From Polymorphum gilvum SL003B-26A1 (GTDB taxonomy: Bacteria; Pseudomonadota; Alphaproteobacteria; Rhizobiales; Stappiaceae), in assembly GCF_000192745.1 (NCBI RefSeq), contig NC_015259.1, positions 3,983,001 to 4,047,000 on the forward strand: a stretch of DNA of 64,000 bases. Direction: 5' to 3'. Shown here piece by piece: positions 1 through 64,000 of the stretch. How positions within the stretch are numbered: position 1 is the first letter of the stretch; every line of letters starts with the position of its first letter. The notes beneath the pieces are model-generated. The model was given only the letters and a program-made list of their open reading frames with translations. It searched no databases and was not told the DNA's origin. The position numbers and the translations under genes are program-made.

Positions 1-720
1 CGCCGCCTCGTCGGAGGCGAAGAAGACGACGACACGGGCGACGTCGGCCGGCACCAGCTTGCGCTTCAGGCACTGGCGCTCGAGGATCTCGCGCTCGGCC
101 GCCTCGGTGACCCACAGGTCGAGCTGGCGCTGCGTCATGATCCAGCCGGGGGCGACGCAGTTGACGCGGATGTTGTCGGGGCCGAGGTCGCGGGCGAGCG
201 AGCGGGTCAGGCCGACGACGGCGGATTTCGCCGCCGTGTAGCCGGCCATGCCACCGGCGCCGATCATCCAGGCGATCGAGCCCATGTTGACGATGGCGCC
301 GCCGCCGGCTGCCTGCATGTCCGGGACGACCGCCTGGGCGGCGAAGAACTGGTGCTTGAGGTTGACCGCGATGCGTTCGTCCCAGTAGGCGGGCGTGACG
401 TCCTGCCAGGCGTGGCGCTCGTCGTGGGCGGCGTTGTTGACCAGCACCGTCACGGGCCCGAGCGCCGCGCGCAGGCGCGCAACGGCGGCCTGCAGGGCGG
501 GTATGTCGGTCAGGTCGCAGGGCTCGTAGCGCACGGTGGCGCCGGCGGCGGAAAGCTCCTGCACCAGAGCGCGAGACGGGGCCTCGGCGATGTCGAGAAA
601 GCCCACCTTCGAGCCCTGGGCGGCGAAGCGGCGGACGATCTCGGCGCCGATGCCGCTGCCGCCGCCGGTGACGAGGACGACCCGGTCGTTCAGCGAGGGA
701 TAGACGGCGCCGGACGACAC
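1..720 (-). CDS. SDR family NAD(P)-dependent oxidoreductase, C-terminus cut off by the window edge
   Basis: A classical short-chain dehydrogenase/reductase. 240 codons are visible and only the last few residues should be missing. The cofactor-binding glycine motif TGGGSGIG is at residues 18-25, NNAA at 95-98, and the catalytic residues are Ser148, Tyr161 and Lys165 (YTAAK). The N-terminus is read from a GTG at 718-720, because GAGG sits just upstream and no in-frame ATG precedes the Rossmann fold. It begins 7 bases after the upp stop, so it is probably cotranscribed with upp. The substrate is not evident. Its place beside a nucleoside salvage gene may be accidental. Confidence 0.85.
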   Translation of the reverse strand, partial: MSSGAVYPSLNDRVVLVTGGGSGIGAEIVRRFAAQGSKVGFLDIAEAPSRALVQELSAAGATVRYEPCDLTDIPALQAAVARLRAALGPVTVLVNNAAHDERHAWQDVTPAYWDERIAVNLKHQFFAAQAVVPDMQAAGGGAIVNMGSIAWMIGAGGMAGYTAAKSAVVGLTRSLARDLGPDNIRVNCVAPGWIMTQRQLDLWVTEAAEREILERQCLKRKLVPADVARVVVFFASDEAA

Positions 721-727
721 GCCGGCC

Positions 728-1357
728 TCACTTGGTGCCGTACATGCGGTCGCCGGCGTCGCCGAGGCCGGGCACGATGTAGCCGTGGTCGTTGAGGCGC
801 TCGTCGATGGCGGCGGTGTAGATCGACACCTCCGGATGGGCGTTCTTGAAGCGGGCGATGCCCTCGGGGGCCGCAAGCAGACAGACGAAGCGGACGTTGT
901 TGGCGCCGCGCTGCTGCAGCTTCTCGATGGCGGCGATGGCCGAGTTGGCGGTCGCCAGCATCGGGTCGACGACGATGACCATACGCTCGCTGAGATCCTC
1001 GGGCGCCTTGAAGTAGTATTCGACCGGCGTCAGCGTCTCGGGATCGCGGTAGAGGCCGATGTGGGCGACGCGGGCCGACGGCACCAGGTCGAGCATGCCT
1101 TCGAGCAGGCCGTTGCCGGCGCGCAGGATCGAGGCGAAGACCAGCTTCTTGCCGGCGAGCGTCGGCGCCTGCATCTCGGCCAGCGGCGTCTCGATGGTGA
1201 TGTTGGTGAGCGGCAGGTCGCGGGTGACCTCGTAGCACAGCAGGAGGGAGATCTCGCGCAGCAGCCGACGGAAGCCCTGGGTCGAGGTGGACTTGTCGCG
1301 CATGATGGTCAGCTTGTGCTGGACCAGCGGGTGATCGATGACGATGGCTCCGGGCAT
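728..1357 (-). CDS. upp: uracil phosphoribosyltransferase
   Basis: Converts uracil and PRPP to UMP in pyrimidine salvage. The 209-residue length is normal for the family. The start is the ATG at 1355-1357, with AGGAGA about 10 bases upstream; a longer in-frame ORF upstream adds only low-complexity residues. Recognisable stretches include the N-terminal [14 protein letters not shown] and the PRPP-binding [10 protein letters not shown] at residues 131-140. There, the glycine usual in the ATG(G/N)S loop is alanine. The C-terminus ends [13 protein letters not shown], as in rhizobial Upp. It would recycle the uracil released by the deoA/cdd pathway encoded upstream, but the plus-strand MFS gene separates it from that operon. 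Confidence 0.95.
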
Positions 1358-1620
1358 GGCCTGGGGTCTCCTGTTCTTCCGGCCGGCGGCCGGCCCTGGT
1401 CCGGACACCTTCTTTCCCTATGCCCCGGATGGGCGGCGAAGAACAGTCCGGCACGCCGGATTCGCCTCCGCGACGGGCAGTTCGCGGTTGAAAAGCCGCC
1501 CCGGAGAGGCGCCGGCCTTGCCGGCGGGGAACCAGTTGGTGCAGCATTGCGTTGGCATTGGGGTCGGCCGCGCCGGCTGCCCCGCTCTGTTCCTGCCTGC
1601 CAGATCCGCCGGTCCTTCCG

Positions 1621-2877
1621 ATGTCGTCCGTCCTGTCCATCGCCGCGCTGCTGACCGGCTCCGCTCTGCTGCTGATGGCGGGCGGGCTGCACGGGCTGCT
1701 TCTGCCGGTGCGCGGGCTGGCGGAGGGCTTCTCCGACGCCTCGCTCGGCCTGCTCGGCGCCGGCTGGGCGGCCGGCTACGTCGCCGGCTGCCTGGCGGTG
1801 CCGGTGATCGTCAAGCGCGTCGGACACATCCGCTCGTTCGGCGTGCTCGCCTCGCTGGCGGCGATCGCCGTTTTGCTCAATCTCCTGTTCATGCGGCCGG
1901 AGGTGTGGATCCCGCTGCGCGCGGTGTCCGGCTTCTGCTTCGCCGGGGCGGCGATGATCGTCGAGAGCTGGCTCAACGAGCGGGCGACCAACCAGACACG
2001 CGGGCGCATCTTCGGCATCTACACGATGATCAACCTGGGCGCGACGACGATCGGGCAGATGCTGCTCACCCTCGGCGACCCGGCCGGCTTCGCCTTCTTC
2101 GTGATCGGTTCGATCATCTATTCGCTGTCGCTGCTGCCGACCGCGCTGTCGACGGCGGCGACGCCGGCGCCGCTGACCCAGGCGCGGCTCGACCTCCGCC
2201 AATTGTGGCGCAACTCGCCGGTGGCGGTGGTCGCGATCCTGCTGGTCGGCGTCTCCAACGGTACGTTCGGCACGCTGGGGGCGGTCTACGGGCGGCGGAT
2301 CGGGCTGGAAGTCAGCGACATCGCGATCATGATGAGCCTGGCGCTGCTGTTCGGGGCGGTTATCCAGGTGCCGGTCGGGCTGATCTCGGACCGGGTCGAC
2401 CGACGCGGCGTGCTGGTCGGCATGGCGGTGGCGGCCATGAGCATCGGCACAACGCTCGCCTTTGCCGGCGGCTTTGGTCCGTGGACAGTGATCATGCTGG
2501 TGTCGGCCTTCGGCGGCATGATCTACTCGATGTATCCGGTGATCCTCGCCCATGCCAGCGACCACGCCGCACCGGGAGATTTCCTCAAGACCAGCGGCGG
2601 GCTGCTGCTGATCTTCGGTGCCGGCACCATGATCGGTCCGCCGGCAGCCTCGCTGCTGATGGCGGCGACCTATCCAGCGGCGCTGTTCCACGTCACGGCG
2701 GCCGCGCATGTGCTGATGGTGGCGTTCACGGTCTGGCGGATGACCCAGCGGCGGCCGGTCGATACCGAGGACAAGTCGGAGTTCGTGCCGGTCATCTCGA
2801 CGGCGCGCTACGCCACCCCGGAATCGGCCGTGCTCGATCCGCGCGCCGAGGAGGCGCAGGAAGAGGACGCGGCCTGA
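1621..2877 (+). CDS. MFS transporter, YcaD/CsbX-like
   Basis: A 418-residue major facilitator with about twelve hydrophobic segments, starting at MSSVLSIAALLTGSALLLMA. The early segments and the RDQ-poor loops resemble the YcaD-type subgroup rather than the nucleoside-specific NupG or NupC families. It ends in a roughly 50-residue hydrophilic, acidic cytoplasmic tail (EEAQEEDAA). The start at 1621 is taken because the first membrane segment begins there; the Shine-Dalgarno sequence is weak. It is divergent from upp across a 263-base gap and convergent with add (8 bases between stops). The substrate is unknown. A role in nucleobase or nucleoside movement is only a neighbourhood guess. Confidence 0.85.
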   Translation: MSSVLSIAALLTGSALLLMAGGLHGLLLPVRGLAEGFSDASLGLLGAGWAAGYVAGCLAVPVIVKRVGHIRSFGVLASLAAIAVLLNLLFMRPEVWIPLRAVSGFCFAGAAMIVESWLNERATNQTRGRIFGIYTMINLGATTIGQMLLTLGDPAGFAFFVIGSIIYSLSLLPTALSTAATPAPLTQARLDLRQLWRNSPVAVVAILLVGVSNGTFGTLGAVYGRRIGLEVSDIAIMMSLALLFGAVIQVPVGLISDRVDRRGVLVGMAVAAMSIGTTLAFAGGFGPWTVIMLVSAFGGMIYSMYPVILAHASDHAAPGDFLKTSGGLLLIFGAGTMIGPPAASLLMAATYPAALFHVTAAAHVLMVAFTVWRMTQRRPVDTEDKSEFVPVISTARYATPESAVLDPRAEEAQEEDAA

Positions 2878-2884
2878 GGCCGCC

Positions 2885-3880
2885 TCAGCCGGCGCGCGCC
2901 TTGTCGAGCTTTGCCAGCAGGCGTTCCCTGGTCGCCCGGTCGCAGAAGGCGGCCTCGATGGCGGTACGCGTCACCGCCATCAGGTCGTCCGCGCTCCAGC
3001 CGAAGGTGCGCGCGACTTGGCCGTATTCGCGTCCAAGCGTGGTGTGGAAGAAGGGTGGGTCGTCCGAATTCAGCGTGATGCGCACGCCGGCGCGGCGCAG
3101 CAGGTTGACCGGGTGAAAACGCAGCACCGGATAGAGGCCGAGTGCAAGGTTGGAACCGGGGCAGACCTCCAGCACGACCCGCTCCTCGGCGAGGCGCTCG
3201 ACCAGCGCGCGGTCCTCGATGGCGCGCACGCCGTGGCCGATGCGTTTGACGCGCAGGAAGTCGAGCGCGGCGGTGACGCTCTCCGGACCGCCGAACTCGC
3301 CGGCATGGGCGGTCAGTCCAAGACCAGCCTCGCCGGCCATGCGGAACGCGCGGGCGAAATTGGCCGGATGGCCCTCGCGCTCGTCGCCGGCAAGGCCGAA
3401 GCCGGTGACCAGCGGATGAGGATATGCCAGCACGTCCCGGACCACCCGCTCGACCGCGGCGGCGCCGAAATGGCGCACGCCCACGGCGATCATGCGTCCC
3501 TCGATGCCGGTCTCCGCCTTGGCCCGCTCGATGCCTGCGGCAAGACCCTCGACGTAGGAGCGGTAGGACAGGCCGGCGGCGGTGGCGTGGTCGAGCGAGA
3601 TGAACACCTCGCCGTAGATGGCGCCCTCGGCGGCAAGCATGCGGAAGTAGCTCTCGCTCAGCTGGGCGTAGTCGCCGGGGCGGCGGAACACGGAACTGGC
3701 GAGGTCGTAAGCCTGCAGGAAGCTGGTGAAATCGGACCAGACATAACGCCCCTTGGCGTCGATGATGGTCGAGACGTCGATGTTCTCGCGCCGAGCGATC
3801 TTCTGCACCAGGCTTGGCGGCGCCGCCCCCTCGATGTGACAGTGCAGTTCCGCCTTCGGCACGTTGTCCTGCCCCACCAT
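2885..3880 (-). CDS. add: adenosine deaminase family protein
   Basis: Hydrolytic deaminase of adenosine (possibly adenine), 331 residues. Visible zinc and catalytic motifs are HCHIEG near residue 13 (HxH), TAHAGE, RIGHG and LNSDDPPFF. The SDDP variant in the last motif is shared by adenine deaminases and rhizobial Add-like proteins, whereas mammalian and E. coli enzymes have TDDP, so adenine remains a possible substrate. The start is the ATG at 3878-3880 giving MVGQDNVPKAELHCH; a longer in-frame ORF upstream is a shadow of the dioxygenase gene. It lies 46 bases after the dioxygenase and completes the nucleoside operon. Its product inosine would feed the phosphorylase encoded upstream. Confidence 0.88.
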   Translation of the reverse strand: MVGQDNVPKAELHCHIEGAAPPSLVQKIARRENIDVSTIIDAKGRYVWSDFTSFLQAYDLASSVFRRPGDYAQLSESYFRMLAAEGAIYGEVFISLDHATAAGLSYRSYVEGLAAGIERAKAETGIEGRMIAVGVRHFGAAAVERVVRDVLAYPHPLVTGFGLAGDEREGHPANFARAFRMAGEAGLGLTAHAGEFGGPESVTAALDFLRVKRIGHGVRAIEDRALVERLAEERVVLEVCPGSNLALGLYPVLRFHPVNLLRRAGVRITLNSDDPPFFHTTLGREYGQVARTFGWSADDLMAVTRTAIEAAFCDRATRERLLAKLDKARAG

Positions 3881-3926
3881 CCGCTCGATCGCCTTTCCGC
3901 CTTCAGTGCCATGCCGGGAACCGGCT

Positions 3927-4799
3927 TCAGAATCCGCGCATCGGATTGCCGTCCGACCGGCGCAGCCAGTTGTCCGCCGACCAGACCGCACGACCGTCGA
4001 CCATATGGACCGCATAAGCATGCCTGGAGCGTGCCGAGCGGTTGGGCGCCGACTTGTGCGGCACGCTGCCATGCAAGACGACCAGCGTTCCCCTGGGCGC
4101 GACCAGCGGTGCGTGGCGTTCTTCCGGCTCAAAGGGCGTTTCGTCAAGAGTCTCCATGACCAGATCGTCGCCCCGGTAGCGGAAACGGCTGCGCAGCCGC
4201 CCCTTGTGGCCGCCCGGAACGCCATAGAGGCCGCCGTTGCTGTCGTCGGCATCCTCGAGCGCGAACCAGAAGCCGGTGCAGGACAGCGGCGTGGTATGCA
4301 GGAAGGTCGAATCCTGGTGGCAGTTCACCTCGCCGCCGATGTGCGGCGGCTTGAAGATGTACATGGACTGGGCCAGCAAAGGCTCGACCAGGCCGCAGTC
4401 GTGCGCCGTGGCGGCGAGTTTCGGATCGCGCGAGAAGGCATCGAACACCGGATCGAGATCGTGCAGGGCGTGGCCGACCTTGTTGAGCGCGACATGCTTG
4501 TCCTTGATCAGGCGGCCGTCGGCGTCGAAGGCCTCCGCCTCGAAGAAGAAGCGGATCCGATCGCCGCTTTCGCGGAAATAGGCGTCGCGGGCGTGGCTCT
4601 GGGCGCCGGTCTCGAACACCGAGGCGACGCTCGACGGATCGAAGGCGTCGATCAGCGCGGTCATGCGTTCCTTCAGCGCGTCGCATTCGCCGGGGGTCTT
4701 GTAGCCTTCCAGGACGAGAAAGCCGTCCTCCTGCCAGGCGACCTTCATCGCCTCGGTCAGACGGCCGTCGCCGGGGGCCGTGAAACTGCGGGCCTTCAT
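3927..4799 (-). CDS. phytanoyl-CoA dioxygenase (PhyH) family protein
   Basis: Probable Fe(II)/2-oxoglutarate-dependent oxygenase of 290 residues with the PhyH double-stranded beta-helix fold. The HxD iron motif is visible as CHQDSTFLH, a second histidine follows in LHGSVPHKS, and an arginine-rich C-terminal strand comes after it. The start at 4797-4799 is supported by GGGAAG seven bases upstream. It sits between deoB (31-base gap) and add (46-base gap) on the same strand, so it is probably part of the nucleoside operon. The real substrate cannot be read from the sequence. A modified nucleoside or nucleobase is a reasonable guess; a lipid substrate is equally possible. Confidence 0.82.
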   Translation of the reverse strand: MKARSFTAPGDGRLTEAMKVAWQEDGFLVLEGYKTPGECDALKERMTALIDAFDPSSVASVFETGAQSHARDAYFRESGDRIRFFFEAEAFDADGRLIKDKHVALNKVGHALHDLDPVFDAFSRDPKLAATAHDCGLVEPLLAQSMYIFKPPHIGGEVNCHQDSTFLHTTPLSCTGFWFALEDADDSNGGLYGVPGGHKGRLRSRFRYRGDDLVMETLDETPFEPEERHAPLVAPRGTLVVLHGSVPHKSAPNRSARSRHAYAVHMVDGRAVWSADNWLRRSDGNPMRGF

Positions 4800-4830
4800 G
4801 TCGCTTCCCTTTCTGCCGATGCGACCGCGC

Positions 4831-6057
4831 TCAGGCGGCCAGAAAGCTGGTGCCGTGCGGGCCCGGCTCGATTCCGAGATGCTGGGCGACGGTCTCGCCG
4901 ATGTCGGCATAGGTTTGCCGGCCGCCGATGCCGCGGCCGGCGATGCCCGGCCCGGTTCCGAGCACCGGCACGTGCTCGCGAGTGTGGTCCGTGCCGCGCC
5001 AAGTCGGGTCACAGCCGTGGTCGGCGGTGAGGATCAAGAGATCGCCGTCCTTGAGACGCCCCAGCAGTTCGGGCAGACGCGCGTCGAAGCGCTCCAGTGC
5101 TGCGGCATAGCCGGGCACGTCCCGGCGATGGCCGTAGAGGCTGTCGAAGTCAATCAGGTTGGTGAAGACCAGATCACCGTCGCCGACCTGGTCCATCGCC
5201 CGCAGCATGGCGTCGAACAGTTCGTCGTTGCCGGCGCCCTTGAGCACGGTCGTGACGCCCTGATGGGCGAAGATATCGCCGATCTTACCGACGCCGATGA
5301 CGCTGCGGCCGACGGCGGTCAGCCGGTCGAGCAGGGTCGGCTCGGGCGGCAGAACAGAATAGTCCCGCCGGTTGGCGGTGCGCACGAACCCGGCGGCCGT
5401 CTCGCCGACGAAGGGGCGGGCGATGACTCGGCCGATGTTGAGCGCATCGACATGGCGACGCGCGACGGCACAGAGGTCGTAAAGCCGATCGAGGCCGAAA
5501 TGGACCTCGTGTGCGGCGATCTGCAGGACAGAGTCCGCCGAGGTGTAGAAGATCGGCCTGCCGGTGCGGATGTGTTCCTCGCCCAGTTCGGCGATGATCT
5601 CCGTGCCCGAGGCGTGCTTGTCGCCGAGGATGCCGGGCAGGCCCGCCTCGGCGACAATGGCGACGATCAGGTCCTTCGGGAACGTCGGGATCGTTTCGGG
5701 GAAATAGCCCCAGTCGAAGCGAACCGGAACGCCGGCGATCTCCCAGTGGCCGGACGGCGTGTCCTTGCCCTTGGAGGTTTCCGTCGCATAGCCCCACAGG
5801 CCTTCGGGCGGTCCTGAGAAATTCAGGCCGGGAACCTCCCTGCCGGTCGACAGGCGCGCGGCGGCGCCGAGGCCGAGCCGGTCCATGTTGGGCAGGCGCA
5901 ACAGACCCGACCGCAAGCCGGGCCGATCGCCGCCTCCCGCGGCACAGGCTTGCGCGATATGGCCGAGCGTATCCGACCCCGCATCGCCGAAGCGGGCGGC
6001 ATCCTCCGCGCCGCCGATGCCGAAACTGTCCAAGACGCACAGGATTGCGCGAGGCAT
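4831..6057 (-). CDS. deoB: phosphopentomutase
   Basis: Interconverts ribose-1-phosphate or deoxyribose-1-phosphate and the 5-phosphates, linking nucleoside phosphorolysis to central metabolism. The protein has 408 residues, the normal length for the alkaline-phosphatase-superfamily enzyme. Metal-binding motifs are seen at the N-terminus ([14 protein letters not shown]) and near the C-terminus (LTADHGCDP and TDHTREHVP). The substrate-region motif [12 protein letters not shown] is also present. Start ATG at 6055-6057. It follows deoA after 61 bases and makes the deoxyribose-5-phosphate used by DeoC. Confidence 0.96.
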
Positions 6058-6118
6058 GAGCGTTCCTCTTTATTTCCCTGGCCCGCGCCCGGGACGGCTG
6101 CGGGCGATGTTGCTGCGC

Positions 6119-7435
6119 TCAGGGCGCGACACGTCCCGCGACGATGGGGCGGTCCGGCACGTCTCGCGCCGCGCTGATCGAGTAGGCCGCCCGCAGGGCC
6201 TCGCCCGCCCGGCGGGCAGCATCCGGGGTCGCGGCATGCACGATGGCAATCGGCGCGTCGGCATCGACACCGTGCCCGATTCCGGCCAGATCGGTGAAGC
6301 CGACGGCCGGATCGATCCGGTCTTCGGCGGTTCGCCGGCCGCCCCCCAACTCGACCACGGCGACGCCGACCGCACGGGTGTCGACGGCGACGACCGTGCC
6401 AGGCTGGACCGGATAGACCGGCACCTGGACCGGCGCGCTGGCCAGATAGGCGTCCGGCCGATCCAGAAAATCCGCAGGACCGCCGAGCGCGGCAACCATG
6501 CGGGCGAAGACCTCCGCCGCACGCCCGCTCTCGAAGGCGTCGCGCATGCGCGCGCAGCCCTCATCGGCGGTACCAACAAGACCGCCGGTGACGAGCAGCT
6601 CGCCACCGAGCGCCACCGTGACGTCCCACAGGCGGCCGTCGACGGCGGCGCCCTTCAGGAAGTCGACGGCGTTGCGCATCTCCACCGCGTTGCCGGCGGC
6701 CGAGGCGAGCGGCTCGTTCATGTCGGTCAGCAGTGCGGTGGTCTTGAGGCCGGCGCCGTTGGCAACCCTGACCAGGCTGTCGGCGAGCGCACGCGCCTCG
6801 TCCAGGCCCGCCATGAAGGCACCGGAGCCCCACTTGACGTCGAGGACAAGGCCCTGCAGACCGGCCGCGAGCTTCTTGGACAGGATCGAGGCGGTGATGA
6901 GGTCGAGGCTCTCGACCGTGCCGGTGACGTCGCGGATGGCGTAGAAGCGCCTGTCGGCGGGAGCGAGATCGCCGGTCTGGCCGATGACGGCGCAGCCGAC
7001 CTCCCTGACCACCTTTCGGAACAAGGCGTTGTCGGGCTGGGTCCGGTAGCCGGGGATGCTGTCGAACTTGTCGAGCGTGCCGCCGGTGTGGCCGAGGCCG
7101 CGGCCGGAGATCATCGGCACCGCGGCGCCGCAGGCGGCCAGCGCGGGAGCGAGCATCAGCGAGACGTTGTCGCCGACGCCGCCGGTGGAATGTTTGTCGA
7201 GTACCGGGGCGTCAATGTCGGACCAGTCGAGCACAGTGCCGCTGTCGCGCATGGCGAGCGTCAGCGCGACGCGCTCGTCGAGCGTCAGACCGCGGAAGAA
7301 CACAGCCATGGCGAGGGCTGCGACCTGGCCCTCGGTCACCGAGCCGTCGGCAAGGCCCCTGACGAAGAAGGCGATCTCCTCTGCGCCGAGCGTGCCGCCG
7401 TCGCGCTTCCTGCGGATGAGTTCCTGGGCGAGCAT
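6119..7435 (-). CDS. deoA: thymidine phosphorylase
   Basis: Phosphorolysis of thymidine or deoxyuridine to the base and deoxyribose-1-phosphate. The 438-residue length is as expected. The N-terminal helical domain contains [11 protein letters not shown], and the phosphate-binding loop KHSTGGVGD lies near residue 84. The glycine-rich domain follows and the C-terminal mixed domain is complete. The start ATG at 7433-7435 lies two bases after the deoC stop, so the two are translationally linked. The longer upstream reading frame is the shadow of deoC. Confidence 0.96.
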
Positions 7436-7437
7436 GG

Positions 7438-8214
7438 TCAGTAGCCTTCCCCGGCCTCGCCCGTTCCACCGTCGATGGCGGCGAGAAGCGCATCGAGCAG
7501 GCCGCTGGCGCCGAAGCGGAAGGTGGCGGCCGAGACCCAGTTGGCGCCGACGATCCGGTCGGCGAGCGCGAGGTAGGCGGCTACGTCGTCGAGGCTGCGG
7601 ATACCGCCGGCAGGCTTGAAGCCGATCTCGCGACCGCCTTCGCGGCGGATCGCCTCGATCAGGTTGAGCATGATCTCGGCCGCCTCGAGCGTGGCATTGA
7701 CCGGTACCTTGCCGGTGGAGGTCTTGATGAAGTCGGCGCCGGCGTCGATGGCGACCTCGGACGCGAGGTGGATCAGCAACGGGTCGCCGATCTCGCCGGT
7801 CTCGAGGATCACCTTGAGCAGCGCCGGCTGCGGGGCCGCGGCGCGCACGCGCACGATCTGCTCCTCCGCGAAGCCGCGCCGGCCGGCGACGAAGGCGCGG
7901 TAGGGCATGACCAGGTCGATTTCGTCGGCACCGTCGGCAAGGGCCCGTTCGGTTTCCCGGACGACGGCCAGCGTGTCCTCGCCGCCGGCGGGGAAATTGA
8001 CCACAGTGGCGACCCTGACGCCGGTCCCGCCCAGGAGGCGGACGGCCTGGGCGACGAAGCGCGGCCAGATGCAGACGGCGGCGACAGGGCCGTGAGGCGT
8101 GACGGCACGCCGGCACAGCTCCTCGATGTCGGCCGGCGCGCAGTCGTCGTTCAGGTTGGTGAGGTCGACCAGCGGCAGGGCGCGGGCGGCGATCTCGGCC
8201 GGCGTGGCGGTCAT
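7438..8214 (-). CDS. deoC: deoxyribose-phosphate aldolase
   Basis: Cleaves 2-deoxyribose-5-phosphate to acetaldehyde and glyceraldehyde-3-phosphate. The 258 residues match the E. coli-type class I aldolase. The Schiff-base lysine lies in FIKTSTGK, a second active-site lysine in GFKPAGGIR, and the catalytic aspartate in EIDLVMPY. The start ATG (8212-8214) overlaps the stop of the upstream phosphorylase gene as ATGA, which implies translational coupling. It is the last catabolic step of the deo pathway in this operon. Confidence 0.96.
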
Positions 8215-9020
8215 CGTCCAACCTCCTTCACCAGGCCGCGCAGCAGCCGCTTCATGCGCTCGGTGCCGGTTTTCGCGACGGCCTTGGTCTCGTCGTGCGA
8301 CAGGGCGTGGTCCTGCAGGCCGGTGCCGTAGTTGGTGATGACCGAGACGGCGGCGACGCGCAGGCCGAGGAAGCGGGCCAGGATGACCTCGGGCACCGTC
8401 GACATGCCGACCGCATCGGCGCCGAGCGCGCGCGCCATGCGGATCTCGGCCGGCGTCTCGAAGGAGGGACCGGAAAACCACATGTAGACGCCCTCGGCGA
8501 CCGGCGCGCCGTCGGCCTCGGCGACCTGCGCGAGGATCGACCGCAGGTCGGGGTCGTAGGCGGCGCTCATGTCGAGGAAGCGGCGCTCGTCCTCCTCGCC
8601 GATGAGCGGGTTCATGCCCGACCAGTTGATATGGTCGCTGATCACCATCGGGCTGCCGGGCACGACGTCCTGGCGCAGGGAGCCGGCAGCGTTGGTGGCG
8701 ACGAGGATGTCGCAGCCGAGCGCCTTGAGCGTTTCCACCGGCGTGCGCATGACGGCCGGATTGCCGCTCTCGTAGTAGTGCGCGCGGCCCGACAGGATGA
8801 CGACCGGCACGCCGGCGAGCTTGCCGGCGACCAGTTCGCTGCCATGGGACGACACGGTGGAGACGGGAAACTCGGGCAGGTGGGTGTAGGGGATGCGCAC
8901 AGCCTCTTCCAGTTCCTCGGCGAGAGCGCCGAGGCCGGAGCCGAGGATCATGCCGATACGGTAGCTGCCCGGACGGGCGGCGCGGACGATTTCCGCGCAT
9001 TCGTGGCCAAAGCCGCTCAT
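8211..9020 (-). CDS. punA: purine-nucleoside phosphorylase, trimeric PNP family 2
   Basis: Phosphorolysis of purine (deoxy)nucleosides to the free base and (deoxy)ribose-1-phosphate. The 269-residue protein has the family-2 signature: GSGLG near residue 27 (phosphate loop), an SGRAHYYE loop, and the purine-site segment ATNAAGSL. The Ser/His-containing [11 protein letters not shown] is also conserved. This makes it the PunA/XapA type, not the hexameric DeoD type. It follows cdd by 6 bases and overlaps deoC by 4 bases. Hypoxanthine and guanine specificity is expected from the family but not proven. Confidence 0.93.
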
Positions 9021-9026
9021 GGACGA

Positions 9027-9422
9027 TCAGTCCCTTTCCTGAAATTCGAACCCGAAGGGCAGCAGTTCTTCGAGGGTGAAGGTGCGCCTGAGGCCCTGCA
9101 GATCGGCGATATGGACCTTGACGCCGCCGTCGGCAAATTCCTTCAGTTTCTGCCGGCAGCCGCCGCAGGGCGTGCACAGGGCGGCATCGGCGACCACCAG
9201 CGCCTCCAGGATCCGCGTCTCGCCGGCGCAGACCATGGCGGCGATGGCGCCGGCCTCGGCGCAGGTGCCTTCCGGATAGGCGGCATTCTCGACGTTGCAG
9301 CCGGCGACAATATGGCCGCCCTCGGTCAGCAGCGCGGCGCCGACCCTGAAGCCCGAATAGGGCGCGTGGGCGTTGTCACGCGCGGCCTTCGCAGCCTTAA
9401 ACAAGGCGTCGAACCGACTCAT
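9027..9422 (-). CDS. cdd: cytidine deaminase
   Basis: Zinc-dependent deamination of cytidine or deoxycytidine to (deoxy)uridine. The 131 residues correspond to the small tetrameric type. The zinc motif is CAEAGAI with the catalytic glutamate, followed by PCGGCRQ, so all three zinc ligands are cysteines. The start ATG at 9420-9422 overlaps the preceding permease stop by four bases (ATGA). The operon thus brings nucleosides in through the ABC system and deaminates cytidine directly. Confidence 0.96.
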   Translation of the reverse strand: MSRFDALFKAAKAARDNAHAPYSGFRVGAALLTEGGHIVAGCNVENAAYPEGTCAEAGAIAAMVCAGETRILEALVVADAALCTPCGGCRQKLKEFADGGVKVHIADLQGLRRTFTLEELLPFGFEFQERD

Positions 9423-10387
9423 GTGCGTTCCTTCAGATAGGGGATGCCGCTCGCTCGCGGCGGGATCGCCTTGCCGATGAACCCGGCGAGCAGGATGACG
9501 GTAAGGATGTAGGGAAGCGCCTGGAACACCTGCACCGGCACCTCGCCGATGCCGGGCAGCGGCTGGCCCTGCAGGCGGATGGCGACCGCATCGAGGAAGC
9601 CGAACAGCAGACAGGCGAACATGGCGTTGAGCGGACGCCACTTGGCGAAGATGAGCGCGGCCAGCGCGATGAAGCCCTTGCCGGCGGTCATGTCCTTGAT
9701 GAAGCCGGAGGACTGGGCGATCGACAAATAGGCGCCGGCGATGCCGCACAGCACGCCGCACAGGATCACCGCCCGGTAGCGCAGCAGCACGACCGAAATG
9801 CCGGCGGTGTCGACGGCTGCCGGGTTCTCGCCGACGGCGCGCAGGCGCAGGCCGAAGCGGGTGCGATAGAGCGCCCACCAGGTCAGCGGCACGGCCAGGA
9901 AGGCGGCATAGACCAGCACGTTGTGACCCGAGAGAAGCTCGGCATAGATCGGCCCGACGACCGGAACGGCCCGCAGTTCCTCGGCGAAGGGAAAGACGAT
10001 GTCGAGGAAGCGACCGCCCTCGGGCAGCGGCGGCGTGCGGCCGCCCTGGCGGAACCAGGCCTGGCCGAGCAGCGCGGTCAGGCCGGCGGCGAGGAAGTTG
10101 ATGGCGACGCCCGAGACGATCTGGTTGCCGCGGTTGGTGATCGAGGCGAAGCCGTGGACGAGCGCGAGGCCGACGGCGACGGCGATGCCGGCGGCGAGGC
10201 CCGCCCAGGCGCTGGCGGTCAGATAGGCGACCGCGCCGGCGCCGAAGGCTGCACCCAGCATCTTGCCCTCGAGGCCGATGTCGACCACGCCGGAGCGTTC
10301 GGAATAGAGGCCGGCCAGGCAGGCAAGCAGCAGCGGCGTCGACAGGCGCAGCGTGGAGTCGAGGATGAGGATGAGGGTTTCGAACAT
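9419..10387 (-). CDS. nucleoside-type ABC transporter permease (second subunit)
   Basis: Inner-membrane permease of 322 residues in the BPD_transp_2 family (YufQ/NupC-like), with eight or more hydrophobic segments. The sequence ERSGVVDIGLEGKMLGAAF near the N-terminus is the conserved helix typical of BMP-linked importers. The start ATG at 10385-10387 has GGAG nine bases upstream; the longer frame upstream is not used by relatives. It follows its partner permease by 10 bases and overlaps cdd. Nucleoside import is inferred from the family and from the salvage genes downstream. Confidence 0.92.
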   Translation of the reverse strand: MFETLILILDSTLRLSTPLLLACLAGLYSERSGVVDIGLEGKMLGAAFGAGAVAYLTASAWAGLAAGIAVAVGLALVHGFASITNRGNQIVSGVAINFLAAGLTALLGQAWFRQGGRTPPLPEGGRFLDIVFPFAEELRAVPVVGPIYAELLSGHNVLVYAAFLAVPLTWWALYRTRFGLRLRAVGENPAAVDTAGISVVLLRYRAVILCGVLCGIAGAYLSIAQSSGFIKDMTAGKGFIALAALIFAKWRPLNAMFACLLFGFLDAVAIRLQGQPLPGIGEVPVQVFQALPYILTVILLAGFIGKAIPPRASGIPYLKERT

Positions 10388-10397
10388 CGCCGTCTCC

Positions 10398-11504
10398 TCA
10401 ACCGACCGTCGCCGACGGCGCGCGGGCGAAGGTAAAGATCCGCACCAGCGTCGGCCGGAACATGTGTTCCAGCGCACCGGCGAACAGGATCACCAGGCCC
10501 TGAATGACCACGATCATGTCGCGGGTGATCGCCGGCTTCTCGAAGGAGAGTTCGGCGCCACCCTGGTAGAGCATGCCGAACAGGATCGCCGCGAGCACGA
10601 TGCCGAGCGGATGGGCGCGGCCCATCAGCGCTACGGCGATGCCGACGAAGCCGTAGCCGGAGACGAACTCGATCAGCAGCCGGTGCTGGGACCCCATGAT
10701 CTCGTTGATCGCCATCATGCCGGCGAGACCGCCGGAGATCAGCATAGCGACGACAATGGTGCGCGCCGGCGAGATGCCGGCATAGACCGCGGCGGTCGGG
10801 TTGGCGCCGAGGGTGCGGATGGCGTAGCCGAGACGCGTGCGCCAGACCAGGACCCAGACGGCGAGAGCCGCGACGAGCGCGAGCACCAGCGCCAGATTGA
10901 CGGGTGCGGTGCCGAAGGAGGCGAAGGGCAGCAGGTCGTTCAGCATCGGCAGACGACCGCCGGCCTCGAAGGTGCGCGTCTCCGGCTGCATGGAGCCCGG
11001 CTTGGCCATGACGTTGACCAGCAGGTAGACCATCAGCGAGGCGGCAATGAAGTTGAACATGATCGTGGTGATGACGACGTGACTGCCGCGCCGCGCCTGC
11101 AGCCAGGCCGGCACGAAGGCCCAGGCGGCGCCGGCGGCCGCCGCGCCGAGAACGGCGACGGGCATGGTCACCCACCAGGGCACGATGCGGTCGAGCGCAA
11201 GGCAGGCCCAGGCGACACCGAGCCCGCCGATATAGGCCTGGCCCTCGCCACCGATGTTGAACAGTCCGGCATGGAAGGCGACGGCGACGGCCAGGCCGGT
11301 GAAGATGAAGTTGGTGGCGTAGAACAGAGTGAAACCGATGCCCTCGCCGAAGCCGAGCGAGCCCCAGACAAGGATCCCGACGGCTTCAAGCGGGCTTTCC
11401 CCGATCAGCAGCACGACCAGGCCCGACACAAGGAAGGCGGCGGCAAGGTTGAGCAGCGGGATGAGGCCGAAGTCGACCCAGCGCGGCAATTGACCAGCAC
11501 TCAT
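10398..11504 (-). CDS. nucleoside-type ABC transporter permease (first subunit)
   Basis: Inner-membrane permease of 368 residues (YufP/NupB-like), with roughly ten hydrophobic segments. A cytoplasmic motif GEGQAYIGGLG lies near residue 90 and matches the conserved NxGxEGQ helix of BMP-type systems. The start at 11502-11504 overlaps the ATPase stop by four bases. It would pair with the following permease as a heterodimer driven by the double-ATPase protein. Confidence 0.92.
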   Translation of the reverse strand: MSAGQLPRWVDFGLIPLLNLAAAFLVSGLVVLLIGESPLEAVGILVWGSLGFGEGIGFTLFYATNFIFTGLAVAVAFHAGLFNIGGEGQAYIGGLGVAWACLALDRIVPWWVTMPVAVLGAAAAGAAWAFVPAWLQARRGSHVVITTIMFNFIAASLMVYLLVNVMAKPGSMQPETRTFEAGGRLPMLNDLLPFASFGTAPVNLALVLALVAALAVWVLVWRTRLGYAIRTLGANPTAAVYAGISPARTIVVAMLISGGLAGMMAINEIMGSQHRLLIEFVSGYGFVGIAVALMGRAHPLGIVLAAILFGMLYQGGAELSFEKPAITRDMIVVIQGLVILFAGALEHMFRPTLVRIFTFARAPSATVG

Positions 11505-13042
11505 GGGTGCGCTCCGTGAACGGTTCCGTCATGGACGCCGGCCATCAGCAGGCCCAGTTCGGCCTCGCCCGTCTCGGCCGGGCGCTCGCCGACGATGCTG
11601 CCGTCGAACATGACCAGCACCCTGTCGGCCAGCGAGCGGATCTCGTCGAGCTCGACGGAGACGAGCAGGATGCCCTTGCCGGCATCGCGCATCTCGATCA
11701 GGCGCCTGTGGATGAACTCGATGGCCCCGATGTCGACGCCGCGGGTCGGCTGGCCGACCAGAAGCACGGTCGGGTCGCGCTCAATCTCGCGCGCGAGCAC
11801 AATCTTCTGCTGGTTGCCACCGGAGAAGCTGGCCGTCTTGAGCTGGCAGTCGGGCGGACGGATGTCATATTTCTCGATCTCGGCGCGCGCCTCGTTGCGG
11901 ATAGCCCTGATGTCCAGGAAAGGGCCGCGGCCGTATTGCGGATTGTCCTGATAGCCGAGGATGGCGTTCTCGTATTCGGCGAACCCGGTTACCAGGCCCA
12001 TGCGGTGGCGATCCTCGGGCACGTGGCACAGGCCCCTTCGCCGCATCTCGGCCGGATCGAGCGGGGTGGCCGCGATGTCCACGGCCTCGCCGGCGATCCA
12101 GATGCTGCCCTTGCGGGCGCGGCGAATGCCGGCGATCGCTTCCAGAAGTTCCGACTGGCCGTTGCCGGACACGCCGGCGATGCCGACGATCTCGCCGGCG
12201 CGGACGTCGAAGGACACGTTCCTGACCACGTCGACGCCGCGGCTGTCGGTCACCGTCAGGTGGTCGACGACGAGCACCTTCTCCTTCGGCTGGGCTGGCG
12301 TCTTGTCGACCCGAAGCAGCACGCTGCGACCGACCATCAGTTCGGCGAGTTCCTCCATCGTTGTCTCGGCGGTGGCGCGGGTGGCGACCATCTCGCCGCG
12401 GCGCATCACCGAGACGGTGTCGGTGACGGCCATGATCTCGCGCAGCTTGTGGGTGATGAGCAAGACCGTCTTGCCCTGATCCCTCAGCACCTGGAGGATG
12501 CGGAACAGATGGTCGGCCTCCGCCGGGGTGAGCACGCCGGTCGGCTCGTCGAGGATCAGGATCTCGGCGCCGCGCAGCAGGACCTTGAGGATTTCGACGC
12601 GTTGCTGGAGGCCGACGGGCAGGTCCTCGACCACGGCGTCCGGGTCGACCTTGAGGTTGTATTCGGCGTCCAGGCGCCGGAGTTCGGCGCGCGCACGGTC
12701 GGCGCCGCCGCCCAGAAACAACCCCTCCTCCGCGCCGAGCAGGACGTTTTCCAGCACGGTGAAGGTGTCGACCAGCATGAAATGCTGATGGACCATGCCG
12801 ATGCCGAGCCTGATGGCAGCGCGGGAATCGGCGATCACCGCCGTCTTGCCGCTGACCAGGATCTCGCCGCTGTCGGCGTGGTAGAAGCCGTAGAGGATCG
12901 ACATGAGGGTTGACTTGCCGGCGCCGTTCTCGCCGACGATGCCGTGGATCGAGCCCTTCCGGACGACGAGATCGATGTCCCTGTTGGCGTGGACCGAGCC
13001 GAAGCGCTTGTTGATCTTGCGCAACTCGATGGCAGGCGTCAT
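11501..13042 (-). CDS. nucleoside-type ABC transporter ATP-binding protein, two fused ATPase domains
   Basis: 513 residues with two ABC domains. The first has a perfect Walker A (GENGAGKST, near residue 37), signature VGLQQRVEI and Walker B LILDEPTGVLTP. The second has a degenerate Walker A (GVSGNGQSE), signature SFSGGNQQK and Walker B LLVGQPTRGVDIG. This asymmetry is standard for the RbsA/YufO/NupA class. Start ATG at 13040-13042. It lies about 180 bases after the binding-protein gene, with a strong hairpin in that gap that probably lowers its expression relative to the binding protein. Confidence 0.94.
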   Translation of the reverse strand: MTPAIELRKINKRFGSVHANRDIDLVVRKGSIHGIVGENGAGKSTLMSILYGFYHADSGEILVSGKTAVIADSRAAIRLGIGMVHQHFMLVDTFTVLENVLLGAEEGLFLGGGADRARAELRRLDAEYNLKVDPDAVVEDLPVGLQQRVEILKVLLRGAEILILDEPTGVLTPAEADHLFRILQVLRDQGKTVLLITHKLREIMAVTDTVSVMRRGEMVATRATAETTMEELAELMVGRSVLLRVDKTPAQPKEKVLVVDHLTVTDSRGVDVVRNVSFDVRAGEIVGIAGVSGNGQSELLEAIAGIRRARKGSIWIAGEAVDIAATPLDPAEMRRRGLCHVPEDRHRMGLVTGFAEYENAILGYQDNPQYGRGPFLDIRAIRNEARAEIEKYDIRPPDCQLKTASFSGGNQQKIVLAREIERDPTVLLVGQPTRGVDIGAIEFIHRRLIEMRDAGKGILLVSVELDEIRSLADRVLVMFDGSIVGERPAETGEAELGLLMAGVHDGTVHGAHP

Positions 13043-13177
13043 CGCGCTCCCCCTGTTACCCCCTCACGACCCCGCCGGTGTCCCCGGCGGTCGTGCTCGC
13101 GCGCGAACCGGCGGCGACCGGCGCCTCGGGATCCTAGCACCGGACCGCTGCCGCGGCGCCGGGCAAAACACGGAGAC

Positions 13178-13208
13178 GCCGCACGGCAACCAAAGCGGGC
13201 CGTGCGGC
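13178..13208 (-). terminator. intercistronic hairpin after the binding-protein gene
   Basis: Perfect 10-bp inverted repeat GCCGCACGGC (13178-13187) and GCCGTGCGGC (13199-13208) with an 11-base loop. It begins 17 bases beyond the binding-protein stop codon. On the transcribed strand the stem is followed by GTCTCCGTGTTTTGC, a weak U-run. It may act as a partial terminator or as a 3' mRNA stabiliser, giving more binding protein than membrane subunits. Confidence 0.7.
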
Positions 13209-13224
13209 GCGGTGCAGTTCCCGC

Positions 13225-14223
13225 TCAGAACGGGCAGGTCTGGTCGGCCATGTAGTCGTGGACCTTGACCGTGCCGGAGACGATGTCTTCCCTGGCCTTG
13301 TCGACGGCCGCCTTCATCTCCGCGGTGATCAGTTTCTCGTTGTGCTCGTCGAGAGCCCAGTCGACGCCGCCCTCGGCGAGGCCGAGAACGGTGACGCCGG
13401 ACGTCCACCTGCCGTTGCGGGCATCCTCGAAGGCGTCATAGACGGCGACGTCGACGCGCTTCAGCATCGAGGTCAGCACCGAGCCTGGGTGCAGGGCGTT
13501 CTGGTTGCTGTCGACGCCGATGCCGAGCTTCCCGGCGTCGGCAGCCGCCTGCAGCACGCCGATGCCGGTGCCGCCGGCGGCGTGATAGACTACGTCGGCG
13601 CCACGGGCGAACTGCGACTTGGCCAGTTCACCACCCTTGACCGGATCGTTCCACGCTGCCCCGGTGTCGCCGGTCATGTTCTCGAACACTTCCGCGTCGG
13701 GCTTGGCCGCCAGAACCCCCTGCTTGTAGCCGCAGGCGAACTTGCGGATCAGCGGAATGTCCATGCCGCCGACGAAGCCGACCTTGCCGGTCTGTGACGC
13801 CATGGCCGCGAGCATGCCGACCATGTAGGAGCCCTCGTGTTCCTTGAACACGACGGACCGCACGTTGGGCAGATCGACGACCATGTCGACGATGGCGAAC
13901 TGGATGTCCGGGAATTCCTTGGCAATCTTCTCCACGGCATTGGCCTGGGAGAAACCGATGGCGACGATCGGGCTCTGGCCGCGCTTGGCGAAGTTGCGCA
14001 GCGCCTGCTCGCGCTGGCTGTCGTTCTGGATCTCGAAGTCGCGGTAGTCGATGCCGCTGGCCTTCTTGAACTCCTCGGCGCCGGCATAGGCGGCCTCGTT
14101 GAACGACTTGTCGAACTTGCCGCCCATATCATACAGGACGGCGGGCTGGATGTCCGCCGCCTGGGCGGAGGCGGCCATAGCCAGGCCGGCGAAAGCGGCG
14201 CTGATCGTCAAGAGCTTCTTCAC
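13225..14223 (-). CDS. BMP-family nucleoside ABC transporter substrate-binding protein
   Basis: Periplasmic binding protein of 332 residues. A Sec signal peptide (KKLLTISAAFAGLAMAASAQA) is followed by mature ADIQPAVLYD. The PnrA/BMP core motifs are DKSFNEAAYAG, GFVGGMDIPLI and IGVDSNQN. There is no lipobox, so it is soluble, as is usual in Gram-negatives. A GTG at 14221-14223 is chosen as start because GGAGG sits eight bases upstream; an in-frame ATG 18 bases further upstream would put that SD inside the gene. It lies 76 bases after the SorC-type regulator. It would bind purine or pyrimidine nucleosides, inferred from the operon. Confidence 0.92.
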   Translation of the reverse strand: MKKLLTISAAFAGLAMAASAQAADIQPAVLYDMGGKFDKSFNEAAYAGAEEFKKASGIDYRDFEIQNDSQREQALRNFAKRGQSPIVAIGFSQANAVEKIAKEFPDIQFAIVDMVVDLPNVRSVVFKEHEGSYMVGMLAAMASQTGKVGFVGGMDIPLIRKFACGYKQGVLAAKPDAEVFENMTGDTGAAWNDPVKGGELAKSQFARGADVVYHAAGGTGIGVLQAAADAGKLGIGVDSNQNALHPGSVLTSMLKRVDVAVYDAFEDARNGRWTSGVTVLGLAEGGVDWALDEHNEKLITAEMKAAVDKAREDIVSGTVKVHDYMADQTCPF

Positions 14224-14299
14224 TCGTCTGTCCTCCGACATTCGGATCCGCCACGACGGCCGGATCCCCTTCTGCTTCCCTCTGAGACCGAACCGGCCG

Positions 14300-15286
14300 T
14301 CAGGCCGACTCCGCCAGTTGCGAACCAACCATCCCGCGGAGCGCCCGTGCCAGGGTCTCGTCCGCGATCAGATCGGTAATGACGCCGGTGCGCAGCGCGG
14401 CAAGCGTCGCTTCAGCCTTGCCTTCCCCGCCTACCAGCGCAATCACGCGTGCGCCGCGCACTTCCTCGAAATGCAGACCGACGGCGCAATCGCCGAGCGG
14501 CACCGGCGCGATGCTGCCGTCGATGGTCAGGAACTTGCCCATGAGATCGCTGACCGCGCCGGCCCGTTTCAGCTCTTCCTGCTCTGCCTTCTTGATCAGG
14601 CCGCGCTGGACGAGATGCCCCTCGTCGTTGATCGAGCCGATGCCGACAACGAACACATCCGACTGGCGCGCGCGTTCCAGAAGGTCCTGGACACTGCGCT
14701 GACCGAGAAACATGTCCCGTTCCTCGAGGTTCTCGGCGAAATAGGGAACCGGCAGATAATAGCCCTCGCCGCCGGTGCGCTCGAGCATGCGCTGGACGAC
14801 GTCATAGGGGTTGGCCGACAGCTTGCGCATCAGCGACCCGGATATCGACATGATCGCCAGATCGGGCCGCATCATGCGCGGCATGGCCTCGACCGAGGCC
14901 TTCAGGGTCCGACCCATGCCGACGCCGACCCGGGTCACGTCCGGTGATGACAGCACGTTGGACAGGAAATTGCCGGCAGCGGCCGCCACGCCCCGGATCG
15001 CCGTGTCCTGATCGCCGCCGCCGAGGTCAGGCGCGATGATGCAGGTGGACAGCCCGAACAGGCGGGCGAACTCATCTTCCAGCTTGAGGCATTCGATCGG
15101 CCGGCCCTCGATCTGGAAGCGTACCAGCCCTTCCTTCTGGGCGTGGGCGATGAGCCGATGCACCTTGGCAGGCGAAACGCCGAGACGGCTGGCGATCTCG
15201 CCCTGCGTGCAGCCGCCCACGAAGGACAGCCACGCGGCCCGTACCGAGAGGTAAGTCGTCCAGTCCTCGTCCTGCACCCGCGCCAC
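14300..15286 (-). CDS. SorC/DeoR-type sugar-binding transcriptional regulator
   Basis: 328 residues. An N-terminal helix-turn-helix (TQGEIASRLGVSPAKVHRLIAHAQ, residues about 28-50) precedes a large SorC/CggR-type sugar-phosphate effector domain (GVGMGRTLKA; VFVVGIGSIND). It is the first gene of the nucleoside operon, so it probably represses that operon and is relieved by deoxyribose- or ribose-phosphate, as for Bacillus DeoR. The start is a GTG at 15284-15286 with a poor SD. A second GTG nine bases downstream is also possible, so the start is uncertain by a few residues. Confidence 0.88.
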   Translation of the reverse strand: MARVQDEDWTTYLSVRAAWLSFVGGCTQGEIASRLGVSPAKVHRLIAHAQKEGLVRFQIEGRPIECLKLEDEFARLFGLSTCIIAPDLGGGDQDTAIRGVAAAAGNFLSNVLSSPDVTRVGVGMGRTLKASVEAMPRMMRPDLAIMSISGSLMRKLSANPYDVVQRMLERTGGEGYYLPVPYFAENLEERDMFLGQRSVQDLLERARQSDVFVVGIGSINDEGHLVQRGLIKKAEQEELKRAGAVSDLMGKFLTIDGSIAPVPLGDCAVGLHFEEVRGARVIALVGGEGKAEATLAALRTGVITDLIADETLARALRGMVGSQLAESA

Positions 15287-15487
15287 CCGTCGTCGTTGCC
15301 CGCCGCTTCGCTTCCGCCGTCGGCCCCGGGAAGGGCCCCTGGCGAAAATTTCTTCAGCTGATGAGAATTATTTCAGGAAACTTGCCTTTCCATTCGAGCT
15401 TCGTCAAGCGTCCGAAGGTCGATTCGGGCCTGATTTTCGTTTGTCGTCCAGCCTGTATCCCTGTCGCGATCGGATCTGCGTAACGTG

Positions 15488-15524
15488 TGGGCAGGCAGAT
15501 CAACCACTGGGCAATTCCTGCCCA
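15488..15524. promoter_or_regulatory. TGGGCA repeat cluster, candidate upstream activator site
   Basis: TGGGCAGG at 15488-15495 and its exact complement CCTGCCCA at 15517-15524 form an 8-bp inverted repeat. A further TGGGCA lies at 15508-15513. The cluster sits about 130-165 bases upstream of the sigma-54 -24 element, a normal distance for an enhancer-binding protein site. The binding protein is unknown. Confidence 0.4.
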
Positions 15525-15651
15525 TCGAAACGGCGAGAAAACCGACACCCGGCAAAAATTGCCGGGCAAAAATCGACCCAGCCCTGCGCAGGCAAAAGTG
15601 CGCACATTGTGCGCCTTTGATTTGCCGACGAATTTCGAGCCCGGCTGAGTC

Positions 15652-15667
15652 TGGCACGCCTATTGCT
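15652..15667 (+). promoter_or_regulatory. sigma-54 (RpoN) promoter for the DUF1194 genes
   Basis: TGGCACGCCTATTGCT matches the RpoN consensus TGGCACG-N4-TTGCW at every defined position. The invariant GG (15653-15654) and GC (15665-15666) have the obligatory ten-base spacing. Transcription would start near 15678, leaving about 137 bases of leader before the first DUF1194 gene. It implies control by an enhancer-binding activator. Confidence 0.82.
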
Positions 15668-15814
15668 GTGCGACATTCATGCGTCGGCTCATCAAAATCG
15701 TCAGATATCCGCTGTTTTCCCGATGGGTCACGCATCCATCCGGCGCTTAGCCGCAACAACAAAATCGCCCAGGGAGACGTGGATTCTCGGCCTCGGCCTA
15801 ACAAGGAGAAGACC

Positions 15815-16651
15815 ATGCGTCTCAGTGCGTGCACATGCTTCCTCGGGGGCTCTGCCCTTTCGGCCGCAGCGCTGCTGTGCGGCCTCCTCTCGGCCGCTCC
15901 CGCCCTCGCGCGGGATTTCCGGCCGCCATCCGCCTTCAGTTCCCTGTCCCCGGCAACCGAAGTCGACGTGGAACTCGTTCTCGCTGTCGACATTTCGCAA
16001 TCCATGGATACCGACGAACAGGAGGTCCAGCGCGCGGGCTATGTCGCGGCCCTGACATCCGACGAAGTGCTCGACGCGATCCGCTTCGGACCGACCGGCC
16101 GCATCGCCGTCACCTATGTGGAATGGGGTGGCGTCGGCGAGCATTTCACCGTGGCGGACTGGACCCTGATCGAGGACCGGGCGTCGGCCTCCGCCTTCGC
16201 CGCCAGAATCGCCGAAGCGCCCCTGCGCCAGGTGCAGCGGACGTCGATCGTCTCCGCTCTCGACCGGGCGGTCGAGATGATGCGGTCCAATCCCTACCAA
16301 GGCCTGCGCAAGGTGATCGACATTTCCGGCGACGGGCCCAACAACCAGGGCGGCTCGGTGACGGAAATGCGCGACCGGGTACTCGCCGCCGGAATCACGA
16401 TCAACGGCCTGCCGCTGATGATGAAAGCGGAGACCACGGCCTGGCAGGCGATGCTGCACCTCGACCACTATTACGAGGACTGCGTGATCGGCGGGCCGGG
16501 GTCGTTCTCGATACCCGTCCGGTCCAAGGAGTCCTTCGCGGATGCGATCCGGATGAAACTGGTGCTGGAGATTGCCGGCCTGGTGCAGGATCAGCCGAAG
16601 GTCATGCTGGCGTCCTCGCGCCAACCGATCCGCTGCAACCTGTTCGACTGA
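15815..16651 (+). CDS. secreted DUF1194 vWA-like protein, first copy
   Basis: 278 residues with a signal peptide ending near ALA at residues 30-32. The mature domain has the DUF1194 (von Willebrand A-like) fold. The MIDAS motif DISQS is at residues 59-63, and DISGDGPNNQGG further on supplies the second metal-site loop. The start ATG at 15815 has AAGGAG nine bases upstream. It should be periplasmic or exported and bind a divalent metal and a protein or surface ligand; no member has a firm role I can name. It lies under the sigma-54 promoter and is followed by a close paralogue after 141 bases. The C-terminus ends with a single cysteine (RCNLFD). Confidence 0.85.
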   Translation: MRLSACTCFLGGSALSAAALLCGLLSAAPALARDFRPPSAFSSLSPATEVDVELVLAVDISQSMDTDEQEVQRAGYVAALTSDEVLDAIRFGPTGRIAVTYVEWGGVGEHFTVADWTLIEDRASASAFAARIAEAPLRQVQRTSIVSALDRAVEMMRSNPYQGLRKVIDISGDGPNNQGGSVTEMRDRVLAAGITINGLPLMMKAETTAWQAMLHLDHYYEDCVIGGPGSFSIPVRSKESFADAIRMKLVLEIAGLVQDQPKVMLASSRQPIRCNLFD

Positions 16652-16654
16652 CGC

Positions 16655-16709
16655 ACCGGCCCGGCGCCGCCGGTCACGCAATCGCGACTTTGCGTCCGGG
16701 CCGGTTTTC
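16655..16709 (+). terminator. terminator-like nested hairpin between the DUF1194 copies
   Basis: Outer arms ACCGGCCCGG (16655-16664) and CCGGGCCGGT (16696-16705) enclose an inner ACGCAA/TTGCGT stem (16676-16681 and 16690-16695). TTTT follows. Its position directly after the first DUF1194 stop suggests partial or full termination, so the second copy may have its own promoter. Confidence 0.55.
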
Positions 16710-16792
16710 GGCACACTGTCAGACCATCGCGCCGGGCCCGTGCAGGCGGTCCCGGCGCCCCGAAGCGCTCGCGCAGGGAGGTTCGACTGCGC

Positions 16793-17695
16793 ATGCCGTC
16801 TTGCGAACGCAGCCGGGCAGACACCCTCGTCCGCCCATTCGCTCTCTTCGGCCTGCCCGGCCGCGCCGCCGCGGCTGTCGCCGTCGTCCTGGTCGCCATG
16901 CTGGCGCCCGCAGCGCTCGATGGCGCCAAAGCCGACGAAGTCGATGTCGCCATCGTTCTGGCAGTCGACATTTCCTATTCGATGGACGAGGACGAACTTC
17001 GTCTGCAGCGCAGCGGCTATATCGACGCGGTCACCTCGGGCGAGGTGCTGGCGGCCATCCGCGGCGGGCTGGTCGGCCGGATTGCCCTCGCCTATGTGGA
17101 ATGGGCGGGCGCGCTGTCGCAGGCCACCCTGATCGACTGGCACGTCGTCGATGACGCGGCGTCCGCGGAGACCTTCGCCTCGGCCCTGGCCGAAGCGCCG
17201 ATCCGACGCGCCTACCGAACGGCAATCGGCGACGCGTTGCTGTATTCCGCTGCCCAGTTCGAGCGCCTGCCGCACGACGCCATGCGCCGCGTCATCGACA
17301 TTTCGGGCGACGGCCCGAACAATCAGGGCACGCTCGCGCCGCTCGCCCGCGACATGGTCATCAGGGACGGTATCGTCATCAACGGCCTGCCGCTCGTGAT
17401 GAAGGAACGCGGCTACAGCCTGTTCGACATCGTCGACCTCGACCGCTACTACCGCGACTGCGTCACCGGCGGCGCCGGCTCCTTCGTCATCCCGATCCGC
17501 AGCGAGGACGCCTTTGCCGAATCGATCCGCCGCAAGCTGGTGCTGGAGATCGCCGGCGTCGTTCCCGAGGTCGTTCCCGAGGTCGTTCCCGGGGACGAAC
17601 CCGTGCGGATCTGGCGTGCCGCCGACGGCATCGATCCGTTCTGCCTGATCGGCGAGCGGCTATGGCAGCAGCGCATGCGCAACCTGGATCCCTGA
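16793..17695 (+). CDS. secreted DUF1194 vWA-like protein, second copy
   Basis: 300 residues, a paralogue of the gene just upstream. An N-terminal hydrophobic segment (residues about 24-48) serves as signal or anchor. The same MIDAS DISYS is at 59-63, the same DISGDGPNNQG loop follows, and both copies share INGLPL and LDRYYRDCVTGGAGSF. It differs by a C-terminal extension carrying three VVPE/VVPG repeats encoded by a 12-base DNA repeat. The start ATG at 16793 has GGGAGG about 12 bases upstream. The first ~20 residues are basic and may be mis-assigned. Function unknown. Confidence 0.82.
   Translation: MPSCERSRADTLVRPFALFGLPGRAAAAVAVVLVAMLAPAALDGAKADEVDVAIVLAVDISYSMDEDELRLQRSGYIDAVTSGEVLAAIRGGLVGRIALAYVEWAGALSQATLIDWHVVDDAASAETFASALAEAPIRRAYRTAIGDALLYSAAQFERLPHDAMRRVIDISGDGPNNQGTLAPLARDMVIRDGIVINGLPLVMKERGYSLFDIVDLDRYYRDCVTGGAGSFVIPIRSEDAFAESIRRKLVLEIAGVVPEVVPEVVPGDEPVRIWRAADGIDPFCLIGERLWQQRMRNLDP
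17558..17593 (+). repeat. 12-base in-frame tandem repeat (VVPE)
   Basis: Three units of GTCGTTCCCGAG (17558-17569, 17570-17581) with the last ending GGG (17582-17593). They encode VVPE VVPE VVPG near the C-terminus of the second DUF1194 protein. Likely arisen by slippage; the first paralogue lacks it. Confidence 0.9.
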
Positions 17696-17730
17696 GCGCA
17701 TCGTACGCCGTCTCCCCCGATACTGCAGCC

Positions 17731-17770
17731 CCGGCCGGTCCTTTCCGACCCGGGCCGGCCTTTGCCTTTC
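17731..17770 (+). terminator. Rho-independent-like terminator after the second DUF1194 gene
   Basis: CCGGCC-GGTC (17731-17740) pairs with GACC-CG-GGCCGG (17747-17758), leaving a two-base bulge. The run CCTTTGCCTTTC follows. It lies about 35 bases after the stop codon and before mgsA. Confidence 0.6.
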
Positions 17771-17839
17771 AGCCGCGACCGGCTAAAGCTGGTGCGAACC
17801 CGCTTCAAACAGCCAGGTCACGTGCAGGAAACGCGAACG

Positions 17840-18268
17840 ATGACGGATCGCCCCGTTCTGGCGCTTGTCGCCCATGACGCCAAGAAGGACGCGATGGTCG
17901 CCTTCGTCCGGCGCAACGCCGAGAAACTGTCGGTCTTCCGCCTGGTGGCGACCGGCACGACGGGCGGGCGCATCCTCGACGCCTGCCCGGAGCTCAACCT
18001 GATGCAGCTGAAGAGCGGCCCGCTCGGTGGCGACCAGCAGATCGGCGCGATGATAGCCGAAGGCAGGCTGGACGGGCTCTTCTTCTTCGCTGACCCGTTG
18101 TCGCCAATGCCGCACGACGTCGACGTCAAGGCGCTGATGCGGCTGGCGCTGGTCTACGACATCCCGATGGCGCTGAACCTGTCGACGGCAGAGATCCTGC
18201 TGCGCTCGGCACGGCTGACCGGGTTGCGGACCACCTCCGCGACCCCGGAAATCAGCGTGCCCCGATGA
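17840..18268 (+). CDS. mgsA: methylglyoxal synthase
   Basis: Converts dihydroxyacetone phosphate to methylglyoxal and phosphate, an overflow bypass of lower glycolysis. 142 residues. Diagnostic features are the N-terminal [16 protein letters not shown] (phosphate binding), [10 protein letters not shown] with the catalytic aspartate, and [15 protein letters not shown] with the active-site histidine and aspartate. The start ATG at 17840 is preferred over the upstream in-frame 17762, because relatives begin near this point and AGGAA precedes it. It overlaps glk by four bases, so methylglyoxal synthesis and glucose phosphorylation are coexpressed. Confidence 0.94.
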
Positions 18269-19311
18269 CGAGCCAGCTTCCCGCTCGTCCGCGTGCCTTC
18301 CGCTTTCCGGTCCTCGTCGCCGACGTCGGCGGAACCAACGTGCGCTTCGCCCTGGTTTCGGACACCCATGCGCGCGCGCAGATGATCGATCCGCGCGAGA
18401 CCGAGGCCTATCCGGACATCGTCGCGGCGATCCGCGACTGCGTTCTCGATACGACCTCGCTCATGCCGCGTACGGCCATCATCGCGGTGGCCGGGCCGGT
18501 GACCGGCGACCGGATCCCGCTGACCAATGCCTCCTGGGTGGTCGAGCCGCTGCGGATGATCGCGGACCTCGGACTGGACGAGGTCGTCGTCCTGAACGAC
18601 TTCGAGGCCCAAGCGCTGGCGCTGCCGGGGCTTGTCGGCGACGACGTGGAGCAGATCGGCGGCGGGTCGCCGCTCGAAGGCGGCTCGAAGTTCGTGCTCG
18701 GTCCTGGCACCGGCCTCGGCGCAGCAGCCATGATCCATGCCGCAGGCACCTGGGTGCCGGTGCCCGGCGAGGGCGGCCATGTCGAACTTGGACCGGTCAG
18801 CGACGAAGACTACCGAGTTTGGCCGCATGTCGAACGGCTGGGCGGACGCATCGGTGCCGAACAGGTCCTGAGCGGCACCGGCCTGCCGCGGCTCGCGCAT
18901 GCCGTGGCGGCGGCGGAAGGCCTGGCGCGAGGCTTCGCGACGGCGGCCGACGTGACCGCTGCGGCAGAACAGGGAGATCCGGTGGCCGCCAAGACTCTGC
19001 AGGTCTTCGCCCGTGCGCTGGGACGGGTGGCAGGCGACTTCGCCCTGACTGTGCTCGCTCGCGGCGGGGTCTACATCGCCGGCGGCGTCTCTGCCTATGT
19101 GGCGTCGTTCCTGAGAACCGGGGAATTCCGCGCCGCGTTCGAGGCCAAAGCGCCGCACGAGGCGCTGGTCAGGGCGATCCCGACCTTCCTGGTCCGCCAC
19201 CCCAATCCTGCGCTGGCGGGTCTGGCCGCCTTTGCGCGCGCGCCGTCCCTGTTCGCGGTCGAAACGGCGGGACGCCGCTGGACAACCGCGGCGGACGGCG
19301 ACACCGCCTGA
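18265..19311 (+). CDS. glk: glucokinase
   Basis: ATP-dependent phosphorylation of glucose at C6. 348 residues, Glk family (E. coli type) rather than [15 protein letters not shown] (phosphate 1) is near residue 19, [10 protein letters not shown] and GPGTGLG (adenosine and phosphate 2) follow, and the sugar-site EGGHVELGP is present. No zinc-binding ROK cysteines are seen. It starts inside the mgsA stop (ATGA). About 15-20 residues of extra C-terminal tail follow the last conserved helix. Confidence 0.94.
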
Positions 19312-19324
19312 GCCGGATACCACC

Positions 19325-21853
19325 ATGCCCCGCCGTTCCGACGCGACCGAGCCGCTGCCGATCGACGCCGTGCTGCCGGAGCTTCTGGCTGCGCTGGAGA
19401 GCCATACCAGCGCCGTCCTCGTCGCCGAACCAGGCGCCGGCAAGACGACCCGCGTGCCGCTGGCGCTGCTCGACGCGCCCTGGCGCGGCGACGGCCGCAT
19501 CCTGGTGCTGGAGCCGCGCCGGTTGGCGGCGCGTGCGGCGGCGCGCCGCATGGCCGAGACGCTCGGCGAGGCGGTCGGCGACACCGTTGGCTTTCGCGTC
19601 CGCATGGAGACCAGGGTCAGCCCGCGGACGCGGATCGAGGTGGTTACCGAGGGTGTGTTCACCCGACTGATCCTGGACGATCCGGAACTGCGCGGCGTCG
19701 CCTGCGTGCTGTTCGACGAGTTCCACGAGCGCTCCCTCGACGGCGACCTGGGGCTTGCGCTGGCGCTGGAGGTTCAGGGCGCGCTGCGCGACGACCTGCG
19801 CCTCGTCCCGATGTCCGCGACGATCGACGCCGCCGCGGTGGCGCGACTGCTCGGCGATGCGCCCGTCGTCGAGAGCAAGGGACGCAGCTTCCCGGTCGAG
19901 ACGCGCTATCTCGGCCGACGGGCGGAGGAACGGATCGAACCGCAGGTTACCCGCGCCATCCGCAAGGCGCTGGCAGAGGAGACGGGATCGATCCTCGCCT
20001 TCCTGCCGGGTCAGGGCGAGATCCTGCGCGTGGCCGAGCAACTGACCGGGCAACTGCCCGAGCAACTGCCCGGGCAACTTGCCGGGCAAATGGCCGGGCA
20101 ACTGCCCGCAGACTGCGTCGTGGCACCGCTCTACGGCGCGCTCGACGCCCGCGCCCAGGACGCGGCTATCCGCCCGGCACCGGCCGGGACGCGCAAGATC
20201 GTGCTGGCGACCTCCATCGCCCAGACCTCGCTCACCATCGAGGGCGTGCGCGTCGTCGTCGACAGCGGCCTGGCGCGCGTGCCGCGCTACGAGCCGCAGA
20301 CCGGACTGACGCGGCTGGAGACAGTGCGCGTGTCCCGCGCCGCCGCCGACCAGCGGCGCGGGCGCGCCGGCCGGACGGAACCGGGCGTGTGCTACCGGCT
20401 GTGGGATGAGGCGCAGACGCAGGCCCTCGCCGCTGCCGACCGACCGGAAATCCTGGAGGCCGACCTTTCCGGCCTCGCGCTCGACCTCGCCCTGTGGGGC
20501 ACGAGCGATCCGACAAGCCTTGCCTTTCCCGACCTGCCGCCTATGGCCGCCTGGGCCGAGGCGGTCACGTTGCTGAAGGCCCTGCACGCGTTCGACGGGG
20601 GAGGCCGGATCACCGACCACGGCCGGACGCTGGCGCGCCTGCCGCTGGCTCCGCGCCTCGCCCACATGCTGGTCGACGCCGAAGGGCGGGGGCTCGGAGC
20701 GCTGGCCGCCGACGTCGCGGTGATCCTGACGGAACCAGGCCTTGGCGGCTCCGATCCGGACCTGCGCGAGCGGGTGCGTCGGCTACGCCGCGACGGCGGC
20801 AGGCGGGCCAAGGACGCTCGCGCCCTCGCGGCCCGCTGGCACCGCCTCGCCAGACCTCGAGCCAGCGCGAAAACCGACGACGCCCCCGAACGCTGCGGCG
20901 AAGTCCTGGCGCTGGCCTATCCCGAACGCGTCGCCCAGGCGCGCGGCCAGCGCGGTCGCTTCCGCCTCGCCAACGGCCGCGGCGCAGAGATCGCCGAGGA
21001 GCAGGCGCTGGCGGGCGAGACCTTCCTGGCCATCGCCGAGATCCAAGGCCGGGCGGCGAGCGGCCGCATCCTGTTGGCGGCGCCGCTGACGCCCGGCGAG
21101 ATCGAAGCGCTGTTCGCTGACGACATCATAGAGGAGGACGAGGTCCGCCTAGAGGCGAACGGCACGGTGCGGGCACGCCGGGTACGCCGACTGGCGGCAC
21201 TCGAACTGGCCAGCCGGCCGGTCGCCAGCCCCGATCCGGAGGCGATCCGCATGGCACTGGTCGCCGAGGTGCGCCGACGCGGCATCGACCGGCTGCCCTG
21301 GACCAAGGATCAGTTGCGCCTGCGGGCACGGGCGGAGTTTGTCCGCAAGGCCGGCGGCGCGGCCCTGCCCGATCTTTCGGACGCAGGACTCGCCGACAGC
21401 CTGGACGACTGGCTCGGCCCGTTCCTTTTCGGCAAGACCGCGATCGCGGCGATCGACGAGTCGTGTCTCGGCGACGCGCTGGCCACGCTCCTGCCTCATG
21501 CGCTGGCCGCCGAGGTGGATCGTCAGGCGCCGTCGCACTTCACCGCGCCAACGGGATCCAGAGTGCCGATCGATTACGGCGCCGAAGCCGGGCCGACGAT
21601 CTCGATCCGGGTGCAGGAACTGTTCGGTCTGGTGAAGCATCCCTCCGTCGCCGACGGGCGGATCCCGCTGACGCTGGAACTGCTGTCTCCGGCCCACCGG
21701 CCGATCCAGATCACGCGCGACCTGCCGGGCTTCTGGAAGGGCTCGTGGGCGGACGTGAAGGGCGACATGAAGGGCCGCTATCCAAAGCATCCCTGGCCGG
21801 ACGACCCGGCCGGCGCAGAGGCGACGCGGCGCGCGAAACCGCGCGGCACATAG
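19325..21853 (+). CDS. hrpB: ATP-dependent RNA helicase HrpB
   Basis: DEAH-box helicase of 842 residues, full length for HrpB. Motif I GAGKTT is at residues 37-42, DEFH at about 132-135, and motif III SATID, a helicase C domain with QRRGRAGR and the C-terminal HrpB-specific domain (KHPWPDDP) follow. The start ATG at 19325 gives the usual short N-terminus. An unusual feature is a 24-residue Gln-Leu-rich repeat (about residues 239-262) inserted between the Walker lobe and helicase C domain, where E. coli HrpB has an ordinary helix. Role in RNA metabolism is by family; it is often dispensable. Confidence 0.93.
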   Translation: MPRRSDATEPLPIDAVLPELLAALESHTSAVLVAEPGAGKTTRVPLALLDAPWRGDGRILVLEPRRLAARAAARRMAETLGEAVGDTVGFRVRMETRVSPRTRIEVVTEGVFTRLILDDPELRGVACVLFDEFHERSLDGDLGLALALEVQGALRDDLRLVPMSATIDAAAVARLLGDAPVVESKGRSFPVETRYLGRRAEERIEPQVTRAIRKALAEETGSILAFLPGQGEILRVAEQLTGQLPEQLPGQLAGQMAGQLPADCVVAPLYGALDARAQDAAIRPAPAGTRKIVLATSIAQTSLTIEGVRVVVDSGLARVPRYEPQTGLTRLETVRVSRAAADQRRGRAGRTEPGVCYRLWDEAQTQALAAADRPEILEADLSGLALDLALWGTSDPTSLAFPDLPPMAAWAEAVTLLKALHAFDGGGRITDHGRTLARLPLAPRLAHMLVDAEGRGLGALAADVAVILTEPGLGGSDPDLRERVRRLRRDGGRRAKDARALAARWHRLARPRASAKTDDAPERCGEVLALAYPERVAQARGQRGRFRLANGRGAEIAEEQALAGETFLAIAEIQGRAASGRILLAAPLTPGEIEALFADDIIEEDEVRLEANGTVRARRVRRLAALELASRPVASPDPEAIRMALVAEVRRRGIDRLPWTKDQLRLRARAEFVRKAGGAALPDLSDAGLADSLDDWLGPFLFGKTAIAAIDESCLGDALATLLPHALAAEVDRQAPSHFTAPTGSRVPIDYGAEAGPTISIRVQELFGLVKHPSVADGRIPLTLELLSPAHRPIQITRDLPGFWKGSWADVKGDMKGRYPKHPWPDDPAGAEATRRAKPRGT
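20039..20110 (+). repeat. 12-base minisatellite inside hrpB
   Basis: Six tandem units of the type CAACTGCCCGGG with variants, all in frame and encoding QL(P/T/A)(G/E). They make a 24-residue hydrophilic insert in the HrpB linker. The units differ at one to three bases, so the array is not freshly expanded. Copy number may vary between strains. Confidence 0.9.
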
Positions 21854-21919
21854 CGCATCTTCCGTGCCCTCGCCATCCGCTTGTGGTAGGACGGTGCCAT
21901 TCCACATCGAGCACGGATC

Positions 21920-22858
<939 letters not shown>

Positions 22859-22889
22859 GCCGACCCGGGCCGGGCGACGAAGTAGTCCG

Positions 22890-25800
22890 CTACTCCTCCG
22901 AATGGGCGAGCAGGCTGGCGTTGCCGCCGGAAGCGGCGGTGTTGATCGACACCACCTGCTCGAGAGCGAAGCGCTGCAGATAGGCCGGTCCGCCCGCCTT
23001 CGGACCGGTGCCGGACAGGCCGGAACCGCCGAAGGGCTGGGTACCGACGACGGCGCCGATGGTGTTGCGGTTGACGTAGACATTGCCGACCGACAACCGG
23101 TCGACCACCTGCTTGACCGTGGCGTCGATGCGGCTGTGCACGCCAAGCGTCAGACCGTAGCCGGTGGCCGCTATCGCCTCCAGCATGGCGTCCAGCTCCT
23201 TCGCCCTATAGCGGACCACATGCAGGACCGGGCCGAACACCTCGCGCGTCAGGTCCGAGGGCCGGTCGAGGGTCACGATGTGCGGCGCGACCCAGAACCC
23301 GCCGGCTAGGTCACCCCCGGGCACGGTCCCGGCAAAGCGCAGCCGGTCCGCCGCGGCCATCGCCTCGATGTGGGCGAGAATGCCGTCGCGGGCGTCGGCG
23401 TCGATCACCGGGCCGATGTCGGTGGCCTGATCTCGCGGGTCGCCGAGCGTCAGTTCGGCGGCCGCGCCTTCGATCATCTCCAGCAGCCCGTCGGCGATGT
23501 CGTCCTGCAGGTAGAGCAGGCGCAGCGCCGAACAGCGCTGGCCGGCGGAGCGGAAGGCGGAGGTGACAACGTCGTCGCAGACCTGCTCCGGCAACGCCGT
23601 GGCATCGACCAGCATGGCGTTGATACCGCCGGTCTCGGCAATCAACGGCACGATGGGGCCGCGCTTTGCCGCCAGGCTGGCATTGATCGCCCAGGCCGTC
23701 TCCGTCGAGCCGGTGAAGGCGACCCCGGCGATACGCGGATCGGCGGTCAGCGCCGCCCCGACGCGGCCGTCTCCGGGCATAAAGAGCAGGGCGTCCTCGG
23801 GAACGCCGGCCCGGTGCAACAGCGTCACGGCCTCGCGGGCGATCAGCGGCGTCTGCTCGGCCGGCTTGGCGACGACGGCGTTGCCGGCAACCAGCGCGGC
23901 GGCAACCTGACCGACGAAGATCGCCAGCGGGAAATTCCACGGCGAGATGCAGACGAAGACGCCGCGGCCGCGCAGCCGGTAGCGGTTCTCCTCGCCGGTC
24001 GGGCCGGGCATCAGGCATCCCTCACCGAACCGCATGCGCGCCTCGGCGGCGTAATAGCGGCAGAAGTCGACGGCTTCTCGGATCTCGGCGATGCCGTCGG
24101 GCAGCGTCTTGCCGGCCTCCAGGGCGAGCAGCGCCATCAGCCGGTCGCGGTTCGCTTCGATCAGATCGGCCGCCCGCTCCAGCGCCGCAGCGCGGCTTTC
24201 GACCGGGCAGCGCGACCAGACCTCGAAGCCGCAAGCGGCAGATCCGACCGCCCGGGCCGCGTCTTCCGGATCCGCCTCGACGACCTCGCCGACGAGCGTG
24301 CGTCCGTCTGCCGGCGAATGCACCGGCTTCGGCCGGCCGACGGGCGCCAGGCCGGGTGCGAGCACAGTGGCGGCGGCCACCGAGAGCACCGCCGCGGTCA
24401 TGCCGTCGACGAGCCGCGCTCGTTCCTCGGCATGGCCGAGTTCCACGCCGGCGGAATTGCGCCGGCTGTCGCCATAAAGATCCGAGGGAAGCGGGATGGC
24501 CGCGTTGCGGACCCGGCCGCCGCCGTCGAGGATGTCGGCGGGGCGCAGCAGCAGACGGTCGACCGGCACGGCCGCATCGCCGACGACCGATACGAAGGAC
24601 GAATTGGCGCCGTTCTCCAGCAGACGCCTGACCAGATAGGCGAGCAGGTCCTTGTGGCCGCCGACCGGCGCATAGATGCGGCAGGGATAGCCGTGACGTT
24701 CGGCCACCGCCCTGTACAGGCTCTCGCCCATGCCGTGCAGGCGCTGGAATTCGTAACCGCCGTCCGGTCCCGCCAACTCCTGTATCTGCGCGACGGTCAG
24801 CGCGTTGTGGGTGGCGAATTGCGGATAAAGGATGTCGCGGGCGGCAAGCAGGCGCCTCGCGCAGGCGAGATAGGACAGGTCCGTCGCCGCCTTGCGACTG
24901 AACACGGGATAGTCAGCAAGGCCGCGCTCCTGGGCGCGCTTGATCTCCGTGTCCCAGTACGCGCCCTTGACCAGACGGACCATCAGGCAGCGATTGCCGG
25001 CGCGGGCAAGCTCGACCAGCCAGTCGACAACCTCCACGCCGCGCTTCTGATAGGCCTGGACGGCCAGGCCGAAACCGTCCCAGCCCGCCGTCACCGGATC
25101 GGCCACAACGGCGGCGACGAGGTCGAGGGAGATCTCCAACCGGTCCGCCTCCTCGGCATCGATGGTGAAGTTCAGATCGTACCGGCGCGCCATGCGCACG
25201 AGTTCCAGGAGGCGAGGCAGCAGTTCGGCCTGGACGCGGTCCGCCTTGACCGCCTCGTAGCGCGGATGCAGGGCCGACAGCTTGACCGAGATGCCGGGCC
25301 GGGCCGGCAGCGGACGATTGCCCGCCGCCGTACCGATCGCCTCGATGGCGGCGGCATAGGCCTGGAAATATCGCTGCGCGTCCGCCGCCGTACGCGCGCC
25401 TTCGCCGAGCATGTCGTAGGAATAGCGGTAACCCTTCGCCTCCTGGCCGCTGGCGCGTTCGAGCGCCTGTCCGATCGTCTCGCCCAGAACGAACTGGTGA
25501 CCGAGCAGGCGCATGGCCTGGCGGGTCGCCGTGCGCACCGCCGGCATGCCGAGCCGCTTGACCAGCGCGGCGAGGATCGTGTCGGGCGTGTCGCCCGGAT
25601 GCAGCAGGCGGGCGGTCACCCCCAGCGCCCAGGACGAGGCGGACACCAGCCAGGTGTCGGATTTGTGCCCAGCCGCCTGGTCGAAGCGGGCGGCGGCCAG
25701 CTTGTCCTCGATCAGTCGGTCGGCGGTGGCGGCGTCCGGCACGCGCAGCAGGGCCTCGGCAAGCACCATCATCGCCAGGCCTTCGCGGGTGGTCAGGCCG

Positions 25801-26018
25801 AACTCGCGCATGAAGTCCTCGACGCCGCCAAGCCCCGAACGCGCAGACCGCATATCCTGGATGTAGCCGGCGGCACGGGCGTCGATGCGCGCTTCCGCGT
25901 CGGCCGGAAGCCCGGTTTCGGCGAGAAGCTGGCGCACGAGGCCTTCGTCGTCGGGCGCATAGGCGGCCCGGAACGGGGGCACGGCTGCGATCTCGGGATT
26001 CGGCGCGGATGCGGACAC
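22890..26018 (-). CDS. putA: bifunctional proline dehydrogenase / glutamate-semialdehyde dehydrogenase
   Basis: Oxidises proline to glutamate in two steps with channelled intermediate. 1042 residues. The FAD-dependent PRODH barrel occupies the first half (KGAYWDTEIK; THNALTV; YAPVGGHKDLLAYLVRRLLENG), and the NAD-dependent aldehyde dehydrogenase the second (SPWNFPLAIF; FTGSTE; ETGG). The catalytic cysteine, near residue 828, is in SAGQRCSALR. No ribbon-helix-helix DNA-binding domain precedes the barrel, so it is a minimal PutA that cannot repress itself. The start GTG (26016-26018) has AAGGAGG seven bases upstream. It is divergent from the Lrp-type gene putR. Confidence 0.96.
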   Translation of the reverse strand: MSASAPNPEIAAVPPFRAAYAPDDEGLVRQLLAETGLPADAEARIDARAAGYIQDMRSARSGLGGVEDFMREFGLTTREGLAMMVLAEALLRVPDAATADRLIEDKLAAARFDQAAGHKSDTWLVSASSWALGVTARLLHPGDTPDTILAALVKRLGMPAVRTATRQAMRLLGHQFVLGETIGQALERASGQEAKGYRYSYDMLGEGARTAADAQRYFQAYAAAIEAIGTAAGNRPLPARPGISVKLSALHPRYEAVKADRVQAELLPRLLELVRMARRYDLNFTIDAEEADRLEISLDLVAAVVADPVTAGWDGFGLAVQAYQKRGVEVVDWLVELARAGNRCLMVRLVKGAYWDTEIKRAQERGLADYPVFSRKAATDLSYLACARRLLAARDILYPQFATHNALTVAQIQELAGPDGGYEFQRLHGMGESLYRAVAERHGYPCRIYAPVGGHKDLLAYLVRRLLENGANSSFVSVVGDAAVPVDRLLLRPADILDGGGRVRNAAIPLPSDLYGDSRRNSAGVELGHAEERARLVDGMTAAVLSVAAATVLAPGLAPVGRPKPVHSPADGRTLVGEVVEADPEDAARAVGSAACGFEVWSRCPVESRAAALERAADLIEANRDRLMALLALEAGKTLPDGIAEIREAVDFCRYYAAEARMRFGEGCLMPGPTGEENRYRLRGRGVFVCISPWNFPLAIFVGQVAAALVAGNAVVAKPAEQTPLIAREAVTLLHRAGVPEDALLFMPGDGRVGAALTADPRIAGVAFTGSTETAWAINASLAAKRGPIVPLIAETGGINAMLVDATALPEQVCDDVVTSAFRSAGQRCSALRLLYLQDDIADGLLEMIEGAAAELTLGDPRDQATDIGPVIDADARDGILAHIEAMAAADRLRFAGTVPGGDLAGGFWVAPHIVTLDRPSDLTREVFGPVLHVVRYRAKELDAMLEAIAATGYGLTLGVHSRIDATVKQVVDRLSVGNVYVNRNTIGAVVGTQPFGGSGLSGTGPKAGGPAYLQRFALEQVVSINTAASGGNASLLAHSEE

Positions 26019-26127
26019 GTCGGAGCCTCCTTGAGGACTGGCCGCCGAACCAGGGGACGGCCTTGCAATCCGAAGTGTAACAAGCTCCCTTCTTCCTTTT
26101 TTATCGATTTTTAGTAATATTCCTTTG

Positions 26128-26137
26128 AATTCGAATT
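26128..26137. promoter_or_regulatory. palindrome in the putA-putR gap, candidate operator
   Basis: AATTCGAATT, a perfect 10-bp palindrome, in the only AT-rich stretch of a 133-base divergent gap. It sits about 15 bases before the putR start. An Lrp/PutR-type regulator usually binds AT-rich, loosely palindromic sites in exactly this position. Confidence 0.4.
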
Positions 26138-26151
26138 AGAAAGGCCATTCT

Positions 26152-26628
26152 TTGGAGACTTCCACTGACCTTGACAGGATCGACCGAAAGATCCTCCACG
26201 CGCTGCAGGGCGACGGCCGGATCACGACCACCGACCTGGCCGAGCGGGTCGGCCTGTCGACGACGGCAACGGCGGAGCGGATGAAGCGGCTGATCCGCGA
26301 AGGCTACATCCTGGGCTTCACCGCCGAGCTCAATCCGCAGAAACTCGGGCTCGGGCTGCTGGTGTTCGTCGAGGTCAAGCTGGACAAGACCACCGCGGAC
26401 GTGTTCGACGCCTTCGCCACCGCCGTCGGCCGGTCTCCGGAAGTGCTCGAATGCCATATGGTGGCGGGCGGCTTCGACTACCTGATCAAGAGCCGGGTAC
26501 GGGACATGACCCACTACCGGCGCTTCCTTGCCGACGTTATCCTCAATCTGCCGGGGGTGCGCGAGACCCATACCTATGCGGTCATGGAGGACGTCAAGGA
26601 CACGCACGTGCTGCCGCTCTGGGCCTGA
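26152..26628 (+). CDS. putR: Lrp/AsnC-family regulator, probable proline-utilisation regulator
   Basis: 158 residues. AsnC-type helix-turn-helix at residues about 8-55 (RIDRKILHALQGDGRITTTDLAERVG) and a RAM/AsnC ligand domain after it (VFVEVKLDK; ECHMVAGGFDYLI). In alphaproteobacteria the Lrp-type gene divergent from putA activates it in response to proline; the position here agrees. The start is TTG (26152-26154) with AAAGG about nine bases upstream; no ATG fits the N-terminus. This is one of the few TTG starts in the window. Confidence 0.9.
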   Translation: METSTDLDRIDRKILHALQGDGRITTTDLAERVGLSTTATAERMKRLIREGYILGFTAELNPQKLGLGLLVFVEVKLDKTTADVFDAFATAVGRSPEVLECHMVAGGFDYLIKSRVRDMTHYRRFLADVILNLPGVRETHTYAVMEDVKDTHVLPLWA

Positions 26629-26733
26629 GCCGCAGGTTCCGACACCGTCACGAACGCTTGTCTTGACCGTCAGGGACCGGACACGGCACGACCGGATCGA
26701 CAGACTCGAACGCTCATTTTCTGGGGGAAGCCG

Positions 26734-27948
26734 ATGAGACGACTGACCAGACTGACCGCGGCGGCCGCGACGACGTTCGCCCTTGCCGGCTCCGCCATCG
26801 CAGCCGATCCGACAAACTGGACGGCCGTGATCGAGGAAGCCAAGGGGCAGACCGTCTATTTTCATGCCTGGGGCGGCGAGCCGCGCATCAATGCCTATAT
26901 CGACTGGGCGGCCGGACAGGTGTCGGAGCGCTACGGCGTGACCGTCCGGCACGTCAAGGTCGACGACACGGCGACCGTGGTCAGCCGCATCATCGCGGAA
27001 AAGAGCGTCGGCAAGACCGAGGAGGGAGCGGTCGATCTGGTCTGGATCAACGGCGAGAATTTCCAGGCGCTCAAACGCCAGAACCTGCTTGCCGCGGAGG
27101 GCTGGGCCGACACGCTGCCGAACTGGAAACACGTCGACGTCTCCGGCAAGCCGACCGTCGTCACCGATTTCACGGTGCCGACCGACGGCCTGGAAAGCCC
27201 CTGGGGCATGGCCAAGCTGGTGTTCCTGTACGACACCGCGATCATGACCAGGCCGCCGCGGTCGCTGAAGGACCTCGCCGACCATGCGGCCGCCCATCCC
27301 GGCCGGTTCACCTATCCCCAGCCACCCAACTTCCACGGCTCTACGTTCCTCAAGCAGGCGCTCACAACGCTGATCGACGACCCGCAGAAGCTCCAGATGC
27401 CGGTCGACGAGGCACGCTTCGACGCCGACACGGCACCGCTGTTCGCCTTCCTCGACGCGCTGCATCCGAACCTGTGGCGCCAGGGGCGCGCGTTCCCGCA
27501 GAACGCGGCGGCGATGCGCCAGATGCTCGCGGACGGCGAGATCGACATCTCGTTCAGCTTCAACCCGAACGATGCATCCGGCGCCATCGCGGCGGGAGAA
27601 CTGCCCGACACGGTCCGCACCTTCGTGTTCGAGGAGGGCACGATCGGCAACACCCATTTCGTCGCCATCCCGTTCAACGCCAAGGCCAAGGCCGGCGCGC
27701 TCGTGTTCGCCGACTTCCTGCTGTCGCCAGAAGCCCAGGCGCGCAAGCAGGATCCAGCGGTCTGGGGCGATCCGACCGTGCTCGACGTCGCTGGCCTGTC
27801 TGCAGAGGATCGCGCCCGCTTCGACGCGCTCGATCTCGGCGTGGCGACGCTTTCGCCGGCGGACCTCGGTCCGACGCTCCCCGAACCGCATCCGTCCTGG
27901 ATGACCCGGCTGGAAGATGCCTGGATCGCGCGCTACGGCGCGCCGTGA
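26734..27948 (+). CDS. ynjB: ABC transporter substrate-binding protein, YnjB type
   Basis: Periplasmic binding protein of 404 residues; the signal peptide ends near AIAAD (residue 23). It matches the YnjB group (HAWGGEPRINAYIDW; DLVWINGENF; SPWGMAKLVFLYD). It is the first gene of a three-gene importer with the permease and ATPase following on the same strand. GGGGGAAG precedes the ATG at 26734. The natural substrate of YnjB-type systems is not established; related binding folds take thiamine, iron or polyamines. It is 105 bases after putR. Confidence 0.9.
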   Translation: MRRLTRLTAAAATTFALAGSAIAADPTNWTAVIEEAKGQTVYFHAWGGEPRINAYIDWAAGQVSERYGVTVRHVKVDDTATVVSRIIAEKSVGKTEEGAVDLVWINGENFQALKRQNLLAAEGWADTLPNWKHVDVSGKPTVVTDFTVPTDGLESPWGMAKLVFLYDTAIMTRPPRSLKDLADHAAAHPGRFTYPQPPNFHGSTFLKQALTTLIDDPQKLQMPVDEARFDADTAPLFAFLDALHPNLWRQGRAFPQNAAAMRQMLADGEIDISFSFNPNDASGAIAAGELPDTVRTFVFEEGTIGNTHFVAIPFNAKAKAGALVFADFLLSPEAQARKQDPAVWGDPTVLDVAGLSAEDRARFDALDLGVATLSPADLGPTLPEPHPSWMTRLEDAWIARYGAP

Positions 27949-27967
27949 TCGGGACGCCGGCCCAACG

Positions 27968-29650
27968 ATGCGGCGACTCCCGCTCCTGCTCGTGGTCCTG
28001 CTGCTGACTGGACCGGTGGCGCTCGGACTGGCGGGGACGCTGCTGCCGGCATTCGGCTACCTCCCGGCGCTCGGTGCCGAGCATCTGTCGCTCGCCCCTC
28101 TGCGTAGCGTTCTAGCCACCCCGGGCATCGTGCAATCGATAGGGCTCAGCCTTGGGACGGGGCTGGCCGCCACCGCGCTGTCTCTTGCGATCGTGATCGC
28201 CTTCACCGCGGCATGGCACGACACGCGCGCCTTTGCCCGACTGCGGCGGCTGATCTCTCCGCTGCTTGCCGTGCCGCATGCGGCTGCGGCCTTCGGGCTC
28301 GCGTTTCTCATTGCTCCCTCCGGCTTCCTGATGCGTCTTGTCTCGCCCTGGGCGACCGGCTTCGACCGACCGCCGGACCTGCTGGTGGTCAACGATCCCT
28401 ACGGTCTGGCCATGACCGCCGGGCTGGTCGTCAAGGAAGTGCCGTTTCTGTTCCTGATGACCCTCGCCGCCTTGCCTCAAACGGACGGGGCACGGCTGTC
28501 GCGGGTCGCGGAGAACCTCGGCTACGGCAAGACGACGGCCTGGCTGAAGGCCGTGTTCCCACTGGTCTACGCCCAGATTCGGCTGCCGGTGCTGGCTGTG
28601 CTCGCCTATTCAACCTCGGTGGTCGACGTCGCTCTCATTCTCGGGCCGACAACGCCTGCGCCCCTCGCGCCGCGCATCCTCGCCTGGATGGGCGACCCGG
28701 ACCTGTCGCTGAGACTCAAGGCCGCCGCCGGAGCGCTGGTGCAACTGGCGCTGAGCGGCGCGGCGATCGGCCTGTGGATCGTGATGGAGCGGGTCCTGCA
28801 GCGCAGCGGTGCGGCGTGGGCGACCGCCGGGGCGCGCGGCGCCCGTGACCGTGGCGTCCGGCTTGCCGGCCTTGCGGCCATGGCCCTCGTCGCGGGCACG
28901 GCGGTGACGGCACTGGCGCTGCTCGCCCTGTGGTCCGTCGCCGGCCCGTGGCGCTTTCCCGACGCCCTTCCCGGCAGCCTGACGGTGGGCCACTGGACGG
29001 CGGCCGCACCGCTGGTCGCACTGCCTCTGCTGACCACCCTGCTGATCGGCGGCCCGGTCTGCCTCACCGCGGCTGCCCTGTCGGCCGCGGTGCTCGACAT
29101 GCGCACGCGGTCCGGCCGGCGCGGTCCGTCGCGCGCCCGCGTTCTTCTGTTCATGCCGCTGTTGGTGCCGCAGATCGCCTTCCTGCTCGGGTTACAGGTC
29201 CTGTTCCTGACCCTCCGCCTCGACGCGAGCTTCGGCGCGGTGGCGGTCGCCCATCTCGTGTTCGTGCTGCCCTACGTGTTCCTGTCGCTGGCAGATCCAT
29301 GGGACGCCCTCGACCCGCGCTACCGTCAGGTCGCTTTGACGCTCGGAGCATCGGAATCCCGGACGTTCTGGCTGGTGCGCCTGCCGCTGCTGCTGCGGGC
29401 CGTGCTGACGGCGGCGGCCATCGGATTTGCCGTGTCGGTCGCGCAATACCTGCCGACCGTGCTGATCGGCGGCGGACGCTTTCCGACCGTCACGACGGAA
29501 AGCGTAGCCCTGGCCAGCGGCGGCAGCCGCCCGCTGATCGCCGTCCACGCGGTTCTGCAGATGCTGCTGCCCCTTGCCGGGTTCATGGCGGCGACCGCCA
29601 TTCCAGCGCTGCTGTTCCGCAACCGCCAAACCCTGAAGGCTGTCTCGTGA
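27968..29650 (+). CDS. ynjC: ABC transporter permease, YnjC type (fused double permease)
   Basis: 560 residues with about twelve membrane segments, made of two binding-protein-dependent permease halves. The EAA-loop-like sequence (VAENLGYGKTTAWLKAVFPLV) occurs in the first half, and a second cytoplasmic loop (LTLGASESRTFWLVRLPLL) in the second. Both halves are therefore in one chain, as in FbpB/ThiP-type importers. The start ATG at 27968 lies 19 bases after the binding-protein gene; the stop is shared with the ATPase start (GTGA). Confidence 0.9.
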   Translation: MRRLPLLLVVLLLTGPVALGLAGTLLPAFGYLPALGAEHLSLAPLRSVLATPGIVQSIGLSLGTGLAATALSLAIVIAFTAAWHDTRAFARLRRLISPLLAVPHAAAAFGLAFLIAPSGFLMRLVSPWATGFDRPPDLLVVNDPYGLAMTAGLVVKEVPFLFLMTLAALPQTDGARLSRVAENLGYGKTTAWLKAVFPLVYAQIRLPVLAVLAYSTSVVDVALILGPTTPAPLAPRILAWMGDPDLSLRLKAAAGALVQLALSGAAIGLWIVMERVLQRSGAAWATAGARGARDRGVRLAGLAAMALVAGTAVTALALLALWSVAGPWRFPDALPGSLTVGHWTAAAPLVALPLLTTLLIGGPVCLTAAALSAAVLDMRTRSGRRGPSRARVLLFMPLLVPQIAFLLGLQVLFLTLRLDASFGAVAVAHLVFVLPYVFLSLADPWDALDPRYRQVALTLGASESRTFWLVRLPLLLRAVLTAAAIGFAVSVAQYLPTVLIGGGRFPTVTTESVALASGGSRPLIAVHAVLQMLLPLAGFMAATAIPALLFRNRQTLKAVS

Positions 29651-30306
29651 CCAACCACCCAGCGGCGGCCGAGGCCGGCCTGACCTTGAACGACGTCGAG
29701 ATCCGCCTCGGCACGCGAATGCTGCTGCGGCTGTCTGCCGCTGTCGCACCGGGAACCGCCCTGACCGTGATGGGGCCGAGCGGGAGCGGCAAGTCGAGCC
29801 TGCTCGCCTTCGTCGCCGGCTTCCTCGATCCGGCGTTCACGGCCAGCGGGACGGTGCGGCTGGACGGCGAAACGGTGACGAGAAAGCCGCCGAATGCCCG
29901 GCGGGTCGGCCTGCTGTTCCAGGCGCCGCTGCTGTTTCCCCACCTTTCGGTGCGCGGCAACCTGCTGTTTGCCATTCCGTCCGGGGCCGGCTCCCGGCAG
30001 GAGCGCATGGCCCTGGCCGAAGCGGCGCTGGAAGAGGCGGGGCTGGACGGCCTCGGAGACCGGGATCCGGCAGCTCTTTCCGGCGGCCAGCAGGCGCGCG
30101 TCGCGCTGATGCGCGTGCTGCTGTCGAAGCCGCGGGCCCTGCTGCTCGACGAACCGTTCTCCAGCCTCGACGCCGCGCTCAAGGAACAGATGCGCCAGGT
30201 CGTTTTCGCCAAGGCGCGCGAGCGGGGCCTGCCGGTGCTGCTCGTGACCCACGATCCGGAGGATGCCCGAGCGGCCGGCGGGCGGATCGTCGACCTCGGC
30301 ACCTAG
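29647..30306 (+). CDS. ynjD: ABC transporter ATP-binding protein, YnjD type
   Basis: 219 residues, a single ATPase domain. Walker A GPSGSGKSS (residues about 39-47), Q-loop LLFQAPLLFPHLSV, signature ALSGGQQARVAL, Walker B ALLLDEPFSSLDA and the switch histidine THDPED are all present. The start is a GTG at 29647 overlapping the permease stop by four bases; it lacks an ATG. It completes the ynjBCD importer. Confidence 0.92.
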   Translation: MTNHPAAAEAGLTLNDVEIRLGTRMLLRLSAAVAPGTALTVMGPSGSGKSSLLAFVAGFLDPAFTASGTVRLDGETVTRKPPNARRVGLLFQAPLLFPHLSVRGNLLFAIPSGAGSRQERMALAEAALEEAGLDGLGDRDPAALSGGQQARVALMRVLLSKPRALLLDEPFSSLDAALKEQMRQVVFAKARERGLPVLLVTHDPEDARAAGGRIVDLGT

Positions 30307-30330
30307 GTCGAGCGCGGGCCGCCGCCAGGT

Positions 30331-30352
30331 CTAGGTCGCCGTTCCGACCTAG
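30331..30352. terminator. inverted repeat between convergent ynjD and bfr
   Basis: CTAGGTCG (30331-30338) and CGACCTAG (30345-30352), an 8-bp stem with a six-base loop. The last arm overlaps the bfr stop codon. CTAGGTCG also occurs at 30303-30310 over the ynjD stop. It could serve as a bidirectional transcription stop but has no T-run. Confidence 0.4.
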
Positions 30353-30834
30353 CCGGCTGCGTCGGCCGGTTCTGCCTGCAGAAGGCCGTAGCGCTCGATG
30401 CCGATCTGCTCGATTAGCTGCAACTGGGTCTCGAGGAAATCGATATGCCCTTCCTCATCGGCCATGAGCTCTTCGAACAGGTGCATGGTCACATAGTCAC
30501 CATGTTCGCGGCAAACCTCACGGGCTTCCTGGTACAGGGCGCGGGCGGAATATTCGCCGGCGAGATCGCACTCCACGCATTCCTTGAGCGACTGGCCGAT
30601 GCGCAGGGGATCGAGGCTCTGCAGGTTCGGCAGCCCTTCAAGGAAAATGATGCGCTCGATCAGCTTGTCGGCGTGCTGCATCTCTTCAATCGATTCCTCG
30701 CGCTCCTTACTGGCCAGCTTCGTGAAGCCCCAGTCGGACAGCAGGCGATAGTGCAACCAGTACTGGTTGATGGCCGTCAACTCGTGGCGCAGCGCCTTGT
30801 TGAGATACTCGATGACCTTGTCTTCGCCCTTCAT
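30349..30834 (-). CDS. bfr: bacterioferritin
   Basis: Iron-storage cage protein of 161 residues. Dinuclear ferroxidase ligands are at Glu18, Glu51 and His54, with the usual later Glu-Glu-x2-His ([18 protein letters not shown]). The haem-ligating methionine is Met52, so it is a true haem bacterioferritin. The start ATG at 30832-30834 overlaps the bfd stop (ATGA). Longer in-frame sequence upstream is a shadow of bfd. It is expressed with its ferredoxin partner and convergent with ynjD. Confidence 0.96.
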
Positions 30835-31094
30835 CCAACCGTCTCCCTCGTCCCGGCCTCGTCCCGATCTACAGCGCTTTTGCCGCCATATCCAGAGCGG
30901 CCTGCGGCCTCCTCCGGCTTTTCGTGGATCAGGTCGATGACGGAAGGGAAACATCCGCCGCAACGCGGGCGGCAACCGAGCTTGCGGAACACCGACCCGG
31001 GCGTCGGCAGCTTGCCGTCCGGGTCTTGCCGCATCTCTTCAGCCGCCTTGCGGAGCTGGCTGTCGGACAACACGTTACACGAGCAGATGATCAT
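30831..31094 (-). CDS. bfd: bacterioferritin-associated ferredoxin
   Basis: 87-residue [2Fe-2S] protein that reduces the bacterioferritin core to release iron. The BFD motif is seen as CxC at residues 4 and 6 and CRPRCGGC at 41-48, so cysteines 45 and 48 with 4 and 6 are the likely ligands. It carries a C-terminal hydrophilic tail of ~20 residues beyond the usual domain. In front is an AT-rich stretch with the imperfect pair AAACTAAAGTTCCAAAC (31173-31189) that loosely resembles an Irr box. Iron control is expected from the family, not shown here. Confidence 0.9.
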
Positions 31095-31239
31095 TCGACG
31101 GTCTTGGGCGCCGGTTACAGTTTTGGCGGTTCGTTTCGCCGCTCAATTCTGGCATACAATGGTCGTGGGCATAAACTAAAGTTCCAAACAAGAGTCAACT
31201 TTTCTCCTTTCCGCGCCATCCGACCGAGGCCTCCAGTCC

Positions 31240-31998
31240 ATGACCGACACACCTCCGCTCGACGAACGCCAGACAATCGTCCTGACTGGCGCCAGCAGGG
31301 GCATCGGCCATGCAACGGTCAAGCGGTTCTCGGCCGCCGGCTGGCGGGTGATCAGCTGTTCCCGGCACGCTTTCTCCGACAAATGTCCCTGGCCATCTGG
31401 CCCGGAAGACCATATCCAGGTCGACCTGTCCGATCCTGAGAACCTCGGCTACGCGGTCCAGGAGATGCGCAAGCGGCTGGAAGCCAACGGCTCCAAGCTG
31501 CATGCGCTCGTCAACAACGCCGGCATCAGCCCGAAGGACGATGCCGGACAGCGCCTCGATTCGCTCACCACCCCGATGCATGTGTGGCGCCATGTGTTCC
31601 AGGTCAATTTCTTCGCCCCGATCATGCTCGCCCGGGGACTGTTCAAGGAACTGAAGAACGCCGGAGGATCGATCGTCAACGTGACCTCCATCGCCGGCAT
31701 GCGCGTGCATCCCTTCGCTGGAACCGCCTATGCCACGTCCAAGGCGGCGCTGGCCTCGCTGAGCCGTGAGATGGCCGCGGACTTCGGGCCGCATGGCATC
31801 CGGGTGAACGCGATCGCACCGGGCGAGATCGACACGTCCATCCTCTCGCCCGGCACCGAGAAGCTCATCGAGGACATCCCGCTCCGTCGCCTGGGGAGGC
31901 CGGACGAGGTCGCCGACACGATCTTCTTCCTCTGCACGTCGCCGTCGTCCTACGTCACCGGCGCGGAGATCCACATCAACGGCGGCCAGCACGTCTGA
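31240..31998 (+). CDS. SDR family oxidoreductase
   Basis: Classical short-chain dehydrogenase, 252 residues. Cofactor motif TGASRGIG at about 16-23, NNAG at about 90, catalytic Ser in TSIAGM and YATSK active site. The C-terminus SYVTGAEIHINGGQHV is typical of this class. The first ~10 residues (MTDTPPLDER) are hydrophilic. The substrate is not evident and the gene stands alone, divergent from bfd by about 145 bases. Confidence 0.88.
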   Translation: MTDTPPLDERQTIVLTGASRGIGHATVKRFSAAGWRVISCSRHAFSDKCPWPSGPEDHIQVDLSDPENLGYAVQEMRKRLEANGSKLHALVNNAGISPKDDAGQRLDSLTTPMHVWRHVFQVNFFAPIMLARGLFKELKNAGGSIVNVTSIAGMRVHPFAGTAYATSKAALASLSREMAADFGPHGIRVNAIAPGEIDTSILSPGTEKLIEDIPLRRLGRPDEVADTIFFLCTSPSSYVTGAEIHINGGQHV

Positions 31999-32126
31999 CG
32001 TGCCCGCTCGATCGAATCGACACGCAGCGGTTTACCCCCCCTTCACGCTTGCACGCTAGACACTGTGGCGTGGGGCTGGCGAGCGCCTTCGATCTTGGAA
32101 CTCGCGTCAACGGGGTGGACTAGACG

Positions 32127-34562
32127 ATGAAACGTGCCACAGGCTGGATTGCAAACCTCAAGTTCGGTGTGAAAGTCGGCGGCGGTTTTGCCGCCGTGCT
32201 GCTGCTGACGGCGACCGTCGGTGCCGTCGGCGCCTACTCGGTGCTCAACCTGTCCGGCCGCTTCCACGTGGCCGAACAATCCACCGCCGTGATGGCGATG
32301 CTGCAGGACGCCGACGCCAAGCGGCAAGCGTTCATGGTGCGCGGCGAACGCGACTTGGCGCAGCAGACGGCGGAAGCCCTCGATGCGCTCAGTGTGGGCC
32401 TTGAGGAACTCAAGACGCGGCTCGCGGGAAATGCCGCCGGCGAAGCCGGGGTTGCCGAGGCCAGTGACGCGGTGACCCGCTTCGGGTCCACGTTCGACGA
32501 CGTCCGGCACCTGTTCGGCGACCAAGCCCGTCAGCGCATGATTCTCGACGGCGCCCTTTCCGAACTCGATGTCCTTGCGCGCGCCATCGACGCCAGCGTC
32601 GGGAAGCTGCGCGGCAGCGCCGGAGAGGCTGCGACGACCGCCCGCAACACCTTGCTCTCAGCCAACCGGATCGGCCGTACCGCGGCGACCCTGCAGGAGG
32701 AGACACTGGCAATCCGCGACCTGTTCAAGGAAGCCGAAGAAACCTTCGATAACGACAAGATGATCGAGGCCTGGAAGCTGGCTGAGGCCCTCGTGCCGGC
32801 CGCCGCGGGCATGAAGGACGCCATCATCGAGGGAATCGATCCGGGCGGGATCGACGCGCTTGCAACCCAAGCAAGCGACCTCGCCGATAGGCTGGGACGC
32901 CTGACGAGCGCGTCGGGCTTCGGCGAGGCCTACACCCTGCGGACGGAAACGCAGACGCTGCTCGATGCCCTCGCGGCGCAGGCGCGCGACGTGCGCAACC
33001 AGACCTTCTCCGCAGTCGAGAACGTCGACGCGAAGACTGCGCAGGCCAACTCCCAGCTTTCCGCCATCGAGACCATTGCCACCGACACGGCGGCGATCCG
33101 GATCCGGGCCCTTGCCGTCCAGGCAGCGGTGCTCGACTTCCTCGCCGACCCGAGTACCAAGAAGCGTTCTACCGTAGCGTCGCGCCTGAGCGAACTGCGC
33201 GCCCACGATGACACGCTGAAGAGGAACTCCGTCGGCTTCGCCGTCGTGGCAAGCCAGGCGGACTCGATCACCACCTCGATCGGCACGCTCGAGACCGCCT
33301 TCGCCGACATGGCCGAGGGCCGGGCGCTGCTGGATGCAAAGGTCCAGGAACTGAACGGGCTATCGGACACCGTACGCAGCCTCATTTCCGACTTGGCGAC
33401 CGAACAGGCCGCGTCGGCGAGCCAGTCGAGCCGGACGGCGCTCGGCACCATCGGCGTGGCGGTTCTAGCCGCAGTGCTGGCGGGCACCGCCCTTGCCTTC
33501 GGATTGAGCCTGATGGTGACCCGGCCGATCCGCCAGACGACCGACGTCATGTCGCGCCTGGCAACAGGCGACCTGAACGTCGATATCCCGGGCATCGAGC
33601 GCGGCGACGAGATCGGCGCCATGAGCCGGACCGTCCAGATCTTCAAGGACAATGCGATCGAGCGCCTGCGGCTTCAGGAAGCCAGCGCGCGCGAGGAAAG
33701 CGCGCGCACCGCACGCCAGCAACGCATCGAACAACTGATCCAGTCGTTCCGAGCCACCGTGCAGACGCTGCTCGCCTCCGTCGGCGAGACGGCCCAGGGG
33801 CTGGACGACACGGCCCGGTCGCTGACCCAGATCGCACGCGACAGTTCGGGCCGGGCGAGCGATACGCTGAACGCCTCCGACGAAGCGACCAGCAACGTAC
33901 AGACCGTCGCAAGCGCGGCGGAGGAACTGGCCGCCTCGATCGCGGAAATCAGCCGGCAGGTGGCCCAGACAAGCGAGGTCGTGAACCGCGCGACGGAAGG
34001 CACTCGCATGACCAACGAGAAGGTCGAAGGCCTGGCGGCTTCGGCAGCCAAGATCGGCGAAGTGGTGACGCTGATCCAGGCGATCGCCGAGCAGACCAAC
34101 CTTCTGGCGCTGAACGCCACAATCGAGGCGGCGCGCGCCGGCGACGCGGGACGCGGCTTCGCGGTCGTCGCGGCGGAAGTGAAGGAACTCGCGAACCAGA
34201 CCTCCAAGGCGACCGAGGAGATTGGCGCCCAGATCGCCGCGATCCAGGGTGCAACCCGTGCCTCCGTCGAGGCAATCGCGGGCATCACGAGAACGATGGA
34301 AGAGGTCAATACCTACACCGCCACCATCGCCGCGGCCGTCGAACAGCAAGGTGCGGCAACAACCGAGATCTCGGTGAATGTTCAGCGCGCGGCGCAGGGC
34401 ACCACTTCCGTGTCACACAACATGTCGGACCTGTCGAATGCGGTCGATCATACGGCCCAGTCCGCCGAAACCCTGCTGACGGCGTCCGGGGCACTGGCCG
34501 AGAGGACCGGCGAGTTGCACGGCGAAATCGACAGCTTCCTCGACGAGGTCGCGGCGGCATAA
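32127..34562 (+). CDS. methyl-accepting chemotaxis protein with large periplasmic helical domain
   Basis: 811-residue transmembrane chemoreceptor. TM1 at about 18-38, a long all-helical periplasmic domain to about 435 (HBM- or CHASE3-like in character, not a Cache fold), TM2 at about 437-459, HAMP ([21 protein letters not shown]) and the signalling hairpin ([18 protein letters not shown]) near 655-670. The start ATG at 32127 has GGGGTGG about nine bases upstream. No C-terminal CheR-binding pentapeptide is seen. The periplasmic part is among the largest of the four receptors here. Ligand unknown. Confidence 0.92.
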
Positions 34563-34776
34563 GGCGCCCGGCCTGCAGCCCGCGTCGGATACGCCGAGAC
34601 GGCGCCTCCGACGTGGGGCGACCGCCTCGGGGGCAAATCCCGACGTCACCTCATCGATCCGACGTCAGGGGCTCCGCCGCGTTCGGGCTGGTTCGCACTC
34701 TCAGAGTTGCATTGCGAAGCGACCTCCATTCCCGTTCATCTTCTTTTGTTATTTATTTTCGAAAATAGATCGCAAA

Positions 34777-34792
34777 TTAGAGACCCGTTAAC
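34777..34792 (+). promoter_or_regulatory. candidate CtrA box upstream of the Cache chemoreceptor
   Basis: TTAG-N7-TTAAC (34777-34792), one mismatch from the CtrA consensus TTAA-N7-TTAAC. It lies in a 278-base gap, about 49 bases before the start codon of the next chemoreceptor. The gap also contains a CGTCGGA/TCCGACG stem (34583-34613) that may end the previous gene. Confidence 0.4.
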
Positions 34793-34840
34793 TTCGCTCC
34801 GGCATTTATTGCAGTGCCGCATTTCCTTGGGGTGAACATC

Positions 34841-36538
34841 ATGAATCCTACTGGCACCAAACTTTCCATCGGTTTTCGTCTTTATAGCCTGCTCGCCCTT
34901 TTCGCCCTCGGCCTCGCGGCCCTGATGGCTGTCGAATCCTGGAAACAGTACGAGAGTCTCCACACGCAGAAGCTCGCGGAGTTGCGCAGCCTGACCGAAT
35001 CAGCCGTGGCGGTCATGGCCGATCACCAGAAGATGGTCGACAACGGCACGCTGTCCCTCGAGGAAGCGCAAGCACGCGCCTATCAGGCCATCGGCAGCAT
35101 GCGCTACGGTGGCAACAACTACTTCGTCGTCCAGCTCATGGACGAAAGCCTGGCCGTCGTCATGCACCCGGTCCGCATGGAACTGGTCGGCAAGGACCAG
35201 CGCAATCTCAAGGACGCTAACGGCAAGCCGTTCGCCAAGATGATGGGCGACATCGCGCGGCGCGACGGCAAGGGCTACATCGACTACGTCTGGCCCAAGC
35301 CGGGCAGCGACGCGCCGGTCGGCAAGATCTCCTATTTCGAGGGCTTCAAGCCCTGGAACGTCCTGATTCTGACCGGCGTCTATACCGACGACCTATCGGC
35401 GATCTTCTGGTCCGATTTCACGGCGCGCCTGATCATGGACTTCGCCCTGCTCGCCCTGCTGGCGGTCGCCGCCTTCTTCGTCGTGCGCAGCATCACGCGC
35501 CCGCTGCGCAGCCTGCAGAACACCATGCAGGCGCTGGCCGACGGCGAACACGACATCGCCATCCCGGGCATCGAGCGGGGCGACGAGATCGGAGACATGA
35601 GCCGGACGGTCCAGGTGTTCCGCGACAACGCCGTCGAACGCAGCAAGCTCGAGGCGGCTCAGACGCGCGAACAGAGCGCCCAGCTCGAACGCCAGCAGCG
35701 CGTCGAGGCCGCGGTCGCCGATTTCCGCGTTACGGTGCAGCAGCTGCTCGGCGCCGTGTCGGAGAGCGCGAACGAAATGAACGCCACGGCCGGAACACTA
35801 TCCAACATCGCCCGTGAGTCCTCGGAGCGCACGACCACCGCGGCCAGTGCGTCGACCGAGGCATCGAACAACGTCCAGTCCGTCGCCAGCGCGGCGGAGG
35901 AACTGTCCGCCTCGATTTCCGAAATCAGCAGCCAGGTCGCCCGGACCAGCGACATCGTCGCCCAGGCGACCCAGAACACGCAGGCAACCAACGCGAAGGT
36001 GTCCTCGCTGGCGGAAGCGGCCAACAAGATCGGCGAGGTCGTCACGCTGATCCAGGCGATTGCAGAGCAGACCAACCTTCTGGCGCTGAACGCGACCATC
36101 GAGGCAGCGCGTGCCGGCGAGGCCGGCAAGGGCTTCGCGGTCGTCGCCGCCGAGGTCAAAGAACTGGCCAACCAGACCTCGAAGGCAACGGAAGAGATCG
36201 GTTCGCAGATTTCGGCGATCCAGGCCTCGACCGGCGAAGCGGTCAAGGCGATCCAGGATATTGCGGCGACCATGCAGAAGGTCGACGGCTACACGGCGGA
36301 AATCGCCGCGGCGGTCGAGCAGCAGGGCGCGGCGACCAACGAGATCAGCCACAACGTCCAGCAGGCGACCAGAGGCACCCAGGACGTCTCGCAGGACATC
36401 CACAGCCTGTCGTCCTCCGTCAACCAGACCAGCGAGGCGGCCTCTATGGTCCTGACGGCATCCTCACGGGTGTCCGAACAAACCGACCGCCTGCGCGCCG
36501 CGTTCGACCGTTTCGTCGCGACCGTGGCGGCCGCCTGA
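34841..36538 (+). CDS. methyl-accepting chemotaxis protein with single-Cache sensor
   Basis: 565 residues. TM1 near 10-32, a periplasmic sCache_2-type domain (about 40-190; [44 protein letters not shown]), TM2 near 200-222, HAMP and a complete signalling domain. The chosen ATG at 34841 follows TTGGGGTGA; an upstream in-frame ATG at 34814 lacks an SD. Such Cache domains often bind small carboxylates, but the ligand is not deducible. Its HAMP-linker and the 811-residue receptor's share the sequence [11 protein letters not shown], suggesting recent duplication of the cytoplasmic part. Confidence 0.93.
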
Positions 36539-36561
36539 GGCACGGCAACTTGTCACCGACA

Positions 36562-36592
36562 AAGGGCGGAGCAAAGGCTCCGCCCTTCTTCT
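36562..36592 (+). terminator. Rho-independent terminator after the Cache chemoreceptor
   Basis: Perfect 11-bp stem AAGGGCGGAGC (36562-36572) and GCTCCGCCCTT (36577-36587) with loop AAAG, followed by CTTCTTCT. It lies 24 bases after the receptor stop and 34 bases before the coxM stop on the other strand, so it may also serve the converging cox operon. Confidence 0.85.
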
Positions 36593-36625
36593 ATCGACCA
36601 ACCGGATCGGACTTCGTCAACCGGC

Positions 36626-37423
36626 TCAAGCCGCTGCGACCGCACGCTTGGCCATCACCGTGATCAGGTTCGCCCTGTAGACCGCCGATCCGTGGATGTC
36701 CGACAACAGATCGTTCGGATCCACCGGGATACCCTCTACCGCAGACGGATCCCAATGGGCGGCAAGGGCCCGCTCCATCGCCTCGACGCGGAAGACGCCG
36801 CCCTGGCCGGCCCCTGTGACGGCGACCCGGACGGAGCCGTCCTTGTGTCTGGCGACAAAGACGCCAGTCATGGCGTAACGCGAGGCAGGGTTCGGATATT
36901 TCGCGTAGGACGATTTTTCCGGCACCGGGAAGCTGACCGCGATGATGATCTCGTTGTCCTCAAGCGCCGTCTCGAACATCCCGGTGAAGAAGTCGTCCGC
37001 GGCGATCTCACGCTTGTTCGTAATCACGGTGGCGCGCAAGGCGACGAGCGCCGAGGGATAGTCTGCCGCCGGGTCGTTGTTGGCGACCGAGCCGCCGATC
37101 GTTCCCATGTGGCGCACGTGCGGATCGCCGATGCCGCCGGCAAGCTTCGCGAGGCCGGGAAACAGCCGCTTGACAACGTCGGAGCCGGCGACGTCGGAAT
37201 GCCTGGTGCCGGCGCCGATACGCACTGCGCCTCCGCTTTCGGAAATGCCTTTCAGGTCCGCGATGCCGCCGATGTCGACCAGGTCGCTCGGCGCCGCAAG
37301 GCGCTGCTTCATGGTCGGGATCAGGGTCTGGCCGCCGGCAAGCAACTTGCCGTCCTCGGCCTTGGCGATGAACTGGGCCGCTTCGGCCACCGAACCCGCC
37401 CTGCGATAGGTCGTTTCATACAT
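36626..37423 (-). CDS. coxM: xanthine dehydrogenase family FAD-binding subunit M
   Basis: FAD-binding medium subunit of a molybdenum hydroxylase, 265 residues. The FAD motifs AGGQTLIPTMKQR and (G)TIGGSVANNDPAADYP are clear. It is the last gene of the cox operon: the order in transcription is coxG, coxS, coxL, coxM. Its start ATG at 37421-37423 follows GAGGGAGAAC. It passes electrons from the iron-sulfur subunit to the electron acceptor. A hairpin in the 99-base gap after coxL could lower its level. Confidence 0.93.
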   Translation of the reverse strand: MYETTYRRAGSVAEAAQFIAKAEDGKLLAGGQTLIPTMKQRLAAPSDLVDIGGIADLKGISESGGAVRIGAGTRHSDVAGSDVVKRLFPGLAKLAGGIGDPHVRHMGTIGGSVANNDPAADYPSALVALRATVITNKREIAADDFFTGMFETALEDNEIIIAVSFPVPEKSSYAKYPNPASRYAMTGVFVARHKDGSVRVAVTGAGQGGVFRVEAMERALAAHWDPSAVEGIPVDPNDLLSDIHGSAVYRANLITVMAKRAVAAA

Positions 37424-37471
37424 GTCGATCGTTCTCCCTCAATTCTCCGGCGCCGCTGTCGCAGCGGGGGA

Positions 37472-37509
37472 GCCGGGCGCACCGTCGTCCTTGGGACGCG
37501 GCGCCCGGC
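37472..37509 (-). other. intercistronic hairpin between coxL and coxM
   Basis: GCCGGGCGC (37472-37480) pairs with GCGCCCGGC (37501-37509), and CGTCC/GGACG (37486-37490 and 37494-37498) nests inside. It starts 13 bases after the coxL stop and lacks a T-run on the transcribed strand, so it looks like a stabiliser or processing site rather than a terminator. Confidence 0.55.
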
Positions 37510-37522
37510 CTTGCTTGTCCGT

Positions 37523-39886
<2,364 letters not shown>

Positions 39887-39931
39887 GGCGTGTCTCCCTC
39901 GGACAGCTTCCAATCCCTGAACGGTCTTGCA

Positions 39932-39958
39932 GTGGCGTTATGTGGCGTTATGTGGCGA
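39932..39958. repeat. 10-base tandem repeat between coxS and coxL
   Basis: GTGGCGTTAT is repeated at 39932-39941 and 39942-39951, with a partial third unit GTGGCGA at 39952-39958, in the 82-base gap. Probably slippage; regulatory meaning unknown. Confidence 0.75.
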
Positions 39959-39968
39959 TGCGCCGGGC

Positions 39969-40457
<489 letters not shown>

Positions 40458-40517
40458 CGTGTTACCTCCCTCATGGATCCATCCCTCTGGGCCGCGTCGC
40501 CCGGATGGTGCGTTGCG

Positions 40518-41201
40518 TCAAGAACTGAGAACCGCCAGCACGGCGATGATCGCCGCCAGGACGACCAGGCCCCAGACCATCGGTCCGCCGAATGCGCCGC
40601 GTGCCGCCGCCTGTTCGACCTTCTCCTCGGTTTCGTGGACGACTTCCTCTATCCGATGCTCGACCTCTTCCACGGCATGCAGTGCCGCTTCGCCCGCCTG
40701 CTGCATGGCGATCGTCTTGGCCTCTTCGACCACGGCCACATCCACGTCGGCCGCGACTGCCGCTCCTCCGACCATTTCGGAGAACTTGCCGAAGAAGTCG
40801 TCTGCCATCTTGCGGGCGGTGGAATCGATCAGCCGGCTGCCGAGTTGGGCCAGCTTGCCGCCGACCTGGGCCTTGGCCGTGTAGGTGAGGATCGTGCCGG
40901 TGCCGTCCTCGGCCAGATGCACGTCCGCCGACCCCTTCGCGAAGCCGGCGACGCCGCCCTTGCCCTCGCCGACAATGGTGTAGCTCTCCGGCGGGTTCAT
41001 GTTCTCGAGCGTCACCGCGCCCTTGAACTTCGCCTTCACCGGACCGATCTTCGACGTCACCGTGGCATTCATCTCGGTCGGAGACGTCATCTCCAACTCT
41101 TCGCAGCCGGGGATGCACGCCTTCAACACTTCAGGATCGTTGAGGGCATTCCAGACGTCATTTCTTGGCGCCAGAATCCGGTATTCCCCTGTCATATCCA
41201 T
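40518..41201 (-). CDS. coxG: CoxG-like SRPBCC membrane-anchor protein
   Basis: 227 residues. An SRPBCC/CoxG lipid-binding-like domain occupies residues about 1-150 (MTGEYRILAPRNDVWNALNDPEVLKACIPGC). A charged, coiled-coil-like linker follows, then one C-terminal membrane helix (GPMVWGLVVLAAIIAVLAVL). In the CO dehydrogenase system CoxG attaches the enzyme to the membrane. It is the first gene of this operon, which is unusual; coxG normally follows the structural genes. The ATG at 41199-41201 has AGAGG upstream; the ATG two codons later is an alternative. Confidence 0.88.
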   Translation of the reverse strand: MDMTGEYRILAPRNDVWNALNDPEVLKACIPGCEELEMTSPTEMNATVTSKIGPVKAKFKGAVTLENMNPPESYTIVGEGKGGVAGFAKGSADVHLAEDGTGTILTYTAKAQVGGKLAQLGSRLIDSTARKMADDFFGKFSEMVGGAAVAADVDVAVVEEAKTIAMQQAGEAALHAVEEVEHRIEEVVHETEEKVEQAAARGAFGGPMVWGLVVLAAIIAVLAVLSS

Positions 41202-41579
41202 GGCTGTCTCGACCTCTTTATTCCTCTTGTGTATGGCGCGGACGGACCGGCGATCGCCCGATCTCCCGGTACGTAGATTGTCGGAGTGCCCGACGCCTGA
41301 CAAGGTTCAGGAAGAAAAAGAATTGTCACCGAAGCGGACGCTCGATGCCGAGGACGCGACCTGCCCGCAGCAGGCTCTCAGAGCCCCACGCACCGACGTC
41401 TCGGCCTCGTGCCGACACCTTTTCCTCCCTCAGGCCTCACGAGACGCCTCCGCGTCCGGGAAAGCCCGATCCCGAGCGTGCCAAATCCGGATGACGATCA
41501 GAAGGGGCGGCGCAAAACCGTCGGGCGAAACTGTCTCACGCGTGAGACACCCGCGGGGCCAGCAGGACCGCGTGGCAGG
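41202..41579. other. 378-base control region in front of the cox operon
   Basis: Non-coding space between the AcoR-like gene and coxG, both on the minus strand. It carries the palindrome listed separately. No good sigma-54 -24/-12 element is seen in either direction. Some related sequence (CCTCACGAGAC near 41435) loosely repeats the palindrome half-site. No coding gene is supported. Confidence 0.6.
41532..41549. promoter_or_regulatory. 18-bp perfect palindrome, candidate regulator operator
   Basis: TGTCTCACGCGTGAGACA, identical on both strands, sits 31 bases after the AcoR-like stop and about 330 bases upstream of coxG. TGT-N-ACA-flanked palindromes of this size are typical binding sites for Fis-type helix-turn-helix regulators of the AcoR group. 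The proximity to the regulator gene supports it as an activator site for the cox operon. Confidence 0.62.
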
Positions 41580-42551
41580 TCAGGCTTCGATCCCGTATCG
41601 GGCCATCTTGCGGTACATGGTCGCCCGGCCGACGCCGAGATCACGGGCCGCGGCCGAGACATTACCGCGCGCGCGGGCGAGCGCGCGGCGAATCGCCGAG
41701 CGCTCCGTGCCGTGCGGATTGCGCACCGCAGCGGGCGCCCCGAGCACCTCGTGAAGCGACGGCGACAGGCTGAGTGCCTCCTCGGACAGGCCGAGGGTCT
41801 TGCGCGCCTGTCGCGTGGCGCCGACGACAAGGTCGTCGCCGTCCACCGCCAATAGCGAGACACCTCCGGCACCGTGTCCTTCCGCGACGACGATCTTCGA
41901 ACCCGTGTAAGCGGTCCGGAACAGATCGCTCTCGACGGCCCGGGCGCTCTCGGTCACGACGAGACCGAGCACCTGCGCGAAAGACAGGGTCAGATCACGC
42001 CGACAGCTCGATACGTCGAGGACCGCGACCATCCGCCCAGCGTGGTCGAAGACGGGCGCGCCCATGCAGCTCATGGCGGTGTTCTGGGTCCGGAAATGCT
42101 GGTCCTGATGGATGATCACCGGACGCTTCTCGGCAACGCAGGTGCCGATGCCGTTGGTGCCTTCGCTCGCCTCGCTCCAGATGGCGCCGGCACTCAGGCC
42201 CCAGGCGTCGAAATCCCCCTCGTCGCCGGGCGCGCTATTGGACGTGAGGATGAGCCCTTCGACATCGGTGAGAACGACGCAGCAGCCGGCGCTGGCGGCG
42301 GTGGCGAACAACCGCTCGAGCGTCGGCTCGGCGATCTCCAGCAGCCGGCCATTGCGCTCGCGCGCCCGGTGCAGTTCCGGCGCCTCGACGCGCAGCGGCG
42401 TGCGGCGGATGCTCGGGTCAAGGCCGTGGTACATCATCGACCGACGCCAGGACGCGGCGACGACGGAGCGAGCAGCGCTGGCGCTTTCCTGGACCGTCGC
42501 GGCGACCCTGTCGGCGTGGCGCAAACCGGTCGTATGAGCCGTCAGCATCAT
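41580..42551 (-). CDS. AcoR-like regulator with GAF and Fis-type helix-turn-helix but no AAA+ domain
   Basis: 323 residues. The N-terminus (SWRRSMMYHGLDP) is typical of AcoR-type activators, a GAF sensor (about 60-210; GAIWSEASEGTNGIGTC; SCMGAPVFDHAGRMVAVLD) follows, and the C-terminus is a Fis-type helix-turn-helix (ARGNVSAAARDLGVGRATMYRKM). The central AAA+ sigma-54-interaction domain present in AcoR, about 230 residues, is missing, so it cannot remodel sigma-54 itself. The start ATG at 42549-42551 has GGGAGGAA just upstream. It lies upstream of the cox operon on the same strand and may control it by binding the palindrome. Confidence 0.88.
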   Translation of the reverse strand: MMLTAHTTGLRHADRVAATVQESASAARSVVAASWRRSMMYHGLDPSIRRTPLRVEAPELHRARERNGRLLEIAEPTLERLFATAASAGCCVVLTDVEGLILTSNSAPGDEGDFDAWGLSAGAIWSEASEGTNGIGTCVAEKRPVIIHQDQHFRTQNTAMSCMGAPVFDHAGRMVAVLDVSSCRRDLTLSFAQVLGLVVTESARAVESDLFRTAYTGSKIVVAEGHGAGGVSLLAVDGDDLVVGATRQARKTLGLSEEALSLSPSLHEVLGAPAAVRNPHGTERSAIRRALARARGNVSAAARDLGVGRATMYRKMARYGIEA

Positions 42552-42777
42552 CTATTCCTCCCAATACATGAATGCCTACTCATACCTTATTGTTCAAGCC
42601 GACCAAAACGCGGGCGCCTTGTCAAAGAGTTTCGCAGATCCCGGGACCAATTGCCGACCGAGCCCGGCTGGCGCGTGGCGGTCCCGTCGCTGTCTCCGCT
42701 GCGCCGCAACCGCCCAACCGCAAGCCGGTCGCGGCCTTCCATTGACCGCCGGCATAACCTTGCCTAATGGCTTGGAA

Positions 42778-43764
42778 ATGGAGACTCAGCATTCGAAGCG
42801 AGAACGAACCTTGGCCGAGATGCCTATCGCGCCGGACCTCACCCCGCCCGGCCGCGCCCCGGCCGCACGCTGGCCGCTCATTCTCGAAACCTGCGGCTGG
42901 AAGGACTACGCGCTGCTCGACATGGGACGCGGGCGGAAACTGGAACGCTACGGCCGCTTCACGATCATTCGCCCCGAACCGCAGGCGATGGGAAGCCCGC
43001 GTCTGACGCCAGCGGCCTGGGATCGCGCGGATGCGGTCTTCACCGGCGATGTCGAAGAGGAAGGGCCCGGACGCTGGCGCTTTTCCGGATCGGTGCCCGA
43101 AACCTGGGAGATGACCTACGGCCCGGTGCGCTATCTCGGTCGCTTCATGTCGTTCCGCCATGTCGGGGTTTTTCCCGAGCAGGCGCCGCATTGGGACTGG
43201 GTCGGCGACAAGATCCGGATCGCCGCAAAGGCCCGCCGCGAGCGGCCCGTCAGAGTGCTCAACCTGTTCGGCTACACGGGCCTCGCCTCCCTGCTGCCGG
43301 CCGTTGCCGGCGCGCAGGTCACCCATGTCGACGCCTCCAAGAAGGCGATCGCCTACGCGCGCGAAAATCAGGCCCTGTCGGGGCTGGATGAGCTTCCGGT
43401 GCGCTGGATCTGCGAGGACGCATCCAAGTTCGTCGCCCGAGAGGTCCGGCGCGGCAACACCTATGACGGCATCATCCTTGACCCGCCGAAATACGGCCGC
43501 GGACCGAAGGGAGAGGTCTGGGACCTGTTCACCGATTTGCCTGAGATGCTCGCCATGCTGCGCCAGCTGCTGTCGCCCGACGCCCTGTTCATGATCCTGA
43601 CCGCCTATGCGATCCGGGCCTCGTTCCTGTCGATCCACGAGCTGATGGCCGAGACGCTGGCGCAGCAGGGCGGACTGCTGGAATCAGGGGAACTGGTGAT
43701 CCGGGAAGAAAACGGCACGCGCTGCCTGTCGACCTCCCTGTTCTCGCGCTGGAGCGGCCAATGA
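42778..43764 (+). CDS. class I SAM-dependent methyltransferase, RlmI-like
   Basis: 328 residues. An N-terminal cap (ETCGWKDYALLDMGRGRKLERYG) is followed by a Rossmann methyltransferase with LNLFGYTGLASLL (SAM site) and the DPPKYGRGP motif that replaces the NPPY of rRNA m5C/m2G enzymes. It resembles RlmI/RlmK-type rRNA methyltransferases. Start 42778 or, less likely, 42820; the SD is weak at both. It overlaps the next RNA methyltransferase gene by four bases, consistent with an RNA target. Confidence 0.88.
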   Translation: METQHSKRERTLAEMPIAPDLTPPGRAPAARWPLILETCGWKDYALLDMGRGRKLERYGRFTIIRPEPQAMGSPRLTPAAWDRADAVFTGDVEEEGPGRWRFSGSVPETWEMTYGPVRYLGRFMSFRHVGVFPEQAPHWDWVGDKIRIAAKARRERPVRVLNLFGYTGLASLLPAVAGAQVTHVDASKKAIAYARENQALSGLDELPVRWICEDASKFVAREVRRGNTYDGIILDPPKYGRGPKGEVWDLFTDLPEMLAMLRQLLSPDALFMILTAYAIRASFLSIHELMAETLAQQGGLLESGELVIREENGTRCLSTSLFSRWSGQ

Positions 43765-44600
43765 CGGATCAATCAGGCCGGCCGCGCGTCGGGGCGGTCA
43801 AGCAGATTACCAGCCATTCCAATCCGATCGTCAAGGAGATCAAGGGGCTGGTGACCCTGCGCAAGCACCGCAGCCAGTCGGGACTGTTCGTCGCGGAAGG
43901 CCTGAAACTCGCCACCGATGCTCTGGCGGCCGGATGGTCGGTCCGTTATCTGGCGCTCGGTCCGGAGGCACGCGACAACCCGGTCGCACAGCGGGCGGCC
44001 GCGAGCGCCAAGGCGCGCGGCGCCCTCATCCTGGAAGTCAACACCGGAGTGCTCGCCGCCATCACGCGGCGCGACAACCCGCAGATGGTGGTCGGCGTCT
44101 ACGAACAACAACTGACGCCGGTGGACGCCATCGATCCTGCGCGCGCAACCGTCTGGATCGCCCTCGACCGGGTGCGTGACCCGGGCAATCTCGGCACGAT
44201 CATCCGCACCGCCGATGCGGTCGGCGCCTCCGGCGTCATGCTGGTCGGCGACTGCACCGATCCCTTCGCGGTCGAGGCCGTTCGCGCCACGATGGGGTCG
44301 CTGTTTCACGTGCCGCTGGCCCGGCTGTCGACGGACGCCTTCAAGGCCCTGGCCGCAAAATGGCCGGGCATGGTGGTCGGCACGCATCTGGAGGGATCGG
44401 TCGACTACCGGAGCCTCGACTACTCGGAACCAGCACTTCTGCTCATGGGCAACGAGCAGCAGGGGCTGCCCGCCGACATGGCCGCCTGCTGTTCCCATCT
44501 CGTCCGCATTCCGCAGGTCGGACAGGCGGACAGCCTCAATCTCGCCGTCGCGACCGGCATCGCGCTCTACGAAATCCGCCGCAAGCATCTGTCACTCTGA
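43761..44600 (+). CDS. TrmH/SpoU-family RNA methyltransferase
   Basis: 279 residues, SPOUT fold. An N-terminal substrate-binding domain (SGLFVAEGLKLATDALAAG) is followed by the knot domain with RDPGNLGTIIRTADA and the C-terminal GQADSLNLAVATGIALYE. It would methylate 2'-O ribose of rRNA or tRNA. The ATG at 43761 overlaps the preceding stop as ATGA, so the pair is translationally coupled. Confidence 0.92.
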   Translation: MTDQSGRPRVGAVKQITSHSNPIVKEIKGLVTLRKHRSQSGLFVAEGLKLATDALAAGWSVRYLALGPEARDNPVAQRAAASAKARGALILEVNTGVLAAITRRDNPQMVVGVYEQQLTPVDAIDPARATVWIALDRVRDPGNLGTIIRTADAVGASGVMLVGDCTDPFAVEAVRATMGSLFHVPLARLSTDAFKALAAKWPGMVVGTHLEGSVDYRSLDYSEPALLLMGNEQQGLPADMAACCSHLVRIPQVGQADSLNLAVATGIALYEIRRKHLSL

Positions 44601-44615
44601 TCGGATCCCTCGGGC

Positions 44616-45500
44616 ATGCGTCTGTTCATCTTCGGCATCGGTTATTCGTCCAGGGCCTTCATCGACCGCGTTCGCGACCGCTTCGATTGGATCGGCGGGA
44701 CTACCAGGTCTCCGGAAAAGGCGGCGCGGCTGAAGGATGTCGGCGTGGAACCGTTCCTGTTCGACGGTACCGAGCCCGGCGGGGGCATCCGCGATGCCCT
44801 GGCGCAGGCAAGCCATGTGCTGCTTTCGATCGCGCCCGATGAGGCCGGCGATCCTGCTCTCATCCACCATGGCGCGGACATTGCAGCGGGGCGTCCGCAC
44901 TGGATCGGCTACCTGTCCACCGTCGGCGTCTATGGCGACCACCACGGAGAATGGGTCGACGAAGACACGCCCTGCAGGCCCGTTTCGAAGCGCTCGGTGC
45001 AGCGGGTCGCCGCCGAACAGGCGTGGCTGCGCTTTGCCGATGAGCACGGCGTTCCGGTGGCCATCTTCCGACTGTCGGGCATCTACGGCCCCGGACGCAA
45101 TGCACTGGTCAATCTGATGAGCGGCACGGCGCGGCGACTGGTGAAGCCCGGTCAGGTGTTCAACCGGATCCATGTCGAGGACATCGCCGGCGCACTGGAG
45201 GCGTCGCTCGCGAGGCCCCGGACACGGATCTACAACGTGACGGACGACGAACCGTCGCCACCGCAGGACGTGGTCGCCTATGCAGCGGATCTGCTCGGCG
45301 TCGAACCGCCGCCGGAAATCCCGTTCCAAAGCGCCGACCTGTCGCCCATGGCGCGCTCCTTCTACGGGGAGAACAAACGGGTCTCGAACCAGCGGATCAA
45401 GGCCGAACTCGGCTTCAACTTCCGATTCTCGACCTACCGCATCGCCCTTGAACACCTGAAAGCCGAGATCGACTCAACCACCCAAGGTAATCACTCTTAG
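44616..45500 (+). CDS. NAD-dependent epimerase/SDR, YeeZ-like
   Basis: 294 residues, extended SDR fold. N-terminal IFGIGYSSRAFI is a Rossmann glycine loop with an altered GxGxxS pattern. STVGVYGDHHGEWVDE holds an active-site serine region with the tyrosine displaced, and RLSGIYGPGRNAL follows. It resembles E. coli YeeZ. Start 44616, 15 bases after the TrmH-type gene, so probably the same operon. Substrate unknown. Confidence 0.86.
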   Translation: MRLFIFGIGYSSRAFIDRVRDRFDWIGGTTRSPEKAARLKDVGVEPFLFDGTEPGGGIRDALAQASHVLLSIAPDEAGDPALIHHGADIAAGRPHWIGYLSTVGVYGDHHGEWVDEDTPCRPVSKRSVQRVAAEQAWLRFADEHGVPVAIFRLSGIYGPGRNALVNLMSGTARRLVKPGQVFNRIHVEDIAGALEASLARPRTRIYNVTDDEPSPPQDVVAYAADLLGVEPPPEIPFQSADLSPMARSFYGENKRVSNQRIKAELGFNFRFSTYRIALEHLKAEIDSTTQGNHS

Positions 45501-45720
45501 TGAATGCATCTCTAGGTATATTTCGGTAAAATTGCGGATGTTTCGTATTTACCCTTAGTCAGATTTGTTGCAACGCCACAAAACCCATCAACTTGCGATC
45601 TATATTTTCTGAGACTGCATCCATATTTTACTAACCTATTCGCACCTGGATATTTTAAGTTCACTTTTAATTAAGGCCGCAGGAGGACTCTGGACGAATA
45701 CAGAACGCTCGAGGCCAACT
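45501..45720. promoter_or_regulatory. AT-rich promoter region of the sensor-chemoreceptor pair
   Basis: About 165 bases of strikingly AT-rich DNA in a GC-rich window, ending with TTTTAATTAAGGCCGCAGGAGG before the secreted sensor gene; the stop of the previous gene is at its left edge. TTAA-N8-TTAA near 45656 is close to but off the CtrA spacing. No reading frame of note. Confidence 0.55.
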
Positions 45721-46329
45721 ATGAAATTTCCAGGCATCCCCATCCTCGCCGGTCTGCTGCTGGTCGCTCCGTCCGTCGCGGCGCAACCGGCCGCTCCCGA
45801 CGTCAAGGCCCTTATCACCGCCGAGTTCATCGCCCAGACACGGGAATGGCTCGCCAACCCGATCGTCCCGCTGTCCGTAACGGCTCAGAACGAGTTGCGC
45901 GGCAAGGTCGATCAGGCAATGATCGACGCTCTGGACAAGCAGTGGGTCGACGAGCGCAAGTCCGAGGACAAGCCGCTCATTTCGGCCACCTTGTCCGCGC
46001 CGCTGTCGACCTATCTGCTGCGCATCCAGGCCCAGAACCTCGGCCTCTACACGGAAATCTTCGTGATGGACGCCAACGGCCTCAATGTCGGTCAGAGCGC
46101 CATCACCGGCGACTACTGGCAGGGCGACGAAGCCAAGTTCCAGAAGACCTTCCCCGTCGGGCCGCAGGCCGTCTTCATCGACGAACCGGAATGGGACGAC
46201 GAGCACAAGATCTGGGCCGTCCAGTTGAACCTTTCGCTCGCCGATGCAACGGGTTCGAAAGCGATCGGCGCAGCCACGGTCGAAGTGAACCTGACCGAAC
46301 TGCAGCGCCGCAATGCGCCGGCCAGCTGA
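45721..46329 (+). CDS. secreted standalone PDC/Cache-like sensor protein
   Basis: 202 residues. The signal peptide ends near AAQ (residue 21). The mature part looks like one PDC-type sensory domain: helix ([16 protein letters not shown]), then VDEX-rich helix, [28 protein letters not shown], and a [15 protein letters not shown] stretch followed by strand repeats. No membrane helix or output domain is present, so it is periplasmic. The start codon lies behind GCAGGAGG. The chemoreceptor gene begins 13 bases downstream, strongly suggesting a two-part receptor. Function is inferred from fold and context. Confidence 0.78.
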
Positions 46330-46342
46330 GAACCGGGAACCA

Positions 46343-48034
46343 ATGACGATGTTTGCCAATCTTTCCGTTACAAAAAAAGGCGCCTTCGCCTTCCTCGGCC
46401 TCGCCCTGATCGGGGCGGTCGCCGGTTTCAGCACCTATCAGAAGACGGTCGCAACGGCGGCCGCCGTATACGAAGTCGAGGCGATCACTTCGATCGCCGG
46501 CGACACGGAGACCTTAGAGTCGACGATTCTGGAACAGGCTCTGGCCGTCAAGAACTTCCTGCTGACCGGCAACCGGGACTGGGTGGATCGCGTCGAGGCC
46601 CTGACGGCCGATATCGACGCCAAGATGACCGACTTGAGCGCGAAGATCGCCAAGGACGCGCCCGACCAGGCGGCCAAGGCCGGAGCAATCCGGGCCAGCT
46701 GGACCGCCTGGCTGGAAACCTACGCCAGCAAGCAGATCACCCTGATGCGGGTTCCCGAAACCGTCGACCTGGCCCGCGCGATGGAACTGACCAGCGAGGG
46801 CAGTACGCTCATGGACGGCATTGTCGCCGCCAATGCGGCGCTGCATCGCGATCTCGCGGACATGTCCGCGAAACTGATCGCGCTCGAACAGTCGCAACTC
46901 GCGCAGGCGCAAACCATCGCGCTCGGCAGCGCGGTGCTGATCACCGCCTTCGCCGCACTGTTCGGCTTCCTCAACTACCGCCTGATCTCCAAACCCCTGG
47001 CCCGCCTCGCCGTGGTCGTGCGCGCCCTTGCAGACGGCAAGATCGACGAGGAAGTCGATTTCGGCACCCGCACGGACGAAATCGGCCGGATGGGCAGCGC
47101 ACTCGGCGTGTTCCGCAGCAACCTGATCCGCACCCGCGAGCTGGAGGCTGAAACCGAGCGCCAGCGCCAGCTCACCGCCGAACAGCGGCGGGTGGAGATG
47201 GACACGGTTGCCAACAACTTCGAGGAAACGGTGCTGTCGATCACCGAGCAGATGATCACGGGCCTCGATTCGCTCAACGGCACGGCATCGACCCTGGCCC
47301 AGATCGCCACGGGCACGACCGAACAGGCGGTCGCGGTCTCGTCTGCCTCGGAACACACGACCAACAACGTCAACACCGTCGCCAGCGCCACCGAGGAACT
47401 GTCCGCCTCGATCGCGGAAATAAACGAGCAGGTGCACTCCGCCTCCAAGGTCGCCGCCGATGCGGAACACGAGGTGGACCGGTCCAACCAGGCGGTCGCC
47501 AAGCTGCAGGGCGTGGTCGCCAAGATCGGCGACGTCACCAGCCTGATCACCGACATCGCGGAGCAGACCAACCTTCTGGCGCTGAACGCCACAATTGAGG
47601 CGGCGCGCGCCGGCGAGGCGGGCCGCGGCTTCGCGGTGGTGGCCTCGGAAGTGAAGGCCCTGGCCGAGCAGACCGCCAAGGCGACCGAGGAGATCGACCT
47701 GCAGATTTCGGAGATGAAGCTTGCCGCGTCGGAGTCCATCCATGCCACGGCGTCCGTCGCCGAGATGGTCCGGAAGATCTCCGAGCGGACTGCGGCCATG
47801 GCCGCAGCCACGGAAGAGCAGAACGCGGCCACCAACGAGATCGCCCGCAACGTCGCGGAGGCCGCCAGCGGCACCCAGAACGTCACCAGCGCGATCGGTA
47901 CCGTGAGCGATTCTGCGAACCAGACCGGCTCTCTGAGCCAGGAAATGCGCAGCGCCATCCACGAACTGCACGAGCGCTCGACGCGCATGCGCCAGGCGAT
48001 GAACGAGTTCCTGCAGAAGGTTCGCGCCGCCTGA
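46343..48034 (+). CDS. methyl-accepting chemotaxis protein with helical periplasmic domain
   Basis: 563 residues from the ATG at 46343; the ATG at 46349 is an alternative with better SD spacing. TM1 near 10-30, a periplasmic four-helix domain (about 31-190; CHASE3-like), TM2 near 193-215, HAMP ([18 protein letters not shown]) and the signalling hairpin ([21 protein letters not shown]). It follows the secreted PDC sensor by 13 bases. The simplest reading is that the secreted protein docks onto this receptor's periplasmic bundle, as for binding-protein-dependent chemotaxis. Ligand unknown. Confidence 0.92.
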
Positions 48035-48059
48035 TCCAGGCCCGGCTCCCCGCACAGCG

Positions 48060-48092
48060 GCGCCCGCGAAACGGAGTTCGCGGGCGCTTCTT
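48060..48092 (+). terminator. terminator after the sensor-receptor pair
   Basis: Perfect 11-bp stem GCGCCCGCGAA (48060-48070) and TTCGCGGGCGC (48077-48087), loop ACGGAG, followed by TTCTTCATT. It lies 25 bases after the receptor stop. On the opposite strand it would also end the small ORF at 48096-48215. Confidence 0.85.
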
Positions 48093-48095
48093 CAT

Positions 48096-48215
48096 TCATC
48101 GCGACCGGACGCGGTGTTTCGGCTGCGGCACGACGGGCAGGTAGTGTTTCAGCGTCTTCCTGCCGTGGGGGACCCTCACAGGTCTCGTGTCGGACACTCC
48201 CCCGGACATGGTCAT
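48096..48215 (-). CDS. possible small basic protein, 39 residues
   Basis: ATG at 48213-48215 with GGAGAGGAC immediately upstream, giving MTMSGGVSDTRPVRVPHGRK and onward to the TGA at 48096-48098. It is rich in Arg, Lys and His. By my count 33 of 39 codons end in G or C, as in the surrounding genes. A perfect hairpin lies just past its stop. I do not recognise a family; it may be a real small gene or chance. The rest of the 574-base gap up to the cold-shock gene holds only control signals. Confidence 0.4.
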   Translation of the reverse strand: MTMSGGVSDTRPVRVPHGRKTLKHYLPVVPQPKHRVRSR

Positions 48216-48431
48216 GTCCTCTCCGACCTTTCAACTGGGCCGGCATAGGGACCTCCGGAAACGGGGCGGAAGAGCCTGACGGGACCGGTCTCGCGAAAGC
48301 GGCAGCCCGTTGCTGGCACGAGATCGGCCCTGTCCCTCCCCCTTGCAATATCGGACTGGCTCCCCATATCGTGAACAACGGGGTTGCCGGACGCCACCTT
48401 TCGGCCTCTACAGCCAAAAGGTCGAGTGGCC

Positions 48432-48459
48432 CTCATATTTAAAGCTACGTTAATATGAG
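48432..48459. promoter_or_regulatory. CtrA-type box nested in an inverted repeat
   Basis: CTCATATT (48432-48439) and AATATGAG (48452-48459) form an 8-bp inverted repeat. Inside it, TTAA-N7-TTAA (48439-48453) has exactly the CtrA spacing. It is about 150 bases upstream of the cold-shock gene and the most AT-rich spot in the gap. The CtrA reading is an inference. Confidence 0.45.
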
Positions 48460-48608
48460 CCGTGCGATGCTGCTTTTCGTCCCTGAAGCGGCACACAATG
48501 ACCAGCGCAGGGGCATTTCATTAACAACTGTCATCAGGACGTTGAACAAGCCAGCTATCGGGCTGGCGATACAAGACGTTTGCGATAAGCAAGAAGAAAG
48601 AAACCTCC

Positions 48609-48809
48609 ATGAACCATGGAAACGTAAAATGGTTCGACTCGCGCCGGGGAATCGGCGCCATCGAACCGCATGAGGGCGATGACGTCATCGTCGAACTGGA
48701 CAGCCTGCGCCGGTCGGGGATCGAGTCCCTGAAGGAAGGCCAGCTTGTTGCCTTCGACATGGCCTGGCGCGCCGGACGGAGTCTCGCCGAGGACGTAAAA
48801 GTCCTGTAG
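48609..48809 (+). CDS. divergent cold-shock-domain protein
   Basis: 66 residues of CspA size. NVKWFDSRRGIGAIEP corresponds to the family's KWFNxxKGFGFI (RNP1), and DVIVELDSLRRSGIESLKEGQLVAFDM corresponds to the RNP2 and following strands. The key aromatic residues of RNP1 (two Phe) and RNP2 (Phe, His) are replaced by Ile and Val, so nucleic-acid binding may be weak or altered. The leader (about 150 bases) has a GCCAGC/GCTGGC hairpin (48550-48567). It is followed by a strong terminator, so it is monocistronic. Confidence 0.8.
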   Translation: MNHGNVKWFDSRRGIGAIEPHEGDDVIVELDSLRRSGIESLKEGQLVAFDMAWRAGRSLAEDVKVL

Positions 48810-48843
48810 CGAACAGGCAGGCAGTGTCCATGACCTGCGGATG

Positions 48844-48870
48844 AGGGCGGAGCTTCCGCCCTTTTTCTTT
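48844..48870 (+). terminator. Rho-independent terminator of the cold-shock gene
   Basis: AGGGCGGA (48844-48851) and TCCGCCCT (48855-48862) with a three-base loop, then TTTTCTTT. It is 35 bases after the stop codon. The core GGGCGGAGC-type stem is the same as in the terminator at 36562. Confidence 0.88.
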
Positions 48871-48980
48871 ATTTCTCTCTTCCCCTTTCCTCATTGCAGC
48901 ATTCAACTAGACTATGGACGGATGGGTCGCCCATAAGGTTGCGACCGTGAACGAGCATGCATGCGAGCGAAGGGAATTCG

Positions 48981-50591
48981 ATGACCGGACCAACATGCAG
49001 GGCGCTGCTGATCTATCCGCGGTTCAACGCCGGATCGTTTTGGAATTATCGTGACACCTGCGAACTGATCGGCGCCAGATATCCGGCGCCGCCGCTCGGT
49101 CTTATCACCGTCGCCGCGATGCTGCCGCAGGACTGGGATATCCGTCTCATCGACCGTAACACGGACGACCTCCAGGACGCTGATCTTGATTGGGCCGATC
49201 TGGTGCTGACAGGCGGAATGCTGCCTCAGCAGGGCGATGCGTTGGCGCTGATCCGCCTGTGCCGGGAGAAGAGCATCCCCGTGGTGGTCGGGGGACCGGA
49301 CGCCACCTCCAGTCCGGACATCTACGCAGAGGCGGATTTCCGCGTGCTGGGGGAGGCCGAGGGCATTCTCGACCGCTTCGTCGAGGCGTGGCGGAACGGC
49401 GAGCGGTCGGGGACCTTCACGGCGGAAAAGTTCAAGGCCGACGTCACGACCAGCCCGGTGCCGCGGTTCGACCTGCTGAACTTCAAGCACTATGTTCAGA
49501 TCGGCGTCCAGTTCTCGCGCGGCTGCCCGTTCACCTGCGAATTCTGCGACATCATCGAGCTCTATGGCCGCAAACCGCGCACCAAGACCAATGACCAGAT
49601 GCTGGCCGAGTTGAGCCGGCTCCACGAACTGGGCTATCGCGGCCACGTCGATTTCGTCGACGACAACCTGATCGGCAACAAAAAGGCCGTGAAGGCTTTT
49701 CTGCCCGACCTGGCGCGCTGGCAGAAGGAACGCAACCGACCGTTCGAGATGTCGACCGAGGCTTCGCTGAACCTCGCGGACGACGACGAATTGCTTGCCC
49801 AGATGCAGGATGCGGGCTTCTTCTCCGTCTTCATCGGCATCGAGAGCCCGGACCCGGACGTGCTCGTCGCCACGCGCAAGAAGCAGAACACTCGCAGGGA
49901 CATCGCCAAGAGCGTACACAGGATCTACGACGCCGGGATCTGGGTGCTCGCCGGGTTCATCGTCGGCTTCGACGAGGAAAGCGACAAGGTCGCCGACGAG
50001 ATCAGCGCGCTCATCGAGGAGGCCGCGATCCCGGTCTCGATGGTTGGGCTGCTCTATGCGCTGCCGAACACCCAGCTGACCCGCCGTCTCGCCAGGGAAG
50101 GCCGGCTGCATGCCGACTTCGACGTCTCGGACGCCTCGCAGGACCAGATGGGGGACCAGTGCACCTCCGGCCTCAATTTTGAGACGCGCCGGGAACGGGC
50201 AAGGATCCTTTCCGACTACAGGTCCATCGTCGAGCGCATCTACGCGCCCGAGGCCTATTTCGGCCGCGTGCGCAAGGTGGCCAGTATGCTCGACCTGAAG
50301 GGAGCCAACGGCGCCATTCTCGGCGCAGGCCTTTGGCATGACCTGCAGCAATTCGCCAGGCTGATGTGGTCGATGACATTCAGGCATCCGGAGTATCGCG
50401 GGCCGTTCTGGCGCACCCTCGCCTTTACCGCATTCCGCAATTTCCGGGCGATCAAACCGGTCATGATGATGCTGGCGCTTTACGTCCACCTGGGGCCGTT
50501 CTCGCGCTTCGTGGTCAAGCAGATCGACGCGCAGATCGAAGACATCGAGCGCGGGCGCTGGACCCCGCCCGAGCTGATCGCCGCCGAATAG
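48981..50591 (+). CDS. B12-binding domain radical SAM protein with DUF4070-like C-terminus
   Basis: 536 residues. The N-terminal B12-binding (Rossmann) part is at about 10-150 (YPAPPLGLITVAAMLP; DLVLTGGM), then the radical SAM barrel with CPFTCEFC: cysteines 182, 186 and 189 bind the 4Fe-4S cluster. A DUF4070-like region follows to about residue 490. The same architecture is found in HpnP/HpnR-type hopanoid enzymes and in several others, but the sequence does not let me name the substrate. The start ATG at 48981 is chosen for AAGGGAA at the right distance; an ATG at 48957 is in frame upstream. Confidence 0.88.
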   Translation: MTGPTCRALLIYPRFNAGSFWNYRDTCELIGARYPAPPLGLITVAAMLPQDWDIRLIDRNTDDLQDADLDWADLVLTGGMLPQQGDALALIRLCREKSIPVVVGGPDATSSPDIYAEADFRVLGEAEGILDRFVEAWRNGERSGTFTAEKFKADVTTSPVPRFDLLNFKHYVQIGVQFSRGCPFTCEFCDIIELYGRKPRTKTNDQMLAELSRLHELGYRGHVDFVDDNLIGNKKAVKAFLPDLARWQKERNRPFEMSTEASLNLADDDELLAQMQDAGFFSVFIGIESPDPDVLVATRKKQNTRRDIAKSVHRIYDAGIWVLAGFIVGFDEESDKVADEISALIEEAAIPVSMVGLLYALPNTQLTRRLAREGRLHADFDVSDASQDQMGDQCTSGLNFETRRERARILSDYRSIVERIYAPEAYFGRVRKVASMLDLKGANGAILGAGLWHDLQQFARLMWSMTFRHPEYRGPFWRTLAFTAFRNFRAIKPVMMMLALYVHLGPFSRFVVKQIDAQIEDIERGRWTPPELIAAE

Positions 50592-50615
50592 GCGGGAAAC
50601 CGGCTGCCTGAGGGG

Positions 50616-51947
50616 TCAGGCCGCCTCGCTGCTCCTGTCTTCCAGCGGCCCGCGCCTGAGCGAGGCAATGAACCTGGCGACCGTGTCCGTCAGTTGGGTG
50701 GCCGTCTCGGTGACCTGATGTGCGGACTGAAGCACCGTCTGGGCCGAATCGCGCGTCAGGCGGACGCCCTCGGTCACGCGCTGGACATTCTCCGAGACCT
50801 CGCCGGTACGATGGGCGGTTCGTTCGACGTTGGCGGCAATCTCCGAGGTCGCGCGGCTCTGCTCCTCGGACGCCTCGGCAATCACGGAGGTGATCCGTTC
50901 TATCTCCGCAATGGTTTCCGATACCGTATCGAAGGCTATGACCGCCTCCCGGCTGGAGGATTCCACCTCCGCCAGAGATGCGGTGATCTCCTGCGTCGCC
51001 TTGGCGGTCTGCCCGGCCAGCGTCTTGACCTCGTTCGCCACCACGGCAAAGCCGCGTCCCATCTCGCCTGCGCGGGCCGCCTCGATTGTGGCATTGAGCG
51101 CGAGAAGATTGGTCTGGTCCGCGATGTCGGAAATCAGGGCTATGATCTGGCTGATCGCCTCCGTGGAAGCGCTCAGGCCGTGGGCCTTCGACTGGCCCTG
51201 GCGCACCTGCTCGACCGCCTGGCGCGCAATGGTCGCGGACCGGTTGATCTGGCCGCCGATCTCCAGGGCGGAATTCGACAAGCGGTCGGTTGCCTCCGAG
51301 GCGGAGCGGACGTTGTCGCTGGCATCGCCGGCCGCTGCGGCCACCGTAGCCATCCGCTCGCTGTTGTGCGAGGCGACGTTCTCCATCTCGTGGGCCGTTC
51401 CGGTCATCCGCCCCGCATAGTCCTCCAGGTTGTGCGCGATCTCGCTGACGGCGGCCTCGAACGACGCGGTTGAATGATGAAAGGCGCCGACGCGCCCCTG
51501 GATGGTCTCGGTGGCGGTATTCATGATCTGCGCACCGCGCAGGAAGGCGCCGGCGAGCCCGCCCGGCTGGATGCGGCGGTAGTAGCGGTTCTCGTGAATG
51601 GCGGACATGGACGCCGCCGCCTCGCGCATGAACGCGTCCGTTCTGTCGATGAGATGGTTCAGCGCGATCAGCAGCTTGCCGAGATCGCCCTGCGCCATCA
51701 GGTCGTTGGCGCGGACCTCGAAGTCGCCCCAGCCAACCTTGGAGCACACGTCGACGGCATGGGCTATTGTCCGCTTGGTGCGCAGGAGCATCATGGCCGC
51801 ATAGGCCAGGAAGATCACGGCGGCAGCGGCAAGGCCCGCAGCCGTTGGCCCCTGTCCGGCGAGAGCCAGGACGGTGGCAACCATGGAGCCCGCCATGCCC
51901 AGCCCGACCCCGAGCAGGGCCTTAGAGAGTGTGGATGAATTCGTCAT
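50616..51947 (-). CDS. methyl-accepting chemotaxis protein, Aer-type output subunit
   Basis: 443 residues. Two adjacent N-terminal membrane helices with a short loop (about 7-28 and 33-53) and no periplasmic sensor domain, then an Aer-like HAMP region ([28 protein letters not shown]) and a full signalling domain ([27 protein letters not shown]). This is the membrane and output half of the aerotaxis receptor Aer; its PAS half is a separate, overlapping gene upstream. The overlap of 26 bases implies coupled translation. Confidence 0.92.
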
Positions 51948-52449
51948 AGCTCACACCCTTGTCCTTGAGCACGCCGGTCAGCAGGGCATGGCCGGCCATC
52001 ATCCCGGCCTTGCGGTCGGCCGTCTTGTTCTCGGCGTCCAGAAGCTGGCGGTAGATCGGCACGATCACCTCATCGACGATGCGTCGGTTCGGAACGCGCC
52101 GGTTGGAATGATAACCGACCATGGTTCCGTTGGCGTCGTAGGACGGAGTCACATGGGCGAACACCCAGTAATGGTCCCCGTTCTTTGTCATGTTCTTCAC
52201 GTAGGCGAAGACCTCACCGCCAACGGCAATCGTGTCCCACAGCAACTTGAATACGCAGCGCGGCATGTCCGGGTGACGGATAAGGCTGTGCGGCGCTCCG
52301 TCCAGCTCAGCTCCCGTATAGCCGGCGATCGCCCTGAAGACGTGATTGGTATAGGTGATCCTGCCCTTCAGGTCCGTTTTCGAAACGATGAGATCGTTCT
52401 CGTCAAAGAACCGCTCGACTCCCGTCGGCTGCACTTTATACTTTGACAT
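51922..52449 (-). CDS. stand-alone Aer-type PAS protein
   Basis: 175 residues: an N-terminal PAS domain ([38 protein letters not shown]) with the RHPD residues that in Aer shape the FAD pocket. The rest forms a C-terminal helical tail. It is followed at once by the chemoreceptor that lacks any sensor. A single-chain Aer has the same domains in the same order, so this looks like a split Aer. FAD binding and oxygen or redox sensing are inferred. Confidence 0.88.
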
Positions 52450-52896
52450 GCTCTCAGAAACCTCGTCCGCAGTCCGGATGCGCCTCCGTCCGCAACTGCC
52501 ATTCCCCTCCCGTTTCGGCCATCAACGTCTTTCGACGCCTTCAGTCCAAGCCGAGTCGTTCGGTGGATCGTAGAACGAAGAAACTTAACCGCTTATGAAC
52601 CGATCGAAGCTGTGCCGGCAAACACCCGGAATAGCTTCGGTCGTCATTCCGGCATTTAAACCCTGCGGTTCACCTAACCAAAACTGTTCACTTGGTGCCC
52701 TTCATGAGAAACGACACATGCGGCATGGATTCGTTATTTAACGTACTGAGTATAGAATTTCCGGAAGGAAAATTCCCAGGATATCCTGACGCAATTGACC
52801 TTCACTCTACAGCGCAGAGATCCAACCTCTCCACATCACGCCCCTCTACTGCTGGCGACAGTAAAACCGCTTCCAATATTTTCGAGGCAGCCCGAC
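52450..52896. other. 447-base region between the PAS gene and lepA
   Basis: Non-coding. TTAA-N7-TGAAC at 52585-52600, one mismatch from the CtrA box, lies about 140 bases upstream of the PAS gene start. Around 52720-52800 the DNA is AT-rich with TTCCGGAA and short repeats. A reading frame of 73 codons at 52692-52913 has no SD and crosses the lepA end; I reject it. Confidence 0.5.
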
Positions 52897-54702
52897 TCAC
52901 TCGTCCATTTTGAGGGCCTTGATGAAGGCTTCCTGCGGGATCTCGACCTTGCCGAACTGGCGCATGCGCTTCTTGCCTTCCTTCTGCTTCTCCAGCAGCT
53001 TGCGCTTGCGGGTGGCGTCGCCGCCGTAGCACTTGGCGGTCACGTCCTTGCGCAGGGCGGCGAGGGTTTCGCGGGCAATCACGCGGGCGCCGATGGCCGC
53101 CTGGATTGGAATCTTGAACATGTGCCGGGGGATCAGTTCTTTAAGCTTCTCGCACATGGCGCGACCGCGGCGCTCGGCCTGGGAGCGGTGCACCAGCACG
53201 GACAGCGCGTCGACCGGCTCCTCGTTGACCAGGATCGACATCTTGACCAGATCTCCCTCGCGATAGTCGGAGAGGGTGTAGTCGAAGGAAGCGTAACCCT
53301 TGGAGATCGACTTCAGCCGGTCGTAGAAATCGAACACGACCTCGTTCAGCGGCAGGTCATAGGTGACCATGGCGCGCGAACCGACATAGGCAAGATCAAC
53401 CTGTACACCGCGCCGCTCCTGGCAGAGCTTGAGGATGGAACCGAGATACTCGTCCGGCGTCATGATGTTGGCGCGGATCCAGGGCTCGCGGATTTCCTTG
53501 ATCTTGACCACATCCGGCATGTCGGCCGGATTGTGCAGTTCACGCTCGGTGCCGTCGGTCATGGTCATCTGGTAGACCACCGAGGGCGCCGTGGCGATGA
53601 GGTCGAGATCGAACTCGCGCGACAGCCGCTCCTGGATGATCTCCAGATGGAGGAGGCCGAGGAAGCCGCAGCGAAAACCGAAGCCGAGCGCCGCCGAGGT
53701 CTCCATCTCGAAGGAGAAGCTGGCATCGTTAAGGCGCAGCTTGCCGACGGCGGCGCGTAGGTCTTCGAAATCAGCGGCATCGACCGGGAACAGGCCGCAG
53801 AACACCACCGGCTGCGCGGGCTTGAAGCCCGGCAGCGCCTCGGCGCAGGGCTTGCGCTCGTCGGTGATGGTGTCGCCGACGCGGGTGTCGGCCACTTCCT
53901 TGATGGAGGCAGTCAGTACGCCGATCTCGCCGGGCCCGAGCTGGTCGACCTGCAGGAACTTCGGCGTCATCACGCCGACCCGGTCGACCTCGTAGGCGGC
54001 ATTGGTGCCCATCATGCGGATGCGCTGGCCGCGCTTCAGCGTGCCGTCGATGATACGCACGAGAACCATCACGCCGAGGTAAGGGTCGTACCAGCTGTCG
54101 ACCAGCATCGCCTTCAGGGGACCGTCGCGGTCGCCAGTCGGAGCGGGCAGCTTGTTGACGATGGCTTCCAGCACCTCGTCAACGCCGAGGCCGGTCTTGG
54201 CCGAAATCATGACCGCTTCGGACGCGTCGATGCCGATGACCTCCTCGATCTGCTCCTTGACCCGATCGGGTTCGGCCGCGGGCAGGTCGATCTTATTGAG
54301 GACGGTGACGATCTCGTGGTCGTTGTCGATCGCCTGATAGACGTTGGCCAGCGTCTGCGCCTCGACGCCCTGGCTGGCGTCGACGACCAGCAGCGAGCCT
54401 TCGCAGGCGGCCAGCGAACGGGATACCTCGTAGGCGAAGTCGACGTGGCCCGGCGTGTCGATCAGGTTCAGGATGTACTGTTTGCCGTCGCGGGCGTTGT
54501 AGACGAGCCGCACGGTCTGCGCCTTGATCGTGATGCCGCGCTCGCGCTCGATGTCCATCGAATCGAGAACCTGCTCGGTCATCTCGCGATCCGTCAGCGT
54601 GCCGGTCATCTGGATCAGCCGGTCCGCGAGGGTGGACTTGCCGTGGTCGATATGCGCCACGATGGAGAAGTTGCGGATATTGGAAATGGGCTCGCTGGTC
54701 AT
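52897..54702 (-). CDS. lepA: elongation factor 4 (LepA) back-translocating GTPase
   Basis: 601 residues, the normal LepA length. G1 AHIDHGKST is near residue 15, switch-[10 protein letters not shown] near 80, NKIDLP and SAKTG follow, then the beta-barrel domain and the LepA-specific C-terminal domain ([21 protein letters not shown]). The ATG at 54700-54702 is chosen; upstream extension in frame is spurious. It acts on stalled or mistranslocated ribosomes. Confidence 0.97.
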
Positions 54703-54871
54703 GGGCGAGCGTTTATCATTCCCTCGCCCGCTCGCAAAGGGAATTACGGGCCGCCCGGCGCCCATTTCGGCCCTCCCGGACGGGCTTGCATTCCGGCCGC
54801 GACGGGAGGAGGCTGATGCCGTCACCTTCACGCCGGCCGTTCCAGGCCCGATCCGTTCCGGGATGTTTTTC

Positions 54872-55390
54872 ATGCACTTGCGCGACGCCACCGCCGCCGA
54901 TCTGCCGGCGCTGCTTGCCATCCACAACGATGCTGTCCGTACGCTGAAGGCGATCTGGACCGACAAGACGGAGACGCTGGAGGACCGGCGTACCTGGTTC
55001 GACGGACGCCGGGCGGCGGGATTTCCGGTGATTGTCGCCGAGGACGCGGCCGGCAGGGTGGTCGGATACGGTTCCTACGGACCGTTCCGGGCCAAGGACG
55101 GCTACCGGCTGACGCTGGAGCATTCGGTCTATGTCGACCCGGCGACGCAGGGACGCGGCGTCGGAAAGGCCCTGCTCAAGCGCCTGATCGAACTGGCGCG
55201 CGCCGACGGATATCACGTCCTGGTCGGGGCCATCGACGGCGAGAACGAGACCTCGATCGCGCTGCACCGGCAGTTCGGCTTTGAGACCGTCGGCCGGATG
55301 CCCCAGGTCGGCATCAAGTTCGGCCAATGGCTCGACCTCGTTCTGATGACGCTGGTGTTGGACAACCGATCCGAGCCACCCAGCGCGTGA
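54872..55390 (+). CDS. GNAT-family N-acetyltransferase, phosphinothricin acetyltransferase-like
   Basis: 172 residues. N-terminal [20 protein letters not shown], the acetyl-CoA motif A as [18 protein letters not shown] near residues 95-112, and the C-terminal RQFGFETVG. It belongs to the Pat/Bar-type subgroup that acetylates phosphinothricin or, more often, methionine derivatives. A good SD (GGGAGGAGG) lies about 60 bases upstream, but it leads into a different 43-codon frame. The GNAT start itself (54863 or 54872) has a weak SD. Confidence 0.85.
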
Positions 55391-55397
55391 GGCCGGC

Positions 55398-56534
55398 TCA
55401 GTCGGCCAGAAGCACCTGCTCGCAGGCCTTGGGGAGGGCTGCGAGCGCCAGCGGCCGCTTCTTGACCACCGGCTCCTTGTCATTGGGATCCTTGGGCTTT
55501 TTCGGCACCCACGGTTCGTCGGACAGCCACCAGGCGAGCTCCGATCCGCAGCCGTCACCGGGCGGCGGCGCGTCCTGGTCCGAGCAGCCGACGCTGCCCG
55601 GGGGGCAGGATATCCGGACGTGGAAGTGATAGTCGTGGCCCCACCAGGGGCGAACCTTGCGCAGCCAGGCGCGGTCGCCGGTCTCGAAGTCGCAGAGCGC
55701 CTTCTTGATCGTCGGATTGACGAAAATCCTTGCAACTTCAGGTGCTTGTGCCGCCTTTCGGATGAGCCGGGCGTGGCCGTCGGTCCATTTCTTCCGATCG
55801 ACCCGGCGGTCCGCACCGGCGATGTCCAGAGGGCCCTTCAGCATTGAAATCGCTGAGATTTCTTCCCTTTCCCGGGAACTCAACCGGCGATCGGGCATCG
55901 GTGTCAGCCAGATGTCGGCGTCCAGCCCGATCTGGTGGCTGGAATGGCCGGAGGTCATCGGCCCGCCGCGCGGCTGGGCGAGGTCGCCGACCAGCAATCC
56001 CCGCCAGCCCAGCGCCGGCGCGTCGGCCGCCAGCCGTTCCAGGAAGCGGATAAGTTCCGGATGGCCCCAGTTGCGGTTGCGCGACAGGCGCATGACCTGC
56101 CAGGACGGTCCGTCGACCGGTAGAGCGGCCGCCCCGGCGAGACAGCCCTTGGCGTAGGAGCCGATGGCGCGTGCGGCAAGCGGCGCCGGCGTCGCCGCGG
56201 CACCGAAGTAGTCCCTGGCCGGCGTATCCCCGCGCAGGACCAGATTCGCCTGTTTCGTCAGTGGCTTGACCTCGGCTCGCGGGACGGCCGCGGGCACCGG
56301 GACGGCGGTTGGTCCGCCCACGGCCGATGGAGCCGGCTTGGCTTGCGGCAGCGGGTTCGCCGCGGCCGGAGCGGGACCACCGACGGCAGCGGCCACGACG
56401 AGGCACAGGCTCGCAGCGGCGGCAAGGCGCGCAGATCGGATGGGACCACAAACGGGGACAATGAGCCCTGCCCCATCCGCGCGGCCTACGCGCCGCAGCG
56501 CCCGCATCATGACCTTGTCCACCAGCATCGCCAT
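55398..56534 (-). CDS. mepA: penicillin-insensitive murein endopeptidase MepA
   Basis: LAS-family zinc peptidase that cleaves D-Ala-meso-DAP crosslinks. 378 residues from the ATG at 56532-56534, which has GGAAGG upstream; an ATG 15 bases earlier is possible. An extended N-terminal part includes a hydrophobic signal or anchor (LAAAASLCLVVAAAVGGPAPAAA) and a proline-alanine stretch. Zinc ligands are in GHSSHQIGLDADIWL (HxxxxxxD) and WGHDYHFHVR. It is convergent with the GNAT gene, with 7 bases between stops. Acts in the periplasm on peptidoglycan. Confidence 0.93.
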   Translation of the reverse strand: MAMLVDKVMMRALRRVGRADGAGLIVPVCGPIRSARLAAAASLCLVVAAAVGGPAPAAANPLPQAKPAPSAVGGPTAVPVPAAVPRAEVKPLTKQANLVLRGDTPARDYFGAAATPAPLAARAIGSYAKGCLAGAAALPVDGPSWQVMRLSRNRNWGHPELIRFLERLAADAPALGWRGLLVGDLAQPRGGPMTSGHSSHQIGLDADIWLTPMPDRRLSSREREEISAISMLKGPLDIAGADRRVDRKKWTDGHARLIRKAAQAPEVARIFVNPTIKKALCDFETGDRAWLRKVRPWWGHDYHFHVRISCPPGSVGCSDQDAPPPGDGCGSELAWWLSDEPWVPKKPKDPNDKEPVVKKRPLALAALPKACEQVLLAD

Positions 56535-56583
56535 CCTGCCGCCTTCCATCGCTGCCGCCGGCCGGCCCGCTACATCCCGTCCG

Positions 56584-56610
56584 AAGACTGTCCTAAGACT
56601 GTCCTAAGAC
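56584..56610. repeat. 11-base direct repeats upstream of mepA
   Basis: AAGACTGTCCT is repeated exactly at 56584-56594 and 56595-56605, with AAGAC at 56606-56610. The 11-base helical period and the place 35-76 bases upstream of the mepA start suggest binding sites for a dimeric response regulator, or an arrangement due to slippage. Confidence 0.55.
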
Positions 56611-56741
56611 CCTCCGGAAAGCCGCCGGAGACCCGCCGGACGCCTGCCGGAGATCTTTCGCGTTCGGACTCGATCCTGCACCGGCCGGATTTACGCTTCG
56701 TTAAACATCCCGGCGCGGCTCTCGGCGTGCCGGGACACTCG

Positions 56742-57815
56742 TCAGGCCGCGCGCTCCAGGCCGGCCGGAGTACGCCGCGCGTGCACGGCGACGATGAGAT
56801 CGGCGAGCGCGTCGAGGCGCAGGGTGTTGTCGCGCAGGATGCGGTCGGCCGCGCCGTTGAGGACGAGCATGTTGCCGGGCCGGGCATTGCCCATGTCCTC
56901 CGCCTCGGCCGGGATCTCGCCGTCGAAGCGATGGTAGGTGACGCCGCCGAGATCGGAAAACAGCCGTCCGGCCAGAAGGGAGCCGGCCGCCGACTGGGCA
57001 TGGGTGGCGATCGCCTGGAGCGGCGCGCCCCTGGACGCCCGCATCCAGGCGCCGCCGTCCCACTGCACAGCGTCCTCGAAGGCGAAGCCGCGGGACGGCG
57101 CGAAGCCGGTGCCGAGCGAGACGATAACCAGATCCTCCGCCGCCCAGCCGAGCCGGCGCGCCTCGCCGTAGGCTGCCAGGGTCGGATCGTTGAGGAACAC
57201 GCCGCCGTCGATGAGGGCTTCCTCGCGCTTCTGCGACAGGTTCTCGACCCGCGCCGGTTCGAAGAAGGCGGGCACGGCGGTGGTCGCGCGCACAGCCTGC
57301 CAGAGGTAATAGTCGTCGGCGGGCGAGCCGTCGGGCTGGCCGGCGCCGAGGAACAACGGACGGCGGTTGCCGATGTCGTAGGCGGTGAGCAGCAGGCGGG
57401 TCAGGCTGCTGGCCATCGAGGTCCAGCCGAAGCGCTCCTTCAGGTGCCGCTCGAAGGGGCGTGCGTCGAGACGTTCGTCGGCGGGGCGCAGCGGGTTGCC
57501 GATCAGGCGGACGAGGCGGGTCCTCAGCCTCGGCTGGAAGATCTCGCGCGCCTCGGTCTCGAATAGGGCGCGCAGCTCGGCGACGGTCGCTGCCGCCTCG
57601 CTCCGGCCGCCGGAGGGGCGCGGAGCGGCGAGGCCGGCGGCGATCAGCCCGCCGGTCGAGGTGCCGGCCATCAGGTCGAACACCCGATGCAGCGGCCGCG
57701 CCAGTCCGCGCTGCGCCAGCCGGCTTTCCAGACTCTCCAGGATCCTGAGCGGGATCAGCCCGCGCATGCCGCCGCCGTCGATCGACAGGACGATCCGTTT
57801 GCCTGCGCCCTCCAT
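56742..57815 (-). CDS. patatin-like phospholipase
   Basis: 357 residues. Oxyanion-hole SIDGGGMRG at about 10-18, catalytic serine in GTSTGG at about 53-58, and the catalytic aspartate in DGGVFLNDP. The start at 57813-57815 is chosen for GGGAGGCG upstream; a longer in-frame start 36 bases earlier lacks an SD. Lipid acyl hydrolase acting on membrane lipids or stored acyl groups. The C-terminus ends with a basic ERAA tail. Divergent from the M42 peptidase by about 150 bases. Confidence 0.9.
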   Translation of the reverse strand: MEGAGKRIVLSIDGGGMRGLIPLRILESLESRLAQRGLARPLHRVFDLMAGTSTGGLIAAGLAAPRPSGGRSEAAATVAELRALFETEAREIFQPRLRTRLVRLIGNPLRPADERLDARPFERHLKERFGWTSMASSLTRLLLTAYDIGNRRPLFLGAGQPDGSPADDYYLWQAVRATTAVPAFFEPARVENLSQKREEALIDGGVFLNDPTLAAYGEARRLGWAAEDLVIVSLGTGFAPSRGFAFEDAVQWDGGAWMRASRGAPLQAIATHAQSAAGSLLAGRLFSDLGGVTYHRFDGEIPAEAEDMGNARPGNMLVLNGAADRILRDNTLRLDALADLIVAVHARRTPAGLERAA

Positions 57816-57968
57816 GTTCTCGCCTCCCTCGGTGCTTTTCGCGATCGCCAAGGCTCGCGCGCAATTGCGACGAAGCGATGGCGGCAGCGGCGTCCCGGCG
57901 CCCCCTTTCCGACCCGCTGCGTTCGGCCTAGAGTCGGGGCCTTGCGATTCCTACAAGCGGGACCATCC

Positions 57969-59018
57969 ATGAACATCGACCTTCTGCGCCGCCTTTGCGA
58001 GACCCCCGGCGTGCCCGGCCACGAGCACCGGGTGCGCGATCTGATCCGCTCCGAGATCGAGGGCCTGTTCGACGAGGTCAGCATCGACCCGATGGGATCG
58101 CTGCTGTGCCGGCGCGCGCCGCGCAAGGAGCCGAAGAAGAAGGGCACGGCGCCGAAGAAGGTCATGCTGCTCTGCCACATGGACGAGATCGGCTTCCTCG
58201 TCTCGCACATCACCGACAAGGGCTTCGTCTACGTCCAGCCGGTCGGCGGCTTCGACCCGCGCAACCTGTTCTCGCGCCGCGTGCTGGTGTCGACCGACGC
58301 GGGCGACCTGAAGGGCGTCATGAATCCGGGCGGCAAGCCGGTGCACATCTCCACGCCGGAGGAGCGCAAGAAGGTGCCCGAGGTGACCGAGTTCGTCGTC
58401 GACCTCGGTTTCGGCGAGGCGACCAGGGACAAGGTGAAGATCGGCGACATGGTGACGCTGGACGAGCCGCTGATCGAGATCGGCGACAAGGTGGTCTCCA
58501 AGGCGCTTGACAACCGGATCGCCTGCTGGCTCGGCATCGAGTCGATCCGCGCGCTCGGCAAGGCCAAGCACGCCTGCGAGATCCACGTCGCCTTCACGTC
58601 CCAGGAGGAGGTAGGCCTGCGCGGCGCGCGCACGGCGGCCTACGCGATCAAGCCGGACATCGGCCTCGGCATCGACACCACGCTCGCCTGCGACACGCCG
58701 GGCGTGCCCGACCAGGACCGCACGACGGTGCAGAGCGCTGGCTTCGGCCTGCATGTCAAGGACAGTTCGTTCATCGCCGACCGGGCGCTGGTCGCCGAAA
58801 TCGAGGCGATCGCGCAGGAAGAGAAGATCCCCTACCAGCGCACCATGCTGCTCGCCGGCGGCCAGGACGGCGCGGCGGCGCAGCAGGCGGCGGCCGGCGC
58901 CCGGGCAGTCGGCATCGTGGTCGGCACGCGCTACATCCACACGGTGACCGAGATGATCCACAAGTCCGACCTGGAAGCCGCGCGCGACATCATCGCGGCC
59001 TATCTGAAACGGGCGTGA
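57969..59018 (+). CDS. M42-family glutamyl aminopeptidase
   Basis: 349 residues. Metal ligands are in CHMDEIGFLVSHI, DNRIACW and QEEVGLRGARTAA, and the C-terminus has ARAVGIVVGTRYIHT. Such dinuclear metallopeptidases assemble into dodecamers and remove N-terminal residues from small peptides. Start ATG at 57969 with a short leader. An extra lysine-rich loop (KEPKKKGTAPKK) is inserted between the first strand pair. Confidence 0.92.
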   Translation: MNIDLLRRLCETPGVPGHEHRVRDLIRSEIEGLFDEVSIDPMGSLLCRRAPRKEPKKKGTAPKKVMLLCHMDEIGFLVSHITDKGFVYVQPVGGFDPRNLFSRRVLVSTDAGDLKGVMNPGGKPVHISTPEERKKVPEVTEFVVDLGFGEATRDKVKIGDMVTLDEPLIEIGDKVVSKALDNRIACWLGIESIRALGKAKHACEIHVAFTSQEEVGLRGARTAAYAIKPDIGLGIDTTLACDTPGVPDQDRTTVQSAGFGLHVKDSSFIADRALVAEIEAIAQEEKIPYQRTMLLAGGQDGAAAQQAAAGARAVGIVVGTRYIHTVTEMIHKSDLEAARDIIAAYLKRA

Positions 59019-59035
59019 GCGCAGGGGACGATTGA

Positions 59036-59067
59036 CGTGTCATCCCGGCGAAGGCCGGGATGACACG
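59036..59067. repeat. REP-like palindrome between the M42 and Rieske genes
   Basis: CGTGTCATCCCGGC (59036-59049) and its exact complement GCCGGGATGACACG (59054-59067) with a GAAG loop. TGTCATCCCGGC palindromes are a well-known interspersed alphaproteobacterial repeat. Its place between two converging genes fits use as a shared terminator. Confidence 0.85.
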
Positions 59068-59086
59068 AAAGAGCATGCTTTGAGGT

Positions 59087-60148
59087 TCAGCTCATCCAGC
59101 GCAGGGTCCTGGCCTTGACCGGATTGTCGAAGGCGCGGCCCTCGGCCTGGGAGGTGGCCCATTCGCGTTTGAGCTGCATCCACCAGCGGCCCTGGGTGTC
59201 GGCGTCGTTGATCAGCATGAGCTTGGGGTTGTACTCCAGCCCTTCGCGCTGCTGGATGACGACGCGGCGATCCTGGTCGAGGAAGACGTTCATCAGGTAG
59301 CGGACCAGCGGATTGAACGGCTTCAGCCAGCCGATCGTCGACCAGAACAGCTGGCGGACCTCGGTCTCGTCCTCCGTCACCGGCGTGATCGTGGTCAGCC
59401 CGACGACGCAATGCCGGTCGCCCTTGATGTGCTCGATCCTGAGACCGGGAAGGCGGTAGCTGATCTCGGTGGTGACGTTGTCGCCGAGCAGATAGCGATA
59501 GGCGATGTTCTGCGGCGGGATCTTGTGGCGCACCATGGCCCAGCCGAGCTCCGACGGCTCGAACACCTTCTCCTTCGGCCGGAGCTTCGCGCCGTTCTTC
59601 TTGAACCACCAGGACGTGTGCACGAAGGCGGCGTGGGTCGGGTCCATCAGGCCGAGCGCGGCATGGTCGACCGAGCAGACGAAGGGCTGCATGATGGCAA
59701 CGCTCGGGCCCTGGTCGGCGGCGAAGTCCGGCAGCAGCGGCGGCGCCGGCTGGCGGCCGTCCTCCGGCTTCTCGCCCTTCTCGGCGAAATAGATCCAGAT
59801 CAGGCCCTGCTGCTCGACCGCCGGATAGGCGCCGCAGGTGATCTTCGAATAGTCGATGGTCTGGTATTCGTGGGTCGAGGGAATGTCGACGCAGGCGCCG
59901 TCGGTGTCGAACTTCCAGCCGTGATAGCAGCACTGGACGTGCTCGCCGTCGAACCAGCCGTGGCGCAGCGGGATGCCGCGATGCGGGCAGATGTCGCGCA
60001 GCGCGAACACCTTGCCGTGCCGGTCGCGGCCGATCAGCACCAGTTCGCCCATCAGCTTGCGGCCGGTCATGGCACCGGCCTTGATCTCGGCGCCCGGGCA
60101 GGCGACGTACCACAGGCCGCGCAGGAGTTCCGCCTTGAGATTGTCCAC
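59087..60148 (-). CDS. Rieske [2Fe-2S] aromatic-ring-hydroxylating oxygenase, alpha subunit
   Basis: 353 residues. Rieske cluster ligands Cys54, His56 (CPHRGIPL) and Cys73, His76 (CCYHGW), then the catalytic domain with a nonhaem-iron motif MDPTHAAFVH. No reductase or ferredoxin is encoded nearby, so an unlinked electron donor is needed. The class covers VanA-like demethylases and steroid or aromatic oxygenases; substrate not known. Start ATG at 60146-60148 in the short gap before the unknown protein. Confidence 0.9.
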   Translation of the reverse strand: MDNLKAELLRGLWYVACPGAEIKAGAMTGRKLMGELVLIGRDRHGKVFALRDICPHRGIPLRHGWFDGEHVQCCYHGWKFDTDGACVDIPSTHEYQTIDYSKITCGAYPAVEQQGLIWIYFAEKGEKPEDGRQPAPPLLPDFAADQGPSVAIMQPFVCSVDHAALGLMDPTHAAFVHTSWWFKKNGAKLRPKEKVFEPSELGWAMVRHKIPPQNIAYRYLLGDNVTTEISYRLPGLRIEHIKGDRHCVVGLTTITPVTEDETEVRQLFWSTIGWLKPFNPLVRYLMNVFLDQDRRVVIQQREGLEYNPKLMLINDADTQGRWWMQLKREWATSQAEGRAFDNPVKARTLRWMS

Positions 60149-60275
60149 GAGCCTCGTCCCTCAGCTTGGCATGTCGATCGGGTCGGGCCGGGTTTACAGG
60201 AGGGACCGTGCCCGCTCAAGCGGGGCGAATGCGTAGGCGCAGGACGGGCGACCGACGAGGCCGGCCGGACAGGGG

Positions 60276-60848
60276 TCAGGCGATACCGGACAGGAGGTTG
60301 CCGAGCTGGCTGCCGGTACCCGCATAAAGCGAGGACACCGAAGCGCCCTGGTAAACGGACGTGACGCCGTTGCCGGAGACTTCGACGTCGAGCGCGCTGG
60401 CGGAGCGGGCCGACAGGCCGGTGGCGCTGTCGTAGGAGACGCGCTCGAAGGAGACGAAGGAGGCGGAAATCGTCTGCCCGCCGATCTCGCCCTCGACGGT
60501 GGTCCGGGTGACGGTCGCGCTCTCGTAGGCGGCGGACGCGGCAGCGCCGCCCTCGTCCTCGCCGAGCGCGGCCTTCAACTGGCCGGCGGCCTTGCGGTAG
60601 TCCTCGACGGTGGCGAGCGCGCCGTCCTCGTCGTCGTCCCTGCCCTTGCCCTTGTCGACCGCCGCCTGCAGGGCGGCGATGACGACCGCGTCCTCCTCGG
60701 CCTTCTCCGCCGCCGCCTGCAGGGCGCTGACGGCCGGGGCGTCGGGAGCGTCAGACCGTGTGGCCGCCGCCTTGCCCTGGCCCGAACCGGACTGGCCGGC
60801 GGCAAACAGCGTGGCGGTGGTCGTCGTGGTCTCGATGGTCAATTGCAT
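60276..60848 (-). CDS. hypothetical protein, low-complexity Ala/Gly/Ser-rich
   Basis: 190 residues, not recognised. The N-terminus is Thr-rich (TIETTTTTATLF), then an Ala-rich predicted helix (residues about 40-105: AAAEKAEEDAVVIAALQAAVDKGKG), then a Gly/Ser-rich part ending in TGSQLGNLLSGIA. No signal peptide or membrane helix is clear. It has the look of a secreted, flagellar or surface protein, but this is guesswork. Codon use is like its neighbours. The candidate CtrA box 84 bases upstream suggests control by the cell-cycle or motility regulator. Confidence 0.6.
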   Translation of the reverse strand: MQLTIETTTTTATLFAAGQSGSGQGKAAATRSDAPDAPAVSALQAAAEKAEEDAVVIAALQAAVDKGKGRDDDEDGALATVEDYRKAAGQLKAALGEDEGGAAASAAYESATVTRTTVEGEIGGQTISASFVSFERVSYDSATGLSARSASALDVEVSGNGVTSVYQGASVSSLYAGTGSQLGNLLSGIA

Positions 60849-60935
60849 GGTGCGGCCCCGCGCGGGCTTGAAACGACGCGGCGAAGGCGGCCGGACGACC
60901 GCGACTCCCGTCGCCCAGCAGGCTCCGAAAAAATA

Positions 60936-60951
60936 GTTAACATGCTATTAA
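60936..60951. promoter_or_regulatory. CtrA box, TTAA-N7-TTAAC
   Basis: TTAACATGCTATTAAC at 60936-60951 matches the CtrA consensus TTAA-N7-TTAAC exactly. It lies in an AT-rich patch 84 bases upstream of the unknown gene on the minus strand and 190 bases upstream of dctP on the plus strand. It could serve either. Confidence 0.65.
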
Positions 60952-61140
60952 CCCTTATCAAGGCCTTGCAATATATACTCCTTTTTACCATCTGGCGGAC
61001 ACGGGCCGGCGGTGGACAATGCTAGCGAGGCTTGCCGGAACGCCCTTCCTGCGCAACACTCTCTCCCCAGAAGCGCCCAAGCGGCGACTTCATGCGTGAC
61101 CGCGAGGACGAACTGCGGCACGCACCAGGGGAGGAAGCTC

Positions 61141-62157
61141 ATGAAACTGGTCAAGTACACTCTTGGCGCGGCTCTGGCTGCCATGACGGTCACATCCGCG
61201 CAAGCGGCGGAAGTCGAACTGCGCCTGGCGCACTGGGTGCCGCCGACGCATCCGATCCAGCAGTACGGCATCGAGCCGTGGGTCGAGTCGATCAAGCAGG
61301 CCTCGAACGGGCGGATCAACATCACGATCTTCCCGGCCCAGCAGCTCGGCGCCGCGCCCGACCACTACGACATGACCCGCGACGGCATCACCGACATCGG
61401 CTATGTCAACCCGGGCTACACGGCCGGCCGGTTCCCGATCTACAGCATGCTGGAGGTGCCGTTCCACGCCACCGACGCCACCAAGGCGGCGACCGCCATC
61501 CACGAGTGGTACGCTCCCCATGCGGAAAAGGAGATGGCGGACGTCAAGTTCTGCCTGATGAACCCGCACGACCCGGGCACGATCCATTCCAAGAAGCCGA
61601 TCAGGGTGCCGGCGGACGTCAAGGGCCTGAACGTGCGCCCGGCGCATGCCACCATGGCCCGCTTCGTCAACCTGCTCGGCGGCGGCAGCGTGCAGGTGCC
61701 CGCGCCCGAGGCGCGCGAGGCGCTGGCCAAGGGCGCGGCCGACGCGATCACCTTCCCGTGGAACTCGATCTACATCTTCGGCATCGACAGCGAGACCAAG
61801 CACCACCTCGACATGCCGTTCTACCTGTCCGGCCAGGTCCTGCTGATCAACAAGGACAAGTACAACGGCCTGGCGGAGCAGGACCGCAAGGTCATCGACG
61901 ATCACTGCACGCCGGAATGGTCGGGCAGGTTCTCCGCCGGCTGGGCGGAGAACGAGGCGAGCGGCCGGCAGAAGATGATCGAGTCCGGCGAGCACACGCT
62001 GTACAAGCCGACCGACGAGGAAGTCGCGCTGTGGCGCGAGGCGGCGGCGCCGCTGCTCGACAGCTGGAAGGCGGACGTCGCGGCCAAGGGCGGCGACGCG
62101 GAGGCGATCTACGCCGGCTATCTCGCCGCGCTGGAAAAGCACGGCATCCGCTACTGA
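61141..62157 (+). CDS. dctP: TRAP transporter substrate-binding protein DctP
   Basis: Periplasmic binding protein of 338 residues with a Sec signal (KYTLGAALAAMTVTSAQAA). The DctP core is seen: LRLAHWVPPTHPIQ, INITIFPAQQLG, DIGYVNPGYTAGRFP, and VKGLNVRPAHA (the arginine that grips the carboxylate). GGGGAGGAAG precedes the ATG at 61141. It is followed by the two TRAP membrane subunits. The substrate is probably a small organic acid, not identified. Confidence 0.94.
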   Translation: MKLVKYTLGAALAAMTVTSAQAAEVELRLAHWVPPTHPIQQYGIEPWVESIKQASNGRINITIFPAQQLGAAPDHYDMTRDGITDIGYVNPGYTAGRFPIYSMLEVPFHATDATKAATAIHEWYAPHAEKEMADVKFCLMNPHDPGTIHSKKPIRVPADVKGLNVRPAHATMARFVNLLGGGSVQVPAPEAREALAKGAADAITFPWNSIYIFGIDSETKHHLDMPFYLSGQVLLINKDKYNGLAEQDRKVIDDHCTPEWSGRFSAGWAENEASGRQKMIESGEHTLYKPTDEEVALWREAAAPLLDSWKADVAAKGGDAEAIYAGYLAALEKHGIRY

Positions 62158-62164
62158 GATCAGA

Positions 62165-62190
62165 CCCGGCGGGCGGAGCCGTCCGCCGGG
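62165..62190 (+). other. hairpin between dctP and dctQ
   Basis: CCCGGCGG (62165-62172) and CCGCCGGG (62183-62190) with a short loop extend by a G-T and a C-G pair. It starts 8 bases after the dctP stop. It probably raises dctP mRNA relative to the membrane genes, as for the hairpin after the nucleoside binding protein. Confidence 0.6.
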
Positions 62191-62218
62191 CCCTCCCACC
62201 CCCTGACACGGCGGAGCC

Positions 62219-62785
62219 ATGCACCGGACCGGATTCCTGGAACGGGCGTCGCTGGCGATCGAGAAGGTCGCCGGCGCGCTGCTCGGACTGATCACGCTGC
62301 TGGTCGTCGCCTCGGCAATCGGCCGCTACTTCCTCGCCTGGCCGATCCCCGACGCCTTCGACCTGTCGCGGCTGCTGCTCGGCGCGGCGATCATGTGGGG
62401 CTTCGCCAGCGTCGCCTACCGCGGCTCGCACATCAAGGTCGACCTGTTCGCCGAGATGCTCGGCGCCAGGACGCGCAGGGCGGTCGACTTCCTGGCCTGG
62501 AGCGTGCTGCTCGTCTTCACCCTGCTGCTGACCTGGAAGATGGGCGAGCGGGTGCTGACCGTGTGGCGCGCCGGCGAGGGCACGATGGACCTGCGCCTGC
62601 CGCACTGGCCCTTCGTGGCGCTGATCTGGACCGGCGTCGCCGTGTCGCTCGTCGGCGTCACGGCGCGGCTGACGCTGATCGCCCTGCACGGGGCCGGACT
62701 CGATCATTTCGAACGCGCCGAAGCGATCCTCGACGACGAGGACACGGCCGGCGCCCTGACGGGTGAAGACAGCAGACATGGCTAG
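62219..62785 (+). CDS. dctQ: TRAP transporter small permease DctQ
   Basis: 188 residues with four membrane helices, typical DctQ (RYFLAWPIPDAFDLSRLLL; WGFASVAYRGSHIKVDLF). The start ATG at 62219 has GGAG upstream. It overlaps dctM by 8 bases. A C-terminal hydrophilic tail of about 30 residues (DEDTAGALTGEDSRHG) is longer than usual. Confidence 0.9.
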   Translation: MHRTGFLERASLAIEKVAGALLGLITLLVVASAIGRYFLAWPIPDAFDLSRLLLGAAIMWGFASVAYRGSHIKVDLFAEMLGARTRRAVDFLAWSVLLVFTLLLTWKMGERVLTVWRAGEGTMDLRLPHWPFVALIWTGVAVSLVGVTARLTLIALHGAGLDHFERAEAILDDEDTAGALTGEDSRHG

Positions 62786-64000
62786 CGCCGATCTCATCGC
62801 CGTCGCCGGCTTCCTCGCCCTGTTCGCCATGATGATCCTGCGCGTGCCGATCGGCGTCGCCATGGGGCTGGTCGGCATCGGCGGCTTCGCCTCGGTCGCC
62901 GGCATCGGGCCGGCGCTCAACCTGCTCGCCCAGTCGCCGATCCGCACGGTGACGGACTTCAACCTGTCGCTGATCCCGTTCTTCATCCTGATGGGCGTGC
63001 TGGCGACCAACTCGGGCATGTCGCGCGAGCTGTTCCGCACCGGCCAGGCCTGGTTCGGCAGCTTCCGGGGCGGCATGGCGCTGTCGACCATCGGCGCCTG
63101 CGCCGGCTTCGCCGCCATCTGCGGCTCGTCGGTGGCGACCGCCGCGACCATGACCAAGATCGCGCTGCCGGAGATGAAGCGGGTCGGCTACCGCGACGAC
63201 ATCGCCACCGGCGTGATCGCCGCCGGCGGCACGCTCGGCATCCTGATCCCGCCGTCGGTGGTGCTCGCCGTCTATGCCTTCATCACCCAGCAGGACGTCG
63301 GCCGGCTGTTCATCGCCGGCGTCGTACCGGGCCTGCTCGCCATCGTCATGTACATGCTGACGGTACGCATCGCCTATGCCCGCTCGCTGCCGGACGGCAC
63401 GCCATTCGACCTGATGGCCGCGATCCGCTCCATGTCGGGCGTGTGGGCGGTGCTGCTGCTGTTCGTCAGCATCATCGGCAGCATCTATTTCGGCCTGGTG
63501 ACGGCGACGGAGGCGGCGGCGGCCGGCTCGGTGCTGACCGCGCTGATCGGCATCCTGCGCGGACGGCTCGGGTTCCGCTCGATCATGGACAGCCTGGTCG
63601 AGGCGCTACGCACCTCGGTCGCCATCTACACCATCCTGATCGGCGCCATCCTGTTCGGCTATTTCCTCGCCATCACCCAGACGCCGCAGAAGATCACCGC
63701 GCTGCTGGTCGGCCTCGACCTCGGCGCCTACAGCACCCTGGCGATCATCCTGCTGTTCTTCATCGTCATGGGCTGCATCCTAGACGCCATGGCGATGATC
63801 ATCCTGCTGGTGCCGATCGTGTTCCCGGTCGTCATCCAGCTCGGCTTCGACCCGATCTGGTTCGGCGTCATCATCGTCATGACCGTCGAACTCGGCCTGA
63901 TCACGCCGCCGGTCGGCATGAACGTGTTCGTCATCAACACGCTGGCGCGCGAAGTCAGCCTGCCGACGGTGTTCAAGGGCGTGCTGCCGTTCGTGGCGGC
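62778..64000 (+). CDS. dctM: TRAP transporter large permease DctM, 3' end beyond the window
   Basis: At least 407 residues are visible with no stop codon, so it continues past the window and is nearly complete (DctM is about 430). Motifs: RVPIGVAMGLVGIGG, SLIPFFILMGVLA, AGFAAICGSSVATAATM, GGTLGILIPPSV, and near the end ELGLITPPVGMN. Begins at ATG 62778 within the end of dctQ. It carries the solute with Na+ or H+ coupling. Confidence 0.95.
   Translation, partial: MASADLIAVAGFLALFAMMILRVPIGVAMGLVGIGGFASVAGIGPALNLLAQSPIRTVTDFNLSLIPFFILMGVLATNSGMSRELFRTGQAWFGSFRGGMALSTIGACAGFAAICGSSVATAATMTKIALPEMKRVGYRDDIATGVIAAGGTLGILIPPSVVLAVYAFITQQDVGRLFIAGVVPGLLAIVMYMLTVRIAYARSLPDGTPFDLMAAIRSMSGVWAVLLLFVSIIGSIYFGLVTATEAAAAGSVLTALIGILRGRLGFRSIMDSLVEALRTSVAIYTILIGAILFGYFLAITQTPQKITALLVGLDLGAYSTLAIILLFFIVMGCILDAMAMIILLVPIVFPVVIQLGFDPIWFGVIIVMTVELGLITPPVGMNVFVINTLAREVSLPTVFKGVLPFVA

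Follow-up and report, generated by a model that had tools for sequence, protein, structure and literature searches.

A candidate flagellar-type sigma-54 promoter upstream of a DUF1194 gene in Polymorphum gilvum

The DUF1194 locus and its first product

The stretch of DNA considered here, referred to below as the window, comprises 64,000 nucleotides of the Polymorphum gilvum SL003B-26A1 genome (contig NC_015259.1, positions 3,983,001 to 4,047,000 of the forward strand), and the locus of interest within it consists of two DUF1194 genes, a sigma-54 -24/-12 element upstream of the first of them, and inverted repeats lying farther upstream (Table 1). The assignment of both open reading frames (ORFs) to DUF1194, made earlier from the sequence alone, is borne out by matches to PF06707 with E values of 2.5e-78 and 8.6e-73, at 262.5 and 244.4 bits against a cut-off of 27.

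Table 1. Features of the DUF1194 locus, in window coordinates
Feature	Position	Strand	Remarks
Divergent SorC-type sugar-binding regulator gene	14300..15286	-	Conserved upstream neighbour; Bmp/ABC importer next
Second, imperfect palindrome copy GGCAATTCCTGCC	15510..15522		Starts 41 bp before the start of the first copy
Palindrome CCCGGCAAAAATTGCCGGG, proposed FlbD (ftr-type) enhancer site	15548..15566		Core GGCAA-N3-TTGCC at 15551-15563
Conserved element GCGCACATTGTGCGC between enhancer and promoter	15600..15614		Conserved in orthologue upstreams
Sigma-54 -24/-12 promoter element	15652..15666	+	Exact match to consensus; conserved in relatives
First DUF1194 gene, 278 aa	15815..16651	+	ATG at 15815; PF06707
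Hairpin then UUUU, terminator-like	16652..16722	+	-34.6 kcal/mol, z -3.1; absent from simple terminator scan
Second DUF1194 gene, 300 aa	16793..17695	+	PF06707
Methylglyoxal synthase-like (MGS-like) gene	17840..18268	+	In-frame ATG at 17840; conserved downstream neighbour
Glucokinase gene	18265..19311	+	Conserved downstream neighbour

The wider arrangement, with ABC-Bmp-SorC genes divergent from DUF1194-MGS-Glk, is complete in 18 of 20 fetched regions, the two incomplete ones being a region without a SorC match and a region cut by a contig end; downstream of DUF1194, 19 of the 20 have MGS-like and glucokinase genes. SorC-type regulators often act on their neighbours, and the conserved arrangement speaks for a sugar-responsive unit under the divergent regulator, in which DUF1194 would be expressed with methylglyoxal synthase and glucokinase and the -24/-12 element would be secondary. 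Against such a unit stand the strong hairpin behind the first DUF1194 gene of the window, the hairpin and T run visible by eye in the same gap in Roseibium L128, and the conservation of the -24/-12 element and the palindromes described below, and we consider it improbable as the main explanation; SorC could also modulate the sigma-54 promoter of DUF1194. The hairpin after the second DUF1194 gene is no stronger than those of shuffled sequences (z -0.6), so that transcription may continue into the MGS gene. Because the first gene is followed by a strong hairpin and a short U run, the promoter probably serves mainly that gene. The sequence-only reading had the promoter driving both DUF1194 proteins, which probably holds for the first and does not extend as readily to the second, lying as it does behind the hairpin.

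The first DUF1194 protein begins with what looks by eye like a signal peptide, and it is predicted to be exported. Its predicted model (mean pLDDT 79) suggests a von Willebrand factor A (vWA)/integrin-I fold: with VIA-align it matched the integrin alpha-2 I-domain 5hj2_C over 193 residues (Z 20.5, rmsd 3.0, identity 11%) and the bacterial vWA protein 4fx5 (Z 20.3, identity 13%), and in a sequence profile search BatB came first of two solved relatives (E 5.6e-5). The metal-ion-dependent adhesion site (MIDAS) is complete, its residues D59, S61, S63, T143 and D169 (DxSxS...T...D) being invariant in 30 sequences. The protein thus resembles integrin I-domain and vWA proteins in its predicted fold and its complete MIDAS, at identities of only 11% and 13%, and differs from those compared in its cysteines, of which Cys223 is invariant and Cys274 nearly so. 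The earlier description of a vWA-like exported protein accordingly agrees with two predictions, the vWA fold and, by eye, the signal-peptide-like start.

That description came with the statement that no role had been described for the family, which needs qualifying, as a 2025 paper ties DUF1194 to type 11 secretion (T11SS) loci (PMC12282271, available text). In marine T11SS loci, adhesion or metal roles were proposed for DUF1194 in the available part of that study (PMC12282271). According to the same text, the cluster 3 DUF1194 proteins share with those described here the Pfam family, signal peptides in most cases, a MIDAS motif and a frequently tandem arrangement; they have different neighbours, with a methylglyoxal-related gene nonetheless present in both settings, namely lactoylglutathione lyase in the T11SS cluster 3 loci and MGS in Polymorphum (PMC12282271). 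A link between DUF1194 and methylglyoxal may deserve testing, given the lactoylglutathione lyase in the published Rhodobacteraceae DUF1194 loci (PMC12282271, available text). The T11SS outer-membrane protein family PF04575 had no match in the Polymorphum genome, and no control genome matched it either. The open-access literature that was searched held no tested DUF1194 function and no paper joining von Willebrand factor, flagellar, sigma-54 and Alphaproteobacteria.

The -24/-12 element and its conservation

The promoter element reads TGGCACG-CCTA-TTGC and is followed by a T at 15667, with its -24 GG and -12 GC 10 bp apart. The sequence-only reading was therefore right that every defined base of the RpoN consensus is matched at the correct -24/-12 spacing, and its distance of 148 bp between 15667 and the first DUF1194 ATG stands as well. 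From this spacing, transcription is predicted to start at about 15677-15679. An RNA element in the predicted leader (15678-15814) was set aside, as nothing in Rfam matched the leader at E values up to 1 and its fold energy is ordinary, not better than shuffles (z -1.2). To the eye, the patches AACAACAAAA, GGGGAGACGTGG and AAGGAGAA of the leader are conserved from genus to genus.

In a pattern scan, exact TGGCACG-N4-TTGC occurs once in the window and five times in the 4.7 Mb genome, against about two matches expected per genome by chance (by arithmetic) and one match to the backwards pattern; by arithmetic, three of the other four exact matches fall within mechanically picked ORFs. The fourth, at G000:C2:286610-286624 (L077 about 2111-2125, minus strand), overlaps the start, as picked mechanically, of an ORF encoding a T2SSE-type (type II/IV secretion) ATPase. 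When up to two mismatches are allowed, the expectation for the window is 27 matches and the observed number is 33, a count reached in 12 of 100 shuffles, and since this number barely exceeds the shuffles, the lone exact match is in itself weak evidence. What makes the element significant is its conservation among the upstream regions of the family.

A search of 61 genomes recovered DUF1194 homologues in 51, counting the Polymorphum genome. For the family scan, 36 of the 37 family genomes each contributed the region upstream of their best homologue, a broken copy in G016 being left out, and the genomes are related, so that the counts given here are not independent of one another. The -24/-12 element was found in 12, 24 and 26 of the 36 upstreams at zero, at most one and at most two mismatches, respectively, where the means over 100 shuffles were 0.01, 0.37 and 2.17 (with a maximum of 6 at up to two mismatches) and the reversed consensus gave 0, 1 and 4. 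Its placement is roughly equivalent in 24 of the 26 element-bearing upstreams, the remaining two, from g5 genomes, having it farther away (-631 and -535). In a second set of 69 named loci, which overlaps the first, the element is present in 41 at up to two mismatches and in 33 at up to one, with a single match to the reversed control at up to one mismatch; the two-mismatch matches at L213, L218, L222 and L225 belong to distant homologues or are oddly placed, and may be due to chance. Roseibium aggregatum IAM 12614 and Stappia stellulata DSM 5886 are among the carriers. The genera represented in the family are Roseibium/Labrenzia, Pannonibacter, Stappia, Breoghania, Hongsoonwoonella and Pseudovibrio, and the element lies at a similar position in Roseibium/Labrenzia, Pannonibacter, Stappia and others.

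The conservation has clear limits. At up to two mismatches, 10 of the 36 family upstreams are without the element (all eight labelled g6 and two labelled g2), none of the 10 named Pseudovibrio loci carries it, and several Roseibium loci are likewise without it. Outside the family, nine upstreams were scanned, seven of them without the element and two with it at two mismatches. The conservation in related genomes that the earlier reading expected is seen in the majority of the family (26 of 36 upstreams, 24 of them with about the same placement), and the absence that it took as refuting applies in part, to the eight g6 upstreams, the 10 named Pseudovibrio loci and several Roseibium.

RpoN itself is encoded by a single PF04552 match in the genome (E 4.8e-69). 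RpoN control of the DUF1194 promoter, as the sequence-only reading had proposed, is well supported by the presence of this gene, the conservation of the element, and an upstream palindrome common to flagellar promoters. Two further candidates for sigma-54 control were set aside: the second DUF1194 gene, for which no -24/-12 element was found in 16500-16800 at up to three mismatches with GG and GC kept, and a third paralogue (C2:3576401), which has only a single three-mismatch site.

Palindromes shared with flagellar promoters

Palindromes of the form GGCAA-N3-TTGCC are common to the aligned family upstreams, and in Polymorphum CCCGGCAAAAATTGCCGGG lies 85 bp upstream of the -24/-12 element. With the palindrome allowed one mismatch, the two signals co-occur in 20 of the 36 family upstreams, the sigma-54 element being alone in six (L019, L021, L035, L143, L139 and L140, out of 26 with the element), the palindrome alone in one, and neither present in nine. 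The corresponding numbers for the 69 named loci are 30 with both, 11 (out of 41 with the element) with sigma-54 only, two with the palindrome only, and 26 with neither; at L207, counted among the 30, the only palindrome lies downstream of the promoter. Geometry was assessed, with palindromes at up to one mismatch, in the 69 named loci together with the Polymorphum upstream, 70 in all. Successive palindromes are spaced by 21/22, 31 or 40/41 bp in 29 of 31 cases, 18 times by 41 bp, and all these distances are near whole helical turns. Measured from the -24, the closest palindrome on the upstream side has its end at a distance of 87-88 bp in 16 of 30 cases, and the palindrome lies about 200-240 bp upstream in Stappia-type loci and about 340 bp upstream in three loci of the Roseibium group.

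Genome-wide, the core GGCAA-N3-TTGCC has 12 occurrences, against two for the reversed control: six within picked ORFs, one at DUF1194, one between convergent genes, and four at flagellar genes. Of these four, one precedes fliK, one precedes fliF and falls in a minus-strand ORF of low GC3 that is taken as spurious, one separates the divergently transcribed flgI and fliX, and one lies immediately before flgB. From this location at flagellar promoters we infer that GGCAA-N3-TTGCC is a putative FlbD site, an assignment made by position.

The alternative that the consensus match is fortuitous, and that the inverted repeats are intergenic transcription terminators, draws on the expectation of about two exact matches where five are seen, on a simple scan that lists both repeats as terminator-like, and on the palindrome copy between two convergent genes. 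We regard it as exceedingly improbable: a chance match was rejected on conservation far above shuffles, on the other controls and on the phasing of the palindromes, and plain terminators were rejected because the palindrome precedes flagellar genes, recurs at helical spacings and co-occurs with the -24/-12 element. The copy between convergent genes, an exact GGCAAAAATTGCC at G000:C2:1689172-1689184 (L083:14172) with the 3' end of a glutaredoxin gene on one side and that of a small ORF on the other, is distant from flagellar genes and is possibly a terminator.

The layout of palindrome and promoter is the same at two flagellar promoters of the same genome, that of fliK, where a -24/-12 element with one mismatch lies 94 bp after a palindrome, and that of flgF, where one with two mismatches lies 83 bp after a one-mismatch palindrome. 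A blind search of 61 genomes with the composite pattern GGCAANNNTTGCC-N66-96-TGGCN7TTGC gave 34 matches in 25 genomes, and none with the reversed pattern; in Polymorphum it found exactly two places, fliK and DUF1194. Hook/fliK promoters account for 22 of the 34 (16 by position only): 17 share the strand of flbD and are located 7.5-8.2 kb upstream of it, with fliK confirmed for the Polymorphum genome only, and five further matches precede FlgE or FliK ORFs. Eight are at DUF1194, the Polymorphum one included, and four are elsewhere, two of them inside MurJ and MnmE ORFs and one near an inositol monophosphatase gene. With 22 hook/fliK and eight DUF1194 matches, DUF1194 is, by this sequence pattern and within the 61-genome sample, the sole recurrent gene outside the hook/fliK class to carry the palindrome together with the -24/-12 element. 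At L068:334-1914, a gene for a Fic/DOC-family protein lies upstream of the fliK-flgD-fliF flagellar cluster.

The regulators that would act at such a promoter are encoded as well. FlbD (NF050807, 828 bits, cut-off 750) is encoded among fliF-fliG-fliH-fliN and flhA, and FliX is present (PF10768). FlbD exceeds the cut-off in 35 of 37 family genomes, including seven of the eight g6 genomes, whose DUF1194 upstreams are without element and palindrome; to judge from the Pseudovibrio sequences, then, the link between promoter and DUF1194 is not universal even where FlbD is retained.

A real sigma-54 promoter might nevertheless answer to NtrC, to another enhancer-binding protein (EBP) or to two activators, with the palindrome bound by something else. 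The genome encodes eight full-size EBPs, seven with GAFTGA, these being FlbD and six others. Moreover, the -24/-12 element is kept without an upstream palindrome in Hongsoonwoonella, Stappia albiluteola, Stappia sediminis and some Roseibium loci, and a conserved element, GCGCAC-N3-GTGCGC in Polymorphum and TGCAC-N3-GTGCG in Roseibium, lies between palindrome and promoter. We consider a different activator unlikely, as four of the five other palindrome copies outside ORFs precede flagellar genes and many genera repeat the layout of palindrome and promoter at hook/fliK promoters. The element GCGCAC-N3-GTGCGC was rejected as the site of a genome-wide regulator (22+22 matches at up to two mismatches against 11 and 19 for the reversed pattern, with none standing out); it is still visible by eye in L020 (R. 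aquae), which is without the -24. CtrA as a general co-regulator was also dismissed, with TTAA-N7-TTAA in only four of 45 upstreams (g5 and g7 only) and five of the 69 named loci. These CtrA-type boxes occur at L035, L143, L139, L140, L157, L160, L204, L207 and L212, which are Hongsoonwoonella-type, Breoghania and two Roseibium/Labrenzia loci, and all nine (some from the same genome twice) are without an FlbD palindrome upstream of the promoter.

A proposed FlbD/FliX-controlled promoter

The explanation that we favour, and hold to be very probably correct, is that the DUF1194 promoter is a late-flagellar promoter of the FlbD/FliX/sigma-54 type, making mRNA for an exported vWA/MIDAS DUF1194 protein at the hook stage. 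It draws on what can be read from the DNA, that is, the promoter, the palindromes, their sharing with flagellar promoters, the conservation, and the genes for RpoN, FlbD and FliX. FlbD/FliX/sigma-54 class III promoters in Caulobacter crescentus include others beyond fliK. In that organism, as far as the available text of the sources goes, FlbD acts through ftr sites, as a repressor of fliF at ftr4 and as an activator of middle genes; FliX passes on information about the state of the export apparatus; and when fliX is deleted, fliF-lacZ rises and fliK-lacZ falls (PMC3930126, PMC7064773, PMC3096577). Both fliF and fliK, targets of FlbD in the available Caulobacter accounts, carry the palindrome in the Polymorphum genome too.

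The DUF1194 promoter resembles this Caulobacter class in its exact -24/-12 element, in palindromes about 85-130 bp upstream, and in the accompanying FlbD, FliX and RpoN genes. It differs from the class in that the gene it drives probably encodes an exported vWA protein and not a flagellar part, in its location beside sugar-metabolism genes and away from the flagellar clusters, and in the extra conserved element.

In mechanistic terms, the promoter would belong to the class that acts as the switch for hook and rod genes in the polar flagella of Caulobacter, thrown once the cell has built the early basal body and the export apparatus. FliX would license FlbD once the early basal body is in place; FlbD would bind the GGCAA-N3-TTGCC palindromes 85-130 bp upstream and reach the RpoN-RNA polymerase at the -24/-12 element by looping of the DNA; and the mRNA would then start near 15678 and, with a leader of about 137 nt, encode the first DUF1194 protein, so that the exported MIDAS protein would be produced together with the hook. 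Judged from these sequence features, FliX may gate DUF1194 transcription and so couple it to the flagellum, and we propose, by analogy with Caulobacter, that the specific signal suggested by the sequence-only reading is flagellar assembly itself, sensed through FliX and FlbD. The DUF1194 protein may be a cell-surface adhesin or a factor associated with the flagellum.

The broader claim, that the FliX/FlbD/sigma-54 hook checkpoint of Stappiaceae also gates a non-flagellar exported, integrin-like DUF1194 protein, is one that we advance tentatively, giving it slightly less than an even chance. If it is true, the construction of the swimmer cell would be coupled to a surface adhesin or a flagellum-associated factor, DUF1194 would gain its first physiological context, and the checkpoint regulon would be shown to extend to a secreted vWA/MIDAS protein. 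The signature, GGCAA-N3-TTGCC followed after 66-96 bp by the -24/-12 element, is short and searchable, and it finds hook promoters in several families of the order. The placement of DUF1194 in the late-flagellar regulon of FlbD would make its role testable with flagellar mutants and with adhesion or motility assays.
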